Positions 1-64,000 of a DNA stretch of 64,000 nucleotides are shown here, in pieces. Every line of letters starts with the position of its first letter. Position 1 is the first letter of the stretch. Below the pieces are notes generated by a model that saw only the letters and a list, made by a program, of their open reading frames with translations, did no database searches and was not told where the DNA came from. A program made the position numbers and the translations under genes. This DNA comes from Betaproteobacteria bacterium (GTDB lineage Bacteria > Pseudomonadota > Gammaproteobacteria > Burkholderiales > Casimicrobiaceae): NCBI GenBank assembly GCA_027492485.1, contig JAPUER010000004.1, forward strand, positions 1 through 64,000, in the 5' to 3' direction.

Positions 1-2
1 TC

Positions 3-110
3 ATGCTGATGTACGGCGTGGTGTGGGTCTCGCTGATCTGGATGTACTGGACCGAAGTCCGGCGTACCGAAGTGATGGGGCCGCGCAGCAGTTCAGCCGG
101 CATCAAGTAG
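3..110 (+). CDS. C-terminal end of a membrane transporter, probably NarK1 (partial)
   Basis: Only the last 36 codons are in the window; the gene starts to the left. The readable end has one hydrophobic stretch ending in an aromatic WMYW-type helix followed by a short basic and polar tail that stops with TAG. It lies 21 bases before the narK2 start. In many beta- and gammaproteobacteria two NarK transporters stand in tandem before narGHJI, so this is most likely the NarK1-type (MFS) partner. That identity is inferred from position and the terminal helix, not from any diagnostic motif. Confidence 0.6.
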   Translation: MLMYGVVWVSLIWMYWTEVRRTEVMGPRSSSAGIK

Positions 111-131
111 CGAATTTTTGAGGAGACTATT

Positions 132-1787
132 GTGTCAACCGCGAATCAAACCGCCACCCGTGAACCCGTCGCGACGGGTCGTGGCGACGTTGCCGACTGG
201 CGCCCCGAGGACGAAACGTTCTGGGAGTCCACCGGCAAGAAGGTTGCCTACCGCAACCTGTGGCTTTCGGTGCCCGCGCTGCTCTGCGGCTTTGCCGTAT
301 GGGGCATGTGGGGGATCATCACCGTGCAGATGCTCAACCTGGGTTTCCCCTTCACCCAGGCTGAGCTCTTCACGTTGACCGCCATCGCGGGCATCTCCGG
401 CGCGACGATGCGCATCCCTGCGTCGTTCCTGATCCGCCTCTCGGGTGGACGCAACACGATCACACTGACAACCGCCATGCTGCTGGCGCCGGCGATCGGC
501 ACCGGCATCGCGTTGCAGCACCCGGAATGGCCGCTGTGGGTGTTTCAGTTGATGGCGTTGTGGTCGGGCGTCGGCGGCGGCAATTTTGCGAGTTCGATGT
601 CCAACATCAGCACCTTCTTCCCGAAGCGGCTGCAGGGAACCGCGCTGGGTATCAACGCGGGTATCGGGAACTTCGGTGTCACGACCATGCAGATCGTGAT
701 CCCGCTGGTGATGACGATCAGCCTGTTCGGTGCGTTTGGCGGCGACGCCATGGTGCTCAAGAAGGACAGCGGCTGGATCTTCGGCAAGATTGCGGCAGGC
801 ACACCGACCTGGATCCAGAACGCCGGCTTTGCCTGGGTGCTGTCTCTGGTGCCGCTGTCCATCGCCTGCTGGTGGGGCATGAACAACCTGAAGACGGTGT
901 CGCCGAATACCGGCAACCCGCTGGTCGCGTTCGCCAAGATCACCTACCTCTACACGCTGGCGTTTGTGCCGTCGATTGCGATTCTTTACCTGTACCTGCC
1001 GAAGCCGACCGGTCTGGGGTTGCTGAATATGTGGATAGCAATCCCGCTCGACATCCTCGCGGCGCTGCTGATCATGAAGCTTGCCGCATTCGGCACCATG
1101 AAGGAGAACATCGCCAAGCAGTTTGCCATCTTCCGCGACAAACACACTTGGTCGATGACCGCGCTCTACATCGTTACCTTCGGCTCTTTCATCGGTTTCT
1201 CGATGGCGCTGCCGCTGTCCATCACCGTGATCTTCGGCATCAGCCATGTGCCGGACGCCGCCGGCGTGATGCAGCACACGCTGAAGAATCCGAACGCGCC
1301 TTCGGCCTTCACCTACGCCTGGATGGGGCCGTTCATCGGTGCCGCCGTGCGGCCGATCGGTGGCTGGATCTCGGACAAATGGGGCGGATCGATCGTCACC
1401 CAGATCATCTCGGCCATCATGGTGGTGGCCTCGGTCGCGGTGGGCTATGTCATGATGCAGGCTTATGGCTCGGCCAGGCCGGAAGAGTACTTCCCGACGT
1501 TCCTTGGCTTGTTCCTGTTGCTGTTCGCGGCCAGCGGTATCGGCAACGGCAGCACGTTCCGCACCATTGGCGTGATCTTCGACCGCCAGCAGGCCGGTCC
1601 GGTACTCGGCTGGACCTCCGCCGTGGCCGCCTACGGCGCATTCATTGCGCCGGTAGTGATCGGCGACCAGATCAAGCGTGGTACGCCGCAACTGGCCATG
1701 TACGGCTTCGCCGCTTTCTACGGCGTATGCCTGATTTTGAACTGGTGGTTCTATTTGCGTCGCGACGCTTACGTCAAGAACCCCTGA
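132..1787 (+). CDS. narK2: NarK2-type nitrate/nitrite transporter (MFS, NNP family)
   Basis: This 551-residue polytopic membrane protein moves nitrate in and/or nitrite out across the inner membrane to feed the nitrate reductase encoded next. Both nitrate-signature regions of the NNP family are visible: GGGNFASSMSNISTFFP near residue 150 and SGIGNGSTFRTIGVIF near residue 470. A polar N-terminal tail of about 40 residues precedes the first helix. The GTG start at 132 follows a GAGGAGA ribosome site at 119-125. The gene is 42 bases ahead of narG and in the same direction, so co-transcription is likely. At about 550 residues it is longer than E. coli NarK (463) because of the N-terminal tail and longer loops. 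Whether it is a symporter or an antiporter cannot be read from the sequence. Confidence 0.93.
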   Translation: MSTANQTATREPVATGRGDVADWRPEDETFWESTGKKVAYRNLWLSVPALLCGFAVWGMWGIITVQMLNLGFPFTQAELFTLTAIAGISGATMRIPASFLIRLSGGRNTITLTTAMLLAPAIGTGIALQHPEWPLWVFQLMALWSGVGGGNFASSMSNISTFFPKRLQGTALGINAGIGNFGVTTMQIVIPLVMTISLFGAFGGDAMVLKKDSGWIFGKIAAGTPTWIQNAGFAWVLSLVPLSIACWWGMNNLKTVSPNTGNPLVAFAKITYLYTLAFVPSIAILYLYLPKPTGLGLLNMWIAIPLDILAALLIMKLAAFGTMKENIAKQFAIFRDKHTWSMTALYIVTFGSFIGFSMALPLSITVIFGISHVPDAAGVMQHTLKNPNAPSAFTYAWMGPFIGAAVRPIGGWISDKWGGSIVTQIISAIMVVASVAVGYVMMQAYGSARPEEYFPTFLGLFLLLFAASGIGNGSTFRTIGVIFDRQQAGPVLGWTSAVAAYGAFIAPVVIGDQIKRGTPQLAMYGFAAFYGVCLILNWWFYLRRDAYVKNP

Positions 1788-1829
1788 TTTACCGACCACA
1801 ATCGATTCACCATTGTTGAGGGCCGCTTC

Positions 1830-4800
1830 ATGAGCCACTTTCTCGACCGTCTCACCTACTTCTCGCAGCCACGCGAATCCTTCGCGGACAACCACGGTGT
1901 CGCCACCGGTGAGGACCGCACTTGGGAAGACGCCTATCGCAACCGCTGGGCGAGCGACAAGATCGTTCGCAGCACGCACGGCGTGAACTGCACGGGTTCC
2001 TGCTCGTGGAAAATCTACGTCAAGGGCGGCATCGTCACTTGGGAAACGCAGCAGACGGACTATCCGCGGACCCGTTGGGATATGCCGAATCACGAGCCAC
2101 GTGGCTGCGCCCGCGGCGCGTCGTACTCGTGGTATCTGTACAGCGCGAACCGCGTCAAGTACCCGATGGTGCGCGGGCGCCTGCTCAAGGCGTGGCGCGA
2201 GGCGCGGCTCAAGCACGACCCGGTCGCGGCATGGACTGCCATCGTCGAAGACGAGGAGACCCGCCGCAGCTACCAGAAGGTGCGCGGCCTCGGCGGGTTC
2301 GTCCGTTCGGGTTGGGACGAGGTCAACGAGATCATCGCAGCGGCCAATGTCTACACGATCAAGAAGTACGGTCCGGACCGCGTAATCGGCTTCTCGCCGA
2401 TTCCTGCCATGTCGATGGTGAGCTACGCCGCGGGCAGCCGCTATCTGAGCCTGATCGGCGGCGTCTGCATGAGCTTTTACGACTGGTACTGCGATCTGCC
2501 GCCGTCCAGCCCGCAAATCTGGGGCGAACAGACCGACGTGCCGGAGTCGGCTGACTGGTACAACTCCACCTACATCATCGCCTGGGGCTCCAACGTGCCG
2601 CAGACGCGGACGCCCGACGCGCACTTCTTCACCGAGGTTCGCTACAAAGGCGCCAAGACCGTGGCGGTAACGCCCGACTACGCAGAAATTTCCAAACTCT
2701 GCGACCTGTGGCTGCATCCCAAGCAAGGCACCGATGCCGCCCTCGCGATGGCGATGGGGCATGTGATCCTGAAAGAGTTCTACGTCGACAAGCGCTCGGC
2801 GTACTTCGACGACTATGCCCGCCGCTACACCGACTTGCCGCTGCTGGTGCTGCTCAAGGAGCACACACTGGCCAGCGGCGAGACGGTGCTGGTGCCGGAC
2901 CGCTACGTCCGGGCATCCGACTTCAACGGCAAGCTCGGCCAGGCAAACAACTCCGAGTGGAAGACCGTCGCCTTCGACCAGGATGGCAAGGTGGTGTTGC
3001 CGAACGGCTCCATCGGCTTCCGCTGGGGGCCGGAAGGCCGGGCCGATCAGGGACAGTGGAATCTGGAGGCGAAGGAGGCGCGGCACGGCGATGATGTGAA
3101 GCTGCAGTTGTCCGTGCTCGAAGGCGACGCGCCGAGCGAGCTGACGGCGCAGGTTGGCTTCCCGTACTTCGGCGGTATCGAGACCGAGCACTTCCCGAAC
3201 CAGCCGGGCGACGATGTCTCCGTGCGCAAGGTGCCGGTGCGGCAGATCACGCTGGCCAAGGACGGCGAGAAGCGCGACGCCCTCGTCGCCACGGTGTTCG
3301 ATCTGCAGCTCGCCAACTACGGCGTCGCTCGCGGTATCGCGGGCGAACAGGTCGCGCAAAGCTACGACGACAATGCGCCGTACACGCCGGCATGGCAGGA
3401 AGCGATCACCGGCGTGCCCCGAGCGCAGGTGATCACGGTGGCACGACAGTTCGCCGACAACGCGGACAAGACGCACGGCAAGTCGATGGTGATCATCGGC
3501 GCTGCCATGAATCACTGGTATCACTGCGACATGAACTATCGCGGCATCATCAACATGCTGATGATGTGCGGTTGCATCGGTCAAAGCGGTGGTGGCTGGG
3601 CGCACTATGTCGGTCAGGAAAAACTGCGGCCGCAGACGGGCTGGACGGCGCTCGCTTTTGCGCTCGACTGGATTCGTCCGCCGCGGCAGCAGAACAGCAC
3701 CAGCTTCTTCTATGCCCACACCGATCAGTGGCGTTACGAAAAGCTTGGCATGGAAGAGGTACTATCACCGCTCGCCGAGAAGTCGAAATTCGGCGGCAGC
3801 ATGATCGACTACAACGTGCGTGCCGAGCGCATGGGCTGGTTGCCCAGCGCGCCGCAGTTGCAGACTAATCCCATGCAGGTCGTTCGCGATGCCGCCGCTG
3901 CGGGCGCCGACCCGAAGGTGTGGGCAACGCAGGCGCTGAAAGAAGGGCGGCTCAAGATGAGCTGCGAGGATCCGGATGCACCGCAGAACTGGCCGCGCAA
4001 CATGTTCGTCTGGCGCTCGAACCTGCTGGGCTCCAGCGGCAAGGGGCATGAGTACTTCCTCAAGCACCTGCTTGGCACCAGCAACGGCGTGCAGGGCAAG
4101 GATCTGGGCCGCGACGACGCCAAACCGGAAGAGGTGGTTTGGCACGACAAGGCGCCCGAAGGCAAACTCGATCTGCTGGTCACGCTCGACTTCCGCATGA
4201 GCACCACCTGTCTGTATTCGGACATCGTGCTGCCGACCGCATCTTGGTATGAGAAGAACGATCTCAATACCTCGGACATGCATCCGTTCATTCACCCGCT
4301 TTCGACGGCAGTGGATCCGGTATGGCAGTCCCGCAGCGACTGGGAGATCTACAAGGGCTTTGCCAAAAAATTCAGCGAAGTCTGTGTTGGCCATCTCGGT
4401 GTCGAAAAGGAACTGGTGCTCACGCCGCTGATGCACGACAGCCCCGCGGAGTTGGCGCAGCCATTCGATGTGCAGGAATGGAAGAAAGGCGAGTGCGACC
4501 TGATCCCCGGCAAGACTGCACCTCAGATGGCGGTGGTCGAACGCGACTATCCGAACGTCTACAAGCGCTTCACGGCGTTGGGGCCACTGATGAACAAGGT
4601 GGGCAACGGCGGCAAGGGCATTGCCTGGAACACGCAGGACGAGGTTAAACAGCTCGCCGAACTCAACGGCGAAGTGACTGCCGAGGGCGCGACCTGTGGC
4701 ATGCCGAAGATTGACAGCGATATCGATGCCTGCGAAGTGATCCTGCAACTGGCGCCGGAGACCAACGGTCACGTCGCGGTGAAGGCGTGGGAGGCGCTTG

Positions 4801-5618
4801 GCAAGCAGACCGGGCTGGATCACACCCATCTTGCGTTGCATCGTGAGGATGAAAAGATCCGCTTCCGCGATATCCAGGCGCAACCGCGAAAAATCATCAG
4901 CTCGCCGACCTGGTCTGGGCTGGAGAGCGAGAAAGTCAGCTACAACGCCGGCTACACCAACGTGCACGAACTGATCCCATGGCGCACCCTGACGGGTCGC
5001 CAGCAGTTCTACCAGGATCATCCGTGGATGCGTGCGTTCGGCGAAGGCTTCACCAGCTACCGGCCTCCCGTTGATCTGAAGACGACCGCCGGGATTCACA
5101 ACATCAAGCCGAACGGCAACGCCGAAATCCTGCTCAACTTCATCACGCCGCACCAGAAATGGGGCATTCACAGCACCTATAGCGATAACCTGCACATGCT
5201 GACGCTCAACCGCGGCGGCCCGGTGATCTGGCTGTCGGAGGACGACGCGAAGAAAGCCGGCATCGTTGATAACGACTGGGTCGAGCTGTTCAACGTGAAT
5301 GGTGCGATTGCCGCGCGGGCGGTGGTGAGCCAGCGCGTAAATCCCGGCATGACGCTGATGTACCACGCGCAGGAAAAGATTGTGAACACGCCCGGATCCG
5401 AGATCACCGGTATCCGCGGCGGAATTCACAACTCGGTCACGCGCATCGTGCTGAAGCCGACCCATATGATCGGTGGCTACGCCCAGCTTTCCTATGGTTT
5501 CAACTACTACGGCACGATCGGCACCAATCGCGATGAATTCGTGGTGGTGCGCAAGATGAACAAGGTGGACTGGCTGGACACGCCGGAAGATGCCACTCAG
5601 TCAACGCAACACGCCTGA
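1830..5618 (+). CDS. narG: Respiratory nitrate reductase alpha subunit
   Basis: This is the catalytic subunit of the membrane-bound cytoplasm-facing nitrate reductase. It reduces nitrate to nitrite at a bis-MGD molybdenum centre. The FS0 iron-sulfur ligands are His50, Cys54, Cys58 and Cys93, the unusual His/Cys3 set of NarG, and Asp222 in the YDWYCDLPP stretch matches the known molybdenum ligand of E. coli NarG. Its length of 1262 residues is normal for the family (E. coli 1246), and conserved blocks such as EQTDVPESADWYNS and AWGSNVPQTRTPDAHF are intact. As expected for NarG there is no Tat signal. The ATG at 1830 has a GAGGG site upstream. narH follows after 13 bases. Confidence 0.98.
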   Translation: MSHFLDRLTYFSQPRESFADNHGVATGEDRTWEDAYRNRWASDKIVRSTHGVNCTGSCSWKIYVKGGIVTWETQQTDYPRTRWDMPNHEPRGCARGASYSWYLYSANRVKYPMVRGRLLKAWREARLKHDPVAAWTAIVEDEETRRSYQKVRGLGGFVRSGWDEVNEIIAAANVYTIKKYGPDRVIGFSPIPAMSMVSYAAGSRYLSLIGGVCMSFYDWYCDLPPSSPQIWGEQTDVPESADWYNSTYIIAWGSNVPQTRTPDAHFFTEVRYKGAKTVAVTPDYAEISKLCDLWLHPKQGTDAALAMAMGHVILKEFYVDKRSAYFDDYARRYTDLPLLVLLKEHTLASGETVLVPDRYVRASDFNGKLGQANNSEWKTVAFDQDGKVVLPNGSIGFRWGPEGRADQGQWNLEAKEARHGDDVKLQLSVLEGDAPSELTAQVGFPYFGGIETEHFPNQPGDDVSVRKVPVRQITLAKDGEKRDALVATVFDLQLANYGVARGIAGEQVAQSYDDNAPYTPAWQEAITGVPRAQVITVARQFADNADKTHGKSMVIIGAAMNHWYHCDMNYRGIINMLMMCGCIGQSGGGWAHYVGQEKLRPQTGWTALAFALDWIRPPRQQNSTSFFYAHTDQWRYEKLGMEEVLSPLAEKSKFGGSMIDYNVRAERMGWLPSAPQLQTNPMQVVRDAAAAGADPKVWATQALKEGRLKMSCEDPDAPQNWPRNMFVWRSNLLGSSGKGHEYFLKHLLGTSNGVQGKDLGRDDAKPEEVVWHDKAPEGKLDLLVTLDFRMSTTCLYSDIVLPTASWYEKNDLNTSDMHPFIHPLSTAVDPVWQSRSDWEIYKGFAKKFSEVCVGHLGVEKELVLTPLMHDSPAELAQPFDVQEWKKGECDLIPGKTAPQMAVVERDYPNVYKRFTALGPLMNKVGNGGKGIAWNTQDEVKQLAELNGEVTAEGATCGMPKIDSDIDACEVILQLAPETNGHVAVKAWEALGKQTGLDHTHLALHREDEKIRFRDIQAQPRKIISSPTWSGLESEKVSYNAGYTNVHELIPWRTLTGRQQFYQDHPWMRAFGEGFTSYRPPVDLKTTAGIHNIKPNGNAEILLNFITPHQKWGIHSTYSDNLHMLTLNRGGPVIWLSEDDAKKAGIVDNDWVELFNVNGAIAARAVVSQRVNPGMTLMYHAQEKIVNTPGSEITGIRGGIHNSVTRIVLKPTHMIGGYAQLSYGFNYYGTIGTNRDEFVVVRKMNKVDWLDTPEDATQSTQHA

Positions 5619-5631
5619 GGAGCAATAAGCC

Positions 5632-7155
5632 ATGAAAATTCGTGCACAAATCGGCATGGTGCTGAACCTCGACAAATGCATCGGTTGCCACACCTGCTCG
5701 GTCACCTGCAAAAACGTCTGGACCAGTCGTCCTGGTGTCGAGTACGCCTGGTTCAACAACGTCGAAACCAAACCCGGTATCGGCTACCCGAAAGAGTGGG
5801 AGAACCAGGACAAGTGGAATGGCGGCTGGGTACGCAAGAGCGATGGCTCCATCGAACCCCGTCAGGGCGGCAAGTGGAAGCTCCTGATGCGCATCTTTGC
5901 CAATCCGAACCTGCCGCAGATTGACGACTACTACGAGCCATTCACCTTCGACTACGAGCATTTGCACAATGCGCCGGAAATGAAGGCGGCACCAACGGCG
6001 CGTCCGCGCAGCCTGATTACCGGCAAGCGGATGGAGAAAATCGAATGGGGTCCGAACTGGGAAGAAATTCTCGGTGGCGAATTCTCGAAGCGCAGCGCCG
6101 ACAAGAACTTCGACGAGGTGCAGAAGGACATCTACGGGCAATTCGAAAACACCTTCATGATGTATCTGCCGCGTTTGTGCGAGCACTGTCTCAACCCGGC
6201 CTGTGTGGCGAGTTGCCCGTCGGGCTCGATCTACAAACGGGAAGAAGACGGCATCGTGCTGATCGATCAGGACAAATGCCGCGGCTGGCGGATGTGTGTG
6301 TCCGGTTGCCCCTACAAGAAGATTTACTACAACTGGCAGACCGGCAAGGCCGAAAAGTGCATCTTCTGCTATCCGCGCATCGAGGCGGGCCAGCCCACTG
6401 TGTGTTCGGAAACCTGTGTTGGCCGCATCCGCTATCTCGGTGTACTGCTGTACGACGCAGACCGCATCGAGCAGGCGGCCTCGACCGAACACGACCGCGA
6501 CCTGTACCAGGCGCAGCTCGACATCTTCCTCGACCCGAGTGATCCGAAAGTGATCGCGCAGGCGCGTGCTGACGGCATTCCCGACGCGTGGCTGGAAGCC
6601 GCACGCAGAAGCCCGGTCTACAAGATGGCGGTCGACTGGAAGGTGGCGCTGCCGCTGCATCCGGAATACCGCACCTTGCCGATGGTCTGGTACGTGCCGC
6701 CGCTATCGCCGATCACGGCTGCCGCCAACGCGGGCCAGGTCGGCACCAATGGCGAGATTCCCGACGTGAATCAGTTGCGCATTCCCGTGAAGTACCTCGC
6801 CAATCTGCTTACCGCCGGCGACACGCAACCCGTGGTGCGCGCACTGGAGCGAATGCTGGCAATGCGCGCGTATCAGCGCGGCAAGCACGTCGATGGCACG
6901 TCGAACAAGGCCGCGCTCGACCAGGTCAACCTTACGACGGCCCAGGTGGAGGAGATGTACCACGTGATGGCGATCGCCAACTACGAGGACCGTTTTGTGA
7001 TTCCGACCACGCATCGCGAGTACGCGGAGAACGCCTTCGACGTGCGCGGTGGCTGCGGTTTCTCGTTCGGCAACGGCTGCTCGGACGGTGCCAGCGACGC
7101 CAGCCTGTTCGGTGGCAGCAAGCGCCGCACCATTCCGATCAAGGTGGAGGCCTAG
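5632..7155 (+). CDS. narH: Respiratory nitrate reductase beta subunit
   Basis: This 507-residue electron-transfer subunit carries four iron-sulfur clusters that link the NarI hemes to NarG. The first cysteine group is Cys16, 19, 22 and 26 (CIGCHTCSVTC). The second starts at Cys183 (CEHCLNPACVASC). The third starts at Cys216 in CRGWRMC, where Trp219 replaces a cysteine and gives the [3Fe-4S] cluster typical of NarH. The fourth starts at Cys243 (CIFC). An AGGAG ribosome site precedes the ATG. The gene lies between narG and narJ with gaps of 13 and 3 bases, a standard narGHJI operon. Nothing is missing. Confidence 0.98.
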   Translation: MKIRAQIGMVLNLDKCIGCHTCSVTCKNVWTSRPGVEYAWFNNVETKPGIGYPKEWENQDKWNGGWVRKSDGSIEPRQGGKWKLLMRIFANPNLPQIDDYYEPFTFDYEHLHNAPEMKAAPTARPRSLITGKRMEKIEWGPNWEEILGGEFSKRSADKNFDEVQKDIYGQFENTFMMYLPRLCEHCLNPACVASCPSGSIYKREEDGIVLIDQDKCRGWRMCVSGCPYKKIYYNWQTGKAEKCIFCYPRIEAGQPTVCSETCVGRIRYLGVLLYDADRIEQAASTEHDRDLYQAQLDIFLDPSDPKVIAQARADGIPDAWLEAARRSPVYKMAVDWKVALPLHPEYRTLPMVWYVPPLSPITAAANAGQVGTNGEIPDVNQLRIPVKYLANLLTAGDTQPVVRALERMLAMRAYQRGKHVDGTSNKAALDQVNLTTAQVEEMYHVMAIANYEDRFVIPTTHREYAENAFDVRGGCGFSFGNGCSDGASDASLFGGSKRRTIPIKVEA

Positions 7156-7158
7156 GCG

Positions 7159-7854
7159 ATGGCTGCGATGTCCAATTCAAGAAGCCTGCGGGTGCTTTCG
7201 CGCCTGCTGGCTTATCCCACACCAGAGCTGCGCCAACGCTTGCCGGAGTTGCGTCGCGCGTTGATCGATGAACACGCGGTTCGTGGTCATCGGCTCGACG
7301 AACTGACCACCTTCGTCGACGCACTCCTGCGCCAGCCGGCGCTCGAAGCAGAAGCGGCTTATGTGGAGCTGTTCGATCGCGGGCGGGCGACGTCGCTGCA
7401 TCTGTTCGAACACGTGCATGGCGACTCGCGCGACCGCGGGCCGGCGATGATCGATCTGGCGCGTACTTACGAGCAGAAGGGCTTGTATCTGGCGCCAGGC
7501 GAGATGCCGGACTACCTTCCGACGGTGCTTGAATTTGCCTCGACGCAACCGCCCGAGGTTGCACGTGAATTCCTGGCCGAAATGACACATATCCTGCAAG
7601 CGATTTTCAGCGCGCTTGCCAAACGGCGAAGTGCTTATGCGACGGTTCTTGGCGCGCTGATCGAATTGTCCGGTGCCCGTGCCGAACGAGTGGACGTGGC
7701 AGCGGACCCGTCGCTTGACGAAGCCTGGGAAGAACCGCTCGCCTTCGGTGGCTGCAGTACCAATGGCCAGGCGCGTCCAGATGCGCCGCAGCCCGTGCAG
7801 TTCGTCCGCAATCACAATCAATCGTCAACGCGTTCTTCGGGAGCATCCGCATGA
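7159..7854 (+). CDS. narJ: Nitrate reductase molybdenum cofactor assembly chaperone
   Basis: NarJ binds the apo-NarG N-terminus in the cytoplasm and holds it until the molybdenum cofactor and FS0 are inserted, and it is not part of the final enzyme. The 231-residue product has the TorD/DmsD-type all-helical pattern, with the family-typical stretches LLAYPTPELRQRL near residue 16, ELFDRGRATSLHLFEHVHGD near residues 71-90 and PDYLPTVLEF near residue 117. GGAGG at 7146-7150 gives an 8-base spacing to the ATG. Its stop codon overlaps the narI start (ATGA), so the two are probably translationally coupled. Confidence 0.96.
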   Translation: MAAMSNSRSLRVLSRLLAYPTPELRQRLPELRRALIDEHAVRGHRLDELTTFVDALLRQPALEAEAAYVELFDRGRATSLHLFEHVHGDSRDRGPAMIDLARTYEQKGLYLAPGEMPDYLPTVLEFASTQPPEVAREFLAEMTHILQAIFSALAKRRSAYATVLGALIELSGARAERVDVAADPSLDEAWEEPLAFGGCSTNGQARPDAPQPVQFVRNHNQSSTRSSGASA

Positions 7855-8579
7855 ACTACCTCGACACCCTGCTCTTTGGTTACTACCCCTACATCTGCCT
7901 GACGGTGTTCTTCGTTGGCAGCCTGATCCGGTTTGACCGTGACCAGTACTCATGGAAGAGCGATTCGTCGCAACTGTTGCGCGCGGGGCAGCTCCGGCTC
8001 GGCAATAACCTGTTCCATGCCGGCGTGCTGTTTCTGTTCTTCGGACACTTCTTCGGCATGCTGACGCCACATGCGTTGTACGAACACTTTATCGGCGCGG
8101 GCGCCAAGCAGTTGATGGCCATGGTCAGCGGCGGCGTCGCCGGCGTGCTGGCATTCGTCGGGTTGTCGATCCTGCTGCATCGCCGACTGACCGACGATCG
8201 CATCCGTGCTACGTCGAAACCCAGCGATATCCTGATTGCCGTGCTGCTCTGGATTCAGCTTGCGCTCGGACTGGCAACCATTCCATTTTCCGCGCAGCAT
8301 ATGGATGGCAGCATGATGATGAAACTTGCCGAGTGGGGGCAACGAATCGTCACCTTCCGCAGTGGGGCGGCCGAGTTGCTGGCTGACGCGGGCTGGGTTT
8401 TCCGCCTGCACATGTTCCTCGGCATGACAATCTTCCTGGTCTTCCCGTTTACGCGTCTGGTTCACGTCTGGAGCGGGTTCGCCTCGATTGGATACGTGTT
8501 GCGCCCTTATCAACTGGTTCGCAGCCGCCGTATTGGCATCGGCGAAAAGTCTTCCGCGTCGGCGCGCGGTAACGATTGA
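7851..8579 (+). CDS. narI: Respiratory nitrate reductase gamma subunit (cytochrome b)
   Basis: This 242-residue membrane anchor oxidises quinol on the periplasmic side and passes electrons through two b hemes to NarH. Five hydrophobic helices can be followed. The histidines expected to hold the hemes are in NLFHAGVLFLFFGHFF (about residues 53-68) and in HMFLGMTIFLVFPFTRLVHVW (about residues 187-207). The length is close to E. coli NarI (225). The ATG overlaps the narJ stop. The parvulin gene follows at once. Confidence 0.97.
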   Translation: MNYLDTLLFGYYPYICLTVFFVGSLIRFDRDQYSWKSDSSQLLRAGQLRLGNNLFHAGVLFLFFGHFFGMLTPHALYEHFIGAGAKQLMAMVSGGVAGVLAFVGLSILLHRRLTDDRIRATSKPSDILIAVLLWIQLALGLATIPFSAQHMDGSMMMKLAEWGQRIVTFRSGAAELLADAGWVFRLHMFLGMTIFLVFPFTRLVHVWSGFASIGYVLRPYQLVRSRRIGIGEKSSASARGND

Positions 8580-8611
8580 AGACGGTACAAGCACCGGATG
8601 GAGAGATGACT

Positions 8612-9502
8612 ATGCAACACGGATGTGGCTCTGGTTCCGCTGCCTGTAGCTGTTCCGGGGGCGCAATGCCCGCCCGGGCTTCTCACGCCGCGGGTGCCGA
8701 CGAAGCCGGTGTGGAGCGCGGCGACGCGGCAGGTGACCGCGCTGTGGCCCGCGTGAATGGAATCGCCTTGCATGCGAGTGATGATTGGCCGGACGACGCC
8801 AGCCTGCGACAACGGGCGTACGGCGAATTGTTGCGCCAGGAGGCGATCCGGCAAGAGTTGCTCGACGAGCGCGATATTGCCGGTGACGCCGGCGCACAAT
8901 CGGAAGCGGCAACGACTGCGATAGAAACATTGCTGGAGCAGAAACTGGTTGTGCCACAACCTGATGATGTGACTTGCCAGCGTTACTTTGAGCAGAACGG
9001 CAATCGTTTCCGTGCCGGCGAGCGAGTCGAACTCCGACACATCCTGTTTGCGGTGACGCCGGGTGTCGATGTTGTCCAGTTGCGCCGGCGGGCCGAAGCG
9101 GCGTTGCTTGACGCGCGATGCCGCGCCGATGACGGCGAAGACCGATTCCCGGTGCTCGCCCGTGAACTCAGCAACTGTCCAACCGGTGCCGAGGGGGGTT
9201 ACCTCGGCTGGCTGCAGTCGCAGGACTGCGCTCCGGAGTTCGCCCGCGAAGTGTTTGAACAGACAGAGATTGGTGTTCTACCGCGTCTCGTGCACAGTCG
9301 GTTCGGTCTTCACGTCGTACAGATTCTTGCCCGACAACCCGGTACGCGACTTTCGTTCGAAACTGCGCGCGGCGCAGTGATGCAACTCCTGCAACAGCAA
9401 AGTTATGTGACCGCGGTCCGGCAATATCTTCAGTTACTGGCGGCGAGCGCTGACGTCCAGGGTATCGATCTTGCGGCGGCCGATTCGCCGCTGGTTCAAT
9501 AG
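8612..9502 (+). CDS. Parvulin-type peptidyl-prolyl isomerase of the nar operon
   Basis: A PpiC/NifM-type prolyl isomerase of 296 residues. The rotamase core runs from about residue 138 to 235, with ELRHILFAV opening it and GGYLGWL and HSRFGLHVVQI further on, as in SurA and PrsA. The start is taken at ATG 8612 because GGAGAG at 8600-8605 is spaced 6 bases from it; ATG 8606 and an overlapping TTG at 8576 are also in frame. There is no clear signal peptide. Instead the first 14 residues are rich in Cys (5, 12, 14), Gly and Ser with a His, which suggests a metal-binding tail. Genes of this type often follow narI in betaproteobacteria, which points to folding or maturation of nitrate reductase. 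That role is inferred from context. Confidence 0.88.
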   Translation: MQHGCGSGSAACSCSGGAMPARASHAAGADEAGVERGDAAGDRAVARVNGIALHASDDWPDDASLRQRAYGELLRQEAIRQELLDERDIAGDAGAQSEAATTAIETLLEQKLVVPQPDDVTCQRYFEQNGNRFRAGERVELRHILFAVTPGVDVVQLRRRAEAALLDARCRADDGEDRFPVLARELSNCPTGAEGGYLGWLQSQDCAPEFAREVFEQTEIGVLPRLVHSRFGLHVVQILARQPGTRLSFETARGAVMQLLQQQSYVTAVRQYLQLLAASADVQGIDLAAADSPLVQ

Positions 9503-9517
9503 CCGGCCAGGGTTGCG

Positions 9518-10213
9518 TTGTTCGTGAAAGACGAGCTGCTGGATCGTTTACGTCGCTTTCACGACGACGCGTTTCCGCAGTATCAGTCGCACTTCCGCGA
9601 GCTGGTCGAGGACGGCCAGCATCCGATGACGCTGTTCATCGGATGCTCCGATTCGCGGATCGTGCCCTATCTGCTAACCGGCGCCGGGCCCGGCGAACTG
9701 TTTCTGGTCAGAAACGTCGGCGCCTTTGTTCCGCCGTATGACCAATCGCGCGGTTTTCACGGCACAGCGGCCGCAATCGAGTTCGCCGTACTCAATCTGA
9801 GCGTAAAGCGCATCGTCGTCTGTGGTCATACGCACTGCGGCGCCATCCGCGCGTTGTACGGCGAAGTGCCGCGCGAGGCGCAGAACCTTGCGCTGTGGCT
9901 GGAACTCGGCCGTGAAGCCGCGCTGCCGGTTGCCGAGCCAGGCCCGGAGGTGTTGCGGCGAACCGAGCAGCGTGCGGTGGTCCTGCAGCTTGAACGGCTG
10001 ATGGACTATCCGATGGTGCGACAGCGCGTCGAGGCCGGCAGCCTGACCTTGCATGGCTGGCACTATGTCATCGAAGACGGCGAAATCCATGTGTTTGATG
10101 TCGGGCAGGGCGGATTTGTGCCCGCCTCCGAGTCCGAACACGCTGGCACTGGCCCCTATTTGCCTGGGGAGCCGGATCCGATGCTGGATGCAAGCGGTAT
10201 CCCGTTTGCGTGA
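9518..10213 (+). CDS. Beta-class carbonic anhydrase
   Basis: Converts CO2 and water to bicarbonate and a proton with a zinc ion. The zinc ligands of the beta class are all present: Cys43 and Asp45 in CSDSR (Arg47 pairs with the Asp), then His104 and Cys107 in CGHTHCGA. Its length of 231 residues is normal. The TTG at 9518 is preferred, with AGGG at 9509-9512 giving a 5-base spacing; GTG at 9524 is the alternative. It stands 15 bases after the isomerase gene in the same direction, so it seems to be a late gene of the nar operon. Why nitrate respiration would need it is not shown by the sequence; bicarbonate supply or pH balance are possibilities. Confidence 0.93.
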   Translation: MFVKDELLDRLRRFHDDAFPQYQSHFRELVEDGQHPMTLFIGCSDSRIVPYLLTGAGPGELFLVRNVGAFVPPYDQSRGFHGTAAAIEFAVLNLSVKRIVVCGHTHCGAIRALYGEVPREAQNLALWLELGREAALPVAEPGPEVLRRTEQRAVVLQLERLMDYPMVRQRVEAGSLTLHGWHYVIEDGEIHVFDVGQGGFVPASESEHAGTGPYLPGEPDPMLDASGIPFA

Positions 10214-10334
10214 TTTTGCGTTGTTACACGTTAACCGCGACTGCGGTGCGCGCGTTGGCCAGCGGTGCACTGCACGTCAACGTGCGGGCACGAAGTACGG
10301 CCCGGAAGAGGTTGAGGGGCCGTGATCAAGCTTG

Positions 10335-10348
10335 TTGACCACTATCAA
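10335..10348 (+). promoter_or_regulatory. FNR/DNR-type binding site
   Basis: The 14-base stretch TTGACCACTATCAA matches the FNR-family consensus TTGAT-N4-ATCAA at 9 of 10 fixed positions. Its centre is about 72 bases upstream of the GTG start of the Crp/Fnr-family gene, which allows the usual position near -41 from a transcription start with a short leader. The regulator it precedes keeps the recognition-helix residues that read this motif, so autoregulation or control by another FNR-like protein is likely. Confidence 0.75.
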
Positions 10349-10413
10349 TGGCATTGGCAGTCGAGTAGATGATGATGTGCGAATTGCAATTTTTTCCGTA
10401 ACGGAGGTTTGCC

Positions 10414-11109
10414 GTGTCAGACCGCTCACCGATGGACCCCGCGTTGTGGCTCGCGCGGCTGCCGCTGTTTCACGATATCGATCCGCCGGCACTGGCGCGT
10501 CTTGCCGAGAGTAGCCGCGTCCGGCGTTTCGAGCGAGGCGATTTCGTTTTTCGCATGGGTGATCCTTGCGACAGCTTTCATGTCGTGTTGTCGGGACAGG
10601 TGAAGCTGTTCGTCCTGTCGCCGACCGGACATGAGAAAGTAATCGAGCTCATCGGGCCGGGTGCGAGTTTCGCGGAGGCGCTCATGTTCCTTGGTCGACC
10701 TTGCGTAGTTCACGCGCAGTGTCTGGCCGATTCGTCGCTGCTCTCTGTGCAACGCAATGCAGTGCTTGACGAGGTACAAGCAGACAGCGGATTTGCTTTA
10801 CGCCTGCTGTCTGGCCTGTCGCGTCGGTTGCACGGACTGGTGTCGGACGTGCAGGCCTATGCCTTGCAAAATGGCGTGCAGCGCGTGATCGGATACCTGT
10901 TGCGGGATCAGGCGATGGATGAAGGCGCCGGTGACGCGGTTACGGTGTCTCTCCCGGTCAGCAAGGCAACGCTGGCGTCGCGTCTGTCGTTGACGCCGGA
11001 ATACTTTTCGCGCGTACTGCGCGAACTCGAAGATGCGCGGCTGATCGAAGTGGACCGGCGCGATATCCGGATCCCGGACGTGAAGCGTTTGGTCGCGTAC
11101 ACCGGATAG
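10414..11109 (+). CDS. Crp/Fnr-family regulator, DNR-like (nitrogen oxide sensing)
   Basis: A 231-residue regulator with an N-terminal cyclic-nucleotide-binding-type beta barrel (about residues 12-130), a dimer helix and a C-terminal winged helix (about 155-225). The recognition helix reads TPEYFSRVLREL; Glu196, Ser199 and Arg200 correspond to the E--SR residues with which FNR reads TTGAT. The N-terminal four-cysteine cluster of FNR is absent (cysteines only at 52, 97 and 103), so it is probably not an oxygen-sensing iron-sulfur FNR. It fits better in the DNR/NnrR group that responds to NO, probably through heme. GGAGG precedes the GTG start. It sits between the nar genes and nirS and carries an FNR-like box in its own promoter. 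Confidence 0.87.
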   Translation: MSDRSPMDPALWLARLPLFHDIDPPALARLAESSRVRRFERGDFVFRMGDPCDSFHVVLSGQVKLFVLSPTGHEKVIELIGPGASFAEALMFLGRPCVVHAQCLADSSLLSVQRNAVLDEVQADSGFALRLLSGLSRRLHGLVSDVQAYALQNGVQRVIGYLLRDQAMDEGAGDAVTVSLPVSKATLASRLSLTPEYFSRVLRELEDARLIEVDRRDIRIPDVKRLVAYTG

Positions 11110-11142
11110 TTCTCGCCACGCCTCGCCAAGCAGGCGATCCGC

Positions 11143-11174
11143 AAAAAAATGGGCGAACACAACGGTTCGCCCAT
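11143..11174 (-). terminator. Intrinsic terminator of the nirS-cytochrome c operon
   Basis: Read on the minus strand, a 9-bp perfect stem (TGGGCGAAC at 11150-11158 with GTTCGCCCA at 11165-11173, 6-base loop) plus one A-T pair is followed by seven Ts. It lies 20 bases after the cytochrome stop codon and is a textbook rho-independent terminator. It also separates the operon from the convergent Crp/Fnr gene. Confidence 0.93.
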
Positions 11175-11193
11175 CCACCTCCCGGCAAGTCGC

Positions 11194-11535
11194 TTAGTGC
11201 GCCAGGATGTACTCCACGGCAGCCTTGAGATCGGCATCGCTGATCTTGTCCGGCGGATTAGGCGACATGGGTATCTGCCCAAACGAGCCCTTGCCACCTT
11301 TGCGCACCTTGTCGGTCAGCGTGGCGATCACATTGGCCTGGCCTTTGTAACGAGCGGCGATCTCCTTGTAGGATGGCCCTACCACCTTCTTGTCCTTGGT
11401 GTGACAGGCGACGCAACCCGCCTTTGCCATCGCCTCTTCGGCAGTAGCGCCGAGGGCCGGGCATGTCGCAAATGTTGCCATCGCAACCGCCAGCCATGCC
11501 ACCGACGACGTAACGCTCAGGGTACGGGATGTCAT
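11194..11535 (-). CDS. Periplasmic cytochrome c551/c552-type electron donor
   Basis: A 113-residue class I cytochrome c. A signal peptide covers about residues 1-30 and ends near the ALGA-TAEE junction. The heme site is Cys41-Val-Ala-Cys44-His45, and Met90 in IPMSPNP is the likely sixth ligand, the pattern of the short c8/c551 proteins. The ATG at 11535 has an AGGAG site 9 bases upstream; the in-frame extension further upstream lacks such a site and is not used. It lies 10 bases after nirS in the same direction and is the likely electron donor to NirS, as NirM (c551) is in Pseudomonas. Confidence 0.93.
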   Translation of the reverse strand: MTSRTLSVTSSVAWLAVAMATFATCPALGATAEEAMAKAGCVACHTKDKKVVGPSYKEIAARYKGQANVIATLTDKVRKGGKGSFGQIPMSPNPPDKISDADLKAAVEYILAH

Positions 11536-11545
11536 CGTGGCACTC

Positions 11546-13294
<1,749 letters not shown>

Positions 13295-13454
13295 TCAACG
13301 GAATACTGCGTTTGCAGGCGCTGGGCGCATCGTGTGCTACCGTGGTCGGTGCATCCTTGACCTGGGTTCAGAATGCCTGGTGTGCTCGGTCATCGTGCAG
13401 AAAACATGCGCTGGATCAAAGTGATAGTGCATCGCTCGCCACTAGACTGCAAAC

Positions 13455-13468
13455 CTGAACTGGATCAA
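13455..13468. promoter_or_regulatory. Possible FNR/DNR box between nirS and the TonB receptor
   Basis: On the minus strand the stretch reads TTGATCCAGTTCAG, which matches TTGAT-N4-ATCAA at 8 of 10 fixed positions. Its centre is about 72 bases from the TonB receptor start at 13533, the same distance as the box in front of the Crp/Fnr gene, and about 197 bases from nirS. Weaker half sites with the same CTGG/CCAG spacer lie at 13357-13370 and around 13406-13419. The gap 13265-13532 must hold the nirS promoter, so one or more of these is probably used. Confidence 0.45.
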
Positions 13469-13532
13469 GGATGGTCGCAGGGGCGGCGGGGAAACTCCGC
13501 GGACATTTTCCCGCAGATGCCCCGGGCTCACG

Positions 13533-15512
13533 ATGAGATACTTTTGCCCTCGACTGCTGCGACGCAGTCTCCTTCATGTTGTCGGCGCAGCCGGTGGTCT
13601 GGCTGCCGGCGCCGCGTTCGGCGACGCGATTGCCGACGTTGAAACCGTGCAGTTGGTCGTTGTTTCGGCAACCCGGCATGCGTTGTCGGTTGCGGATGCC
13701 CCGGCCGCGACGACCGTGCTTTCGCGCGATCAGATCGAGATGAAGGCGGCGGACAACGTGCTGGAGGCGTTGCGCGGCGAGACGGGGGTGACCATCTTTG
13801 GGCGCACTATTGCCGGGCGCAAGGCGCTGGCATTGCGCGGGCTTGATCCAAAACACACACTCTTTCTGGTCGACGGTAAGCGCATCAGTGCGACCGACGG
13901 CGTGATCGGGCACACCGACTTTCAGCTTGACTGGGTTGCGATGCCCGAGGTGGAGCGCATCGAAGTTGTGCGCGGCCCGCTGGCTTCGCTTTATGGCGCC
14001 GAGGCGCTGGGCGGCGTGGTGCAGATCTTTACGCGTGCACCGGCGAAAAAGTTTGAAGCTGACGTCGCCGTCGACGCCTTCCGCGCCGATAGCGATCGCG
14101 GTGGCGACGGGCATCGGGCGTCGGCACGGCTTGCGACGCCACTGGGCGAATCGCTCGCGGCGTCATTGAGTGTGACCGATGCCAGGAGGCAGGCAATCTC
14201 ATCCGCGCTCGATCCCCGACTCTCCGATCTGGAAGGCCGGTCACGCTTCGACGCGGCCGGGCGCCTGCTTTGGGACGTCGCACGTGGCCACCGTATAGAC
14301 GTCGAGCAGCGCGTTGGCCGCGAGGAGCGGTGGGCGAATTCGATCGAAAAGAGCGGCCGCCGCCGGCTGTACGAATCCGACACGGGAGTCGACCGCGATC
14401 ACAGTTCGCTGACCTGGAATGCGGACTGGTCGACAGTGAGCGATCCGGCGCGTGAGATCAACACGACCCTGCGCCTCTACCGCAGCCGCCTTGAAATGAC
14501 CAATACGCGCACCAACGGTGTCGCGGCGCTACGTCCGAATACGCTCGACGATCGCGTCATCGATGGCCAGTTGTCGATGCGACCGGCCACCAGTCACGTA
14601 CTTACCGCCGGCGCGGAAGCACGGCAGGAACGGCTCGTCAACGCCGGCTTGCCGGACGGCGACGCGCAAGTCGATCATGCTTCACTGTACGCGCAGGACG
14701 AATGGACGGTGGCGCGCAACGCGACCGTGACCAGTGGCCTGCGTTACGACAGTCACCAGCATTTCGGCAAGCAGTGGAGTCCGCGTTTGTACGGCGTGTG
14801 GAGGCTTGCTCCGACCTGGGTGCTCAAGGGGGGCTACAGCCACGGCTTCAAGCCGCCTACGCTGAAACAGGTGACGGCCGGCTACCAGGAGGACGAAGGC
14901 CCGTACACCTATGTTTCCAACCCCGCCGTTCGCGCCGAACGCAATGACGGCATCGAGCTGGGCGCCGTGTGGGACACCGAGCGCGCGGGCGTGCAGGCGA
15001 TGCTGTTCGACAATCGGGTGCGCGATCTGATCGTGCCCCGACTGCTGGGCATCATCTCTGGACGCACCACTTATGTGTTCGACAACATCGACCGCGCGAA
15101 TTTGCGCGGCGGTGAGCTCACTGCCAACGTGCGTATCGGTTCGCAGTGGCGCCTGTCGACGAGCTATCAATACCTCGACGCACGCGACGGATTCGGTCAA
15201 CGCATCGAAAAGCGACCACGCCATACGCTAGGCGCCGCAATCGATTGGGTGCAAGGTGCCTGGCGCGCCAATCTGCGTGCAGAATCTACGGCCGGGCAAG
15301 TGATTGCCACCGCCGTCGCGGGGCAGCCACCGCAGCCGGCGCCGAGTCTTGTCTATGTTGGCGCCAGCATCGCGCGAACGCTAGGCAACGGGCTGAGCAT
15401 TGTTGCTTCGGTCGCCAATCTAACCAATGTCAATCCCGCCGAACGTTCTCCGCTCTTCACATGGGGTGAAGCGCCGCGCACGTTCCGGATATCACTGCAC
15501 GGACGCTGGTAG
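13533..15512 (+). CDS. TonB-dependent outer-membrane receptor (denitrification island)
   Basis: A 659-residue receptor with a signal peptide (about residues 1-32), a short region that may be the TonB box (ETVQLVVV), a plug domain (about 50-160, with the typical VERIEVVRGPLASLYGAEALGG) and a 22-strand barrel ending in the C-terminal aromatic (LHGRW). It takes up a bound metal or metal complex across the outer membrane using TonB energy. The substrate is not evident. Between nirS and nnrS, copper or heme/iron would make sense: OprC/NosA is a copper receptor tied to denitrification in Pseudomonas. An FNR-like box lies upstream. No strong ribosome site is visible before the ATG. Confidence 0.88.
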   Translation: MRYFCPRLLRRSLLHVVGAAGGLAAGAAFGDAIADVETVQLVVVSATRHALSVADAPAATTVLSRDQIEMKAADNVLEALRGETGVTIFGRTIAGRKALALRGLDPKHTLFLVDGKRISATDGVIGHTDFQLDWVAMPEVERIEVVRGPLASLYGAEALGGVVQIFTRAPAKKFEADVAVDAFRADSDRGGDGHRASARLATPLGESLAASLSVTDARRQAISSALDPRLSDLEGRSRFDAAGRLLWDVARGHRIDVEQRVGREERWANSIEKSGRRRLYESDTGVDRDHSSLTWNADWSTVSDPAREINTTLRLYRSRLEMTNTRTNGVAALRPNTLDDRVIDGQLSMRPATSHVLTAGAEARQERLVNAGLPDGDAQVDHASLYAQDEWTVARNATVTSGLRYDSHQHFGKQWSPRLYGVWRLAPTWVLKGGYSHGFKPPTLKQVTAGYQEDEGPYTYVSNPAVRAERNDGIELGAVWDTERAGVQAMLFDNRVRDLIVPRLLGIISGRTTYVFDNIDRANLRGGELTANVRIGSQWRLSTSYQYLDARDGFGQRIEKRPRHTLGAAIDWVQGAWRANLRAESTAGQVIATAVAGQPPQPAPSLVYVGASIARTLGNGLSIVASVANLTNVNPAERSPLFTWGEAPRTFRISLHGRW

Positions 15513-15541
15513 CCGTGCTCAACACCACGGAGTCCTCCGCC

Positions 15542-16786
15542 ATGTTTCCTGCCCATTCATCGAGTCGTCCGTCACCGGGCAACGCTGACGCTCCCGCTCG
15601 CACGCTGTGGCAGATGATGGAACGATCGGGGCTTCGCGCGCTTGCGCTTGTGGGCAAGCAATTGTTGCCTGTCGTTCAGGGCGGCATGGGCGTTGGCGTG
15701 TCCGCACACCGGCTGGCGGGAACAGTCGCGTCGATGGGTGCAGTGGGCACCATCGCCTCAGTCGATCTGCGCCACCACCATCCCGATCTGGCGGAACGTA
15801 CCCGTCAGTTGCCGGTCGGGCCCGAGTCAAAGCAGACGATCGATGCCGCGAACCTCGAAGCGTTGCGCCGCGAAATTGCCCAGGCGAGGGCGATTGCGGG
15901 CGACCGTGGCCTCATTGCCGTGAATGTCATGAAGGCGTTGAACGCCTATGCCGCATCGGTGCGCACGGCGCTGGAGGCCGGCGCCGATGCCGTGGTGGTC
16001 GGCGCCGGGCTGCCACTCGATCTGCCGGACCTTGCGCGCGACTTTCCGGCTGCCGGGTTGGTGCCGATCCTCTCCGATGCCCGCGGCGTGCAGTTGATCG
16101 TCCGCAAATGGGAGCGCAAGCAGCGCATGCCGGCGGCAATCGTCATCGAGCACCCCGCGCATGCGGGTGGGCATCTTGGCGCTACCCGCCTGAGCGATGT
16201 GCACGACGGCCGGTTTGAGTTTGACGTCGTGTTGCCGGCAGTTCAGGAATTCCTGCGCGCTGCCGGCCTCGAACAGTCGGTGCCGGTGATCGCCGCCGGC
16301 GGCATTCGCAGTTTCGAGGACATTCGCCGTATGCAGTCGTTGGGCGCTGCGGCAGTGCAGATGGGAACCGCATTCGCCGTCACCGAGGAAGGTGACGCGC
16401 ATCGCGTGTTCAAGGAAGTTCTCGCCGGCGCACGCAGCGAGGACATCGTCGAATTCCAGAGCGTGGCCGGACTGCCGGCGCGCGCGGTGCGGACTGCCTG
16501 GATGCAGGGCTACCTCAAGGTGGAATCGACCCTCAAGGCGGCCGCGCATGCCAAGGCGCGTTGCGCCAAGAAGTTCGACTGCCTCGTTCAGTGTGGTCTG
16601 CGCGATGGCCTCGCCGACTGGGGCCAGTTCTGCATCGACAATCAGTTGGTGGCTGCACTGCGCGGCGACCTGAAGAAGGGGCTCTTCTTCCGCGGCGCCG
16701 GTAACCTGCCGTTTGGCGATGCCATACGCCCTGTGCGTGAGCTTCTTGAGAGGTTGTTGACACCCGCGGCAACGGCAACTGCATGA
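15542..16786 (+). CDS. Nitronate monooxygenase-like flavoprotein
   Basis: A 414-residue TIM-barrel FMN enzyme of the nitronate monooxygenase (2-nitropropane dioxygenase) family. Visible family features are QGGMGVGVSAHRLAGTVA near residue 40, EHPAHAGGHLG near residue 203 and VIAAGGIRS near residue 249, which form the FMN phosphate and flavin site. ATG 15542 has GGAG 9 bases upstream and is preferred to GTG 15515. It follows the TonB receptor closely and precedes nnrS by 4 bases, so all three probably form one transcript. Family members oxidise nitronates to nitrite; the cluster context suggests detoxifying nitro compounds or another reactive-nitrogen task, which is inference. The C-terminal 90 residues with a Cys pair (CAKKFDCLVQCG) are longer than in minimal members. 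Confidence 0.85.
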   Translation: MFPAHSSSRPSPGNADAPARTLWQMMERSGLRALALVGKQLLPVVQGGMGVGVSAHRLAGTVASMGAVGTIASVDLRHHHPDLAERTRQLPVGPESKQTIDAANLEALRREIAQARAIAGDRGLIAVNVMKALNAYAASVRTALEAGADAVVVGAGLPLDLPDLARDFPAAGLVPILSDARGVQLIVRKWERKQRMPAAIVIEHPAHAGGHLGATRLSDVHDGRFEFDVVLPAVQEFLRAAGLEQSVPVIAAGGIRSFEDIRRMQSLGAAAVQMGTAFAVTEEGDAHRVFKEVLAGARSEDIVEFQSVAGLPARAVRTAWMQGYLKVESTLKAAAHAKARCAKKFDCLVQCGLRDGLADWGQFCIDNQLVAALRGDLKKGLFFRGAGNLPFGDAIRPVRELLERLLTPAATATA

Positions 16787-16790
16787 CGCG

Positions 16791-18101
16791 ATGAAGACGA
16801 TTGTCGTGCAGCCTGCGGCCGCGCTGGCGAAACCGCGGTCGGCCGACGCCGCGACGGTTGACCCGCCGTGGCGGTTCGCGACATTGCTGCTGGCACCGCA
16901 CCGGCTGGCGTTTGCCGCAGGTGCGCTGATCCTCGGTGCCAGTGCACTGTGGTGGCTGGGCGCCTTGCTGGCACGCGAATTCGCCACGCCGCTTGCGTGG
17001 GCCATACCGATGCCCATCGCGCACAGCATCCTGATGGCGTTTGGTTTCATGCCGCTGTTCTTTGTCGGCTTTCTGTTCACAGCGGGACCGCGCTGGCTTG
17101 GCATGCCTGCCGTTGACGCCAGAAGCCTCGTTCGCGCCGTCGCCACCTATGCGGCGGCGTGGCTGCTCTATATGCCGGCGGTGCACTTGAACCGGTATTT
17201 CGCCGCTGCCTGCATCGCGCTCGCGGCGGTCGCGTGGAGCGTCCTCGGCTGGCGCTATGCGCGGATGGTGGATGCCAGCGAGGCGGATGACCGCGTTCAT
17301 GCCCGCGTCGTGCGGATCGGGGTGGTGATGGGTATCGCGGCACTGTGGATGGCGGCGCTGGCCAGTGCTACCGAATCCTGGCAACTGCTGCGTGGCACCG
17401 TAGTGGGATCGCTGTGGGGGTGTCTCGCCATGACGTTTCTTGGCGTCGCCCATCGCATGATTCCTTTCTTCACGGCAAGCGCCTTGCCGTTTCTGAACGC
17501 GTGGCGGCCGATGTGGCTGCTCGGGGTTTTCGTCGCAGCGACCCTCACCGGCTTCATCAGCGGATTGATCGATCTGACGATCTGGCCGGCGCCGCCCACC
17601 GTTCGCGTCCTGCAGTTGTTGCCCGAGGCGATACTTGGTCTTGGCTTGCTGTTGCTCGCTGTGCGCTGGGGCATCGTGCAAAGCCTGCGCGTGCGGTTGC
17701 TGGCGATGCTGCATGTCGGCTTTGTCTGGTTCGGGCTGGTGTTTGTGCTGCAGGCGGTTTCGCACGGCATGCTGCTCGCTACGAACGAGACGCGATCGCT
17801 TGGCCTGGCACCGCTGCACGCGCTGACCATGGGCTTCATGGGAGCGACACTGATGGCAATGGCCACCCGTGTCAGCGCCGGGCACAGCGGCCGTCACCTC
17901 GTCGCCGACGATCTTGTCTGGGTCTTGTTTTGGCTGCAACAACTGGCGACGGTCGTGCGGGTGGCGGCGGCCTGTTGGCCGGGCGCGCCTTCGTGGCTGA
18001 CATCGCTGGCGGCCTCGTTGTGGGCGCTGGCGACGGTGACGTGGGCAATTCGCTACGGACGCTGGTACGGACGACCGCGCACGGACGGCGCGCCCGGCTA
18101 A
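16791..18101 (+). CDS. nnrS: NnrS family heme/copper-type membrane protein
   Basis: A 436-residue very hydrophobic protein with about 12 transmembrane helices. The opening block PPWRFATLLLAPHRLAF and the stretch GFMPLFFVGFLFTAGPRWLG are typical of NnrS, as is the later FLGVAHRMIPFF with a conserved His. NnrS of Rhodobacter binds heme and copper; NnrS proteins protect cells against NO and are found next to nitrite and NO reductase genes. It begins 4 bases after the nitronate monooxygenase gene. The ribosome site is weak, so coupling to the upstream gene is likely. No NO reductase (norCB) is in this window. Confidence 0.92.
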   Translation: MKTIVVQPAAALAKPRSADAATVDPPWRFATLLLAPHRLAFAAGALILGASALWWLGALLAREFATPLAWAIPMPIAHSILMAFGFMPLFFVGFLFTAGPRWLGMPAVDARSLVRAVATYAAAWLLYMPAVHLNRYFAAACIALAAVAWSVLGWRYARMVDASEADDRVHARVVRIGVVMGIAALWMAALASATESWQLLRGTVVGSLWGCLAMTFLGVAHRMIPFFTASALPFLNAWRPMWLLGVFVAATLTGFISGLIDLTIWPAPPTVRVLQLLPEAILGLGLLLLAVRWGIVQSLRVRLLAMLHVGFVWFGLVFVLQAVSHGMLLATNETRSLGLAPLHALTMGFMGATLMAMATRVSAGHSGRHLVADDLVWVLFWLQQLATVVRVAAACWPGAPSWLTSLAASLWALATVTWAIRYGRWYGRPRTDGAPG

Positions 18102-18237
18102 GCAGTGAGGCGATCGGGCCGGCGTTCAGTGTCGTCGGCGGAGGATAATGGGCGCGTCCCGACGGGCGTTTTCGCCATGTCAGGACCAGCCCCTGTGTGT
18201 GGTTATTGATGTCGGGCAAATACCAGATGGAGGACGA

Positions 18238-21153
18238 ATGACCGAATTGCTTGCCGTGGCTGTGAACGCGCCGCGCACTGCGCTGGCAGCGCAAACGATC
18301 AGCGAAGAAGTATTGCTGGAGAAGTACGCCAAGGGCGACGAGAGGAGCGTTGCCGATGTCTATGCGCGCGTCGCTCACGCGCTCGCGGAAGCCGAGGCGG
18401 CAGAGCACCGGGCGCATTGGGCGCAGAAATTTGCCCAGGCACTCGAGTCCGGATTCATCCCCGCCGGGCGCATCCAGTCGGCCGCTGGCACCGCGTTGTC
18501 GGCCACGCTGATCAATTGCTTCGTGCAGCCGGTGGGCGATTCCATTACGCACGTTGAAGATGGCCACCCAGGGATCTACGCTGCACTCGCCGAGGCAGCG
18601 GAGACCATGCGCCGCGGCGGTGGCGTCGGCTATGACTTCTCGCGCATCCGTCCGCGCGGCGCCGCGGTGGGCAGCACCCAGTCGCTGGCTTCGGGGCCGG
18701 TGTCTTACATGCGGGTGTTCGATCGCTCCTGCGAGACCGTGGAATCCGCCGGCTCGCGTCGCGGCGCGCAAATGGGCGTGCTGCGCTGCGACCACCCGGA
18801 CATCGAGGAGTTCATCCACGCCAAGGACAGCGGCGATCTGCGCAACTTCAATATTTCGGTTGCCATCACCGATGCCTTCATGGAGGCCGTGGTTGCCGAC
18901 GGCAGCGTGTCGCTGGTGCACCGTTCGATGCCGGGGCCGGAGCAGATTGCCGCGGGCGCCTACCAGCTCGGCGCGGCCGAGGGCGGACTATGGGTCTATC
19001 GCAGTCTGCCGGCGCGGGCGTTGTGGGACCAGATCATGCGTTCCACCTATGACCATGCGGAACCGGGCGTGCTGTTCCTCGACCGCATCAATCGCGACAA
19101 CAATCTTTCCTATTGTGAAACGATTGCCACGACCAATCCCTGCGCCGAGCAGCCGCTGCCGCCGAATGGCTGCTGCTGCCTGGGTTCGATCAATCTGGCA
19201 CGTTTCGTCACCGATCCGTTTACAGCCGACGCCAAATTCGACGAGGCCGGCTTCGCGCAGCTGATCCGCATCGCCGTGCGCATGCTCGACAACGTGCTCG
19301 ACGTCACCGTCTGGCCGTTGCCGCAGCAGCAGGTCGAGGCGATGAACAAGCGACGCATCGGGCTTGGCTTCACCGCGTTGGGCGACGCGCTGATCATGCT
19401 CAATCTGCGCTACGACACGGCTGAAGCGCGGGCGATGGCGACACATATTTCGGAACTGATGCGCGACACCGCGTATGCGGCGTCGGTCGATCTGGCGAAG
19501 GAGCGCGGCGCCTTCCCGCTGTTCAATGCCGATCTCTACCTGAGCGCGCCGACCTTTGCGTCGCGACTGCCGAACGAACTGAAGGCGAAGATTCGCGCCA
19601 CCGGCATCCGCAATTCGCATCTGCTGTCGATCGCGCCCACCGGCACCATCAGTCTGGCCTTCGCCGACAACGCGAGCAATGGCATCGAACCGCCGTTTAG
19701 CTGGAGTTATCTGCGCAAGAAACGCATGGCGGACGGCAGCAGCAAGGAGTACGCCGTCGAAGACCACGCCTGGCGGCTGTTCCACCACCTGCGCGGCGAG
19801 GAGCACAGAAACGAACCCTTGCCGCATGCGTTCGTCACCGCGCTGGAAATGAGCGCGAAGGCGCACGAATCGATGGTGGCGGCGGTCGCCCCCTATGTCG
19901 ACACGGCGATCTCGAAGACGGTGAACGTGCCGGCCGATTACCCCTACGCCGATTTTCAGGATCTGTATCTCGATGCCTGGCGTTCCGGCCTGAAGGGGCT
20001 GGCGACCTATCGGCCGAACGCCGTGCTCGGCTCGGTGCTGAGCACGCACGAAGCGCCGAAAGTCACCGACGCGCTGGCGAGCGATGGCGTCAATCAGCGC
20101 ATGGCGTTGAAGCGTCTGCCGGCGCCGGTGCTGGCCTCGCTGCGCTGGCCTGGACGCCCCGATCTGCCGGGCGGCAATTCCGCCTGGACCTACATGATCC
20201 ACTATCCGTTCGGCGACTTCGCGTTGTTTGTCGGCGAACTGGCGCGCGAGGAGGGCGGCAAGGCACGTCCGTTCGAGGTGTGGGTCAATGGTGCCGAGCA
20301 GCCGCGCGGCCTGGGCGCACTGGCGAAGACGCTGTCGATGGACATGCGCGCCAACGATGCCGCCTGGCTCAAGCTCAAGCTCGACGCGCTGGCGACGGTG
20401 AGCGAGGAGCGCGCTTTCGAAATGCCGGTTCCGCCGCATGGCGAGCCGCGCCTGTTCCCCGGCGTGGTGGCGGCCACCGCAGCGGTAATTCGCTGGCGCT
20501 GCGATACGCTCAACGCTTTGCCGGGCGAAGACCGCGCCGACAACGCGCCGACGCCGGTGCTCGACGCCATGTTCAGCCGCGACGAACCGGAGACCGGGCC
20601 GTCGGGCACGCTGGCATGGACGGTGGATATCGACAATCCGGTGGCGGGCGAGCGTTTCTCGCTGACGCTCAAGGAGGTCAATCTTCCCGACGGCGAAGGC
20701 GGCATCACGACCCGGCCCTGCGCGCTGGGCCTGTCCGGCAACTACCCGCGTGCGCTCGATGGCCTCGCACGCCTGCTCTCGCTCGACATGCGGGTGATCG
20801 ACCCGGCGTGGATCGGCATGAAGCTGCGCAAACTGACCAACTATGCCGAGCCGCTCGGGCAGTTCATGGCCTTTGTGCCGGGCTTGCCGCACGGCGCCCG
20901 GCGGCAGCAGACCTGGCCGTCGACGGTGGCCTACATGGCGCGGCTGATCATTCATCGCTACGCCATGCTGGGCATCCTCACCGAGGAAGGCCTGCCGGTG
21001 CGCGACATGGGGGTGCTCGACGCGCCGGACGAGCCGGGCGTGCTGCATGCCTTGCCGGGCAAGACCTGCCCCGAGTGCGGCAACCCGACCATGATTCACC
21101 GCGACGGCTGCGATTTCTGCACCGCCTGCGGCTACGTGGGTCAGTGCGGATGA
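18238..21153 (+). CDS. nrdJ: Class II (adenosylcobalamin-dependent) ribonucleotide reductase
   Basis: Reduces ribonucleotides to deoxyribonucleotides with a B12-generated thiyl radical and needs no oxygen, which suits denitrifying growth. The 971-residue chain has the 10-stranded barrel with Cys94 (LINCFVQP), the catalytic NPCAEQPL loop (Cys302, Glu304) and [17 protein letters not shown]. Two TSCPD-type domains follow (about residues 640-930), then a C-terminal zinc-finger-like tail from Cys944 (CPECG to CGYVGQCG) whose CxxC pairs can serve as redox shuttle. ATG 18238 with GGAGGA just upstream is used rather than an in-frame ATG at 18148. The hemerythrin gene overlaps its stop codon. Confidence 0.94.
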
Positions 21154-21695
21154 CGACTGCCAGCGCGGCGCTGCCCGGATTCAGCGCGCCGGCGGCGAGC
21201 TTCGACGAGCCGTTTGCGATGCTCTCCGGCTGCCACGAGCGGGTGCAGCGCACGCTGCGGCTGCTGGCGCGGCTGGTTGAGCACGTCGCCGCGAAAGGCA
21301 ACGACGCGCAGGCGCAGAGCGCGGCAAACGACGTGCTGCGCTACTTCGACATCGCCGCGCCGCGGCACCATGAGGACGAGGAACTACACGTCTTTCCGCT
21401 GCTGCTCGCACAGGCCGGCGACAGTCTCGCTGCGCCGGTACGCCGCATGCAGGCGGACCACGTGCAGATGACGGCGGGATGGGCAGCACTGCGCCCGTTG
21501 CTGCACGCGGTCGCTGCCGGCGCCGCGCCGTCGCCGCATTTGCGCGATGCCGCCGACCGTTTTGCGGCGCTCTACGCCGATCACATCGACACCGAGGAAC
21601 GCCTGCTCTACCCCGCGGCGCAGCAATTGATCGCGCCGGAGGCGTTGCAACGGATGAGCGAGGACATGCGGGAGCGGCGGACCGTCACCGCCTGA
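21150..21695 (+). CDS. Hemerythrin-like di-iron protein
   Basis: A 181-residue four-helix hemerythrin HHE-domain protein. The likely iron ligands are His in LSGCHERVQ (about residue 29), [13 protein letters not shown] (about residues 72-84), DHVQM (about 107) and [11 protein letters not shown] (about 149-159). Such proteins bind O2 or NO at a di-iron centre. Its ATG overlaps the nrdJ stop (ATGA), so the two are translationally coupled. This suggests a role in keeping O2 or NO away from the anaerobic reductase or in repairing damaged metal sites. The function is inferred from context; the HHE domain is clear. Confidence 0.87.
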
Positions 21696-21942
21696 CGCCG
21701 GCGCATCGGCGCGAATCCGGTCATACTGACAGGGGATACAGCTTTTTGCTGAAAGCCTTGATTGAATTGGGCGCAGAAGCTGATTCGGCCAAAAGTCGAC
21801 CAAGTTTGCGGCTAGTTGGCAATTCCAGGTCGCTCACCCCGCCGCGACCGGTCCTTCGCGGTCGGGTGGTACAGTCAAAATCCTGTCTCTCCCGCTTGCC
21901 TGCCGGCACGACCGCGCGCCGGCAACCAACCCACTGCCGTTT

Positions 21943-23331
21943 ATGACCGCACCTGTCTCGTCACCCTTCGCCCGCAAGGACGTCGCCAATCACTTCCACC
22001 CCTACACCAATCTGCGCGCCATCGAGCAGGATGCGCCGCTGATCATCGTCGAAGGCGACGGCATCGAGGTGATCGACGACGCCGGCAAACGCTACATCGA
22101 GGGCATGGCGGGGCTCTGGTGCGCCTCGCTCGGCTTCAGCGAAAAACGGCTGGCGGAGGCGGCGCGACGGCAGATGGAAGTGCTGCCTTACTACCACTCG
22201 TTCTCCGGCAAGGCGCATAACGTGGTGGCCGAACTCAGCGAAAAACTGATCTCGCTGGCGCCGACACCGGCGCTGCGCGACGGTCGCGTGATCTTCGCCA
22301 ATTCAGGCTCCGAGGCCAACGACACGGCATTCAAGCTGGTGCGCTACTACCACAACGCGATCGGCAAGCCGCAGAAGAAAAAGGTGATCGCCCGCAGCAA
22401 GGGCTATCACGGCGTAACGGTGGCCACGGCTTCGCTGTCGGGCATTCCGATGATGCACCAGCACTTCGACCTGCCGATCGACGGCGTGCTGCGCGTGAGC
22501 TGCCCGCACGCCTACCAGTTCGCCAATGACGGCGAATCGCCGGAGCAGTTCGCCTCGCGGCTGGCCGACGAGCTGGAGGCGCTGATCCTGAAGGAAGGGC
22601 CGGAAACTATCGGCGGCTTCATTGCCGAACCGATCCAGGGCGCGGGTGGCGTCATCGTGCCGCCGCCGACCTACTTCGAAAAGATTCAGGCCATCCTCAA
22701 GAAGTACGACATCCTGTTCATCGTCGACGAAGTCATCACCGGCTTTGGCCGCACCGGCAAGCTGTTCGGTTCGCAGACGTTCAACCTGGAGCCGGACCTG
22801 CTGACTACCGCCAAGATGATCACCTCGGCCTACGTGCCGCTGTCGGCGCTCTACGTCAGCGGCAAGATCTATCAGGCCTGTGCCGACGCCAGCGCCAGCG
22901 TCGGCGTGTTCGGCCACGGCTACACCTATTCGGGCCATCCGCTCGGCTGCGCAGTGGCGCTGGAGACGCTGAAGATTTATGAGGAGCGGCAGATTGTCGA
23001 ACACGTGCGGGCGATGACGCCGGCATTGCAGCGCGGCCTGCAGGCGTTCGTCGGGCACCCGCTGATCGGCGACGTGCGCAGCGTGGGCCTGATCGGCGCC
23101 GTCGAACTGGCCGAAGATCGCGTTGCCCGCAAACCCTTCGACCCGAAGCGCGGCGTCGGCGCCTATCTGGTGCGGCGGGCGCAGGAACATGGCCTGATCC
23201 TGCGCGTGATGGGCGGCGACATCATTGCCTTCAGCCCGCCGCTGATCATCACCGAGGCGCAGATCGCGGAGATGATGAGCCGCTTCGCCCGCGCACTCGA
23301 CGATACGGCGTCGTGGCTGAAGGGGGTTTAG
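21943..23331 (+). CDS. PLP-dependent class III aminotransferase (omega-amino acid:pyruvate type)
   Basis: A 462-residue fold-type I aminotransferase. Lys291 in LTTAKMITSAYVPLSA is the PLP-binding lysine, and FIVDEVITGFGRTGK (about residues 261-275) holds the cofactor Asp. NSGSEANDTAFKLVRYYH (about 119-136) and HGYTYSGHPLGCAVALE are typical of the omega-aminotransferase branch that uses pyruvate, beta-alanine, putrescine-like amines or taurine. The exact amine donor cannot be told. It stands alone between a gap of about 250 bases and a REP-like repeat pair. Confidence 0.9.
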   Translation: MTAPVSSPFARKDVANHFHPYTNLRAIEQDAPLIIVEGDGIEVIDDAGKRYIEGMAGLWCASLGFSEKRLAEAARRQMEVLPYYHSFSGKAHNVVAELSEKLISLAPTPALRDGRVIFANSGSEANDTAFKLVRYYHNAIGKPQKKKVIARSKGYHGVTVATASLSGIPMMHQHFDLPIDGVLRVSCPHAYQFANDGESPEQFASRLADELEALILKEGPETIGGFIAEPIQGAGGVIVPPPTYFEKIQAILKKYDILFIVDEVITGFGRTGKLFGSQTFNLEPDLLTTAKMITSAYVPLSALYVSGKIYQACADASASVGVFGHGYTYSGHPLGCAVALETLKIYEERQIVEHVRAMTPALQRGLQAFVGHPLIGDVRSVGLIGAVELAEDRVARKPFDPKRGVGAYLVRRAQEHGLILRVMGGDIIAFSPPLIITEAQIAEMMSRFARALDDTASWLKGV

Positions 23332-23353
23332 GGAAATGTTGAACATTTGCTAT

Positions 23354-23436
23354 CCCGTTCACACTGAGCCGCCGGCGAAGGGTCTGAAACCCGCATCCAG
23401 CTGTCAAACCCTTCACTGCGTTCAGGGTGAACGGGG
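23354..23436. repeat. REP-like inverted repeat pair (family A)
   Basis: Two inverted arms, 23354-23383 and 23408-23436, begin and end with CCCGTTCAC and GTGAACGGG and share the CTGA...GAAGGGT core, around a spacer of about 24 bases. The arms resemble the repeats that flank the GIY-YIG gene at 34.2 kb. The pair sits just after the aminotransferase stop codon, in the manner of a bacterial interspersed mosaic element. A diverged copy of the right half and spacer occurs at about 27990-28065. Confidence 0.8.
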
Positions 23437-23466
23437 CATGGTCCAGCGTTTCAGGAAGGGCGTGTC

Positions 23467-23691
23467 GTGGAACTCAAACTGACCCTTACGCCTACCGCGC
23501 AAAAGCTCATCCGCAAGACGGAGTTCACCTTTTCCACCAATGCCGATCCCGGCATGACGATGCCGCAGGTGGGCGACATGATGCGCGTCACGATGGACGA
23601 ACCACCGGTGTTTTTCAAGGTGATCCAGCGCGCGTATGACTTCACGACTTCGCCGATCACGGTGACGCTGGTGCTCGGCGCGCCGGACTGA
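23467..23691 (+). CDS. Small hypothetical protein
   Basis: A 74-residue soluble protein that I do not recognise. It is predicted to be mostly beta strand, with alternating hydrophobic residues (MELKLTLTP, MMRVTMDEPP, ITVTLVLGAPD) and no Cys or His. The GTG start at 23467 follows AGGAAGGG at 23453-23460. It is on the plus strand and starts 31 bases after the REP-like pair. The good ribosome site and neighbour-like base use support a real gene. It could be a small phage-like or adaptor fold; no function is offered. Confidence 0.65.
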   Translation: MELKLTLTPTAQKLIRKTEFTFSTNADPGMTMPQVGDMMRVTMDEPPVFFKVIQRAYDFTTSPITVTLVLGAPD

Positions 23692-23758
23692 CGATATCCG
23701 TCCGGGCGCGGCGCGTCGCACCGGCCCGCCATTCGTCGCACGGTTACATCTGCTTACA

Positions 23759-23785
23759 TTGGCAGCGCGGCGCGATCCCTACAAT
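23759..23785 (+). promoter_or_regulatory. Possible sigma-70 promoter of the second TonB receptor gene
   Basis: TTGGCA at 23759-23764 and TACAAT at 23780-23785 each match the -35 and -10 consensus at 5 of 6 positions. The spacer of 15 bases is short. It would give a leader of about 100 bases before the start at 23896. Confidence 0.35.
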
Positions 23786-23895
23786 CGGGAACTTGTCGTA
23801 CCTCTTGTGTGAATAGACAGGCCGGCCGCGCCCGCCGTGGACGCGAACCGGTGGCGACGGGTTCGTCGTCTCTCTCATCTTCGCCACCAAGTTTC

Positions 23896-26208
23896 ATGCC
23901 TCCATTTCTTCGCCGGGCCGTTTCGCTCGCTGTTACCGCAACGTGCTGTTATCCCGTCTTCGTCGCTGCCCAGAGCACGCCCCCGGCGCCATCCGCGCCG
24001 GCACCGACATCCGCCGCTGAACCGACGCCAGCCCCCGCCACCACGGACGCGCCGCCACGCCGCGGCCCGGCGGGCGCGACGCAGCGAGTCGAACAACTGG
24101 AAATCACCGGCAAGAACACCGGTACCGACGAGCGGCGCAACTCGACGGCGGCCACGATCGTCATTACCCGCGAAGACATCGAACAGTATGGCGACAGCAA
24201 TCTGGGCGACGTGATGCGGCGGCTGCCTGGGGTCACCTCCGGCGGTCGTCCCGGTCGCCCCGGTCCGCCGGCGATGCGCGGCATGGGTGGCGGCTTCACG
24301 CAAATCCTGATTGACGGCCAGCGCATCCCGCCGGGCTTTTCGATCGAGCAGTTGTCGCCCGATCAGGTCGAGCGCATCGAGATCTACCGGGCGCCGACTG
24401 CCGAAACCGGTGCCCGTGCGATTGCCGGCACCATCAACATCATCCTGCGCGAACCGCTGCGGCAGACCAACAACGACCTGCGCCTGGCGATTGCCTCCGA
24501 GCGTGGGCTGGTGGTGCCGGAGGCCTCCTGGACGCGCAACGACACCTTTGGCGACAACGGCACCTACAACGCCACGCTGACTGCACGCAAACGGCATCAG
24601 TACAACGACAGCCATAACCGCACGACCTACGTCGATACTGCGAATGGCAACACCACGCTCGACGACGAAACCCGCAGCCACAGCGAGGAGAAGGGCCAGA
24701 ACCTGTTCGGCAATGTGCGCTGGCAGTGGCGGTTGGGCAACGGCGAGCAGTTCGGCGTACAGTTGCTCGGCGGCCACAGCACGTCCGACAACAAGGGTAC
24801 TACCGCATTGACCGAATATGCGGGGCCGGGCGCGGCCTATGCGTTGAGCCAGTACAAGTTCGACGGCAACTTCGACTTCGCGCGCATCAACCTCAATCTC
24901 AACAAGCGGCTTAACGACAGCACCCGCTACGAACTGCGCGGCGGCTTCGGCGGTTTCCAGTCCGACACCGATTTGCGCGTCAATCAATACGACGCCGCCA
25001 ATTCACTGCTGCGCCTGCAGACCACCGATGCCAGCGTGCGCGATCGCGGCGCTGCGTTCTCCGGCAAGTTCGTGCACAACACGTTGGGCGAGAGGAGTCA
25101 CGCCATCACGGCGGGCTGGGATCTGGAAGGACTCAAACGTCGCGAGAATTCGGTGACGCTGCTCAACGGCGTGCAACAGCTTGAGGATCTCGGCACCGTA
25201 TTCGACATTTCGACCCGGCGTTACGCCTACTACGTGCAGGATGAATGGGATCCGGCGCCGAACTGGGCGGCTAACGTCGGACTGCGCTACGAGGAGATCC
25301 AGACGCGCAGCAGCTCGGCGGAGGATGCCTTCGTCAACGTCAGCCGTGTGCTGACGCCGTTGGCCCACGTCGTCTGGCGGTTCGACGCGCCGCGTCGCGA
25401 CCAGGTGCGCTTGAGCCTCACGCAAAGCTATCGGGCGCCCAACGTGAGCCAGTTGACGCCGAAGCCGACGCTGGCCGTGAGCTATCCGGTGCCCGGCCCC
25501 AACCTCTACACCGTGCCGGATCGTGCCGGTAACCCGCTGCTGAAGCCGGAGCGGGCCAACGGGCTGGATCTCGCCTATGAGCACTATCTGTCGGCGGGCG
25601 GTCTGATGTCGGCCAATCTGTTCGCCCGCCAGTTGCGCGACGTGATTCGTAACGTGACGACGCTGGAGGACGTGTCCTGGGCCAGTTCGCCGCGCTACGT
25701 CAACCGCCCGCAAAATCTCGGCGATGCGCGAACTTATGGCATCGAGCTGGAGGCGAAATTCCGCGTCAGCGAACTGCTCGCCGACGCCGGCGCCATCGGG
25801 CGTCTCAGCGTCAAGATGAACGGCAGTTTCTATACCTCGAAAGTGGCAGCGATTCCGGGCCCGGACAATCGCATCGACGGGCAACCGGCGTTTACCGGCA
25901 ACTTCGGTCTCGACTATCGTTTCAGCGGCGTGCCGCTGGCAATTGGCGGCAATCTTGCGTGGACGCCGTCCTACGAAGTGCAGCAGACCGAGACCCAGCG
26001 CCAGAAACTGTCGACCAAGCGGATCTTCGATACCTATGTGACATGGAATTTCACGCCGCGCACGCGGCTGCGCTTCTCGGCGTCGAACATTGCGCCGCTG
26101 GATTCGGTCACGCAGACGACCAATTTCGAAGGCAGCATCCGGCAAAGCACGCTGAACGTGGCCCGCACCGACGTCAATTACGCATTGCGGCTTGAAATGC
26201 GGCTGTAG
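23896..26208 (+). CDS. TonB-dependent outer-membrane receptor (FepA/CirA-like)
   Basis: A 770-residue receptor. A signal peptide spans about residues 1-25 (cut after FVAA-QS), then comes a Pro/Ala-rich linker of about 40 residues. The plug (about 65-190) contains GDVMRRLPGVTSGGRPG and VERIEIYRAPTAETGARA, and a long beta barrel ends in an aliphatic C-terminal strand (LRLEMRL). ATG 23896 is chosen because the signal peptide begins there; a longer in-frame start at 23809 is possible, and neither has a good ribosome site. The plug type is that of siderophore receptors. No siderophore genes or sigma/anti-sigma pair adjoin it, so the ligand is unknown. Confidence 0.87.
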   Translation: MPPFLRRAVSLAVTATCCYPVFVAAQSTPPAPSAPAPTSAAEPTPAPATTDAPPRRGPAGATQRVEQLEITGKNTGTDERRNSTAATIVITREDIEQYGDSNLGDVMRRLPGVTSGGRPGRPGPPAMRGMGGGFTQILIDGQRIPPGFSIEQLSPDQVERIEIYRAPTAETGARAIAGTINIILREPLRQTNNDLRLAIASERGLVVPEASWTRNDTFGDNGTYNATLTARKRHQYNDSHNRTTYVDTANGNTTLDDETRSHSEEKGQNLFGNVRWQWRLGNGEQFGVQLLGGHSTSDNKGTTALTEYAGPGAAYALSQYKFDGNFDFARINLNLNKRLNDSTRYELRGGFGGFQSDTDLRVNQYDAANSLLRLQTTDASVRDRGAAFSGKFVHNTLGERSHAITAGWDLEGLKRRENSVTLLNGVQQLEDLGTVFDISTRRYAYYVQDEWDPAPNWAANVGLRYEEIQTRSSSAEDAFVNVSRVLTPLAHVVWRFDAPRRDQVRLSLTQSYRAPNVSQLTPKPTLAVSYPVPGPNLYTVPDRAGNPLLKPERANGLDLAYEHYLSAGGLMSANLFARQLRDVIRNVTTLEDVSWASSPRYVNRPQNLGDARTYGIELEAKFRVSELLADAGAIGRLSVKMNGSFYTSKVAAIPGPDNRIDGQPAFTGNFGLDYRFSGVPLAIGGNLAWTPSYEVQQTETQRQKLSTKRIFDTYVTWNFTPRTRLRFSASNIAPLDSVTQTTNFEGSIRQSTLNVARTDVNYALRLEMRL

Positions 26209-26221
26209 CAGCTTTGCGGGC

Positions 26222-26275
26222 GCCGAGGCGGGCTGTCTCCCGCCTACCGCCGAGGCGGGCTTTCTCCCGCCTACA
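26222..26275. repeat. Two tandem 27-bp palindromic repeats
   Basis: Units at 26222-26248 and 26249-26275 differ at two positions. Each contains GGCGGGC-TTTCT/TGTCT-CCCGCC, a strong hairpin of at least six G-C pairs. They fill the gap between the TonB receptor stop and the SDR start eight bases later, and might act as a transcript barrier or stabiliser. They are unrelated to the GTTCAC-type repeats. Confidence 0.85.
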
Positions 26276-26283
26276 ATCGACGC

Positions 26284-27036
26284 ATGGCGAACACCAAGAA
26301 AACCCTGCTGCTGACCGGCGCCTCGCGCGGCATCGGTCATGCGACAGTCAAACACTTTCACGCCGCCGAGTGGCGGGTCATTACCGTTTCGCGCCAGCCG
26401 TTCGACAAGATTTGCCCCTGGCCGCAGGGCGAAAAGGATCACATCCAGGCCGACCTCAACGATACCGAACACTACGCCGCCACCATCGCGCGCATCCGTG
26501 CCAAGCTGGCCGAACCGGAAACGGGAGGGCGTTTGGCGGCGCTGGTGAACAACGCCGGTATTTCGCCGAAGCTGCCAGGAGGCAAGCGCATGGGGGTGCT
26601 CGATACCGATCTTGCGACCTGGCAGAACGTGTTCAACGTCAATCTCTTTGCGACGGCCCTGCTGGCGCGCGGCTTGTTCGACGAGCTGAAGGCCGCGCAG
26701 GGCAGCGTGGTGAACGTCACCTCGATCGCCGGCTCCAAGGTGCATCCCTTTGCCGGTGTCGCCTACGCGACTTCGAAGGCCGCCCTGGCGGCGCTGACGC
26801 GCGAAATGGCGCACGATTTCGGTCCGCACGGAGTGCGCTGCAACGCCATTGCCCCGGGCGAGATCGACACCTCCATCCTGTCGCCGGGCACTGCCGACAT
26901 CGTCGAACGCGAGATACCGATGAAGCGGCTGGGCAAACCGAGCGAAGTGGCGCAACTGATCTACTTCCTGTGCACAACACAAAGCTCCTACGTGAACGGC
27001 GCGGAGATACACGTCAACGGTGGCGAGCACGTCTGA
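26284..27036 (+). CDS. Short-chain dehydrogenase/reductase
   Basis: A 250-residue Rossmann enzyme of the SDR family. The nucleotide site TGASRGIG is at about residues 12-19, NNAG at about 89-92, the catalytic Ser in VNVTSIAGS (about 146) and the Tyr-x-x-x-Lys in YATSK (about 160-164). The C-terminal NGAEIHVNGGEH ending is typical of classical SDRs. A TACAAT hexamer ends five bases before the ATG and there is no clear ribosome site, so the message may be nearly leaderless. The substrate is unknown. Confidence 0.9.
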   Translation: MANTKKTLLLTGASRGIGHATVKHFHAAEWRVITVSRQPFDKICPWPQGEKDHIQADLNDTEHYAATIARIRAKLAEPETGGRLAALVNNAGISPKLPGGKRMGVLDTDLATWQNVFNVNLFATALLARGLFDELKAAQGSVVNVTSIAGSKVHPFAGVAYATSKAALAALTREMAHDFGPHGVRCNAIAPGEIDTSILSPGTADIVEREIPMKRLGKPSEVAQLIYFLCTTQSSYVNGAEIHVNGGEHV

Positions 27037-27134
27037 TGCCCGGCGGCGCGAACGAGAGGCTGCGACGAGCATGTGTGTGGGCGGCGCCCGGCGGCGGCCA
27101 ATACCTTGCAGCGCCGATTGGCGCCGACTGACCA

Positions 27135-27980
27135 ATGACGCTCTGGCACGCATTTCGCCGCTACTTCAAGGGAGACGGACTGGTCTTCTCCGGCTATCTG
27201 GCGTTTCTGACACTACTGGGCACCCTGCCGGCGCTGGCGATCCTGTTCTGGCTGTCGCAGCAGAGCGTGCTGATTCGTTCGGCGGATGGCGCGCTGCGCG
27301 ATTTTCTCTACAGCAATCTGTTCCCCGATGCAGCGCGGCAGGTCGTCGCTGTCGTGGACAAACTGCGGGCCAATGCGCGTGGTCTCGGCCAGACCGGCGT
27401 CATCATCGTGGCCGCCGATTTGGTGCTCAAGGCGCTGACGCTCAACGCGGCGGTCGACCGCATCTGGGGGCCAGCGCGACGGAGCATCTGGGCCTACGTG
27501 CGCGGCGTGCTGGCGGTGTTGGTCGCGTTGCCGCTGTTCGTCGGTGCGCTGGCCTGGCTGCTACAGTTTCTCGAACTCTACTTTGTACGCCTGATGCCCG
27601 GCGCCGCGACCGTGCTGCACTACCTGTTCGATCCCATCCAGATCGGCGCGCCGCTGATACTTGGTCTCACCCTGCTGTATCGCTGGGTGCCGGTAAAGGT
27701 GCACACCTGGCGCTCGCCGCTCATCGCTGCCCTCTGCGTGACCATTCTGGTGGTCGTCGCCCGATTTGTCATCGGGCACTATCTCGCCCAGGCACAGCAA
27801 CTGAAATCGTTGTACGGCGCATTCATTGCATTCCCGCTGCTGATGATCACGCTGTTCGTCATCTGGGCGCTGGTGCTCTATGGCGCGGCGCTGGTCGCGG
27901 AGGGGTTCGGCAGCAATTGGCGCCGGCCGGCGCGCAAGGGCGCCGTTGCGCCGCCGAGGGAGACACTGCGCAAAAGCTGA
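27135..27980 (+). CDS. YihY/virulence factor BrkB family inner-membrane protein
   Basis: A 281-residue membrane protein with six hydrophobic segments and the YihY/BrkB pattern: FKGDGLVFSGYLAFLTLLGTLP at the start, a middle VDRIWGPARRSIWAYVRG loop, and a late SLYGAFIAFPLLMITLFVIW helix. These proteins were once annotated as RNase BN. Their role is not settled; some take part in envelope integrity or export. It stands alone, about 100 bases after the SDR gene and before a degenerate REP-like copy. Confidence 0.88.
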   Translation: MTLWHAFRRYFKGDGLVFSGYLAFLTLLGTLPALAILFWLSQQSVLIRSADGALRDFLYSNLFPDAARQVVAVVDKLRANARGLGQTGVIIVAADLVLKALTLNAAVDRIWGPARRSIWAYVRGVLAVLVALPLFVGALAWLLQFLELYFVRLMPGAATVLHYLFDPIQIGAPLILGLTLLYRWVPVKVHTWRSPLIAALCVTILVVVARFVIGHYLAQAQQLKSLYGAFIAFPLLMITLFVIWALVLYGAALVAEGFGSNWRRPARKGAVAPPRETLRKS

Positions 27981-27989
27981 AACCGATTG

Positions 27990-28065
27990 ACCCGAACCGG
28001 TGGCCAAGGCTCTGAATCCCCTCATTCAGTTGTCAAACGCTTGACGTCATTCAAGGTGAACGGTG
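27990..28065. repeat. Diverged copy of the family A REP-like repeat
   Basis: From 28010 the order CTCTGAA - CCC - CAG(T/C)TGTCAAAC - CTT - TCA(A/G)GGTGAACGG follows the right arm and spacer of the pair at 23354-23436, with point changes. The left arm is decayed. The shared spacer (CAGTTGTCAAAC against CAGCTGTCAAAC) shows both derive from one longer element and not only from a common arm. Confidence 0.65.
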
Positions 28066-28155
28066 GTTCTTGTCGCCAAGTTGGGAAAACTCAATAATCC
28101 GGGCGATGGGAAATAGTCGAATTCCCCGCCGGACTCTTTGCGCTCGGAGCAGCGG

Positions 28156-29526
28156 ATGAGTTTGCAGATTGGCATTGGCGCGAAGCATCGGCGACGGGCC
28201 GGACATATTGCAGTTGCACTGGTCAGCATGACACTTGGCATTTTCGCGAGCGCCGCCGACAACCCCGCCGACCACGCCATCAGCAAGGGTCAGCAGGTGC
28301 CATTTACCGTTTACGCGGCAGGCAGTCTGCGCGACGTGATGCATGCGCTGGCCGACGAGTTTGCGGCGGAGCGACGCGGCGCACCGGCACCCGTCAAGTT
28401 CCTGTTTGGCCCCTCCGGGAAGCTGCGCGAACGCATCGAGGCGGGTGAGCCCGCGCACGTTTTTGCGTCGGCCTCTCCGGAGTATACGGATCGACTGAAA
28501 GCGGCGGGCAAACTGCGCTCGTCCAACGTGTTCGCCGGCAATTCGCTATGCGTGCTCGCGCGCCCCGGAATGACGATTGCCACCGATACACTGGTCGATA
28601 CCTTGTTGTCGCCGGACGTTGTGGTGGGCACTTCCACGCCGGGCGCAGATCCGTCCGGCGACTATGCCTGGCAGATGTTCCAGAAGATTGGCGCGCAACG
28701 CGCCGGCGCCTTCGAGCAACTCGATCGCAAGGCGCGCAAGCTGACTGGCGGCGAAATCAATAACGGTGGTGAGAACACGGCGCCATATGCCCGCCTGCTG
28801 ATGGAGCGAAAGGCCGATGTCTTCGTGACCTATTGCACCAACGCGCTAGCAGCGCGGGCGGCGGTACCCGCGCTGACATGGGTGACGGTTCCTCCGGCGT
28901 TCAACGTCGCGGCGGCGTACGCCATCGGCCTCGCCGCCGAAGCGCCGGAATCTGCCCGTGAATTCGTCCGCTACGTGTTGTCGCAACGGGCCCAGAAGGT
29001 AACCGCCCGCTTCGGTTTTTCCCCGCCTGTGGCCGGTTGCGTGGACGTGGAACCGATGCTGAAGGCGGCGCACGCCGCGTGGCTTGGCAAGGCGGACGCG
29101 GTCGATGCCTCGCCATCGGCCCCAGGCCGCGAGGTGGCGAGCGGTCAGCACCTGGCGTTGACGCTGGCGCCGGCCGCAACCCTGAAGTTCGCGCAAGCGG
29201 ACGCCAAGTCGACCAACACCTGGGGTGGCGTAGTGTCGTTCGTCGCACCGCGCACGGGGCATCTCGAAGTATTTACCGACCAGCGGGCGTGGATTGACAT
29301 CGTGCGATCGGATGACGGTAGCGTCGCCGCCGCCATTCGTTCCGACCGCTGGCTTGGCTGTGCCGGTGTCGGCAAGAATCTTGGCTTCCAGGTCGTTGCC
29401 GGAGTTCGCTATCAGCTACGGCTGACGCGCGTGGAGTCGGCGCGCATTGGTGTGTTGCTGATGCCGATGGCGGTCGCGGCGGCCTCCGGCACCGCAGTCC
29501 CCGCAAGTCCCACGCAGTCGCAGTGA
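28156..29526 (+). CDS. Molybdate-type periplasmic binding protein (ModA-like) with C-terminal extra domain
   Basis: A 456-residue exported protein. A signal peptide (about residues 1-34) is followed by a ModA-like oxyanion-binding domain of about 240 residues with YAAGSLRDVMHALADEF, FGPSGKLRERIEAG and NTAPYARLLMERKADVF. Ordinary ModA is about 250 residues, so about 160 C-terminal residues are extra; that part looks beta-rich and is not recognised. ATG 28156 has CGGAG 6 bases upstream. It precedes a single permease, an ATPase and a second binding protein, so the operon appears to serve two binding proteins. Molybdate supply would serve NarG; tungstate is also possible. Confidence 0.8.
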   Translation: MSLQIGIGAKHRRRAGHIAVALVSMTLGIFASAADNPADHAISKGQQVPFTVYAAGSLRDVMHALADEFAAERRGAPAPVKFLFGPSGKLRERIEAGEPAHVFASASPEYTDRLKAAGKLRSSNVFAGNSLCVLARPGMTIATDTLVDTLLSPDVVVGTSTPGADPSGDYAWQMFQKIGAQRAGAFEQLDRKARKLTGGEINNGGENTAPYARLLMERKADVFVTYCTNALAARAAVPALTWVTVPPAFNVAAAYAIGLAAEAPESAREFVRYVLSQRAQKVTARFGFSPPVAGCVDVEPMLKAAHAAWLGKADAVDASPSAPGREVASGQHLALTLAPAATLKFAQADAKSTNTWGGVVSFVAPRTGHLEVFTDQRAWIDIVRSDDGSVAAAIRSDRWLGCAGVGKNLGFQVVAGVRYQLRLTRVESARIGVLLMPMAVAAASGTAVPASPTQSQ

Positions 29527-29617
29527 GTCTTGCAAACGTTGCTACCTGCGCGAGTGCCGCGCCGTCCGGCACGTCGGGCGGAACCGATGCCAGCGTCGGT
29601 ACGGCGGGCCGCTGAGC

Positions 29618-30316
29618 ATGTTCGCGGAGTCTGCCGCTGCCGCGATGCGATTGCTCACGAGCGCCGATTCGACGCTGCTGGCAATCACGCTGCTGTCGTT
29701 ACGCGTCAGCGCCACCGCCACGCTGCTCGCGGCGTTGATCGGCTTGCCATTCGGTGCCTGGGTCGCACTCACCCGCCGCGCCTGGCGCTTGCCTGTTGTG
29801 GTGGCGCTGAACGCAGCAATGGGGTTGCCGCCTGTCGTTGTCGGACTGATCGTCTACCTGCTGCTGTCGCGTAGCGGGCCGCTGGGAGCGCTGGGCTGGC
29901 TGTTTACGCCGGCAGGGATGATTGCGGCGCAGACAATTCTCATCGCACCGATCGTCGCCGCCCTTGCCCGGCAGACCATCGAGGATCGGCATCGGGAGTT
30001 GTGCGACTGGTTTACATCGCTTGGGCTGACGCCGTGGCAACGGGTGCGTCCGCTGCTCTACGAAGCGCGCTTTTCGCTGGCGGTGGTGTTGCTCGCTGGC
30101 TTTGGTCGAGCCGTTGCCGAGGTCGGTGCCGTGATGATCGTCGGCGGCAACGTCGCCGGCTCGACGCGGGTGATGACAACCGCCATTGCGCTGGAAACGT
30201 CGAAGGGCGATTTGCCGCTGGCGCTGGCGCTTGGCGCGCTATTGCTCCTCCTTGTGCTGGTGATCAACGGCGTGGCCCAGGCCGGCAAGCTCTGGCTGGA
30301 GCGGCAACGTGACTGA
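29618..30316 (+). CDS. tupB: Tungstate/oxyanion ABC transporter permease (TupB-like)
   Basis: A 232-residue inner-membrane permease with about five helices. The ABC EAA loop is visible as AVAEVGAVMIVGGNVAGSTR (about residues 164-183), which contacts the ATPase. The first hydrophobic block TLLSLRVSATATLLAALIG and the loop MGLPPVVVGLIVYLLLS are typical of the TupB/WtpB/ModB group. Its last bases overlap the ATPase gene start, so the two are coupled. The tungstate assignment comes mainly from the TupA-like protein at the end of the operon. Confidence 0.86.
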   Translation: MFAESAAAAMRLLTSADSTLLAITLLSLRVSATATLLAALIGLPFGAWVALTRRAWRLPVVVALNAAMGLPPVVVGLIVYLLLSRSGPLGALGWLFTPAGMIAAQTILIAPIVAALARQTIEDRHRELCDWFTSLGLTPWQRVRPLLYEARFSLAVVLLAGFGRAVAEVGAVMIVGGNVAGSTRVMTTAIALETSKGDLPLALALGALLLLLVLVINGVAQAGKLWLERQRD

Positions 30317-30998
30317 TTTGCTCTCGCTCAAGGGCGCGGGCTGCCGCGCTGGCGGCGCGTGGTTGCTGCGTGGCGTTGACTTCGACGTCTGTCGCGGCGA
30401 ACGTGTCGTCGTGCTAGGCGCCAACGGCGCGGGCAAGACGACACTGCTCAAACTCTGCAACGGCATCATGCGCTGCGACGAGGGCTCGGTGCATTCGCCG
30501 GCTGCGGCGGAGCAGGTGTTCATCTTTCAGCGCCCACCCTTGCTTCGCCGCAGCGTTGTCGACAACCTGCGCTTCGTGTTGGCGATACGCGGTCTCGTCG
30601 AACCCGCGCGGACGGCAACGGCGATGTCGGCGCTTGTCGCCTGCGGTTTGTCCGGGTTTGCGGATCGTCCGGCGCTGTCGCTGTCCGCCGGCGAGCAGCA
30701 GCGCCTGGCGCTGGCGCGGGCCTGGGCAAGCGAGCCTCGCCTGCTGCTCGCGGACGAGCCCACCGCGAATCTGGCGCCGGCGGCTACACGCGAGATCGAA
30801 CACTTGCTGTGCGGCCTCCGCGACCGCGGCGCCGCACTGGTCGTCACCACCCACAACGTGGCCCAGGCGAAGCGCCTGGCCGATCGTGTCGTGTTTCTCG
30901 ATGCCGGCCGGGTTGTTGAAGACCGGCCGGCACGGGAGTTCTTCGTGGCCCCTCAATCCGCCGCCGCGCGGCGTTATCTCGAAGGAGAGTCCTTGTGA
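30309..30998 (+). CDS. tupC: Tungstate/oxyanion ABC transporter ATP-binding protein (TupC-like)
   Basis: A 229-residue ABC ATPase. Walker A is GANGAGKTT (about residues 37-45), the signature is LSAGEQQRLALARA (about 125-138), Walker B is LLLADEPTAN (about 147-156) and the H-loop His is in VTTHN. It is short, as TupC and related oxyanion ATPases are, and lacks the C-terminal MOP domain found on ModC. It overlaps tupB by 8 bases and the tupA start by 4 bases. Confidence 0.9.
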   Translation: MTDLLSLKGAGCRAGGAWLLRGVDFDVCRGERVVVLGANGAGKTTLLKLCNGIMRCDEGSVHSPAAAEQVFIFQRPPLLRRSVVDNLRFVLAIRGLVEPARTATAMSALVACGLSGFADRPALSLSAGEQQRLALARAWASEPRLLLADEPTANLAPAATREIEHLLCGLRDRGAALVVTTHNVAQAKRLADRVVFLDAGRVVEDRPAREFFVAPQSAAARRYLEGESL

Positions 30999-31846
30999 AA
31001 ATACTGAATTGCCAGCCGGTCCGGCGGGCGCTCTGCTCGGCGATGGCGTCGCTGGCGGTGGCGGTGCTGGCATTGCCAGCGATCGCGCCGGCGCAGGACA
31101 ACACGATCACCGTATCGTCGACGACGTCCACCGAGCAGTCGGGCCTGTTTGGCTTTTTGCTGCCGCAGTTCGAAAAAGCCAGCGGCATCAAGGTCAAGGT
31201 GGTGGCGCTCGGTACCGGACAGGCACTCGACGTCGGTCGCCGTGGCGATGCCGACGTGGTGTTCGTGCACGATCAGGCGGCCGAAGAAAAGTTCGTCGCC
31301 GAAGGTGCCGGTGTCGAACGCATTGCGGTGATGTACAACGACTTCGTGCTGGTCGGCCCGATGGACGATCCGGCACGGGCCGCGGGTCGGGACATTGTCG
31401 CCGGCCTCAAGGCGGTTTACGCCGCGAAATCGCCGTTCGTGTCGCGCGGCGATCGCAGCGGCACCCACGCGGCTGAATTGCGCTACTGGAAACAGGCAGC
31501 GCTCGACCCCGCTGGCGAGAAGGCTGCCTGGTATCGAGATACCGGCTCCGGCATGGGGCCGGCGCTCAACACCGCTGCGGCGATGAACGCGTATTTGCTG
31601 GCGGATCGGGGAACCTGGTTATCGTTCAAGAACCGGCAGAACCTGAAGGTTCTCGTCGAGGGTGACAGCAAGCTGTTCAACCAGTATGGCGTGATCCTTG
31701 TGAACCCGAAACGGCACGCGCATGTGAAGGTGGTGGCCGGTCAGAAATTCATCGACTGGCTGGTGAGCGCGGATGGGCAGGCCGCCATTGCTGCGCACAA
31801 GATCGGCGGCGAGCAGTTGTTCTTTCCGAATGCGGTAAAGCGCTGA
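30995..31846 (+). CDS. tupA: Tungstate-binding periplasmic protein (TupA-like)
   Basis: A 283-residue exported binding protein with a signal peptide of about 33 residues. The mature N-terminus has SSTTSTEQSGLFGFLLP, the TTST motif typical of TupA tungstate receptors. GTGQALDVGRRGDADVVFVH and SRGDRSGTHAAELRYW follow, both conserved in this family. The GTG start overlaps the tupC end. TupA proteins prefer tungstate over molybdate, so this operon may supply tungsten for a tungsten enzyme (for example an AOR- or FDH-type enzyme) or both metals. No such enzyme is in the window. Confidence 0.9.
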   Translation: MKILNCQPVRRALCSAMASLAVAVLALPAIAPAQDNTITVSSTTSTEQSGLFGFLLPQFEKASGIKVKVVALGTGQALDVGRRGDADVVFVHDQAAEEKFVAEGAGVERIAVMYNDFVLVGPMDDPARAAGRDIVAGLKAVYAAKSPFVSRGDRSGTHAAELRYWKQAALDPAGEKAAWYRDTGSGMGPALNTAAAMNAYLLADRGTWLSFKNRQNLKVLVEGDSKLFNQYGVILVNPKRHAHVKVVAGQKFIDWLVSADGQAAIAAHKIGGEQLFFPNAVKR

Positions 31847-32002
31847 AGCACTCGCCTGCGGTTTCGCAGTGGTGACGATTCGCGGAGGCGATTCGCTACC
31901 CGACGACGATTGGTATTGCTATTCGCTACTCTGCATCGCGGTGAAGATTTGCCTTGAAGGCGAGGCAGAATCACGACACCCAAATTTCTCGCGTGAGTAG
32001 CC

Positions 32003-33907
32003 ATGACCGACCCGATTTCGCATGATCATCGCAGCCAGTTTGCGCTGCTCGGCGAACGCCGGTTCGCGCCGTTCTTCTGGACGCAGTTTTTGGGCGCGAT
32101 GAACGACAACGTGTTCAAGAACGGCATGATCATCTTCATGGCGTTCGGCGGCATGACGCTCGCGGGCATGGACTCGAACCTGCTGGTGAACGCGGCGGGT
32201 GCGGTGTTCATCCTGCCTTTCGTGCTGTTCTCGGCGTTTGCCGGGCAACTGGCCGACAAGTACGAGAAGACGCGCGTGATCCGCGGCGTCAAGATTTTCG
32301 AGATTGCGGTGATGGCGCTCGGCGCGGTCGGTTTTGTGACGGCCAATCTGGCGATCCTGTTCGTTGCGCTGTTTGCGATGGGGCTGCATTCCACGCTGTT
32401 CGGCCCAGTGAAGTACGCGATCCTGCCGCAGGCATTGCACGCGGACGAACTGGTCGGTGGCAATGGCCTCGTGGAATCGGGCACCTTCGTCGCCATTCTC
32501 GTGGGCACCATCGCCGGCGGCGTTTTGGTGGCGTTGAAACCGAGCGGCCCGGCCATCGTCGCGGCGTCGACCATCGTGCTCGCGGTGCTTGGCTACGTGG
32601 TGAGCCGGGGCGTGCCGCAGGCAGCGGCCACCGATCCCTCGCTGAAACTGAACTGGAACCCGTTCACCGAGACCGCCAGCAACCTGCGCATCGCGGCGAA
32701 GAACATCGTCGTCTGGCGTTCGATGCTGGGCATCTCCTGGCTCTGGTTCTACGGCGCGATGCTGCTGAACCAGTTCGCCAACATGAGCAAGGACGTGCTC
32801 GGCGGCAACGAGCAGGTAGCCACCGCGCTGCTTGCGGTGTTTGCGGTAGGCGTCGCGGTGGGCTCGCTGCTTTGCGAGCGGCTCTCCGGCAAAAAGGTCG
32901 AGATCGGGCTGGTACCGTTCGGCTCGATCGGCATGAGCCTGTTCGCGATCGACCTTTATTTCGCGACCAGGGGGCTGAAGCCGGTCGGGCAGGCGGGCGT
33001 GGCGGAATTCATTGCCAGGCCCGAGCACTGGCGCGTGATTGCAGACCTGTTCCTGTTGTCCGTCAGTGGTGGCCTCTACAGCGTCCCGCTCTATTCCCTG
33101 ATCCAGGAGCGCGCCGATCCGTCGCACCGCTCGCGCATCATCGCCGCCAACAACATCCTGAACGCGATCTTCATGGTGGTGTCGGCGCTGCTGGCGATCG
33201 CACTGATCAAGTTCGCGCACTTCAACGTGCCGGAGCTGATCCTCACCATCGGTGTGCTCAACGCGCTCGTTGCCGGCTACATCTACACGCTGACGCCGGA
33301 GTTCCTGTTGCGCTTCCTGTGCTGGATGCTGATTTCGTTCGCCTATCGCCTGCGGGTGAAGGGCCTCGACAACATTCCCGACAAAGGGCCGGTGGTCATC
33401 GTGGCCAATCACGTCAGTTACGTCGATGCGCTGGTGATTCTGGCGGCCTGCCGCCGGCCCGTGCAGTTCGTGATGGACCACAACATCTTCAAGACGCCGG
33501 TATTGGGCTGGGCGTTCCGGCAGATGAAGGCGATTCCGATCGCCGGCGCGAAAGAAGACCCGGCGATGATGGCGCGAGCCTTCGAGCGCGTGAAGCAGAC
33601 GCTGGCCGAGGGCGACGTGGTCGGCATCTTTCCCGAAGGCAAATTGACCAAGGATGGCGAGATGAGCCCGTTCCGGCCCGGCATCGAGCGCATCGTCGCC
33701 GAAACCGGCGCGCCGGTCGTGCCGCTGGCCTTGCGCGGGCTGTGGGGCAGCTTCTTCAGTCGCAGCGTTGACGGTCAGGCGTTCAAGCGCGTCCGCGGCT
33801 TTTTCAACCGCGTTGAATTGGTGGGAGGGGCGCTGATGCCGGCAGGCGATGTCACTGCCTCGAAGCTAGAAGCGGTGGTGCGGCAGATGCGGGGGGACAT
33901 GCGATAG
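32003..33907 (+). CDS. MFS transporter fused to 1-acyl-glycerophosphate acyltransferase (LplT-PlsC type)
   Basis: A 634-residue fusion. Residues 1 to about 430 form a 12-helix MFS transporter (FLGAMNDNVFKNGM at the first helix) related to the lysophospholipid flippase LplT. Residues about 440-634 form a PlsC-type acyltransferase with NHVSYVD (NHx4D, catalytic His-Asp), FPEGKLT and PVVPLALRG. The combination fits import of lysophospholipids and their re-acylation at the inner membrane, as the LplT-Aas pair does in E. coli. The fusion without an AMP-ligase third part is common in betaproteobacteria. The small gene at 33907 overlaps its stop codon by one base. Confidence 0.93.
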   Translation: MTDPISHDHRSQFALLGERRFAPFFWTQFLGAMNDNVFKNGMIIFMAFGGMTLAGMDSNLLVNAAGAVFILPFVLFSAFAGQLADKYEKTRVIRGVKIFEIAVMALGAVGFVTANLAILFVALFAMGLHSTLFGPVKYAILPQALHADELVGGNGLVESGTFVAILVGTIAGGVLVALKPSGPAIVAASTIVLAVLGYVVSRGVPQAAATDPSLKLNWNPFTETASNLRIAAKNIVVWRSMLGISWLWFYGAMLLNQFANMSKDVLGGNEQVATALLAVFAVGVAVGSLLCERLSGKKVEIGLVPFGSIGMSLFAIDLYFATRGLKPVGQAGVAEFIARPEHWRVIADLFLLSVSGGLYSVPLYSLIQERADPSHRSRIIAANNILNAIFMVVSALLAIALIKFAHFNVPELILTIGVLNALVAGYIYTLTPEFLLRFLCWMLISFAYRLRVKGLDNIPDKGPVVIVANHVSYVDALVILAACRRPVQFVMDHNIFKTPVLGWAFRQMKAIPIAGAKEDPAMMARAFERVKQTLAEGDVVGIFPEGKLTKDGEMSPFRPGIERIVAETGAPVVPLALRGLWGSFFSRSVDGQAFKRVRGFFNRVELVGGALMPAGDVTASKLEAVVRQMRGDMR

Positions 33908-34188
33908 TGGAGACTGCATTCGAACTTTTGTTTGTTGTCGTGCCGACATTGCTGGGCGCGTCGCTTTGTTTAATCACGGGCCACTTTGGAGTTTTACGCA
34001 GCGCTGCCCCAACGCTATCGACAGCAATGCTGATGTGCGGTACGTTTACGTACACGAAAATTTTGATGGGCTGGTCTACGGGGCTTGCGGGTTTAGTGGC
34101 GCTCGGTTCTGGTGTGCTTGCGGCAATTATTTTCATCGCGTTGTACGGTGTTGGCTTTGCTTCCAAGGGGGTAGGGCGTGCCAAGTGA
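33907..34188 (+). CDS. Small hypothetical membrane protein
   Basis: A 93-residue protein with three hydrophobic segments (about residues 4-25, 35-53 and 60-86) and a short basic end. I do not recognise the family. The GTG start overlaps the stop of the MFS-PlsC gene by one base, which suggests coupled translation. Base use is visibly less GC-rich than in the neighbours (frequent TTT, TTG and ATT codons), which may mean recent arrival or weak selection. A family A repeat and the GIY-YIG gene follow within 60 bases. Confidence 0.6.
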   Translation: METAFELLFVVVPTLLGASLCLITGHFGVLRSAAPTLSTAMLMCGTFTYTKILMGWSTGLAGLVALGSGVLAAIIFIALYGVGFASKGVGRAK

Positions 34189-34201
34189 GACTTTTCAAGA
34201 G

Positions 34202-34231
34202 CCGTTCACCCTGAGCCCGTCGAAGGGTTCG
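34202..34231 (+). repeat. Left inverted repeat of GIY-YIG element 1 (family A REP-like)
   Basis: The core is CACCCTGAGCCCGTCGAAGG, a very common type of dispersed repeat in proteobacterial genomes. It is the same family as the arms at 23354-23436. It ends 13 bases before the GIY-YIG start codon. Confidence 0.8.
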
Positions 34232-34244
34232 TGGCCCACTAGCG

Positions 34245-34607
34245 ATGGTTGATTTCGCGGTGATGTTCACGACCTACATCCTGCGCTGCGCCGACAACTC
34301 CTATTACACGGGACACACCGACAACCTCGAAGCCCGGATGAATCAGCACCATATTGCGACGGACGGCTACGTCGCCGAGCGGCGACCATTCAGCGTTGTA
34401 TGGATTGGTGAGTTTGAAACCCGCGCCGAAGCACTGTCGTTTGAGCTGAAACTGAAAGGTTGGTCGCGGGCGAAGAAGGAGGCGCTGATTGCGGGCGACT
34501 GGAATCTTGTCTCGAAACTCTCCAGGACCAGTCGAAACAGACGCGACGGGGGCTTCGACGGGCTCAGCCCGAACGTAAAAACGAATTCGGCCAGCGCGGG
34601 CGAATGA
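34245..34607 (+). CDS. Small GIY-YIG nuclease family protein 1
   Basis: A 120-residue protein of the UvrC-N/UPF0213-like GIY-YIG group. The opening strand TTYILRC and the YYTGHTDNLEARMNQH stretch give the two motif tyrosines and Arg31. Glu67 in ELKLKGW is the expected metal-binding glutamate. There is no DNA-binding domain beyond the GIY-YIG core. ATG 34263 (residue 7) is an alternative start. From about residue 101 the sequence (FDGLSPNVKTN) is simply the translated right-hand repeat, so the reading frame grew into the repeat. Base composition is lower in GC than that of aroC next to it. Cleavage activity and substrate are unproven. Confidence 0.83.
   Translation: MVDFAVMFTTYILRCADNSYYTGHTDNLEARMNQHHIATDGYVAERRPFSVVWIGEFETRAEALSFELKLKGWSRAKKEALIAGDWNLVSKLSRTSRNRRDGGFDGLSPNVKTNSASAGE
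34551..34575 (-). repeat. Right inverted repeat of GIY-YIG element 1
   Basis: Read on the minus strand it agrees with the left arm at 20 of 25 positions. The mismatches are three bases before and two after the shared 15-base core. It lies inside the last 20 codons of the GIY-YIG gene. Confidence 0.78.
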
Positions 34608-34640
34608 CGAGGAGTATTCGCGTCCGCCTAAAATGCCCGC

Positions 34641-35741
34641 ATGTCTGGAAACACTCTCGGAGCCCTGTTCGCTGTCACGACCTTTGGTGAGTCGCACGGC
34701 CCTGCCATTGGTTGCGTGATCGATGGCTGCCCGCCGGGGCTGGCGCTGTCGGCGGAGGACATCCAGCCCGACCTCGATCGCCGCAAGCCGGGCACCTCGC
34801 GCCACGTCACGCAGCGCAAGGAGGACGACGCGGTCGAGATTCTTTCCGGCGTGTTCGAGGGCGTCACCACCGGCACGCCGATTGGCCTGTTGATCCGCAA
34901 TATCGACCAGCGCAGCAAGGACTACGGCAACATCGCGCAGACCTTCCGGCCTGGTCACGCGGATTACACCTACTGGATGAAATTCGGCCAGCGCGATTAC
35001 CGCGGCGGTGGCCGTTCGTCGGCGCGGCTCACGGCACCCATCGTGGCGGCCGGCGCGGTGGCGAAGAAATGGCTGGCGCAACGCTATGGCGTGACGGTAC
35101 GCGGCTACTGCGCGCAGATCGGCGACGTGGAAATTCCGTTCGAAACGCACGACGATGTCAACGGCAACCCTTTCTTTGCACCATTGCACGCCGATTCGCC
35201 CAAGCTCGCCGAGCTTGAGGCCTACATGGACGAATTGCGCAAGAGCGGCGACAGTTGCGGCGCGAAAATTTATGTGGAAGCGACCGGATTGCCCGTTGGC
35301 TGGGGCGAGCCGCTGTACGACCGGCTCGATGCCGACATCGCCCACGCCATGATGGGCTTGAATGCCGTCAAAGGCGTCGAGATCGGCGCCGGCTTTCGCT
35401 CGGTCACGCAGAAAGGCACCGAGCATTCCGACGAAATCGTCGATGGCAAATTCGTGAGTAACAACGCCGGCGGCGTGCTCGGCGGCATCTCCACCGGGCA
35501 GCCGGTGACCGTCAACATCGCGATCAAGCCGACCAGCAGCACGCGGCTCGATCGCGTCAGCATCGACAAGACCGGGCAGCCGGTCACGCTCAACACGCAC
35601 GGTCGCCATGACCCCTGCGTCGGCATCCGCGCGACGCCGATTGCCGAGGCGCTGCTGGCGTTGGTGCTCATTGAGCATGCGTTGCGGCACCGCGCGCAGA
35701 ACGCCGATGTGGTGGTCGCCACGCCGGTAGTCAAGGCGTGA
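34641..35741 (+). CDS. aroC: Chorismate synthase
   Basis: Converts 5-enolpyruvylshikimate-3-phosphate to chorismate, the last step of the shikimate pathway, using reduced FMN. The 366-residue product has the three family signatures: [18 protein letters not shown] near the start, a middle [14 protein letters not shown] block (about residues 120-133) and the late [10 protein letters not shown] block (about 327-336). The length matches bacterial AroC (about 350-390). TAAAAT at 34629-34634 may be a -10 element close to the ATG. The gene stands between the GIY-YIG element and adk. Confidence 0.97.
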
Positions 35742-35886
35742 CCGTGTAACGGGCCACTTCGCCACGCCGGACAGTCACGGCTGCGCAATGGCTTTTCGTC
35801 GCAACCCGCATTCCATATGGGCATGCCGCATGATTTTGCCGAATGTCGATATTGGTCGATTCATGGCGGTAAGCCCAACGAAATAG

Positions 35887-36669
<783 letters not shown>

Positions 36670-36690
36670 TCGCGGAAGCTCCTCCGCAAC

Positions 36691-36724
36691 AGGGCCGCTG
36701 CGAACGTCGCGCGGCCTTTTCTTT
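36691..36724 (+). terminator. Intrinsic terminator after adk
   Basis: GGCCGC (36693-36698) pairs with GCGGCC (36711-36716) across a 12-base loop, followed by TTTTCTTT. It lies 22 bases after the adk stop, just before the convergent LysR gene. Confidence 0.85.
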
Positions 36725-36750
36725 GCCACGAAGTCGAATTTCCCAACCGG

Positions 36751-37755
36751 CTAAAAGCCGCCACCCGCCTGATCCTCGATCAACGCGCGCCGCGTGCGCG
36801 GACTGTCCAGCTTCTGTAGCCACCACGCCAGCGCATGCCCCTGCGCGCCGCGCGGCTGGCCGCGCCAAGCGTAGCTGGTGCGAGTCACGCGCAGCGCGCG
36901 CTGCTGCACCGTTTTAGCGACCAGTTTGCCTGCTTCGATGAACGGCTGCGCCAGATGCAGCGGCAGAAAACCGCAGCCGAGACCGCGCAGATGGGCATCG
37001 AGCTTGGCCTGCATGGTCGGCACCGTGAACACATCCTGTCCGGCGAGCAGGCCCACCGTCAGGCCGCCGCCGCGCAACGTCGAGTCGGCGACCGCCACCA
37101 CGCGATGCCGGGCGATCACCTCGTCGCCCAGCGGCTCGGGCTCACGGGCGAGCGGATGGCGCGGTGCCACTGCAAATACAAATGGCATGTCGCCCAGCGT
37201 CTTCACCTGAATGCCCGCCACGCTGGCCGTATCGAACACACCGCCCAGCGCGATGTCGGCCTTGCCGCCGGTCAACGCCTCCCAGGTGCCGGACAAGGTT
37301 TCGCCGCGCAGCCGCAAGCGGGTAGGCGCTTTCAGTTCGAAGAACGCCTCACACAGTTCGAACACCACCTTGCGCGAAATGAGGCTGTCCACGGCGATGG
37401 TCAGTTGTGGCTCCCAGCCGGTGGCGACCCGCTTGACCCGTTCGGCGATCGCGGTGACGTCGGCCAGCATGCGCCGGCCCTCGCGCAATAGCTCCTCGCC
37501 GGCGGAGGTGAGCCGCGCGTTGCGCGAGCGGCGGTCGAACAGCAGCACGTCGAGCGCCTCTTCCAGCTGGCGCACCCGCCAGGAGAGTGCGCTGGGCACC
37601 AGATCCAGCGTGCGTGCCGCGGCGGCGAAACCGCCCTGCGTGGCGATGGCATCAAGCATGACGAACGATTCCGGCGTCCGCACGCGCACGTAGTCGCGCC
37701 CACCCGCAGCGGCGGCGGACGCCGAATTGGGTGACGTGTCGGATGATCTGATCAT
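36751..37755 (-). CDS. LysR-type transcriptional regulator
   Basis: A 334-residue LysR protein. The winged helix lies at about residues 30-90, with the helix-turn-helix GGFAAAARTLDLVPSALSWRVRQLE; the effector-binding domain follows. About 25 Ser/Ala/Gly-rich residues precede the domain, so a start further in (Met33) is possible, though it would cut into the domain. It is divergent from the NAD(P)H-binding gene at 37899 across a 143-base gap rich in ATTCAA/TTGAAT repeats, so it most likely controls that gene and doxX and itself. Confidence 0.9.
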   Translation of the reverse strand: MIRSSDTSPNSASAAAAGGRDYVRVRTPESFVMLDAIATQGGFAAAARTLDLVPSALSWRVRQLEEALDVLLFDRRSRNARLTSAGEELLREGRRMLADVTAIAERVKRVATGWEPQLTIAVDSLISRKVVFELCEAFFELKAPTRLRLRGETLSGTWEALTGGKADIALGGVFDTASVAGIQVKTLGDMPFVFAVAPRHPLAREPEPLGDEVIARHRVVAVADSTLRGGGLTVGLLAGQDVFTVPTMQAKLDAHLRGLGCGFLPLHLAQPFIEAGKLVAKTVQQRALRVTRTSYAWRGQPRGAQGHALAWWLQKLDSPRTRRALIEDQAGGGF

Positions 37756-37802
37756 TCAAATATTTTGCACGATAACGTGAATTCAAGGTGATTCATTTGA
37801 AT
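37754..37802. promoter_or_regulatory. Likely LysR operator in a divergent promoter
   Basis: ATTCAAA (37754-37760) is mirrored by TTTGAAT (37796-37802), and a perfect palindrome TGAATTCA lies between them at 37778-37785. The region contains several T-N11-A arrangements. It covers the LysR start codon and lies about 100 bases before the NAD(P)H-binding gene, as expected for a self-regulating LysR switch. Confidence 0.5.
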
Positions 37803-37898
37803 CTTGCTCGGCGCCAAAATTCCGGTCATCGCAGCACGCTGCGCAGCCACACTGGCCGGCAGCGGTGCTCAATCAACGGCAAGAACCAAGGACATCCT

Positions 37899-38534
37899 AT
37901 GAAACTCTTTCTCTTCGGCGTCACCGGTAACGCAGGCCAGGCCATCCTGCAGGAAGCGCTCACGCGCGGTCACACCGTCACCGCGGCGGCACGGCAGACC
38001 GGTTTCTTTCACCCGGTCGGCAAGGCCAGCGTGGTGACGGCGGATGCGCTCGACGCTGCGTCGCTGAAGGACGCAATCAAGGGCCACGACGCCGTGATCG
38101 TCGCCATCAGCGGCCGCAAGAGCGGTCACGACACGGTCGCCAAGGCAGCGAGCAACCTGCTCGCGACGATGCCGGTAGCCGGTGTCTCGCGCCTCTTGTG
38201 GATAGGCGGTGCCGGCAGCCTGGAAGTGGCGCCCGGCGTGCGTCTGGTCGATACCCCGCAGTTCCCGGCGATTTACAAGGACGAGGCGCTCGGGCAGGCG
38301 GCGGCGTTGCAGACGCTGCGTGCCGGCAAGACTAGCGTTAACTGGACCTACGTCAGCCCGCCGGCGATGATCGGCGTCGGCGGTCGCACCGGCAAGTACC
38401 GCGTCGGCGGCGACCAGTTGCTGGCCGACGGCAACGGCATCAGCACCATCAGCTGGATCGACTACGCGGTTGCCGTGATCGACGAGCTGGAGAAGAATGC
38501 ACACCCGCAGGCACGCATCACGGTTGCGTACTGA
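37899..38534 (+). CDS. NAD(P)-dependent oxidoreductase, NAD(P)H-binding (NmrA/atypical SDR) family
   Basis: A 211-residue Rossmann protein. The nucleotide loop is LFGVTGNAGQAIL (about residues 4-16). The stretch HDAVIVAISG and the WTYVSPPAMI segment are typical of atypical SDRs such as flavin reductase-like and NmrA-like proteins. ATG 37899 starts the fold; the in-frame extension to 37788 is rejected. It is followed after 27 bases by doxX in the same direction. This pairing with a divergent LysR is often seen in stress or electrophile response loci, but the substrate is unknown. Confidence 0.87.
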   Translation: MKLFLFGVTGNAGQAILQEALTRGHTVTAAARQTGFFHPVGKASVVTADALDAASLKDAIKGHDAVIVAISGRKSGHDTVAKAASNLLATMPVAGVSRLLWIGGAGSLEVAPGVRLVDTPQFPAIYKDEALGQAAALQTLRAGKTSVNWTYVSPPAMIGVGGRTGKYRVGGDQLLADGNGISTISWIDYAVAVIDELEKNAHPQARITVAY

Positions 38535-38561
38535 GCAACAACACGCAACAAAGGAATTGCA

Positions 38562-38972
38562 ATGAACTCGCTACAAAATCCCCTTAACCTCATCGGCCGC
38601 ATCATGCTGGCGGTGCTGTTCCTGCCGGCCGGCCTGTCGAAGATCGGTGGCTTCGCCGGCACCGCCGGCTACATCGCCTCGAAAGGCCTGCCGCTGCCGG
38701 AGGTGGGCGCGGCCATCGCCATCGCCGTCGAGGTGCTGGGCGGTCTGGCGCTGATCCTCGGCTTCGGCACCCGCTGGGCAGCGCTGATCCTGGCCGCCTT
38801 CACTGTTGTTGCCGGCGTGATCTTCCACAACTTCTGGGCGCTGCCGGCCGATCAGCAGACGGTCCAGCAGATCATGTTCATGAAGAACATCGCCATCGCC
38901 GGCGGCCTGCTGCTGCTGGCGGCATGGGGGCCGGGCGCGCTGAGCATGGACGCCAGGCGCGGCCGCCCGTAA
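38562..38972 (+). CDS. DoxX family membrane protein
   Basis: A 136-residue protein with four transmembrane helices. LIGRIMLAVLFLPAGLSKIGG at the start and the late MFMKNIAIAGGLLLLAAWG are typical of DoxX/DoxD (YphA-like). AAAGGA precedes the ATG. It probably shares a transcript with the NAD(P)H-binding gene. Members act in thiol or sulfur redox tasks in some bacteria; the role here is open. It ends 9 bases from the convergent kinase gene, with no terminator hairpin between them. Confidence 0.88.
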   Translation: MNSLQNPLNLIGRIMLAVLFLPAGLSKIGGFAGTAGYIASKGLPLPEVGAAIAIAVEVLGGLALILGFGTRWAALILAAFTVVAGVIFHNFWALPADQQTVQQIMFMKNIAIAGGLLLLAAWGPGALSMDARRGRP

Positions 38973-38981
38973 GCTCAACCG

Positions 38982-40526
38982 CTATTGCGTGGTGCCCAAG
39001 TGGCGCCGCAACTGCTCGCGCGCCTCGGCATCGTTGCCCAGGCGCGCTTCTGCGTCTTTTCCCGCCTGATCGAGCGCCGGCAGCAACGCCGGATCGGTGC
39101 TTGCCGCCGCGCTGGCGCGGTTCCGGCGCAGCAGCTCGCCCAATGCCTGCGCCACGCGTGACGAACGTGCGGCTTCGTCGCGGGCGCGGGCGATCTCGCT
39201 GCGGGCGGTCGATGCATCGTTGATCGCGGCGCTGCGCTGCCAGAGGCTCAGCCCCAGCGCGACGACGATGCCCACTACCGCGAGTGTGGCGGCGCCGACC
39301 AGTTGCCAGTGGCGTCTGAACCAAAGCCGCGTCGCGTAGGCGCGATCGCCGGCGTGCAGCGAGGTCGGGCGCGCGGTCATCCAGGCGTCGAGGTCGGCGG
39401 CGAGCGAGGCGGCCGTCGGGTAACGTTCCTCCGGCGCCAGCCGCATCGCGCGGCGAATGATGTTGTCGAGATCGCCACGCAGCCGGCCGGCGTCGGTCGG
39501 TGCGGGTATGGTGTCCGGGATCGGGCGCTCCGGTTTCGGCAGCGCGAGGCTGGCCGAGGCGAGCGGTGGGTCGCTGTGCACCACCGCGTATTCCAGCGCG
39601 GCCCGGGTGCTGCTGGCCGCGAACGGACGGTTGCCGGTGCACAGATGGAACAGCAGCACGCCGAGCGAATAGACGTCGCTCGCCGGCATCGTCGGATCGC
39701 CGGTGATTTGCTCCGGCGAGGCGTATTCCAGCGTCAGGCCGCGGCCGGTCAACTGCGTGAGCTTGGTCATCGGCTCGTTGGGGTCGGAGTCGAGCACGCC
39801 GGCGACGCCGAAGTCGAGCAATTTGACCTGGCCGTCACGGGTGACCAGCACGTTGGACGGCTTCAGGTCGCGATGCAGCACATGCTGGTTGTGCGCGTGT
39901 TCGACGGCGAGCGCAACGTCGCGCACCAGGCGCAGGCGCTGCTCCAGCGTGCGTGCGTGCTGCGTCACGTAGTCAAGCAGGGGGACGCCGTCGACCAGTT
40001 CGAGCACGATGAACGCTTGTCCGGCCTCGACGCCGGCATCAAGCAGGCGGGCGATGTTCGGATGGTTGAGCCGGGCTAGCACCACGCGCTCGCGGGCGAA
40101 ACGGCGCGACAGCTTGTCGTGCGAGAGATCGGTGCGCAGCAGCTTGACCGCGATGCTGGCCTTGTACAGCCCGTCGCTACGCTTGGCCCGCCACACTTCG
40201 CCCATGCCGCCCTTGCCGAGGCAGCTCTCCAGCGTCCAAGCGCCGAATTTCTGGCCGGCGGCGTAGCCGTCTGCAGGTTCGGTGAGCGCGTCTTTCAGCG
40301 CCGCGTTGAACGGCGCCTGCGTCAACGGCACGGTCTTGTCGACGTTGGCGGCCGCCACCAGCAGCGCCATCAGTTCTTTCGCGACCAGCGGTTCGCTGCC
40401 CCACAGTTTTCGGATGTAGGGGATGCGTTCGGTCTCGGGCAGATCGATGACCTCGTCGAACAGGTCGGAGACGCGCTGCCAAAGCTCCGGCGGCAGGTCG
40501 GAGAGCTTCATCGGCTCGACGGGCAT
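38982..40526 (-). CDS. Membrane-anchored Ser/Thr protein kinase, apparently lacking its TPR domain
   Basis: A 514-residue Hanks-type kinase. It has a helical N-terminal region (1-90), then a kinase domain: GKGGMGEV (104-111), Lys128, HRDLKPSN (218-225) and DFG (238-240). A transmembrane helix at about 409-429 follows, and then only about 85 residues. Kinases of this sigma-factor-linked group usually continue with TPR repeats to about 850-950 residues. Here the chain stops at AEARLGNDAEAREQLRRHLG, close to where the first repeat would begin. GGAG lies 6 bases before the start. The ECF sigma factor gene is 37 bases upstream. Confidence 0.9.
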   Translation of the reverse strand: MPVEPMKLSDLPPELWQRVSDLFDEVIDLPETERIPYIRKLWGSEPLVAKELMALLVAAANVDKTVPLTQAPFNAALKDALTEPADGYAAGQKFGAWTLESCLGKGGMGEVWRAKRSDGLYKASIAVKLLRTDLSHDKLSRRFARERVVLARLNHPNIARLLDAGVEAGQAFIVLELVDGVPLLDYVTQHARTLEQRLRLVRDVALAVEHAHNQHVLHRDLKPSNVLVTRDGQVKLLDFGVAGVLDSDPNEPMTKLTQLTGRGLTLEYASPEQITGDPTMPASDVYSLGVLLFHLCTGNRPFAASSTRAALEYAVVHSDPPLASASLALPKPERPIPDTIPAPTDAGRLRGDLDNIIRRAMRLAPEERYPTAASLAADLDAWMTARPTSLHAGDRAYATRLWFRRHWQLVGAATLAVVGIVVALGLSLWQRSAAINDASTARSEIARARDEAARSSRVAQALGELLRRNRASAAASTDPALLPALDQAGKDAEARLGNDAEAREQLRRHLGTTQ

Positions 40527-40563
40527 GGCAGGCTCCGGCTGGCGAACGCGGGCAGAGGACGAA

Positions 40564-41148
40564 TCAGGTGGCGCTGGCGGCGCCTTCGGTGCCGAGCGAA
40601 CGCGACAGCAGGGCGCGCGCCTTCAGCAGGTCGCGATTGATGGTGCGCAGCGTGACACCCAGCTCGTTGGCCACCTCCTGCAGCGAAAGTCCGGAGAACA
40701 CGTGCAGCTCGATCACCTGATAGAGCCGCTGGTCGAGCTTTTGTAACTGGTCGAGCGCTTCGTCGAGCGCCACCATGTCGGTCACGTCCATCCATGGCGC
40801 CAGCGTCCCGTCCGCCGCCGACATGGTCAGCAGCGTCATGCCGCCGCCACGCTTTTCGGCGTCGCGCTCGCGCACGAAGTCGATCACGATCGAGCGCAGC
40901 ACTTTGCCGACGTAGGCGAAGAATTGCAGCCGCGTCTGCCCTTGCAGGCCTTCGCGCTCGGCCATGCGCATGAAGCCTTCGTGCACCAGCGCCGTGGCGT
41001 TGAGCCCGGTGACGCCGCCGGCCTGCGCCAGTTTGCCGCGGGCGAGACGTTTGATGTCCGGATAGAGGCTGGAAAACAGCGCCCGCATGGCATCGGAATC
41101 GCCGCCGGCAGCGCGCTGCACGAGAAGTGTGGGAGGAGTGGCTTGCAC
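40564..41148 (-). CDS. ECF sigma factor paired with the Ser/Thr kinase
   Basis: A 194-residue sigma-70-family factor. Region 2 spans about residues 10-95 (YPDIKRLARGKL and FFAYVGKVLRSIVIDFVRERDAEKRGG) and region 4 spans about 128-185 (LSLQEVANELGVTLRTINRDLLKAR). This is the group whose members sit next to membrane Ser/Thr kinases with TPR domains in Xanthomonas and betaproteobacteria; the kinase is thought to switch on the factor by phosphorylation. No anti-sigma factor is present. The start is GTG at 41148 with a weak ribosome site. Sigma factor and kinase are transcribed together on the minus strand. Confidence 0.9.
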   Translation of the reverse strand: MQATPPTLLVQRAAGGDSDAMRALFSSLYPDIKRLARGKLAQAGGVTGLNATALVHEGFMRMAEREGLQGQTRLQFFAYVGKVLRSIVIDFVRERDAEKRGGGMTLLTMSAADGTLAPWMDVTDMVALDEALDQLQKLDQRLYQVIELHVFSGLSLQEVANELGVTLRTINRDLLKARALLSRSLGTEGAASAT

Positions 41149-41310
41149 GATTCGTAGGCCTGCGTGAGCGGAAATTTGGCGTTATTGTGCAACGGAAGGA
41201 CGCGAAGCGTGGCGGATTTATGCCACTATCACGCATGAAACCCGCGAATGGGGCGGTGCGCCGTCGCGGGGTTGTGCGAGCGACCGGCGGAGGTCGACGT
41301 TGCGATGCGC

Positions 41311-42255
41311 CTACACCAGCGCACCGCGCCAACGACCGTCCTTCACCCGCTCCACCAGAAGTCGCTTGAGGATGTCATAGGCCGCTTTTGCCGGGTGCCG
41401 CAACGGACGATCCACCGGGTGCGCGATGGCGACGACCCGGTGCAATTCCGGGTTCACGATTTTCCGGACAGTGCATTCACCCACCGGAAAGTAATCAACC
41501 GCCGACGGCCAGTTCGAGACCGTTGCTGCCAGCCCCGACCGCACGACGCCAGCGATGGTGCCCACGGAGTGCTGTTCATAACGCACATCGAGCGTAATGT
41601 GCTGCTCACCGGCAATTCGTTCGATGTAGCGCCGCAGGTGCATGGTGCGAGGCCCGAGCACCAAAGGCTGGTCCGCGAGCCCGCGCAGATCAATCTCCGC
41701 AGGCACTCGTCCCCGCTTCTGTGCCACGCTTACGAGATACAGCCATTCGCGAAAGATGGGCTCGGATGCAATGCCCTGCACTTCCTCTGCGTTGGGTAGT
41801 ACGCCGAAGTCCACCAGACCCGCGCTCAGCACCTGGCCAGTGATGGCGCTGATGCTGTCCTGCACATGCAAATCCACCTTCGGAAGCTCCGCCTTGCAGG
41901 TCTTGATGAGCGCGGCGATGAACTCGGTGCCACTGGTGGCCGGCACCGCAATGGAGACCCGTCCTTCCGGTTCCTGTTGCGTACCCTTGATGACGTTGCC
42001 GAGACCGTTGACGTCTTCCAGAAGGCTGCGCATCGACTGATACGCCTTCAGGCCAGCCTCGGTGGGGATGATCCCCGCTGGCGTGCGCACCAGCAACTGC
42101 TCGCCGACCGCCTCTTCCAGTTGCGCGATCTGCCGACTCAGCGAAGGTTGCGCCACATGCAGGATGGCCGCTGCGGAAGTGAACCCCTTTTGCTCGACAA
42201 CGCAGACGAAGTAACGCATCTGCCGCAAGGAGATGAGTGACTCTAGCGAAGCCAT
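41311..42255 (-). CDS. LysR-type regulator of the catabolic operon
   Basis: A 314-residue LysR protein. The helix-turn-helix is KGFTSAAAILHVAQPSLSRQIAQLE (about residues 23-47), and the effector domain follows with SIAVPATSGTEFIAAL near residue 97. It is divergent from the acyl-CoA synthetase gene across a gap of about 210 bases, the usual layout for a LysR that controls the operon beside it. The inducer is probably a pathway intermediate such as an acid or acyl-CoA; this is inference. Confidence 0.92.
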   Translation of the reverse strand: MASLESLISLRQMRYFVCVVEQKGFTSAAAILHVAQPSLSRQIAQLEEAVGEQLLVRTPAGIIPTEAGLKAYQSMRSLLEDVNGLGNVIKGTQQEPEGRVSIAVPATSGTEFIAALIKTCKAELPKVDLHVQDSISAITGQVLSAGLVDFGVLPNAEEVQGIASEPIFREWLYLVSVAQKRGRVPAEIDLRGLADQPLVLGPRTMHLRRYIERIAGEQHITLDVRYEQHSVGTIAGVVRSGLAATVSNWPSAVDYFPVGECTVRKIVNPELHRVVAIAHPVDRPLRHPAKAAYDILKRLLVERVKDGRWRGALV

Positions 42256-42464
42256 GGCTGGATAGCGGACTGTTGGGTTTGTGTTGCGGATAGTCTAAAT
42301 CATGAGCTGTTGCGGAGCGCCTGCGGGCTCGCTTGCAGCGGTTGTGTGGCGGGTTGCCGGGGCCATAGCAAAAACGCATGCGCGGGATGCGGATTTGATA
42401 TTTGTCACCGCTCGGGGAAGCGAAGACACTGCTTGCCACGGAACTTTTCGGCTGGAGACGATAC

Positions 42465-44000
42465 GTGGAACTGGGGTCGATCACAACGCGCGCCGCCCGC
42501 TACTGGCCCGATCAGGTTGGACTGGTCGATGCCCGCCGACGCATCACATTCGCACAACTCGAACAGCGTGCCAACCAGCTTGCGCATGCGTTGAGCGCTG
42601 CGGGCGTGGCTGCGGGCGACCGCGTAGCCGTTCAGGCATGGAACCGCGTCGAATTGGTCGAGGCCGAAGTCGCCTGCTACAAGGCAGCCTGCGTCAAAGT
42701 GCCGCTCAACGCCCGGCTGAGTACCGATGAAACGCTGCATATGCTGCGTGACTCCGGCGCCAGGGTGCTGATGGCCGACGCCGAGCATGCGAAGGCTATC
42801 GCGGCACGCATGACGGAGGTGCCAACATTGATGCGCATCGTGAATATCGACGACGAATACGAAGCATGGATTGGCCGGCAGCCAGCGACGACGATGCAGG
42901 CTGCCGTGCGAGGCGGGGACGTCGCGGTACTGCACTACACCTCGGGCAGTTCGGGTGTGCTCAAGGCCGCAATGCAGACCTTCGGCAACCGCCAGGCGAT
43001 GCTGCGCAAGTTCCTGATGAGTCCGATGCGCCGCGCCATGCCGGGAGACGTGCAGGCACACGTCGGTCCGATCACCCACGCCAGCGGCATGCAACTGATG
43101 TATCTCATCTACTGCGGCGCGGCCAGTCTGTTGTTGGGCCGCTTCGACGAGACCGAGCTGTTGCAGGCCATTCAGGACGAGCGCGTAACGCGCCTGTTCA
43201 TGGTGCCGACCATGATCAATCGCATCGTCAACCATCCGCAGGTCAAGGGCTACGATCTTGGGTCGTTGCGTCTGGTGCTCTACGGCGCGGCTCCCATGGC
43301 CCCGGCGCTGGTCGAAAAAGCAATTGCGCTGTTCGGCCCGATTCTCGTGCAGGGGTATGGCGCGGGTGAAACCAATTCCATGGTGACGCAGTTGACCGAG
43401 CAGGAGCACGTCGACGCGCTGGCGAACAACCCGAAGCGCCTCGCATCATGCGGTCGTTGCTACGGAGAAACCGAAGTACGTGTGGTCAATGATGCCGGGC
43501 AGGATGTGCAGCCCGGTGAGGTCGGTGAAATCGTCGTACGCGGCGATGACGTGATGAAGGGCTACTGGAATGCGCCGGACCTGACCGCCGAGGCGATCGT
43601 TGACGGCTATTACCGCACCGGCGATCTGGCCACAGTCGACAACGAAAGCTACATCTATATCGTTGATCGCAAGAAAGAGATGATTATCTGCGGTGGGTTC
43701 AATATCTACCCGGCTGAGATCGAGCAGGTGTTGTTTGCCCACCCGGCCATTTATGAGGCCGCAGCGATAGGCATTCCAGACGACGATTGGGGCGAGCAGA
43801 TCAAGGCGGTGGTGGTGCTGAAGCCGGGCCAATCGGTGTCACCTGAGGCGATCATGGACTTCTGCGCGCAGCGCCTGCCAGGCTTCAAGCGTCCGCGCTC
43901 GGTCGACTTCACCCATGAGCTGCCGAAGAACCCCAACGGCAAGATCGTACGCCGGTTGGTGCGCGAGCCGTTCTGGGCGGGTAAGGAGCGTCGCGTATGA
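42465..44000 (+). CDS. AMP-forming acyl-CoA synthetase
   Basis: A 511-residue adenylate-forming enzyme (ANL family) that activates a carboxylic acid to its acyl-CoA. The phosphate loop is LHYTSGSSGVLKAAM near residue 156, the Asp/Arg block is YRTGDLATVDNESYIYIVDRKKEMI near 384-408, and the adenylating Lys is in PKNPNGKIVRR near residue 487. GTG 42465 is preferred: TGGAGA ends 7 bases before it and family members begin near GSITTRAARYWPD. A TTG at 42402 is also in frame. It overlaps the acyl-CoA dehydrogenase start by 4 bases. The acid chain length cannot be read. Confidence 0.92.
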   Translation: MELGSITTRAARYWPDQVGLVDARRRITFAQLEQRANQLAHALSAAGVAAGDRVAVQAWNRVELVEAEVACYKAACVKVPLNARLSTDETLHMLRDSGARVLMADAEHAKAIAARMTEVPTLMRIVNIDDEYEAWIGRQPATTMQAAVRGGDVAVLHYTSGSSGVLKAAMQTFGNRQAMLRKFLMSPMRRAMPGDVQAHVGPITHASGMQLMYLIYCGAASLLLGRFDETELLQAIQDERVTRLFMVPTMINRIVNHPQVKGYDLGSLRLVLYGAAPMAPALVEKAIALFGPILVQGYGAGETNSMVTQLTEQEHVDALANNPKRLASCGRCYGETEVRVVNDAGQDVQPGEVGEIVVRGDDVMKGYWNAPDLTAEAIVDGYYRTGDLATVDNESYIYIVDRKKEMIICGGFNIYPAEIEQVLFAHPAIYEAAAIGIPDDDWGEQIKAVVVLKPGQSVSPEAIMDFCAQRLPGFKRPRSVDFTHELPKNPNGKIVRRLVREPFWAGKERRV

Positions 44001-45172
44001 ACACGGTGACCGATACCCAGGTTCAGGAGACGATGAACGCCATCGGCCGCTACATCCATGACGAATTGCTGCCCTTCGAGAAGGCGCATGGCATTTCCTG
44101 GGAGGGCCAGCCCGGCAAGGAATTGCTCAAGCAGGTCTGGCAGCGCTCGGCCGAGTTGGGCTTCTATGGACTGATGCTGCCCGTAGAGCAGGGCGGTGCC
44201 GGCTTCAGCGCCGAGCAGATGTGCCGCGTCAAGAGCTTCGTGGCGGCCTCGGGTGCCGTGCTCGCCCAGCACGTGCTCGGCGAGCTCAGCGGTCCACCGC
44301 GCGTGGGCTATCTGTTCAAGGTGGCGACGGCGGATCAGGTGGGGCGCCTGCTGCGGCCTATTTGCGAGGCGCGGATGGCCGTCTGCTTCGCTTTGACGGA
44401 AGAACAGGCCGGTTCCGATGCCGCCGCCATTCAGGCTAACGCCGTGCGCGATGGCGATCACTATGTGCTCAATGGCCGCAAGCGTTTCATCTCCGGTGCC
44501 CCCTATGCCGACGTTGCCATCGTGCTCGCGGTCACTGACCCGGCGGCTGGCGCGCGCGGCATTTCGGCCTTCTTCGTCGACATGCATGCGCCCGGTATGC
44601 GCGTCGTCTGCGACTACGTGGCCATGCACGGCCAGGCCAGCCATGCCGATCTCGAAATGACTAACCTTAGAGTACCGGCAGCCAATCTGATCGGTGCCGA
44701 AGGCGAGGGCTTCAAGCTCGGCATCGGGCGCATCAATTTCAATCGCCTGCTGCACTGTGCCACCATCATCGGTTTTGCCGAGCTGGCCTTGCGTCTTTCA
44801 GTGGAGCGGGCAAACCAGCGCACGCAGTTCGGCAAGCCCATCGGCCAATTCCAGGCGATTGCGCACATGCTGGCCAATATGGCGACCGATCTGCAGGCCG
44901 CGCGCGCCATGACGCTGGACGCCGCGCGTCAGCTCGATGCCGGTTCACCGCTACGGATGGAGGCTTCGATGTGCAAGCTCTTCGTGTCGGAAGCCGCGTT
45001 TCGCATTGCCGATCAGGCGGTGCAGATTCACGGCGGCACCGGACTGATTCGCGGCAACCCCGTGGAGTGGCTGTTCCGCATGCTGCGCATGATGCGCATC
45101 CTGACTGGCACCAGCGAAATCCTGCGCAACACGGTAGCCAAAGAGTTGCTGGAGTCCACCTGTGGTGTCTGA
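43997..45172 (+). CDS. Acyl-CoA dehydrogenase
   Basis: A 391-residue FAD enzyme that forms an alpha,beta-double bond in an acyl-CoA. Typical blocks are CFALTEEQAGSDAAAIQ (about residues 130-146), RFISGAPYADVAIVLA, the FAD-binding RTQFGKPIGQFQ (about 273-284) and the C-terminal GGTGLIRGNPVEWLFRM followed by ILTGTSEILRNTVAKEL. The ATG overlaps the synthetase stop, so translation is coupled. An ETF partner is not encoded here. Confidence 0.94.
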   Translation: MNTVTDTQVQETMNAIGRYIHDELLPFEKAHGISWEGQPGKELLKQVWQRSAELGFYGLMLPVEQGGAGFSAEQMCRVKSFVAASGAVLAQHVLGELSGPPRVGYLFKVATADQVGRLLRPICEARMAVCFALTEEQAGSDAAAIQANAVRDGDHYVLNGRKRFISGAPYADVAIVLAVTDPAAGARGISAFFVDMHAPGMRVVCDYVAMHGQASHADLEMTNLRVPAANLIGAEGEGFKLGIGRINFNRLLHCATIIGFAELALRLSVERANQRTQFGKPIGQFQAIAHMLANMATDLQAARAMTLDAARQLDAGSPLRMEASMCKLFVSEAAFRIADQAVQIHGGTGLIRGNPVEWLFRMLRMMRILTGTSEILRNTVAKELLESTCGV

Positions 45173-46304
45173 GAAGGAGGTGGAAGCGGCAACCGGCTTT
45201 CCGCGGCCGCTCGCGGGATGCCGCGTGCTGGATTTGTCGCTATTGCTGCCGGGGCCTTACTGCACGTGGCTCCTGGCCTGTTTCGGCGCCGAAGTCATCA
45301 AGGTCGAGCCGCCGACCGGCGACCCGGTGCGGCGTATGAACCCGGCGCTGTTCGCGATGCTCAACCGCGGCAAGCGCTCGGTCACCCTCGACCTCAAACA
45401 GGCGGAAGCGCGTGACGACTTCCTGGCGATGGTGGCCAATGCCGACATGGTCGTCGAAGGTTTCCGGCCCGGCACGCTTGATCGACTTGACCTGTCGGTG
45501 CAGCAACTGCGGGCAACGCAACCGCGCCTGGTGGTCGGGTCCATCTCGGGCTTTGGCTGGACGGGGCCGTATCGCGAGCATGCCGGCCATGACATCGGCT
45601 TCCTCTCGCTGGCGGGTTATTTCGCCGTGCCATCGCAGCTCGACCACCAACTCGTGCGCCCGCAAGTCCGTCTGGCAGATATGGTGGCGGGCCAATCGGC
45701 CGCGCTGGCGCTGACCATGGCCAGGATCGAGGCGCAGCAGACGGGACAGGGTTGCCATGTCGATGCCTCTATCTACGATGCGACGATGGGCTGGACAGCA
45801 CCGATGCTGCTGGGCACGCCAATGGACAAACCCCCCGCCGAGCTTGCACACGTCATGGCCGACAGCGCTCTCTATCGCACCAGCGATGGTCGCCATCTGT
45901 GCATCGCCACACTGGAAGACAAGTTCTGGACGAATTTCGCCCGTGCCGTCAGCGACCTGGCACCGGCCCTCAGCGACGAGCGCTGGCAAACGCGCAAGGG
46001 TCGCGACCAGTACAAAGTGGCGCTGGCGGAAGCCCTGACCCAAGCCATCGCCTCGCAACCGCTGTCGGTGTGGCTGGGCAAGCTTCAAGGGGTTGATACT
46101 GCGGTCGAACCGGTCTACACCGCCCGCGAAGCGCTGGACGATGCGCATGCCAGAGCCCGGGGTTTTTTCAGCGAACACGGTGCCGACGGTCAACCGGAAA
46201 TCTTCTTTCCGGCGATGTTCGACGGTCACAAACATCCTTCGCTCGCGGCATCACCCGCACTGGGTGCCGATACGGCCGGGCAGCTTGCCGCCGCCAAGTC
46301 TTGA
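45162..46304 (+). CDS. CaiB/BaiF-type (class III) CoA-transferase
   Basis: A 380-residue CoA-transferase. It opens with PLAGCRVLDLSLLLPGPYCTW, has KVEPPTGDPVRRM and the later RLADMVAGQSAALAL, where the Asp of ADM corresponds to the catalytic aspartate of the family. GTG 45162 overlaps the dehydrogenase stop and has GGAG 7 bases upstream; GTG 45165 is equivalent. It may move CoA between an intermediate and a donor such as succinyl-CoA, as a second route of acid activation beside the synthetase. The genes are coupled, so all three likely act on one substrate. Confidence 0.92.
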   Translation: MVSEKEVEAATGFPRPLAGCRVLDLSLLLPGPYCTWLLACFGAEVIKVEPPTGDPVRRMNPALFAMLNRGKRSVTLDLKQAEARDDFLAMVANADMVVEGFRPGTLDRLDLSVQQLRATQPRLVVGSISGFGWTGPYREHAGHDIGFLSLAGYFAVPSQLDHQLVRPQVRLADMVAGQSAALALTMARIEAQQTGQGCHVDASIYDATMGWTAPMLLGTPMDKPPAELAHVMADSALYRTSDGRHLCIATLEDKFWTNFARAVSDLAPALSDERWQTRKGRDQYKVALAEALTQAIASQPLSVWLGKLQGVDTAVEPVYTAREALDDAHARARGFFSEHGADGQPEIFFPAMFDGHKHPSLAASPALGADTAGQLAAAKS

Positions 46305-46326
46305 TGAATCAGAGGCAAATCGACGC

Positions 46327-47766
46327 ATGAATTCCGCCATCAATCGCTACACCCGGCACTACATCAACGGCCAGTGGACTGAGAGTACAGGCACCGAGTC
46401 GTTTGACTCATACAACCCGGCCACCGGGCAACTGTTGTCGCACACGCAGTTTGGCAGCGAGGCCGATGCCGACGCCGCGGTGCAGGCGGCGCAGGTCGCG
46501 CAGACCGCGTTCGCGCGAACGACCCGTCAGGAACGGCTGGACATGCTGCAACGCATCGCCGAGAGCTACAAGAAGCATCAGGAGGCGTTGGTCGAAACGG
46601 TCATGCAGAGCCTTGGTGCGCCGCGCATTTTGTGCGAGCGACTGCAGGTGCCGGCAGGGCTCATGCAGGTGCAAGCCTGGAGTCGTGTGCTGGCCGACTT
46701 TGCGTTTGAAGAAAAGCGCGGTCGCCACCTATTGCGGCAGCAGCCGGTGGGTGTCAGTCTCTGCATTACCTCTTGGAACTGGCCGCTCAATGGTCCGATG
46801 GGTGTCCTGCTGCCGTCGCTCGCCGCGGGTTGTGCGACGGTCTGGAAACCCAGCGAACATGCGTCAGCCACTGCCGTGCTGCTGACACAGGTGATGCATG
46901 ACGCCGGTTTGCCGCCCGGCGTGTTCAACATGGTGCTCGGTAATGGTCACGTGGTGGGCCGACGCCTGGTCGGCGATCCGGCAGTGGCTATGGTGTCTTT
47001 CACCGGCTCGGTACGTGCGGGCAACGCCATCGGTCAGGCTGCGATCAGCAAGTCGAAGCGAGTCGTCCTTGAGCTTGGCGGCAAGTCGCCCTTCATCGCG
47101 TTGCCGGACGCCGATTTGCCTGCGGCCGTCAAGGCATGCATGATGGGGTTGCTACGTAACAGTGGCCAGTCCTGCAACGCGCCCTCGCGCCTGCTCGTAC
47201 CCAACGCAAGACTGGCCGAAGCCGAGGCCATTGCCGCTGCGGTTGCCCGGCATGCGGTAGTCGGCGATCCAGCCGATCCGTTGACCCAGGTCGGCCCGTT
47301 GGGCAATGCAGCGCATTACGAAACCGTGCAGCGCTTCATTGAACGGGGCATACGCGACGGCGCCCATGTCGTCGCCGGAGGCACCGGGCATCCGCCTGAC
47401 CTCGAGGAAGGCTGGTACGCCCGACCGACGGTCTTCAGCCGCGTTCCGGCCGATGCCTTCATCGTGCAGGAGGAGGCGTTCGGTCCGGTGCTGGTGATCC
47501 AGGGGTATGACCATGTCGACGAGGCCATTGATCTCGCCAACCGCAGCGAGTTCGGCTTGTCGGCTTACGTCGTCGGGATCGACGTTGCACAGGCGACGGA
47601 AGTCGCTGGCCGTCTGCAGGCGGGCATGGTGCACATCAACGGCGCCGAGATGGATCTGTCGATGCCGTTTGGTGGCTTCAAGCGCTCGGGCGTCGGACGC
47701 AAGTTCGGTCCGGAGGGTTTGAAAGCCTATCTCGAATCGCAATCCATCCTGCTGCCCGCCGCCTGA
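46327..47766 (+). CDS. NAD(P)-dependent aldehyde dehydrogenase
   Basis: A 479-residue ALDH. The catalytic Cys is in NSGQSCNAPSR (about residue 283), the general-base Glu in LELGGKSPF (about 249), and the cofactor motif FTGSVRAGNAIG at about 225. The true start is ATG 46327 (NRYTRHYINGQWTES is a typical ALDH opening); a longer in-frame ATG at 46093 lies inside the CoA-transferase gene. It would oxidise an aldehyde to the acid used by the synthetase or transferase. It lies 22 bases after the CoA-transferase gene. Confidence 0.95.
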   Translation: MNSAINRYTRHYINGQWTESTGTESFDSYNPATGQLLSHTQFGSEADADAAVQAAQVAQTAFARTTRQERLDMLQRIAESYKKHQEALVETVMQSLGAPRILCERLQVPAGLMQVQAWSRVLADFAFEEKRGRHLLRQQPVGVSLCITSWNWPLNGPMGVLLPSLAAGCATVWKPSEHASATAVLLTQVMHDAGLPPGVFNMVLGNGHVVGRRLVGDPAVAMVSFTGSVRAGNAIGQAAISKSKRVVLELGGKSPFIALPDADLPAAVKACMMGLLRNSGQSCNAPSRLLVPNARLAEAEAIAAAVARHAVVGDPADPLTQVGPLGNAAHYETVQRFIERGIRDGAHVVAGGTGHPPDLEEGWYARPTVFSRVPADAFIVQEEAFGPVLVIQGYDHVDEAIDLANRSEFGLSAYVVGIDVAQATEVAGRLQAGMVHINGAEMDLSMPFGGFKRSGVGRKFGPEGLKAYLESQSILLPAA

Positions 47767-47848
47767 TCCCGCCGACGAACAGGCGGTGCGCGCCTGCTCA
47801 AAACCCGTTGCCGAATCGAACAATCCAAACAAACCAAAGGAGCTCAAC

Positions 47849-48838
47849 ATGAACGAAACCATCTCCCGTCGCCAGGCCCTCATATCGCTCGCAGCGCTCG
47901 GCGCGAGCACGTTGAATGTGCCGCTGCTGCGCGCGCAGGAGACCTACCCGACTCGCGGGCCGATCAAGATCATCGTGCCGTTGCCCGCCGGAGGGGCTGC
48001 CGACGCGTCGGCACGTGTTCTCGCAGCGACTTTGCAAACGCAGATGAAGCAGACGGTCATCGTCGACAACCGTCCCGGCGGCAGCTTCGTGGTGGCGATG
48101 CAGGCCATCGCGCAGTCGGCAGCCGATGGCTACACGCTTATGCACATCAATCCGGGGATGTGTGCCGCGCAGGTGGCACTGAAGAAAATTGATGTGCTGA
48201 AGAACCTGGTGCCGATCTCGCTGATGGGTTCGATGCCGACCGTACTGTCGGTGCCGGCTTCGTCGCCAATCAAGTCGGTGAAGGAGCTGGTCGCTGCTGG
48301 CCTGGCGAAAGCCGGTGCACTGAATTACGGATCGGTGGGGATTGGCAGTCTGGAGCACTTGTGGGCGTCTAACTTCAGCAAGCGTCACAATCTGAACGCG
48401 GTGCACGTGCCATTCAAAGGCATGCCGGAAGCCGCGACCGCGCTGGTTTCTGCGGACATTCAGTTTCTTCCGCTTGCACTATCGGTTGCCTTGCCGTTCA
48501 TCCAGAAGGACATGCTTCGCCCGCTTGGCGTGACCGACAACCAGCGCAACCCATCGCTGCCCAATGTGCCGACCTTGAAAGAGCTTGGATTTGATGACCC
48601 GGCACTAGTGTTTTGGGGCGGCCTGGCTGCGCCGCGCGGCACACCGGCGGCCATCGTCGAGCAACTGCGCGACAACATCGCTACTGCCGTCGCCTCGTCG
48701 GAGGTCAAGACGCGATTCGCCGGCATGGGCACGACGGCGTTCGGAAGTCCGACATCGCAGTCCTTCGAAGCCCTCGTTGCGCAGGATTTGGCCTGGCTCA
48801 ACGAAGCAGTCAAGGGCGCCAATCTGCAACTGAATTGA
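47849..48838 (+). CDS. Tripartite tricarboxylate transporter substrate-binding protein (Bug family)
   Basis: A 329-residue periplasmic Bug protein. The N-terminus carries a twin-arginine-like signal (SRRQALISLAALGAS, cut after LRA-QE). YPTRGPIKIIVPLPAGGAADASAR is the family-typical start of the mature protein, and GMPEAATALVSADIQFLPLAL comes later. AAAGGAG lies 6 bases before the ATG. The membrane subunits TctA and TctB are not nearby, which is usual for orphan Bug proteins in Burkholderiales. It may capture the substrate or an acid product of this operon. Confidence 0.92.
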   Translation: MNETISRRQALISLAALGASTLNVPLLRAQETYPTRGPIKIIVPLPAGGAADASARVLAATLQTQMKQTVIVDNRPGGSFVVAMQAIAQSAADGYTLMHINPGMCAAQVALKKIDVLKNLVPISLMGSMPTVLSVPASSPIKSVKELVAAGLAKAGALNYGSVGIGSLEHLWASNFSKRHNLNAVHVPFKGMPEAATALVSADIQFLPLALSVALPFIQKDMLRPLGVTDNQRNPSLPNVPTLKELGFDDPALVFWGGLAAPRGTPAAIVEQLRDNIATAVASSEVKTRFAGMGTTAFGSPTSQSFEALVAQDLAWLNEAVKGANLQLN

Positions 48839-48864
48839 TCCGCCCAATCCAGAGGTTCACCCGT

Positions 48865-50568
48865 ATGAATAACCCATACATGGGCCACCCGGCGCCGGTG
48901 GTTGCCGGCCCGCGCGGGGCCATCGCCAATGCCGACTTCATCGCGCACGGCCGTTCACTGTCGCGCAGGCTGCACAAGGTCACGGACCGGATCTACTGTC
49001 AGTTAGGCAGTTGCCTGGGCAATTCGACGCTGGTGCTCGGCGATCAGGGCATGATCGTCGTCGATACGGGTGACTGCGTGCAGCAGTCGGTCGAGCAACT
49101 GGAAGATTTCCGCACGGTGACGGAGCGGCCGGTCAGCGCGCTGATCTACACGCACAGCCACTATGCGCTGGGCTCGCGAACTTACGTGCCGGTCGGACAG
49201 GACGACACGGTGCCGATCTACGCGCATAAGGATCTGATGCAGGTCATGTCGCGCGCCCTCGGCGATCTGGCCCCCTTCCTCACCCGCCGCGTGGCGATGC
49301 AGTTCGGCATGTTCCTGCCGGCCGACGGGCCGGATTCCATGCCCAACCAGGGGCTCGGCGAAATCTTCTTTCCCCTCGATCGTTACCGGCCGCAGCCGGG
49401 TTTCGTGCGCCCCAACCACTGGCTCGACGACGGTCAGAGCGAACGTATCGACGGTGTCCCGTTCCAGTTCTGGCACCACGCCGGGGACACAGACGATACG
49501 CTGCTGATCTGGATGCCCGATGATGGGGTGGTCATCAACAACATCGCCTGGCCGGTCATGTTCAACATCTACACGCTGCGCGGCGAGATGTTCCGCAACC
49601 CGGCCCGGCTGCTGCCCGGCCTGGACCGGATACTGGAATTGCAGCCGCGTCATCTAGTGGGGGTACATGGTGTGCCGATCAGCGGTGAAGCTGAAGTCCG
49701 GCGTGCGGTGACCGACTATCGCGACTGCATCCAGTTCACCTACGATCAGACGGTGCGCGGCATCAACCTGGGTCTCTCGCCCGATGAGCTGGTCCGCTTT
49801 GTCAAGCTGCCAAAAGCATTGGCCGAGGGCCGCCTGACAGGTCAATACTATGGCGAACTGCCGTTCTATGTGCGGCAAATTTATGCCGGTCTGGTCGGCT
49901 GGTTCGGCTCGGACACGGTGGAGCTACACCCACTGCCCGAACAGGATTCAGCGCAACGCTGGTGCGCGCTGGCGGGAGGCACCGATGCGGTGCTGGCGCA
50001 GGCGAAGCAGGCGCTTTCGAAGAAGGAGTACCAGTGGGCCACTGAATTGGCAACCCAGGCCTTGCGCGCGGGGGCCGATACCGCCGACGCGCGGCAGCTC
50101 AAGGCGGATGCCCTGCGCGCCATGGGCCAGGTCACCACAGCGGCGAATACCCGCTCCTGGTATCTGACGCAGGCGCGCGAGCTGGAAGGGCAGGTCGACA
50201 CACATCGGTTGCCGATTACCTTCGTGACGGCCGCCACGGTGCGGCAATTGCCCGTCGCCACCTATGTCAACGCCATGCGTTTCAGACTGAATCCCGCGCT
50301 GAGCGACAGTGGTGCTCGTTGCGTGCACCTAAGTCTTGACCGGTCGGACTTCACGCTGAATCTGCGCAACGGCGTCGTCGTAGTGTCGCCCGGATTGAGC
50401 GGAGTACCCGATACCCATATTCGTATGGGATTGGCACAGTGGGCCACGCTCGTGGCCGGCGACATCAAGCACCGCGCAGAGCTGGCGGCCGCCGAAATGG
50501 TCGTTGACGGCGATCGCGCGTTGGCCGAATCGGTGCTGGCAGCATGGCTACCGGCGACTGGAATTTAA
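48865..50568 (+). CDS. Alkylsulfatase-like metallo-beta-lactamase-fold protein 1 with altered metal site
   Basis: A 567-residue protein of the BDS1/SdsA1 alkylsulfatase family: an N-terminal MBL fold (about residues 35-290), a dimerisation domain (about 300-430) and an SCP2-like C-terminal domain (about 445-567). The metal motif HxHxDH is changed to H97-S-H99-Y-A101-L102, so the third and fourth ligands are lost. The family's later Glu of AENATH is replaced in VINNIAW. The MYTLRG-type stretch is kept (NIYTLRGEMFRNP). ATG 48865 has AGAGG 9 bases upstream. It is paired with a second homologue 13 bases downstream. Sulfatase activity is doubtful; a hydrolase with a changed site or a structural partner is possible. 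Confidence 0.85.
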   Translation: MNNPYMGHPAPVVAGPRGAIANADFIAHGRSLSRRLHKVTDRIYCQLGSCLGNSTLVLGDQGMIVVDTGDCVQQSVEQLEDFRTVTERPVSALIYTHSHYALGSRTYVPVGQDDTVPIYAHKDLMQVMSRALGDLAPFLTRRVAMQFGMFLPADGPDSMPNQGLGEIFFPLDRYRPQPGFVRPNHWLDDGQSERIDGVPFQFWHHAGDTDDTLLIWMPDDGVVINNIAWPVMFNIYTLRGEMFRNPARLLPGLDRILELQPRHLVGVHGVPISGEAEVRRAVTDYRDCIQFTYDQTVRGINLGLSPDELVRFVKLPKALAEGRLTGQYYGELPFYVRQIYAGLVGWFGSDTVELHPLPEQDSAQRWCALAGGTDAVLAQAKQALSKKEYQWATELATQALRAGADTADARQLKADALRAMGQVTTAANTRSWYLTQARELEGQVDTHRLPITFVTAATVRQLPVATYVNAMRFRLNPALSDSGARCVHLSLDRSDFTLNLRNGVVVVSPGLSGVPDTHIRMGLAQWATLVAGDIKHRAELAAAEMVVDGDRALAESVLAAWLPATGI

Positions 50569-50581
50569 CGAGGAATAGAAC

Positions 50582-52315
50582 ATGGCACACGCACTCGACC
50601 GCTATCGCGGCGAACCAATTGCGCTGATCGACGGACCGCGCGGCGCACGGGTTGCTGCTTCGACACTGAAAGCGATCACTGCCACGTTCGCGGTGGCGCC
50701 CCGGATGATCGAGGTGGCTCCGAAGATATGGAATCTGGTTGGCATCGGGATTTCCAGTCGCATGATGATCGAGGCACCCGAAGGCCTGGTGATTTTCGAT
50801 ACCGGTGACGATCTGGAGGATGGCGAAAAGGCGCTTGCGGAATTCCGCAAGGTCAGTGACAAGCCGATCAAGGCCATCATTTACAGCCACAACCACTACG
50901 CTCATGGCACGCAGGCCTTTCTGCGCGAAGCGCCGGATGCGATCATCATCGGCCATCACGATGTCAACAAGTTCCTGACCGAGATCGCGACCGGCTTTGC
51001 GTCCGGTGGCGAATTCCCGGAGGCGATGCCCGCGTTGACGGCGCGCTACGAACGCCAGTTCGCGTTGCATCTGCCGCCGGAAGGACCGGATACGGGCCTT
51101 GGCGCGATCATTCCGCCAGGCAAGGCCAAGGGCACGGCGCTTGCCACCCATCTGGTGCAAGACGGGCAGGAGATGGTGGTGGCCGGGCTGCGCATGCAGT
51201 TTTTCACGCGCTACTTCTCGGATTCGGAGGACAGTCTGACGGTCTGGGTCCCCGAACTGGACGTCGTCTACAACAACTTCCTGTGGCCTAGCCTCTTCAA
51301 TTTCTACACGCTGCGTGGCGACGTCTTCCGTGACCCGAGCGCATGGCGCAACGGCCTGCGCGTGATCCGCGATATCGGGCCGACCTACCTCGTCAATACC
51401 CATGCGCTGCCAGTCGTTGGCAAGGCGGCGGTCAAACAGTCGCTCGAACTCTACATGGATGCGATCAGCTACATGATCGACCAGACGCTGCGCGGCATCA
51501 ACAAGGGACTGTCACCGGATGCATTGAAGGACTTCGTGCGGCTGCCGGAGGTGCTGCGCAATTTCCCGAACAATGCGGAGATATACAGCGAGTTTTTCTA
51601 CTTCCCGCTGCACCTCTATCACCACGTGTTCGGCTGGTTTGACGGCGACGCTGCCAGCGTGCATCGCCTGCCGCTGGCAGATGAGGCGGCGCGCATCGTC
51701 AAGGGCTTCGGCGGCGCCGCGGTGGTATTGCAGCAATACAAGGATGCGATGACCGACGGCGATCTGGTCTGGGCCAGCCGCCTGATCGGCTGGCTGCTAG
51801 CCACCGAGCCGGGCAACGGCGACTATCGTCACGCCCAGGCAGAGACGCTGCGGCAGATCGCCTACCGCGCGCCAAACACGATTGCGCGCCACTTCTGCCT
51901 CACCCAGGCACTCGAACTGGAGAACAAGATCGAACCAGTCCGTTCGGTGTTGCCGACGGTTGATGCGATCCTGGCGGCCGAGCCGGGCCGCTATGTCAAC
52001 TTCTTCCGCATCCGGCTTGATCCGGCGAAGGCGGGTGAGCTGCGGCAGCGACTGTGCATCGACATCGCTGACAAGGCACAACGCCATGGCCTGCAAGTCC
52101 GCAATGGCATTTGCGAATATCTGCCGGCACCGGCGATTGAGGACGACGATCTGGTCTTGCGCGTGAGCCACGCCGACTGGGCACGCTTCTACCTGGGGCG
52201 AATCGGCATTCGCGAATTGCTTGCGATCCCGGGCGCTGTGACGCCCACACAAGCGCGAGCGGTCGAAGCTTTCCTCGCACTCTTTGATAGCGCCGCACAA
52301 GCCTGCGGCACCTGA
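50582..52315 (+). CDS. Alkylsulfatase-like metallo-beta-lactamase-fold protein 2 with altered metal site
   Basis: A 577-residue paralogue of the protein encoded just upstream, with the same three-part layout. Here the motif reads H103-N-H105-Y-A107-H108, so both first histidines and the last one are kept but the Asp that binds the second zinc is Ala. The later region has VVYNNFLWP in place of the AEN-type metal Glu, and LFNFYTLRGDVFRDP is kept, as is a His in NTHALP. It probably binds at most one metal in the usual manner. Two homologues in tandem suggest a heteromeric enzyme. There is no signal peptide, unlike secreted SdsA1. Confidence 0.86.
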   Translation: MAHALDRYRGEPIALIDGPRGARVAASTLKAITATFAVAPRMIEVAPKIWNLVGIGISSRMMIEAPEGLVIFDTGDDLEDGEKALAEFRKVSDKPIKAIIYSHNHYAHGTQAFLREAPDAIIIGHHDVNKFLTEIATGFASGGEFPEAMPALTARYERQFALHLPPEGPDTGLGAIIPPGKAKGTALATHLVQDGQEMVVAGLRMQFFTRYFSDSEDSLTVWVPELDVVYNNFLWPSLFNFYTLRGDVFRDPSAWRNGLRVIRDIGPTYLVNTHALPVVGKAAVKQSLELYMDAISYMIDQTLRGINKGLSPDALKDFVRLPEVLRNFPNNAEIYSEFFYFPLHLYHHVFGWFDGDAASVHRLPLADEAARIVKGFGGAAVVLQQYKDAMTDGDLVWASRLIGWLLATEPGNGDYRHAQAETLRQIAYRAPNTIARHFCLTQALELENKIEPVRSVLPTVDAILAAEPGRYVNFFRIRLDPAKAGELRQRLCIDIADKAQRHGLQVRNGICEYLPAPAIEDDDLVLRVSHADWARFYLGRIGIRELLAIPGAVTPTQARAVEAFLALFDSAAQACGT

Positions 52316-52336
52316 CGCCAGCGGAGCCTCATCGCC

Positions 52337-53950
52337 ATGAATACCGACACCTTTGACTACATCGTGGTTGGCGCTGGCTCCGGCGGTGCCGCAGCGGCGG
52401 CTCGCTTGTCGGAATCCGGCCAGCACAGCGTGCTGCTGCTGGAAGCCGGCCCGCGCGACAAAAACATCTGGACCCGCATTCCACTCGGCGTCGCCGAAGT
52501 GCTGAGTCGCGGCATCTACCTGCGCGATTTCTTCACCGAGCCCGATCCACAATTGCATGACCGAAAGATCTACTGGCCCCGGGGTTGGGCGACCGGTGGA
52601 TCAAGCACCGTCAATGGCATGGTGTGGGTGCATGGCACACCGCATCTGTACGACGAATGGGCAGCCGACGGCTGCCCCGGCTGGTCGTATGCGGAGCTGC
52701 GGCCGTGGTTCCGCAAGATCGAGAGCTTCAAGGGCGGTGATCCGGCCTACCGTGGCACCACGGGGCCGATGACCATTACCGAGTTTCAGTCCAACAACTC
52801 GCTGGCCGATGACTTCCTCAACGCCATCGTCGAGGCCAAGGTGGGTTCGCGTGTGAAGGACTACAACGCCGGGGGGCTGGGCGGCTCAAGGATGCAGATG
52901 AACACCCGTAACGGTGTGCGCTGCAACACACGGCTGGCCTATCTGGACCCCGCTGCGGGGCGATCCAATCTCACCGTGATGACGGAAACCCTGGCAACGC
53001 GCATTCGTTTCGATGGCAAACGCGCCACCGGCATCGAGGCGCGCTCGGCCGGGCGCGAAGTTTCGCTGACGGCGCGCAAGGAGATCATCCTTTGCGGCGG
53101 TGCTTTCAACACCCCGCAGTTGCTGGAGCTTTCAGGTGTGGGGCAGCGTGACGTATTGACGGCCGCCGGCGTGCCGGTGCTGCACGAACTGCCGATGGTG
53201 GGTGAAAACCTGTCCGAGCATGTCTACAGTCCAATCGTCTATCGCACGAAACCGGGTGTCAGCTGGAATAGCGTGCTGCGCGGCCCGGTTGGCAAGCTTG
53301 GCGCAGGTCTGCGCTACCTCGCGCGACGCGACGGCCCGCTGTCGAGCAACACCATCACGGCACAGGCCTTCGTTCCAGAACAAAGCGGAGGCAGCAAAGC
53401 GGACGTCAAGTTGCAGGTGCAGCAGATTTCCACGTCGGGCAACCGGAACAAGGGCAAGCTGGAAATCGACGCCCATGACGGCGTCACCATCGCATCGTTC
53501 CAGATTCGCCCGCATTCGCGCGGCTCATCGCACATCGTGGGTACCGATTCAGCGGCCAACCCACGCCTGATTTCGAATCATTTCACCGATGGCCGCGACG
53601 TCGATGCTTGCCTCACTGCGCTCCGAATGACCCGCCGCATCGCCGCGGCCGACTCGATGGCGCAATGGATCGTCGCCGAGGAGCGCCCGGGAGCATCCTG
53701 TGGCAGCGACGAGGCGTTAGTCGAATACCTGCGTGCGACGGGGGCGACCGCCTGGCATCCGGTCGGAACCTGCCGCATCGGCAGCGACCCGGCTCAATCC
53801 GTGGTTGACCCGCAATTGCGGGTGCACGGAATGCAGGGCTTGCGTATCGCCGACGGTTCAGCCATGCCGACCATTGCGTCGACCAACACGAACGCCATCT
53901 GCATCGTGATGGGCGAGCGCGTGGCCGAATTCATCCAGCGAGGAGATTGA
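52337..53950 (+). CDS. GMC-family FAD alcohol dehydrogenase (choline dehydrogenase-like)
   Basis: A 537-residue glucose-methanol-choline oxidoreductase. The FAD-binding motif VVGAGSGGAAAAARLSE is at about residues 10-26, GGSSTVNGMVWVHG at about 89-102 is the first GMC signature, CGGAFNTPQLLELSG at about 253-267 is the second, and the catalytic His lies in ATAWHPVGTCRIG (about 473) with Asn in STNTNAI (about 516-522). It would oxidise an alcohol to the aldehyde used by the ALDH of this operon. Relatives act on alkanols, choline or polyethylene glycol. It is the last gene of the operon. Confidence 0.94.
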   Translation: MNTDTFDYIVVGAGSGGAAAAARLSESGQHSVLLLEAGPRDKNIWTRIPLGVAEVLSRGIYLRDFFTEPDPQLHDRKIYWPRGWATGGSSTVNGMVWVHGTPHLYDEWAADGCPGWSYAELRPWFRKIESFKGGDPAYRGTTGPMTITEFQSNNSLADDFLNAIVEAKVGSRVKDYNAGGLGGSRMQMNTRNGVRCNTRLAYLDPAAGRSNLTVMTETLATRIRFDGKRATGIEARSAGREVSLTARKEIILCGGAFNTPQLLELSGVGQRDVLTAAGVPVLHELPMVGENLSEHVYSPIVYRTKPGVSWNSVLRGPVGKLGAGLRYLARRDGPLSSNTITAQAFVPEQSGGSKADVKLQVQQISTSGNRNKGKLEIDAHDGVTIASFQIRPHSRGSSHIVGTDSAANPRLISNHFTDGRDVDACLTALRMTRRIAAADSMAQWIVAEERPGASCGSDEALVEYLRATGATAWHPVGTCRIGSDPAQSVVDPQLRVHGMQGLRIADGSAMPTIASTNTNAICIVMGERVAEFIQRGD

Positions 53951-53964
53951 GGAGCGCGGCGACC

Positions 53965-53989
53965 GGGACTCGCGTAGCGCCACAGTCCC
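53965..53989. terminator. Hairpin in the convergent gap after the GMC gene (weak terminator candidate)
   Basis: GGGACT (53965-53970) pairs with AGTCCC (53984-53989) around a 13-base loop. There is no T tract on either strand, so it may be a rho-type or transcript-end structure and not a true intrinsic terminator. It lies between the converging GMC and thioredoxin genes. Confidence 0.3.
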
Positions 53990-54016
53990 TATCGGACGGC
54001 AACCGGGGCTGGCCGG

Positions 54017-54880
54017 TCAGTTCAGCGTTGCCGCCAGGGCCTGCCGATAGCGTCGCACCAGTTCCGGCTGTTCTTTGGCCAGCGCGAAATACTCGACCAT
54101 GCGCTTCTTGGCTGCCTGCTCGTTCCACGCGCGGTCGAGCTGTACCGACTCGAGTAGCGTCTGGAACGCCGGCTCATACTGGTTCTGCGCCGCGTACACC
54201 GCCGCGAGGTGGAAGCGGGCGTCGTGGTCAGCGGCATCGTTGTCGATGCGCGCCTTGAGCGCCGCGGCTTCCGGCGAATGACCGGCTTCCTCGGCGGCGA
54301 GGATTTTGGTGGCGACGCGCTGGAATTCTTCCTCCATGCGGGTGACCGGCTTGCAGGCGTCGAGGTAGGTTTTCGCCTCGTCGATGCGGTTGTCGCGCAT
54401 GGCGATGTCGGCCAGCATGATGCGGGCGGCGTCGAGCTGTGGATTGAGCGCGAGGGCCACGCGCAACTCATCGACCGCGCTCTGGATGTCGCCGGCGTCG
54501 AGCTTCTCCTGCGCCTTGCCGAGTTTCTCGTCGCTGACCGACGGCACGATCTTGTCGAGAAACTGCCGTACCGCGCTCTCCGGCTGCGCGCCCTGAAAGG
54601 CGCTGACCGGCTTTTGCCCCTTGAGCGCAATCACGGTCGGGATCGAGCGGATGCCGAACATGCCGGCGATCTCTTGCTGTTCGTCGGAATTGACTTTGGC
54701 CAGCCGGAAGCGACCACCGTATTCCTCGGCCAGTTTTTCGAGGATTGGCGTCAGCGTTTTGCAGGGACCGCACCACGGCGCCCAGAAATCGATCACGATC
54801 GGCGTCTGGTCGGATGCGGCGATGACGTCGGCTTCAAAGTTCTCGACGGTGACTTCAAAAATGTGCGGGGAGGAGGTCAT
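54017..54880 (-). CDS. CnoX-type thioredoxin-TPR protein (co-chaperone)
   Basis: A 287-residue protein with a thioredoxin domain at residues 1-110 (FWAPWCGPCKTLTPILEKLA, active site Cys37-Gly-Pro-Cys40) and a helical TPR-like part at about 115-287. E. coli CnoX (YbbN, 284 residues) has the same layout; it lacks redox activity there because of SxxC and protects proteins from hypochlorite and passes them to GroEL. Here the full CGPC site is kept, so the protein may also be redox-active, as in alphaproteobacterial CnoX. It is a single gene on the minus strand. Confidence 0.92.
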   Translation of the reverse strand: MTSSPHIFEVTVENFEADVIAASDQTPIVIDFWAPWCGPCKTLTPILEKLAEEYGGRFRLAKVNSDEQQEIAGMFGIRSIPTVIALKGQKPVSAFQGAQPESAVRQFLDKIVPSVSDEKLGKAQEKLDAGDIQSAVDELRVALALNPQLDAARIMLADIAMRDNRIDEAKTYLDACKPVTRMEEEFQRVATKILAAEEAGHSPEAAALKARIDNDAADHDARFHLAAVYAAQNQYEPAFQTLLESVQLDRAWNEQAAKKRMVEYFALAKEQPELVRRYRQALAATLN

Positions 54881-54965
54881 GACTATTCGGGAAAATTTGC
54901 TTTGTCTGGTCAGTTGGCGACAGCCTGCGAAATCTCAATCGGCCAAGCCGTGGCGGCGGGCAGGC

Positions 54966-56465
54966 TCATGCCCGCTGGTAGCGATCTTCCAGCCGCACGA
55001 TGTCGTCTTCGCCGAGGTAGGTACCCATCTGCACTTCGATGAATTCGAGCGGATCGCCGGTTTCGTTGGCGATGCGATGCACGGTGCCGACGGGAATGTG
55101 CACATGCTCGCCTGCCTTGTACGGTTGCACGCATTCGCCCAGCGTGATGGTCGCGGTGCCCTTGATGATGACCCAGTGCTCGGCACGCTTGTGGTGAAGT
55201 TGCAGCGAGATAGCCTGCCCCGGATAGACCCCGAGATGCTTGACCTGATAGGCGAGCGCCGCACCGTCGGGCGGCTCGGAACCCAGCGAGTCGTACCAGC
55301 CCCACGGCCGCTCCACACGGCGGTGCAACTGGGCGCGGCTGTCGCTGCGCTCGGCCAGCGTGGCCGCGATTTTCTTGACGTCCTGCGCGTAGTCCTTGCT
55401 CGCCACGAGAATTGCATCCGGCGTGTGCACGATCACCGCGTCGTCGATGCCGACACAGGCTACGACTGGCGCATTCGGCCCGGTGGTCCGCACGTAGGTG
55501 TTGTTCGATTGCTCGAAGATGGCCTCGCCGATCGCCGCGTTGCCGCGCTCGTCCTTCGGCGCGATCGCCCAGGCACTGTCCCAGGCGCCGATGTCGCTCC
55601 AGCCGGCATCGAGCGGCACCACCACGCCACGAATGTTCAGTGCCGGGTTGCCGGCCAGTTTCTCCATCACCGCATAGTCGATGGAGTTCGACGGGCAGGC
55701 CGCAAACAGTGTCGCGTCCGGCAGCAGGTCGTCGCCCACCGCGTTTGCGCCGGCGAGCGAGGCCTCGCAGGCGGCCAGCATCGCCGGTTCCAGCGCCGCC
55801 AGCGCGCGCAGCCACACGCTGGCACGGACGACGAACAGCCCGCTGTTCCACAGGTATTGCCCGCTGGCGACATAGTCCCGCGCTTTGTCCAGCGGCGGCT
55901 TTTCGACGAAGGAGTCGAGCACAAAGGCGGCCGGATCGAAGGCGCTGGTGCCGCCGACCTTGAGGTAGCCGTAACCCGTCGCCGGCTCGGTCGGCACGAT
56001 GCCGAAGGTCACGATGGCGTCGCCCGCCGCCGTGTTCCGCGTGACGCGCAAGGCGGTCGCGACCACGCGCTGGAAGGCGCCGATGTCGGCAATCACGTGA
56101 TCGGCCGGCATCACCAGCAGCGTCGGATCATCGCCCGGAAATGCAGCCCGCGCACGCAGCGTCGCCAGCGTGAGGGCCGGGGCCGTGTTGCGACCGATGG
56201 GCTCGGCGATCAGCAAAGCATGGCTTTCGCCGATCTCCATCAGCTGCCGGCGGGTGACGAAGCGATGCGAATCGTTGCAGACGACGATCGGCGCGCTGCT
56301 GGCCGCGGCGCCGAAATCGGCAAGCCGCTGCGCGGTGGCCTGCAGCATGGTCGCCTGGTCGTGCACGGCGAGCAGTTGCTTCGGCATGTGCGAACGCGAG
56401 AGCGGCCACAGCCGGGTGCCGCTGCCGCCGCAAAGAATGACTGGAGTGATCATCATGGTCGACAT
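54966..56465 (-). CDS. Mannose-1-phosphate guanylyltransferase / mannose-6-phosphate isomerase
   Basis: A 499-residue bifunctional enzyme of the AlgA/XanB/ManC type. The N-terminal nucleotidyltransferase has GGSGTRLWPLSRSHMPKQLL at about residues 11-30, and the C-terminal cupin isomerase has LHHKRAEHWVIIKGTATITLG at about 420-440. It makes GDP-mannose for polysaccharide or O-antigen synthesis. The start is ATG 56465; ATGs at 56456 and 56453 are close alternatives. No other exopolysaccharide genes are in the window, so it may serve a locus elsewhere. It is divergent from the DMT gene. Confidence 0.94.
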   Translation of the reverse strand: MSTMMITPVILCGGSGTRLWPLSRSHMPKQLLAVHDQATMLQATAQRLADFGAAASSAPIVVCNDSHRFVTRRQLMEIGESHALLIAEPIGRNTAPALTLATLRARAAFPGDDPTLLVMPADHVIADIGAFQRVVATALRVTRNTAAGDAIVTFGIVPTEPATGYGYLKVGGTSAFDPAAFVLDSFVEKPPLDKARDYVASGQYLWNSGLFVVRASVWLRALAALEPAMLAACEASLAGANAVGDDLLPDATLFAACPSNSIDYAVMEKLAGNPALNIRGVVVPLDAGWSDIGAWDSAWAIAPKDERGNAAIGEAIFEQSNNTYVRTTGPNAPVVACVGIDDAVIVHTPDAILVASKDYAQDVKKIAATLAERSDSRAQLHRRVERPWGWYDSLGSEPPDGAALAYQVKHLGVYPGQAISLQLHHKRAEHWVIIKGTATITLGECVQPYKAGEHVHIPVGTVHRIANETGDPLEFIEVQMGTYLGEDDIVRLEDRYQRA

Positions 56466-56571
56466 TTTGACACCGCCGGCAACGCGTTTCGGCATCGTCG
56501 GTGCGTCGGCGCATGCATCAAGCGGCCGCCGTGACGCGCCGGCGTGGCTCGTGCGTGCAAAATGCAGCCAG

Positions 56572-57450
56572 ATGCATGCCTCTCACGATCACCGGCGCGC
56601 CATCTTCCTGATGCTGGTCGGGTTGGCGCTGCTACTTTGCCTTGACGCCAGCGGCAAGTACCTCGGCGCTCAGGGCGTGCCGGTGGGCGCGTCGACCTGG
56701 TCGCGCTACTTCGGCCATTTTCTGGTGGTGCTGGCGATATTTTCCGGTCGCGATGGCGTGCGCCTGTTCCGGCCGCGCCGGGCCTGGGTGCAATGGGCGC
56801 GCGGGGTGATGATGGTCGGCGTGACGCTGTTTTACTTCGCGGCGCTTGGCCATGTGCCGCTGGCCGAGGCAACGGCCATCTTCTTCCTGACGCCAATCCT
56901 GACCACCGTTCTTTCCTCGTGGTTTCTGCACGAGCGGCCCGGCCGCTGGACGATCGTGTCGATCGCGCTCGGCTTCTGCGGCGTACTGACCGTCGTGCGG
57001 CCGGGCTCGCAGGTGCCGATGACCGGCGTCCTTCTGGTGCTCGGCGCCGCCTGCTGCAATGCCGCGTATCAAACGCTGACGCGGGCGGCCAGCGCCTCCG
57101 ACGAGGCGCCGGAGCGCAGCAGCACCCAGCTCATGTACGCCGGACTGGTCGGTGCGCTGCTGATGACGCTGGCGGTGCCGCTGTGGTGGACACCGGGGTG
57201 GTACCTCGGCAAGAGCGCGATCACCTGGGCGGTGTTCCTGATGACCGGCGTGCTCGGCGCCTTCGGCCATTTGCTGCTGATCCGCGCCTACCGGCTGGCG
57301 CCGGCCACCGTCATCGCGCCGTGGATGTACATGCAGTTGCTGCTGTCGGTGGCGATTGGCTGGCTGGTGTTCGGTGCCGTGCCGGACGCGGTGACGCTGG
57401 TGGGCATGCTGGTGATCGGGGTTTCCCCGCAGTTGACCCGGTTGAGGTGA
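56572..57450 (+). CDS. DMT superfamily (EamA) transporter
   Basis: A 292-residue membrane protein with ten helices in two EamA repeats (about residues 10-140 and 150-290). LAEATAIFFLTPILTTVLSS near residue 98 and LIRAYRLAPATVIAPWMYMQ near residue 234 are the equivalent conserved segments of the two halves. The start at ATG 56572 matches the fold; a longer frame to 56170 lies across the divergent gene. Such proteins export amino acids, nucleobases or other metabolites; the substrate is unknown. Confidence 0.9.
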   Translation: MHASHDHRRAIFLMLVGLALLLCLDASGKYLGAQGVPVGASTWSRYFGHFLVVLAIFSGRDGVRLFRPRRAWVQWARGVMMVGVTLFYFAALGHVPLAEATAIFFLTPILTTVLSSWFLHERPGRWTIVSIALGFCGVLTVVRPGSQVPMTGVLLVLGAACCNAAYQTLTRAASASDEAPERSSTQLMYAGLVGALLMTLAVPLWWTPGWYLGKSAITWAVFLMTGVLGAFGHLLLIRAYRLAPATVIAPWMYMQLLLSVAIGWLVFGAVPDAVTLVGMLVIGVSPQLTRLR

Positions 57451-57574
57451 CACGGCGCCGGCCGGAATGCTGCCGGCGAGCTGTCACGGGCGTGCGCGCA
57501 TGCGGCCGGGCGGCGCACGGCCCGTACAATCGCCGCTTCCGATAAATTACGGTTCACGAGACCGGAATAACACT

Positions 57575-59452
57575 ATGGCAACTTGGCCTCTTTCACATTC
57601 ACTGAGGCGGGGGTTGGCGCAACGTCTGATCGGCGTTGGCGCTGCAACGGTTGCGGCGGTCGGCCTGCTGGCGGGCTGCGGCGACACGGCAAAGAGCGGC
57701 GCCGATGGCGCCACCGTCTCGGCCGTATCACCCGTCAAGTCCTCCGACGGCAAGAAGGTCGTCCGTTTCCCGTTCGTCATCGGCGAATCCGGCTTCGATC
57801 CGGTAACCGCGCACGATCTGTATTCCAGCGAGGTGATCGACGGCATTTTCGATACCCTGCTGACCTATGACTATCTGGCGCGACCGGCGAAGCTGGTGCC
57901 AAGGCTGGCCGCCGAGATGCCGCTGGTCGAGGACGGCGGCAAACGCTGGACCATCAAACTGGTGAAAGGCGCCTATTTCTCGCCGCATGAGGTCTTCAAC
58001 GGCAAAAAGCGCGAAGTAACGGCGCGCGATGTCGAATACTCGTTCAAGCGCCACTACGACGATTCGCTGAAACCGGTATGGCGCTTTCTCACCGACGGCA
58101 AGATCGTTGGCCTCAATGCCTGGTACGACAAGAGCAAGAAGTCCGACGGCATGCTGTGGGACGAACCGGTGCCGGGGCTCGAAGTGCTGGATTCGCACAC
58201 CCTGCGCATCACGCTCACCAAGCCGGACTACAACTTTGGGTACGTGCTTGCTCACGTCGCGATGTCCATCGTGGCGCGGGAAGTCGTCGAGAAGTACCCG
58301 AACGACGTTCAGAGCCACCCGATCGGGTCGAGCGCCTATTACCTCAAGGAATGGGTGCGCGGGCAGCGCATCATTCTGGAGAAGAATCCGAACTGGCGCG
58401 GCGGCACCTGGAACTTCAAGCCGACGCCGGGCGATGCGTATGATGAGGTGATCGTCAAGCAGATGCAGGGCAAGCCGCTCGGCCAGATCGACCGCGTCGA
58501 GATCTATCCGATCGAGGAAGAGCAATCGCGCTGGCTGGCGTTCAAGAACAAGCAGCTCGATTTCATCAACATCCCGCAATCATTCATCAAGCAGGCCATG
58601 CCCGGCGGCAAGATCGCCCCCGATTTGCTCGCGGAGGGCGCGCGGGTGCAGACTTACGTGGAGCCGGAGTACACCTACACCTATTTCCAGTGGAACGACC
58701 CGGTTTGGGGTGGTCTGGATCTGCCGAAAGTCGCCTTGCGTCGTGCTGTTGCGTATGCGATCAATCGCGATGAAGAGATCGAGATCATCCGCAAGTCCAC
58801 CGCCAAACGTGCAGAGTTCATCGTGCCCGAGGGCGTCGTCGGGCATCAGGCGGGCTACAAATCCGCGATCACCTACAACCCGGCGCTCGCCAACGCGTTG
58901 CTGGACAAGTTTGGCTACAAAAAGGGGTCGGATGGCTACCGCAACACGCCGGACGGCAAGCCATTCGCATTCAAGTACACCTCGACTCCGACTGCGATTG
59001 AGCGGGAGTTCGACGAGTTGTACAAGAAGAACATGGACGCGATCGGCATCCGCTACGAGACCGACAAGGAGAAGTTCGCCGATTCGATCAAGCGCGAAAA
59101 GCGTTGTCAGATCATGATTCGCGGCGCGGCCTGGATTGCCGACTACCCCGATGGCGACAACTTCACGCAATTGCTCTACAGCAAGAATATTGGGGAATCG
59201 AACAACGGTTGTTACAAGAGTCCGGCTTACGACAAACTTTACGAACAGTCGGCGGTGCTGCCCGATGGCCCGGAACGCGACAAGCTTTACCTCGAAATGC
59301 AGAAGCAGTTCGAGGCCGACACGCCGTGGGTGCTGGGCGTAACGCGCTACCGCAACCAGATGGTGTATCCGTGGGTGCTGGGCTACAAGCGCCATCCGGT
59401 GCTGCTGGCGAACTGGATGTATTACGACATCAATATTGGCAAGGGCAACTAG
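57575..59452 (+). CDS. ABC transporter substrate-binding lipoprotein (peptide/opine/nickel family 5)
   Basis: A 625-residue lipoprotein: signal sequence with lipobox LLAGC (lipidated Cys35), then a family 5 solute-binding domain with FDPVTAHDLYSSEVIDGIFD (about 70-90), the conserved WTIKLVKGAYFSPHEVF and YAINRDEEIEIIRKSTA. At 625 residues it is larger than DppA/OppA (about 535) and closer to YejA in size. A TACAAT hexamer at 57525-57530 may be the -10 of the operon promoter. Two permease genes follow after 3 and 10 bases. The cargo is probably peptides. Confidence 0.92.
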   Translation: MATWPLSHSLRRGLAQRLIGVGAATVAAVGLLAGCGDTAKSGADGATVSAVSPVKSSDGKKVVRFPFVIGESGFDPVTAHDLYSSEVIDGIFDTLLTYDYLARPAKLVPRLAAEMPLVEDGGKRWTIKLVKGAYFSPHEVFNGKKREVTARDVEYSFKRHYDDSLKPVWRFLTDGKIVGLNAWYDKSKKSDGMLWDEPVPGLEVLDSHTLRITLTKPDYNFGYVLAHVAMSIVAREVVEKYPNDVQSHPIGSSAYYLKEWVRGQRIILEKNPNWRGGTWNFKPTPGDAYDEVIVKQMQGKPLGQIDRVEIYPIEEEQSRWLAFKNKQLDFINIPQSFIKQAMPGGKIAPDLLAEGARVQTYVEPEYTYTYFQWNDPVWGGLDLPKVALRRAVAYAINRDEEIEIIRKSTAKRAEFIVPEGVVGHQAGYKSAITYNPALANALLDKFGYKKGSDGYRNTPDGKPFAFKYTSTPTAIEREFDELYKKNMDAIGIRYETDKEKFADSIKREKRCQIMIRGAAWIADYPDGDNFTQLLYSKNIGESNNGCYKSPAYDKLYEQSAVLPDGPERDKLYLEMQKQFEADTPWVLGVTRYRNQMVYPWVLGYKRHPVLLANWMYYDINIGKGN

Positions 59453-59455
59453 GTC

Positions 59456-60394
59456 ATGGCCGCCTACATCATTCGTCGTCTGTGGCAGATCATCCCGACC
59501 ATGGCCGGCGTGATCCTGCTGATCTTCATGCTGTTCAACGTGGTTGGCGGCGATCCGGCCTATCTGCTGGCCGGCAAGATTTCCAATCCGGAACAAATCG
59601 CCAATATCCGCAAACAGCTCGGCATCGACGAGCCATACTGGATGCAGTTGCTGATCTTCGTCAAACAGGTGCTGACCTTCGACTTCGGCGCGAGCTGGAG
59701 CACCAACGAGGTGGTGTCGCACATGTTTGCGTCGCGCTTGCCGGCGTCGCTGATGATCACGGTGCCGTTGCTGATTCTGGAGACGGTGATCGCGGTGAGC
59801 ATCGCGCTCGCAGTTGCCTATGTTCGCGGCTCGTTCACCGACCGTGCGGCGATGGTTACCTGCACCATCGCGCAGTCGATATCGATCCTGGTTTACATCA
59901 TCGTGTTCCAGTACGTGCTCGCCTACAAGTGGGGCTGGTTTCCGGTGCAGGGCTGGGGCAACAGTTTTAGCGAGAACCTGTTCAAGTTTGCGGCGCTGCC
60001 CATCCTGATTGCGCTGGTCGTGTCGCTGGCGCCCAATATCCGCCTGTACCGCACTTTCCTGCTCGACGAAGTGAACCAGGACTACGTGCGTACCGCACGT
60101 GCCAAGGGCTTGTCCGAGAACCGCGTGATGTTCGTGCATGTGCTGCGCAACGCCTCGATTCCGATCATTACCAACCTGATGATCCAGTTGCCCGGTTTGC
60201 TGGTCGGCCTGTTCCTGATCGAGCGTTTCTTCTCGGTGCCCGGCATCGGGCGCGAGGTGATTCTGGCGGTCGAACGCTCGGACTTTCCGGTCATCAAGGC
60301 GATCACGGTGTACGTGGCGCTCGCGACCATGCTTGCCAACCTGGCGGCGGACCTGCTCTACAAGGCAGTCGATCCGCGCGTTGAACTGAAATGA
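59456..60394 (+). CDS. Peptide-type ABC transporter permease 1 (DppB/OppB-like)
   Basis: A 312-residue inner-membrane permease with six helices. The family-typical start YIIRRLWQIIPTMAGVILLIF and the EAA loop DYVRTARAKGLSENRVMFVHVLRNA (about residues 210-234) are clear. It begins 3 bases after the binding-protein stop. Together with the next permease it forms the membrane channel. Confidence 0.94.
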   Translation: MAAYIIRRLWQIIPTMAGVILLIFMLFNVVGGDPAYLLAGKISNPEQIANIRKQLGIDEPYWMQLLIFVKQVLTFDFGASWSTNEVVSHMFASRLPASLMITVPLLILETVIAVSIALAVAYVRGSFTDRAAMVTCTIAQSISILVYIIVFQYVLAYKWGWFPVQGWGNSFSENLFKFAALPILIALVVSLAPNIRLYRTFLLDEVNQDYVRTARAKGLSENRVMFVHVLRNASIPIITNLMIQLPGLLVGLFLIERFFSVPGIGREVILAVERSDFPVIKAITVYVALATMLANLAADLLYKAVDPRVELK

Positions 60395-60404
60395 GGACGG
60401 CAAG

Positions 60405-61580
60405 ATGACTACTGCTGCAATGACTGCCGCGGCCGCTGCCGTTCCGGCCCGCTCTCCCGGCCTCTGGTCGCTGGCGTGGAAACGCCTGCTCGGCGACCGT
60501 GTCGCGATCGTTTCGATGGTCGTGGTGATCCTGTTCCTGCTGTTGTCGCTGGCGTCGTTCGTCGGCCTGGTGGCGAAGGACTGGAATCGTGAAGTGGCAA
60601 TCAACTATGCGCCGCCGACCTTGTTCAAGGACAGCCACAAGCCGGCCGCCGATCTCAAGGCCGGCGCAAAAGACGGCGGACCCGCCGTCGACAGCGGCGT
60701 TGCCAAAGCCGAAATCGTCAATGACCGCGACCCGTTGCGCGACACCATCGGCGAGCTGAAAGGTCAGCTCGGACAAGCGACGGCGGACGTCGATTCCGGC
60801 ATCAAGATCGTCGACCCGCTGGCCGACGTGATGGCGGAGTTGCGCAAGCAACTGGGGCGCACCGGCGACGGCAGCGGCGTACAGGTCGACGAAAAGCGCG
60901 TGGACCATTTGCCGTTCGGCGCCGACAAATGGGGCCGCGACGTGCTGAAAAAGGTCATCCAGGGCTCGGAAACCTCAATCATGGTGGGTTTTTCTGCGGC
61001 GATCGTGGCGACACTGCTTGGCACGGTGCTCGGTGCCTTCGCCGGGTATTTCGGCGGCAAGACGGACGACGCGTTGAACTGGTTCTATTCGATCTTCAGT
61101 TCGATTCCCTACATCCTGCTGGTGCTGGCGATCGCCGCCGTGCTCAAGCAGAAAGGCATCGTCACGGTGGTGCTGATCCTCGGCTTGACCGGCTGGACGA
61201 GCATCTTCCGGCTGGTGCGCGCCGAGTACCTGAAGCACAAGGCGCGCGACTATGTGCGTGCGGCCAACGCGATTGGCGCCTCCAACATGCGGCGCATGTT
61301 CGTGCACATCTTCCCCAACATCTCGCACGTGGTGCTGGTGCAGCTCTCGCTGCACGTGGTGCTGTTCATCAAGAGCGAGGTGATCCTGTCGTTCCTCGGC
61401 TTCGGGGTGCCGGTCGATACCGTGAGTTGGGGTTCGATGCTGAACGAAGCGCAGAACGAGTTGATCCTCGGCTACTGGTGGCAACTGGTGGCGGCCACGG
61501 CCTTCATGGCGGTGCTGGTAACGGCATTCAGCCTGTTCACCGATGCGCTGCGCGATGCGCTCGACCCGAAGCTGAAGTAG
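60405..61580 (+). CDS. Peptide-type ABC transporter permease 2 (DppC/OppC-like) with inserted soluble segment
   Basis: A 391-residue permease. The first helix is at about residues 30-55. A soluble insert of about 110 residues follows (about 56-165) and only then the usual FGADKWGRDVLKKVIQGSETS segment and the remaining five helices; the EAA loop is DYVRAANAIGASNMRRMFVHIFPN. Standard DppC/OppC is about 300 residues with a much shorter first loop. The insert lies on the periplasmic side and could contact the large binding protein. The stop is 1 base before the GIY-YIG element. Confidence 0.93.
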   Translation: MTTAAMTAAAAAVPARSPGLWSLAWKRLLGDRVAIVSMVVVILFLLLSLASFVGLVAKDWNREVAINYAPPTLFKDSHKPAADLKAGAKDGGPAVDSGVAKAEIVNDRDPLRDTIGELKGQLGQATADVDSGIKIVDPLADVMAELRKQLGRTGDGSGVQVDEKRVDHLPFGADKWGRDVLKKVIQGSETSIMVGFSAAIVATLLGTVLGAFAGYFGGKTDDALNWFYSIFSSIPYILLVLAIAAVLKQKGIVTVVLILGLTGWTSIFRLVRAEYLKHKARDYVRAANAIGASNMRRMFVHIFPNISHVVLVQLSLHVVLFIKSEVILSFLGFGVPVDTVSWGSMLNEAQNELILGYWWQLVAATAFMAVLVTAFSLFTDALRDALDPKLK

Positions 61581-61581
61581 A

Positions 61582-61609
61582 TGTCATCCTGAGCGAAGCG
61601 AAGGATCAG
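61582..61609 (+). repeat. Left inverted repeat of GIY-YIG element 2 (family B REP-like)
   Basis: It begins TGTCATCCTGAG and ends AGCGAAGGATCAG, with three bases between. The palindromic core ATCCT...AGGAT can form a hairpin. The repeat is dispersed in many proteobacterial genomes. It shares TCA-Y-CCTGAG and CGAAGG with family A, so the two families have the same ground plan. Confidence 0.88.
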
Positions 61610-61613
61610 GTCG

Positions 61614-61946
61614 ATGAACGCCGCCGTCTATATCGTCGCAAACGAAGCGCGGACCATCTATGTCGGTGTTACCAGCAACCTGTTACGCCGCATGTATGAG
61701 CACAAGACCGAGGTGTATGACGGATTTACCAAGCGCTATGGGCTGAAACGGCTGGTGTATTTCGAGCAAACAGATGACATTCGCTCCGCGATCGAACGGG
61801 AAAAGCAATTGAAGGGCTGGCGCCGGTCGCGAAAGATTGAATTGATCGAACACAACAATTTGGACTGGGATGATCTCTCTGCGCCGTGGTTCGCGTCTGG
61901 TGGCGCGGGCGTCGTGCAGCCTGATCCTTCGCTGCTCTCAGGATGA
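61614..61946 (+). CDS. Small GIY-YIG nuclease family protein 2
   Basis: A 110-residue protein consisting of little more than a GIY-YIG core. AAVYIVAN and TIYVGVTSNLLRRMYEH give the motif tyrosines (Tyr6, Tyr16) and Arg25/Arg26; Glu63 in EKQLKGW is the expected metal ligand, in the same ELKLKGW-like setting as in the 34.2-kb protein. The start ATG lies 4 bases after the left repeat. The last residues (PDPSLLSG) are encoded by the right repeat and the stop lies within it. GC content is lower than in the flanking transporter genes. Probably able to nick or cut DNA; the target may be the repeat itself (inference). Confidence 0.86.
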   Translation: MNAAVYIVANEARTIYVGVTSNLLRRMYEHKTEVYDGFTKRYGLKRLVYFEQTDDIRSAIEREKQLKGWRRSRKIELIEHNNLDWDDLSAPWFASGGAGVVQPDPSLLSG

Positions 61947-61948
61947 CA
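61921..61948 (-). repeat. Right inverted repeat of GIY-YIG element 2
   Basis: On the minus strand it equals the left repeat except for three neighbouring bases in the middle (AGC instead of CGA). It contains the GIY-YIG stop codon and the probable ribosome site of the next gene. Confidence 0.88.
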
Positions 61949-61952
61949 AAAA

Positions 61953-63644
61953 ATGACTCAACCACTTCTCTCCGTCAAGAATCTTCGCGTCAAGTTCCGT
62001 CTCGACAAGAAGAATTCGTTCGAGGCGCTCAAGGGCATTTCCTTCGATGTCATGCCCAACCAGACCGTCGCCCTGGTGGGCGAATCCGGCTCCGGTAAAT
62101 CGGTCTGCTCGCTGGCGATTCTCGGCTTGTTGCCGAAGGAGAATGCCACCGTCGATCGCGGCAGTGTGATCGAGTTCGAGGGCAGGAATCTGCTGACCTT
62201 CTCAAACGCCGAAATGCGGGCGCTGCGCGGCAGCAAGATTTCGATGATCTTTCAGGAGCCGATGAGCTCGCTGAACCCGGTGTTCACCGTCGGCTATCAG
62301 ATCGAGGAGGTACTGAAAGAGCACAAAGGGCTCGCCGGCAACGCGGCTCGCGAGCGCGCGATTGCGCTGTTGACCGAGGTCGGCATCCCGGAGCCGACGA
62401 TCAAGATCGACAGCTTTCCGCACCAGATGTCAGGCGGCCAGCAGCAGCGGGTGATGATCGCGATGGCGATCGCCTGCGAGCCGAAACTGCTGATTGCCGA
62501 TGAGCCGACCACGGCGCTCGACGTAACCATCCAGCAGCAGATCCTCGAGCTGATCGCTGAACTGCAGAAGAAACACGGCATGAGTGTGCTCTTCATCACG
62601 CATGACCTTGCGGTGGTGGGCGACATCGCCGACCACGTGGTGGTGATGCGCCACGGCGAAATCCGCGAGCAGGGGTCGGCGAAGGACGTGTTCGCCGCGC
62701 CGAAAGACGACTACACCCGTGCGCTGCTGGCCTGCCGTCCGGTGGTCGACTCGCGCCCCAAGCGGCTGCCGGTCATCGACGACTTCATGAGCGGGCGCGC
62801 ACACGAGATGAAACTCGACCAGCGTAGCCGCGGCGTCAGGGACAGCGATCCAGTGGTGCTGGAAGTAAAGGGGGTGTGCAAGGACTTTGTCTCGCGCGAG
62901 GGCTTCTTCGGCAAACGCGTGTTCCACGCGGTGAAGGACGTGTCCTTCAAGCTGCGCAAAGGCAAGACGCTTGGCCTGGTGGGTGAATCCGGTTCCGGCA
63001 AGACAACCGTCGGCCTCACCATCATGAAGCTGCATGAGGCGACCAAGGGCGAAGCCTGGTTCGACGGCAAGAACATCCTCGCGATGGGCGAGAAAGAGTT
63101 CCTGCCGTACAAAAAGCGCATCCAGATCATCTTCCAGAACCCTTACGCATCGCTCAACCCGCGCTTCACGGTGGGCCAGATCATCTGCGAGCCGATGGTG
63201 GTGCACGGCATTGGCAGCAACGCCGACGAGCGGGCGCAGATGGCGTTCGAGCTGCTGGCGAAGGTCGGCCTGCCCGAGATGAGCTTCTACAAGTATCCGC
63301 ACGAGTTCTCGGGCGGGCAGCGGCAGCGCATTGCCATTGCTCGCTGCCTGACCATGAAGCCGGACATCCTGATCTGCGACGAATCGGTCTCCGCGCTGGA
63401 CGTGTCGGTACAGGCGCAGGTGCTCAACCTGCTGCAGGACTTGCAGGACGAATTCGGTCTCTCCTACATCTTCATCTCGCACGACCTTGCCGTCGTCAAG
63501 TACATGAGCGACGAGGTGATGGTGATGAACAACGGTGAAGTGGTGGAGCAGGGCGATTCCGATGCCCTCTATTCCGCGCCGCAGCAGCCGTATACCCGCA
63601 AGCTGCTCGATTCGATCCCGAAGGGTTTGGGCGCGCACGGCTAG
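61953..63644 (+). CDS. Peptide-type ABC transporter, fused double ATP-binding protein (DppDF/YejF-like)
   Basis: A 563-residue protein with two complete ABC modules. Module 1 has Walker A GESGSGKS (about residues 43-50), the signature [14 protein letters not shown] (about 161-174) and [12 protein letters not shown]. Module 2 has Walker [10 protein letters not shown] (about 344-352), [14 protein letters not shown] and [12 protein letters not shown]. The arrangement matches YejF and GsiA-type fused ATPases in place of the separate DppD and DppF. It energises the two permeases encoded upstream. Its ribosome site seems to come from the end of the GIY-YIG element. Confidence 0.94.
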
Positions 63645-64000
63645 CAGCCGCTCGATACTCGCCGCGACGCGCGGTCGCGCTTCCGGACAACTGGTCAGAC
63701 CGGGTGCGGCGGCGGTCGCTCGCGGTTGCGCCCTTCCGGTTACCGCCGGCCACCGTGCCGCGCACGTTCACTGAGCGGCGAACACTGTGGTGGCCTGCCT
63801 TACCCTGTTGTCGTACATCTTCTGCGCTGTTGTAGCGGTGCAACGTTCACATATCAGCTTGAGGCTGGATCGCCCATTCAGTATGGCCGAGGTGCACCAT
63901 TTTTTACAAAGTCGACTTTCATAAAAAATAGCGTCTATGCCTTGTTTATAAAGGCTTCAAGCAAATAGTTGTACGGGTTATCCACTGCCGGCAAGCGACG
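63645..64000. other. Right-edge intergenic stretch with AT-rich tract and DnaA-box-like site
   Basis: No gene is supported in these 356 bases. The first half is ordinary GC-rich DNA with a small hairpin (CGCGAC and GTCGCG near 63662-63678) and no T tract. From about 63895 the sequence becomes AT-rich for about 80 bases, contains an inverted repeat GCCTT-GTTTATA-AAGGC (63939-63955), and ends with TTATCCACT (63978-63986), one base from the DnaA box TTATCCACA. It may be a promoter region for a gene to the right or a replication-related site. Confidence 0.4.

Follow-up and report, generated by a model that had tools for sequence, protein, structure and literature searches.

A GIY-YIG nuclease gene between inverted CGTC-like palindromes in an ABC transporter operon: one case of a widespread class of putative very small mobile elements

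Free-standing GIY-YIG homing endonucleases of phages are encoded by lone nuclease genes which may spread themselves. Small nuclease genes lying within inverted palindromes are known from the RAYT (TnpA-REP) REPtrons and the REPINs (PMC3116915, PMC8266576, PMC3733652). The CGTC REPs, named in a 2013 survey by Di Nocera and co-workers, have a CGTC or TGTC tag, a stem starting with AT, a short loop and a CCA tail, and they include Neisseria dRS3 (PMC3733652). The same survey reports no association of these repeats with transposase genes; they apparently have no dedicated transposase, no tyrosine transposase gene flanked by them was found, and the agent which spreads these palindromes, widespread in bacteria, was left open. 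The string GIY does not occur in PMC3733652.

The window analysed here is a stretch of 64,000 nucleotides from a genome of the Casimicrobiaceae (assembly GCA_027492485.1, contig JAPUER010000004.1). It contains a GIY-YIG gene enclosed by inverted repeats between the permease and ATPase genes of an ABC transporter operon, and a second unit of this kind elsewhere. Their features are as follows:

60405..61580, + strand: ABC transporter permease gene, left neighbour; the search for empty sites started from its end
61582..61948, no strand: entire element of 367 bp, made up of left repeat, GIY-YIG gene and right repeat, in the gap between the permease and ATPase genes
61582..61610, + strand: left palindromic repeat, 29-nt arm, TGTC tag facing out
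61601..61605, + strand: AAGGA within the left arm, 8 nt upstream of the ATG of the GIY-YIG gene, for which it is a candidate ribosome site
61614..61946, + strand: GIY-YIG nuclease gene (open reading frame, PF01541), 110 aa
61920..61948, - strand: right palindromic repeat, inverted copy, 29-nt arm, with the stop codon within it
61940..61943, + strand: AGGA within the right arm, 9 nt upstream of the ATPase ATG at 61953, candidate ribosome site for that gene
61953..63644, + strand: ABC transporter ATPase gene (open reading frame), right neighbour
34203..34607, no strand: second unit, with inverted flanks and a GIY-YIG gene of another clade (ATG at 34245, stop ending at 34607)

The two arms of the element are identical at 27 of 29 nt. 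The gene starts 3 bases past the left arm, and its TGA (61944–61946) lies within the right one. The original prediction of a 367-base unit with a single 110-codon gene, whose stop falls in the right repeat and which fills the gap between genes ending at 61580 and starting at 61953, is thus borne out. It had given the inverted arms as 28 bases with 25 identical, so that their orientation stands while their length and match do not; the start 4 bases past the left repeat holds for that shorter arm. The AGGA which it regarded as the ribosome site of the ATPase gene is where it was placed, and its role is a putative one. By supplying such candidate ribosome sites, the repeats in the window would allow the element to sit inside an operon. 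The GC content of the gene is 55%, compared with 63% and 61% for its neighbours, and its GC3 is 67% compared with 85% for both, which fits a foreign origin. As in a classical insertion sequence, terminal inverted repeats are present, and a Pfam search of the gene gave GIY-YIG as its sole match, with no transposase domain. An assembly artefact was rejected, since the unit is internal to a contig of 120 kb and similar units occur in relatives at this site and elsewhere.

The arm, TGTCATCCT...AGGATCAGG, carries a TGTC tag followed by a stem starting with AT, as in CGTC REPs. With up to 3 mismatches, its 25-mer core was found in the window only at the two arms (and never in 100 shuffles), and in 14 copies in the genome of 4.12 Mb, both arms included, while the reversed pattern gave none. 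The repeat is thus multicopy, as CGTC REPs are, and it also occurs away from the gene, a case which the original prediction had proposed to look for. The AT-starting stem is only 5 bp long, with a longer interior and a CAGG tail, in contrast to the stem of 8–9 bp, loop of 4–5 nt and CCA tail found at many of the relatives' genes. The arms also fold weakly (z -1.1 and 0.0), whereas good folding of the single strand is predicted for two canonical REPs (z -4.6 and -4.7). Because of these differences in stem, loop, tail and folding, we regard the window repeat as a CGTC-like variant and not as a member of the group. At least one CGTC-REP-like hairpin lies near the gene in 43 of 75 loci (from the best 80 of at least 578 relatives), and the stems vary by genome while the arms remain complementary, for example GTCATTCCCGCGAAAGCGGGAATCCA, GTCATGGCCGGGCTTGTCCCGGCCATCCA and GTCATCCTCGGGCTTGACCCGAGGATCCA. 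Most of the repeats flanking GIY-YIG genes belong to the CGTC-tagged REPs or are similar to them.

The genome has seven PF01541 matches, two in long frames and five in stand-alone genes, and all five of the latter are flanked by inverted repeats, each pair with its own sequence. The weakest pair belongs to the second unit, whose arms (34203–34225 and 34553–34575) match at 20 of 23 positions and form a palindrome of the CGTTC...GAGC type, unlike that of the window element. This unit lies upstream of a gene that we take to be aroC. The repeat pairing of its clade is not established, as an inverted-repeat score of at least 31 was reached by 4 of 9 loci and by 5 of 60 swapped flanks. Over this genome and its relatives, 27 of 33 loci (34 minus L071, which is too short) scored at least 30, compared with 16 of 120 swaps.

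The association extends to a set of named loci, the best 80 of at least 578 relatives found with one peptide motif, from which 4, 7 and 5 unscorable loci were left out of the following three tests, respectively. Inverted repeats scoring at least 30 flank 49 of 76 GIY-YIG genes, the corresponding figures being 7 of 533 for neighbouring genes and 26 of 300 for swapped flanks; the swaps used here, for the second clade and for DUF559 (below) may include true pairs, which slightly raises the control. With wider flanks, left and right match at 56 of 73 loci and in 61 of 579 swaps, and a GTCA tag is present in 49 of the 56. GTCA-tagged hairpins, counted regardless of left-right similarity, occur on both sides of 29 of 75 GIY-YIG genes and of 2 of 392 control genes, and their density is 22-fold higher near the GIY-YIG gene (2.25 compared with 0.10 per kb). 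The prediction would have failed with repeats placed at random relative to GIY-YIG genes, which is clearly not the case. According to the record titles, the 80 loci span Alpha-, Beta-, Gamma- and Deltaproteobacteria, Acidobacteria, Bacteroidetes, Planctomycetes, Nitrospirae, Chloroflexi, Patescibacteria, Omnitrophota and others, and the window element is one case of a widespread class. Homologues are also present in 35 plasmid records, of which 10 were examined; nine scored at least 30, the exception being the gene from Rhizobium tumorigenes. The inverted-flanked plasmid genes include those of Neisseria gonorrhoeae, Sinorhizobium meliloti, Azospirillum lipoferum and Novosphingobium aromaticivorans, and the last three species, which PMC3733652 names, have GIY-YIG genes with CGTC-REP flanks here. 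On the plasmid of A. lipoferum 4B (L165, 1483–1776) the gene lies between sufB and sufC, a second insertion internal to an operon.

To look for empty sites, the end of the permease gene was traced in 60 relatives; the junction was then inspected at 30 loci, counting that of the window. A GIY-YIG gene is present at the permease-ATPase junction in three of the 30 (this genome, G000, as well as G014 and G011), and presence in all relatives is thereby rejected. The G014 protein is 66% identical to that of the window, within a repeat of the same type; its frame of 94 residues is intact, with the TGA as its own end (the first contig of this assembly stops at the permease, and the junction was taken from a second one). 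The G011 protein is 48% identical and lies within a different repeat, CGTCACCCCGGCGAAGG... The junction is readable in 14 of the 17 genomes of the genus and is short and repeat-free in 10 of these. The empty sites anticipated by the original prediction thus exist, including in G005, the relative which is closest in the tree of the operon (86.2% nucleotide identity, support 0.999). Its junction reads TAG-CGAGGACACC-ATG, compared with TAG-AT-[element]-AAAAA-ATG in the window; the flanking bases AT and AAAAA are unlike the spacer CGAGGACACC, which is absent from the ATPase-side junction of the window. The target duplication which the prediction had proposed to look for was not seen between the filled (window) and empty (G005) junctions.

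A second site, between lpd and zapE, holds GIY-YIG elements in five of 14 readable genus genomes and other or no repeats in nine. Inverted doublets of the CCCTCTCCC type are found in this gap in three other genomes of the genus (L201, L200 and L210), and several gaps hold unrelated palindromes in different relatives. Among 11 Sphingobium plasmid records, the flanks are found with the element in seven and without it in four; the latter are 343–358 bp shorter, and two of them keep one double-headed palindrome (with both ends tagged) and one has another repeat. Such palindromes occur at some empty sites (Sphingobium TomTYG64 and TomTYG74, Sinorhizobium K101), one is all that G013 has at the window junction, and a decayed one is found at lpd-zapE in G012. 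They were noted at L173, L174, L178, L027 and L199, where relatives carry the element. They look like scars left by the collapse of repeat-gene-repeat or repeat-repeat units, in which the stretch between matching arms of the two repeats would have been deleted. The collapse of a doublet to a single palindrome is also mentioned for REPINs (PMC3116915).

The repeats and the gene also tend to occur in the same genomes. Among the 17 genus genomes, the window-type repeat is present in 14 copies in G000, 68 in G014, 31 in G004 and 0–3 in the other 14, with none in G005, and a GIY-YIG gene at least 60% identical is found only in G000 and G014. The 31 copies of G004 are thus found without a close GIY-YIG gene, in an assembly that is 87% complete; the gene may have been lost, its contig may be missing, or another enzyme may mobilize the repeats. 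For the repeat named CGTC-1, at least five copies are present in 24 of 27 genomes with the gene (match E up to 1.4e-11) and in 16 of 73 without, the latter including five genomes with weaker matches (Fisher 1e-9); the comparison within the family gives a Mann-Whitney value of 6e-8, and both tests ignore phylogeny. The gene is present with no CGTC-1 copy in G094 and G057, where it is flanked by other repeats, and in G041, where no flanking repeat scores; at least 10 copies without a strong gene match are found in nine of the 73. Two Bradyrhizobium genomes, two of Hanstruepera and that of Kaistia contain a multicopy family of the very repeat which flanks their gene: the Bradyrhizobium repeat has 135 and 34 copies in the two genomes having that flank and 0–14 in the other 12 searched, the Hanstruepera one 17 and 12 copies in the two genomes, and Kaistia has 26 exact places of its own variant among 34 matches. 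The genomes of L098 and L134 carry 20 and 41 copies of a repeat differing from that at their gene, which speaks against strict gene-repeat pairing. Deep co-evolution is not claimed either. Over the 45 loci with a canonical repeat (from the best 80 of at least 578), protein and repeat similarity correlate with a rho of 0.33, reached by one of 2000 permutations, but nearest protein neighbours share the loop class in only 11 of 45 cases, below the shuffled mean of 16.3. Where neighbouring repeats lie less than 600 bp apart, 20 of 21 pairs face outward and 15 of these 20 are spaced by 73–81 bp (all places in G005 and G011, and 40 of 44 in G002), which is the layout named REPIN for RAYT-associated REPs (PMC3116915).

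The window protein matches PF01541 with an E-value of 3.6e-13 (50 bits, cut-off 22.6), has no NCBIfam match and falls into none of the PHROGs or PADLOC families. GIY-YIG catalysis relies on two Tyr, one Arg, one Glu, one Asn and one His. Among 69 aligned members, Y6, Y16, H30 and N82 are invariant and R26 and E63 are conserved in at least 90%, and all six are invariant in a set of 21 sequences. Judging by this conservation, the proteins retain the residues expected of an active nuclease and are predicted to cut DNA. The AlphaFold model (pLDDT 87.7) is closest among solved folds to UPF0213 BH0048 (E 3.7e-5; by sequence alone, E 0.68) and then to Slx1 (E 5e-3), whose structure entry title describes a nuclease acting on branched DNA. 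The conserved residues and this likeness fit cutting at hairpins or cruciforms. A stop falls in the matched stretch at 11 named loci (from the best 80 of at least 578 relatives); it is the natural end (residue 89 or later) in eight, and it is early and in frame in L091, L113 and L145, so that some copies are decaying. In L114 and L155 the protein match continues beyond the stop into translated repeat (e.g. PSFPRKRESS), and repeats translated in this manner could append tails to annotated proteins.

Taken together, we find it reasonably probable that the unit is an autonomous GIY-YIG element with inverted palindromes of the CGTC-REP type, whose nuclease mobilizes its own palindromes as well as gene-less doublets. 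This reading draws on the anatomy, the recurrence across phyla, the empty sites, the multicopy repeats, the outward-facing doublets and the co-occurrence of gene and repeat, all of which were observed. The structure-specific nuclease would recognize its own palindrome folded as a hairpin or cruciform and cut near the GTC-tagged ends, and this would move or copy the stretch between two outward-facing tags. Its own gene would be mobilized in this way and, by action in trans, so would REPIN-like gene-less doublets; these would be its non-autonomous partners and could account for many of the solo copies. Recognition of the hairpin, position of the cut, action in trans and the intermediates are parts that we infer. 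The layout of a minimal mobile element with a GIY-YIG nuclease, as originally proposed, is supported by the empty sites, the multicopy repeats and the flank association, and the element would on this basis be mobile. As G005 has an empty site and neither the gene nor window-type repeats, gene and repeats seem to arrive together.

The same observation bears on a different scenario, in which the gene is a homing-type parasite: its nuclease would cut gene-less repeat sites, gene conversion via palindrome homology would copy the gene into them, and the repeats would spread by other means. The NCBIfam model for group I intron endonucleases, matched by 31 of the 69 members, would agree with this, as would the L165 gene sitting between whole doublets, one on each side, and the different genes at the same junction in G000, G014 and G011, as if certain gaps were preferred targets. 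Yet G005 has neither the gene nor any window-type repeat, and the window site is repeat-free in 10 genus-mates, which weakens this scenario without removing it, and we consider it unlikely.

It could also be that the repeats are moved by a RAYT, i.e. a Y1 HUH transposase, with the GIY-YIG protein as a passenger or as a host enzyme that cleans up hairpins. The RAYT domain, Y1_Tnp, is indeed common, with matches in 64 of 100 relatives and three in this genome. However, its association with the CGTC-1 repeat is not clear (matches in 30 of 40 genomes carrying five or more copies and in 34 of the 60 others; Fisher p 0.09), it has no match in G066 and G061, which carry 298 and 101 copies, and the 2013 survey found no tyrosine transposase gene flanked by CGTC repeats (PMC3733652), all of which makes such an arrangement quite improbable. 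Nearly the same must be said, with slightly less credence still, of a domesticated pair, in which the nuclease serves the host by processing hairpins of the repeats, as DNA or RNA, the repeats are kept nearby for regulation and mobility is past; the candidate ribosome sites offered by the window repeats inside an operon and the early stops in L091, L113 and L145 would suit it, but the patchy presence at two sites within the genus resembles turnover and not conservation. That small genes and palindromes merely collect in the same tolerant intergenic gaps, with no functional link, is in line with the other palindromes held by these junctions in relatives, but is highly improbable given how rarely neighbour genes are repeat-flanked (7/533 and 2/392) and how often left and right flanks match at GIY-YIG genes (56/73, compared with 61/579 swaps, in the best 80 of at least 578 relatives).

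Keeping to the autonomous GIY-YIG element as the preferred reading, the finding of a nuclease gene enclosed by copies of the repeat turns the question of their spread into one which can be tested directly, both in vitro and with E. coli K-12. Movement of DNA by this nuclease, if it occurs, would amount to transposition by a GIY-YIG enzyme, with an element of less than 400 bp in the window. A further pair may be present in the same genomes, where DUF559 (PF04480) genes lie within inverted CCCTC...GAGGG palindromes (CCCTCTCCC...GGGAGAGGG), with a score of at least 34 in 18 of 22 loci compared with 8 of 60 swaps (22 of 30 matches were examined, and 8 near contig ends, broken or partial were omitted). 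The palindrome-flanked loci are L220, L222–L224, L226–L233, L238–L241, L244 and L246, and from their sequences they are a possible third nuclease-palindrome pair. This suggests that a small nuclease with its own palindrome (DUF559, GIY-YIG, RAYTs) may be a general route to very small mobile elements. More broadly, it is conceivable, at slightly worse than even chances, that GIY-YIG nucleases are the missing mobilizers of CGTC REPs across bacteria, by a transposition without DDE enzymes, serine or tyrosine recombinases or HUH enzymes, and one case of a wider rule by which small nucleases (HUH, GIY-YIG, DUF559) are each paired with their own palindrome class in the smallest self-spreading elements.

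A link between GIY-YIG genes and REPs was not found among the literature matches listed, which covered few subscription papers and no preprints, so that a prior report is possible; the accessible part of PMC9465073 does not make it. Among the known systems, the tag, the AT-starting stem, the short loop and the CCA tail of the CGTC REPs are common to many of the relatives' genes, and the shorter stem and the missing CCA tail set the window repeat apart from them (PMC3733652). As regards the protein, UPF0213 and Slx1-type proteins, the nearest solved structures to the model, are like that of the window in fold. To our knowledge, these GIY-YIG proteins are not known as mobile-element genes. The free-standing phage homing endonucleases share with the window unit a single nuclease gene which possibly spreads itself, and we know of no terminal palindromes or gene-less repeat family for them. 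The RAYT REPtrons, by analogy, offer the best reading of the GIY-YIG elements: they likewise have gene-less inverted doublets and several gene-repeat pairs per genome, and they differ in having an HUH Y1 transposase and GTAG tags, neither of which is present in the window unit, in place of a GIY-YIG nuclease and GTC tags (PMC3116915, PMC8266576, PMC3733652).
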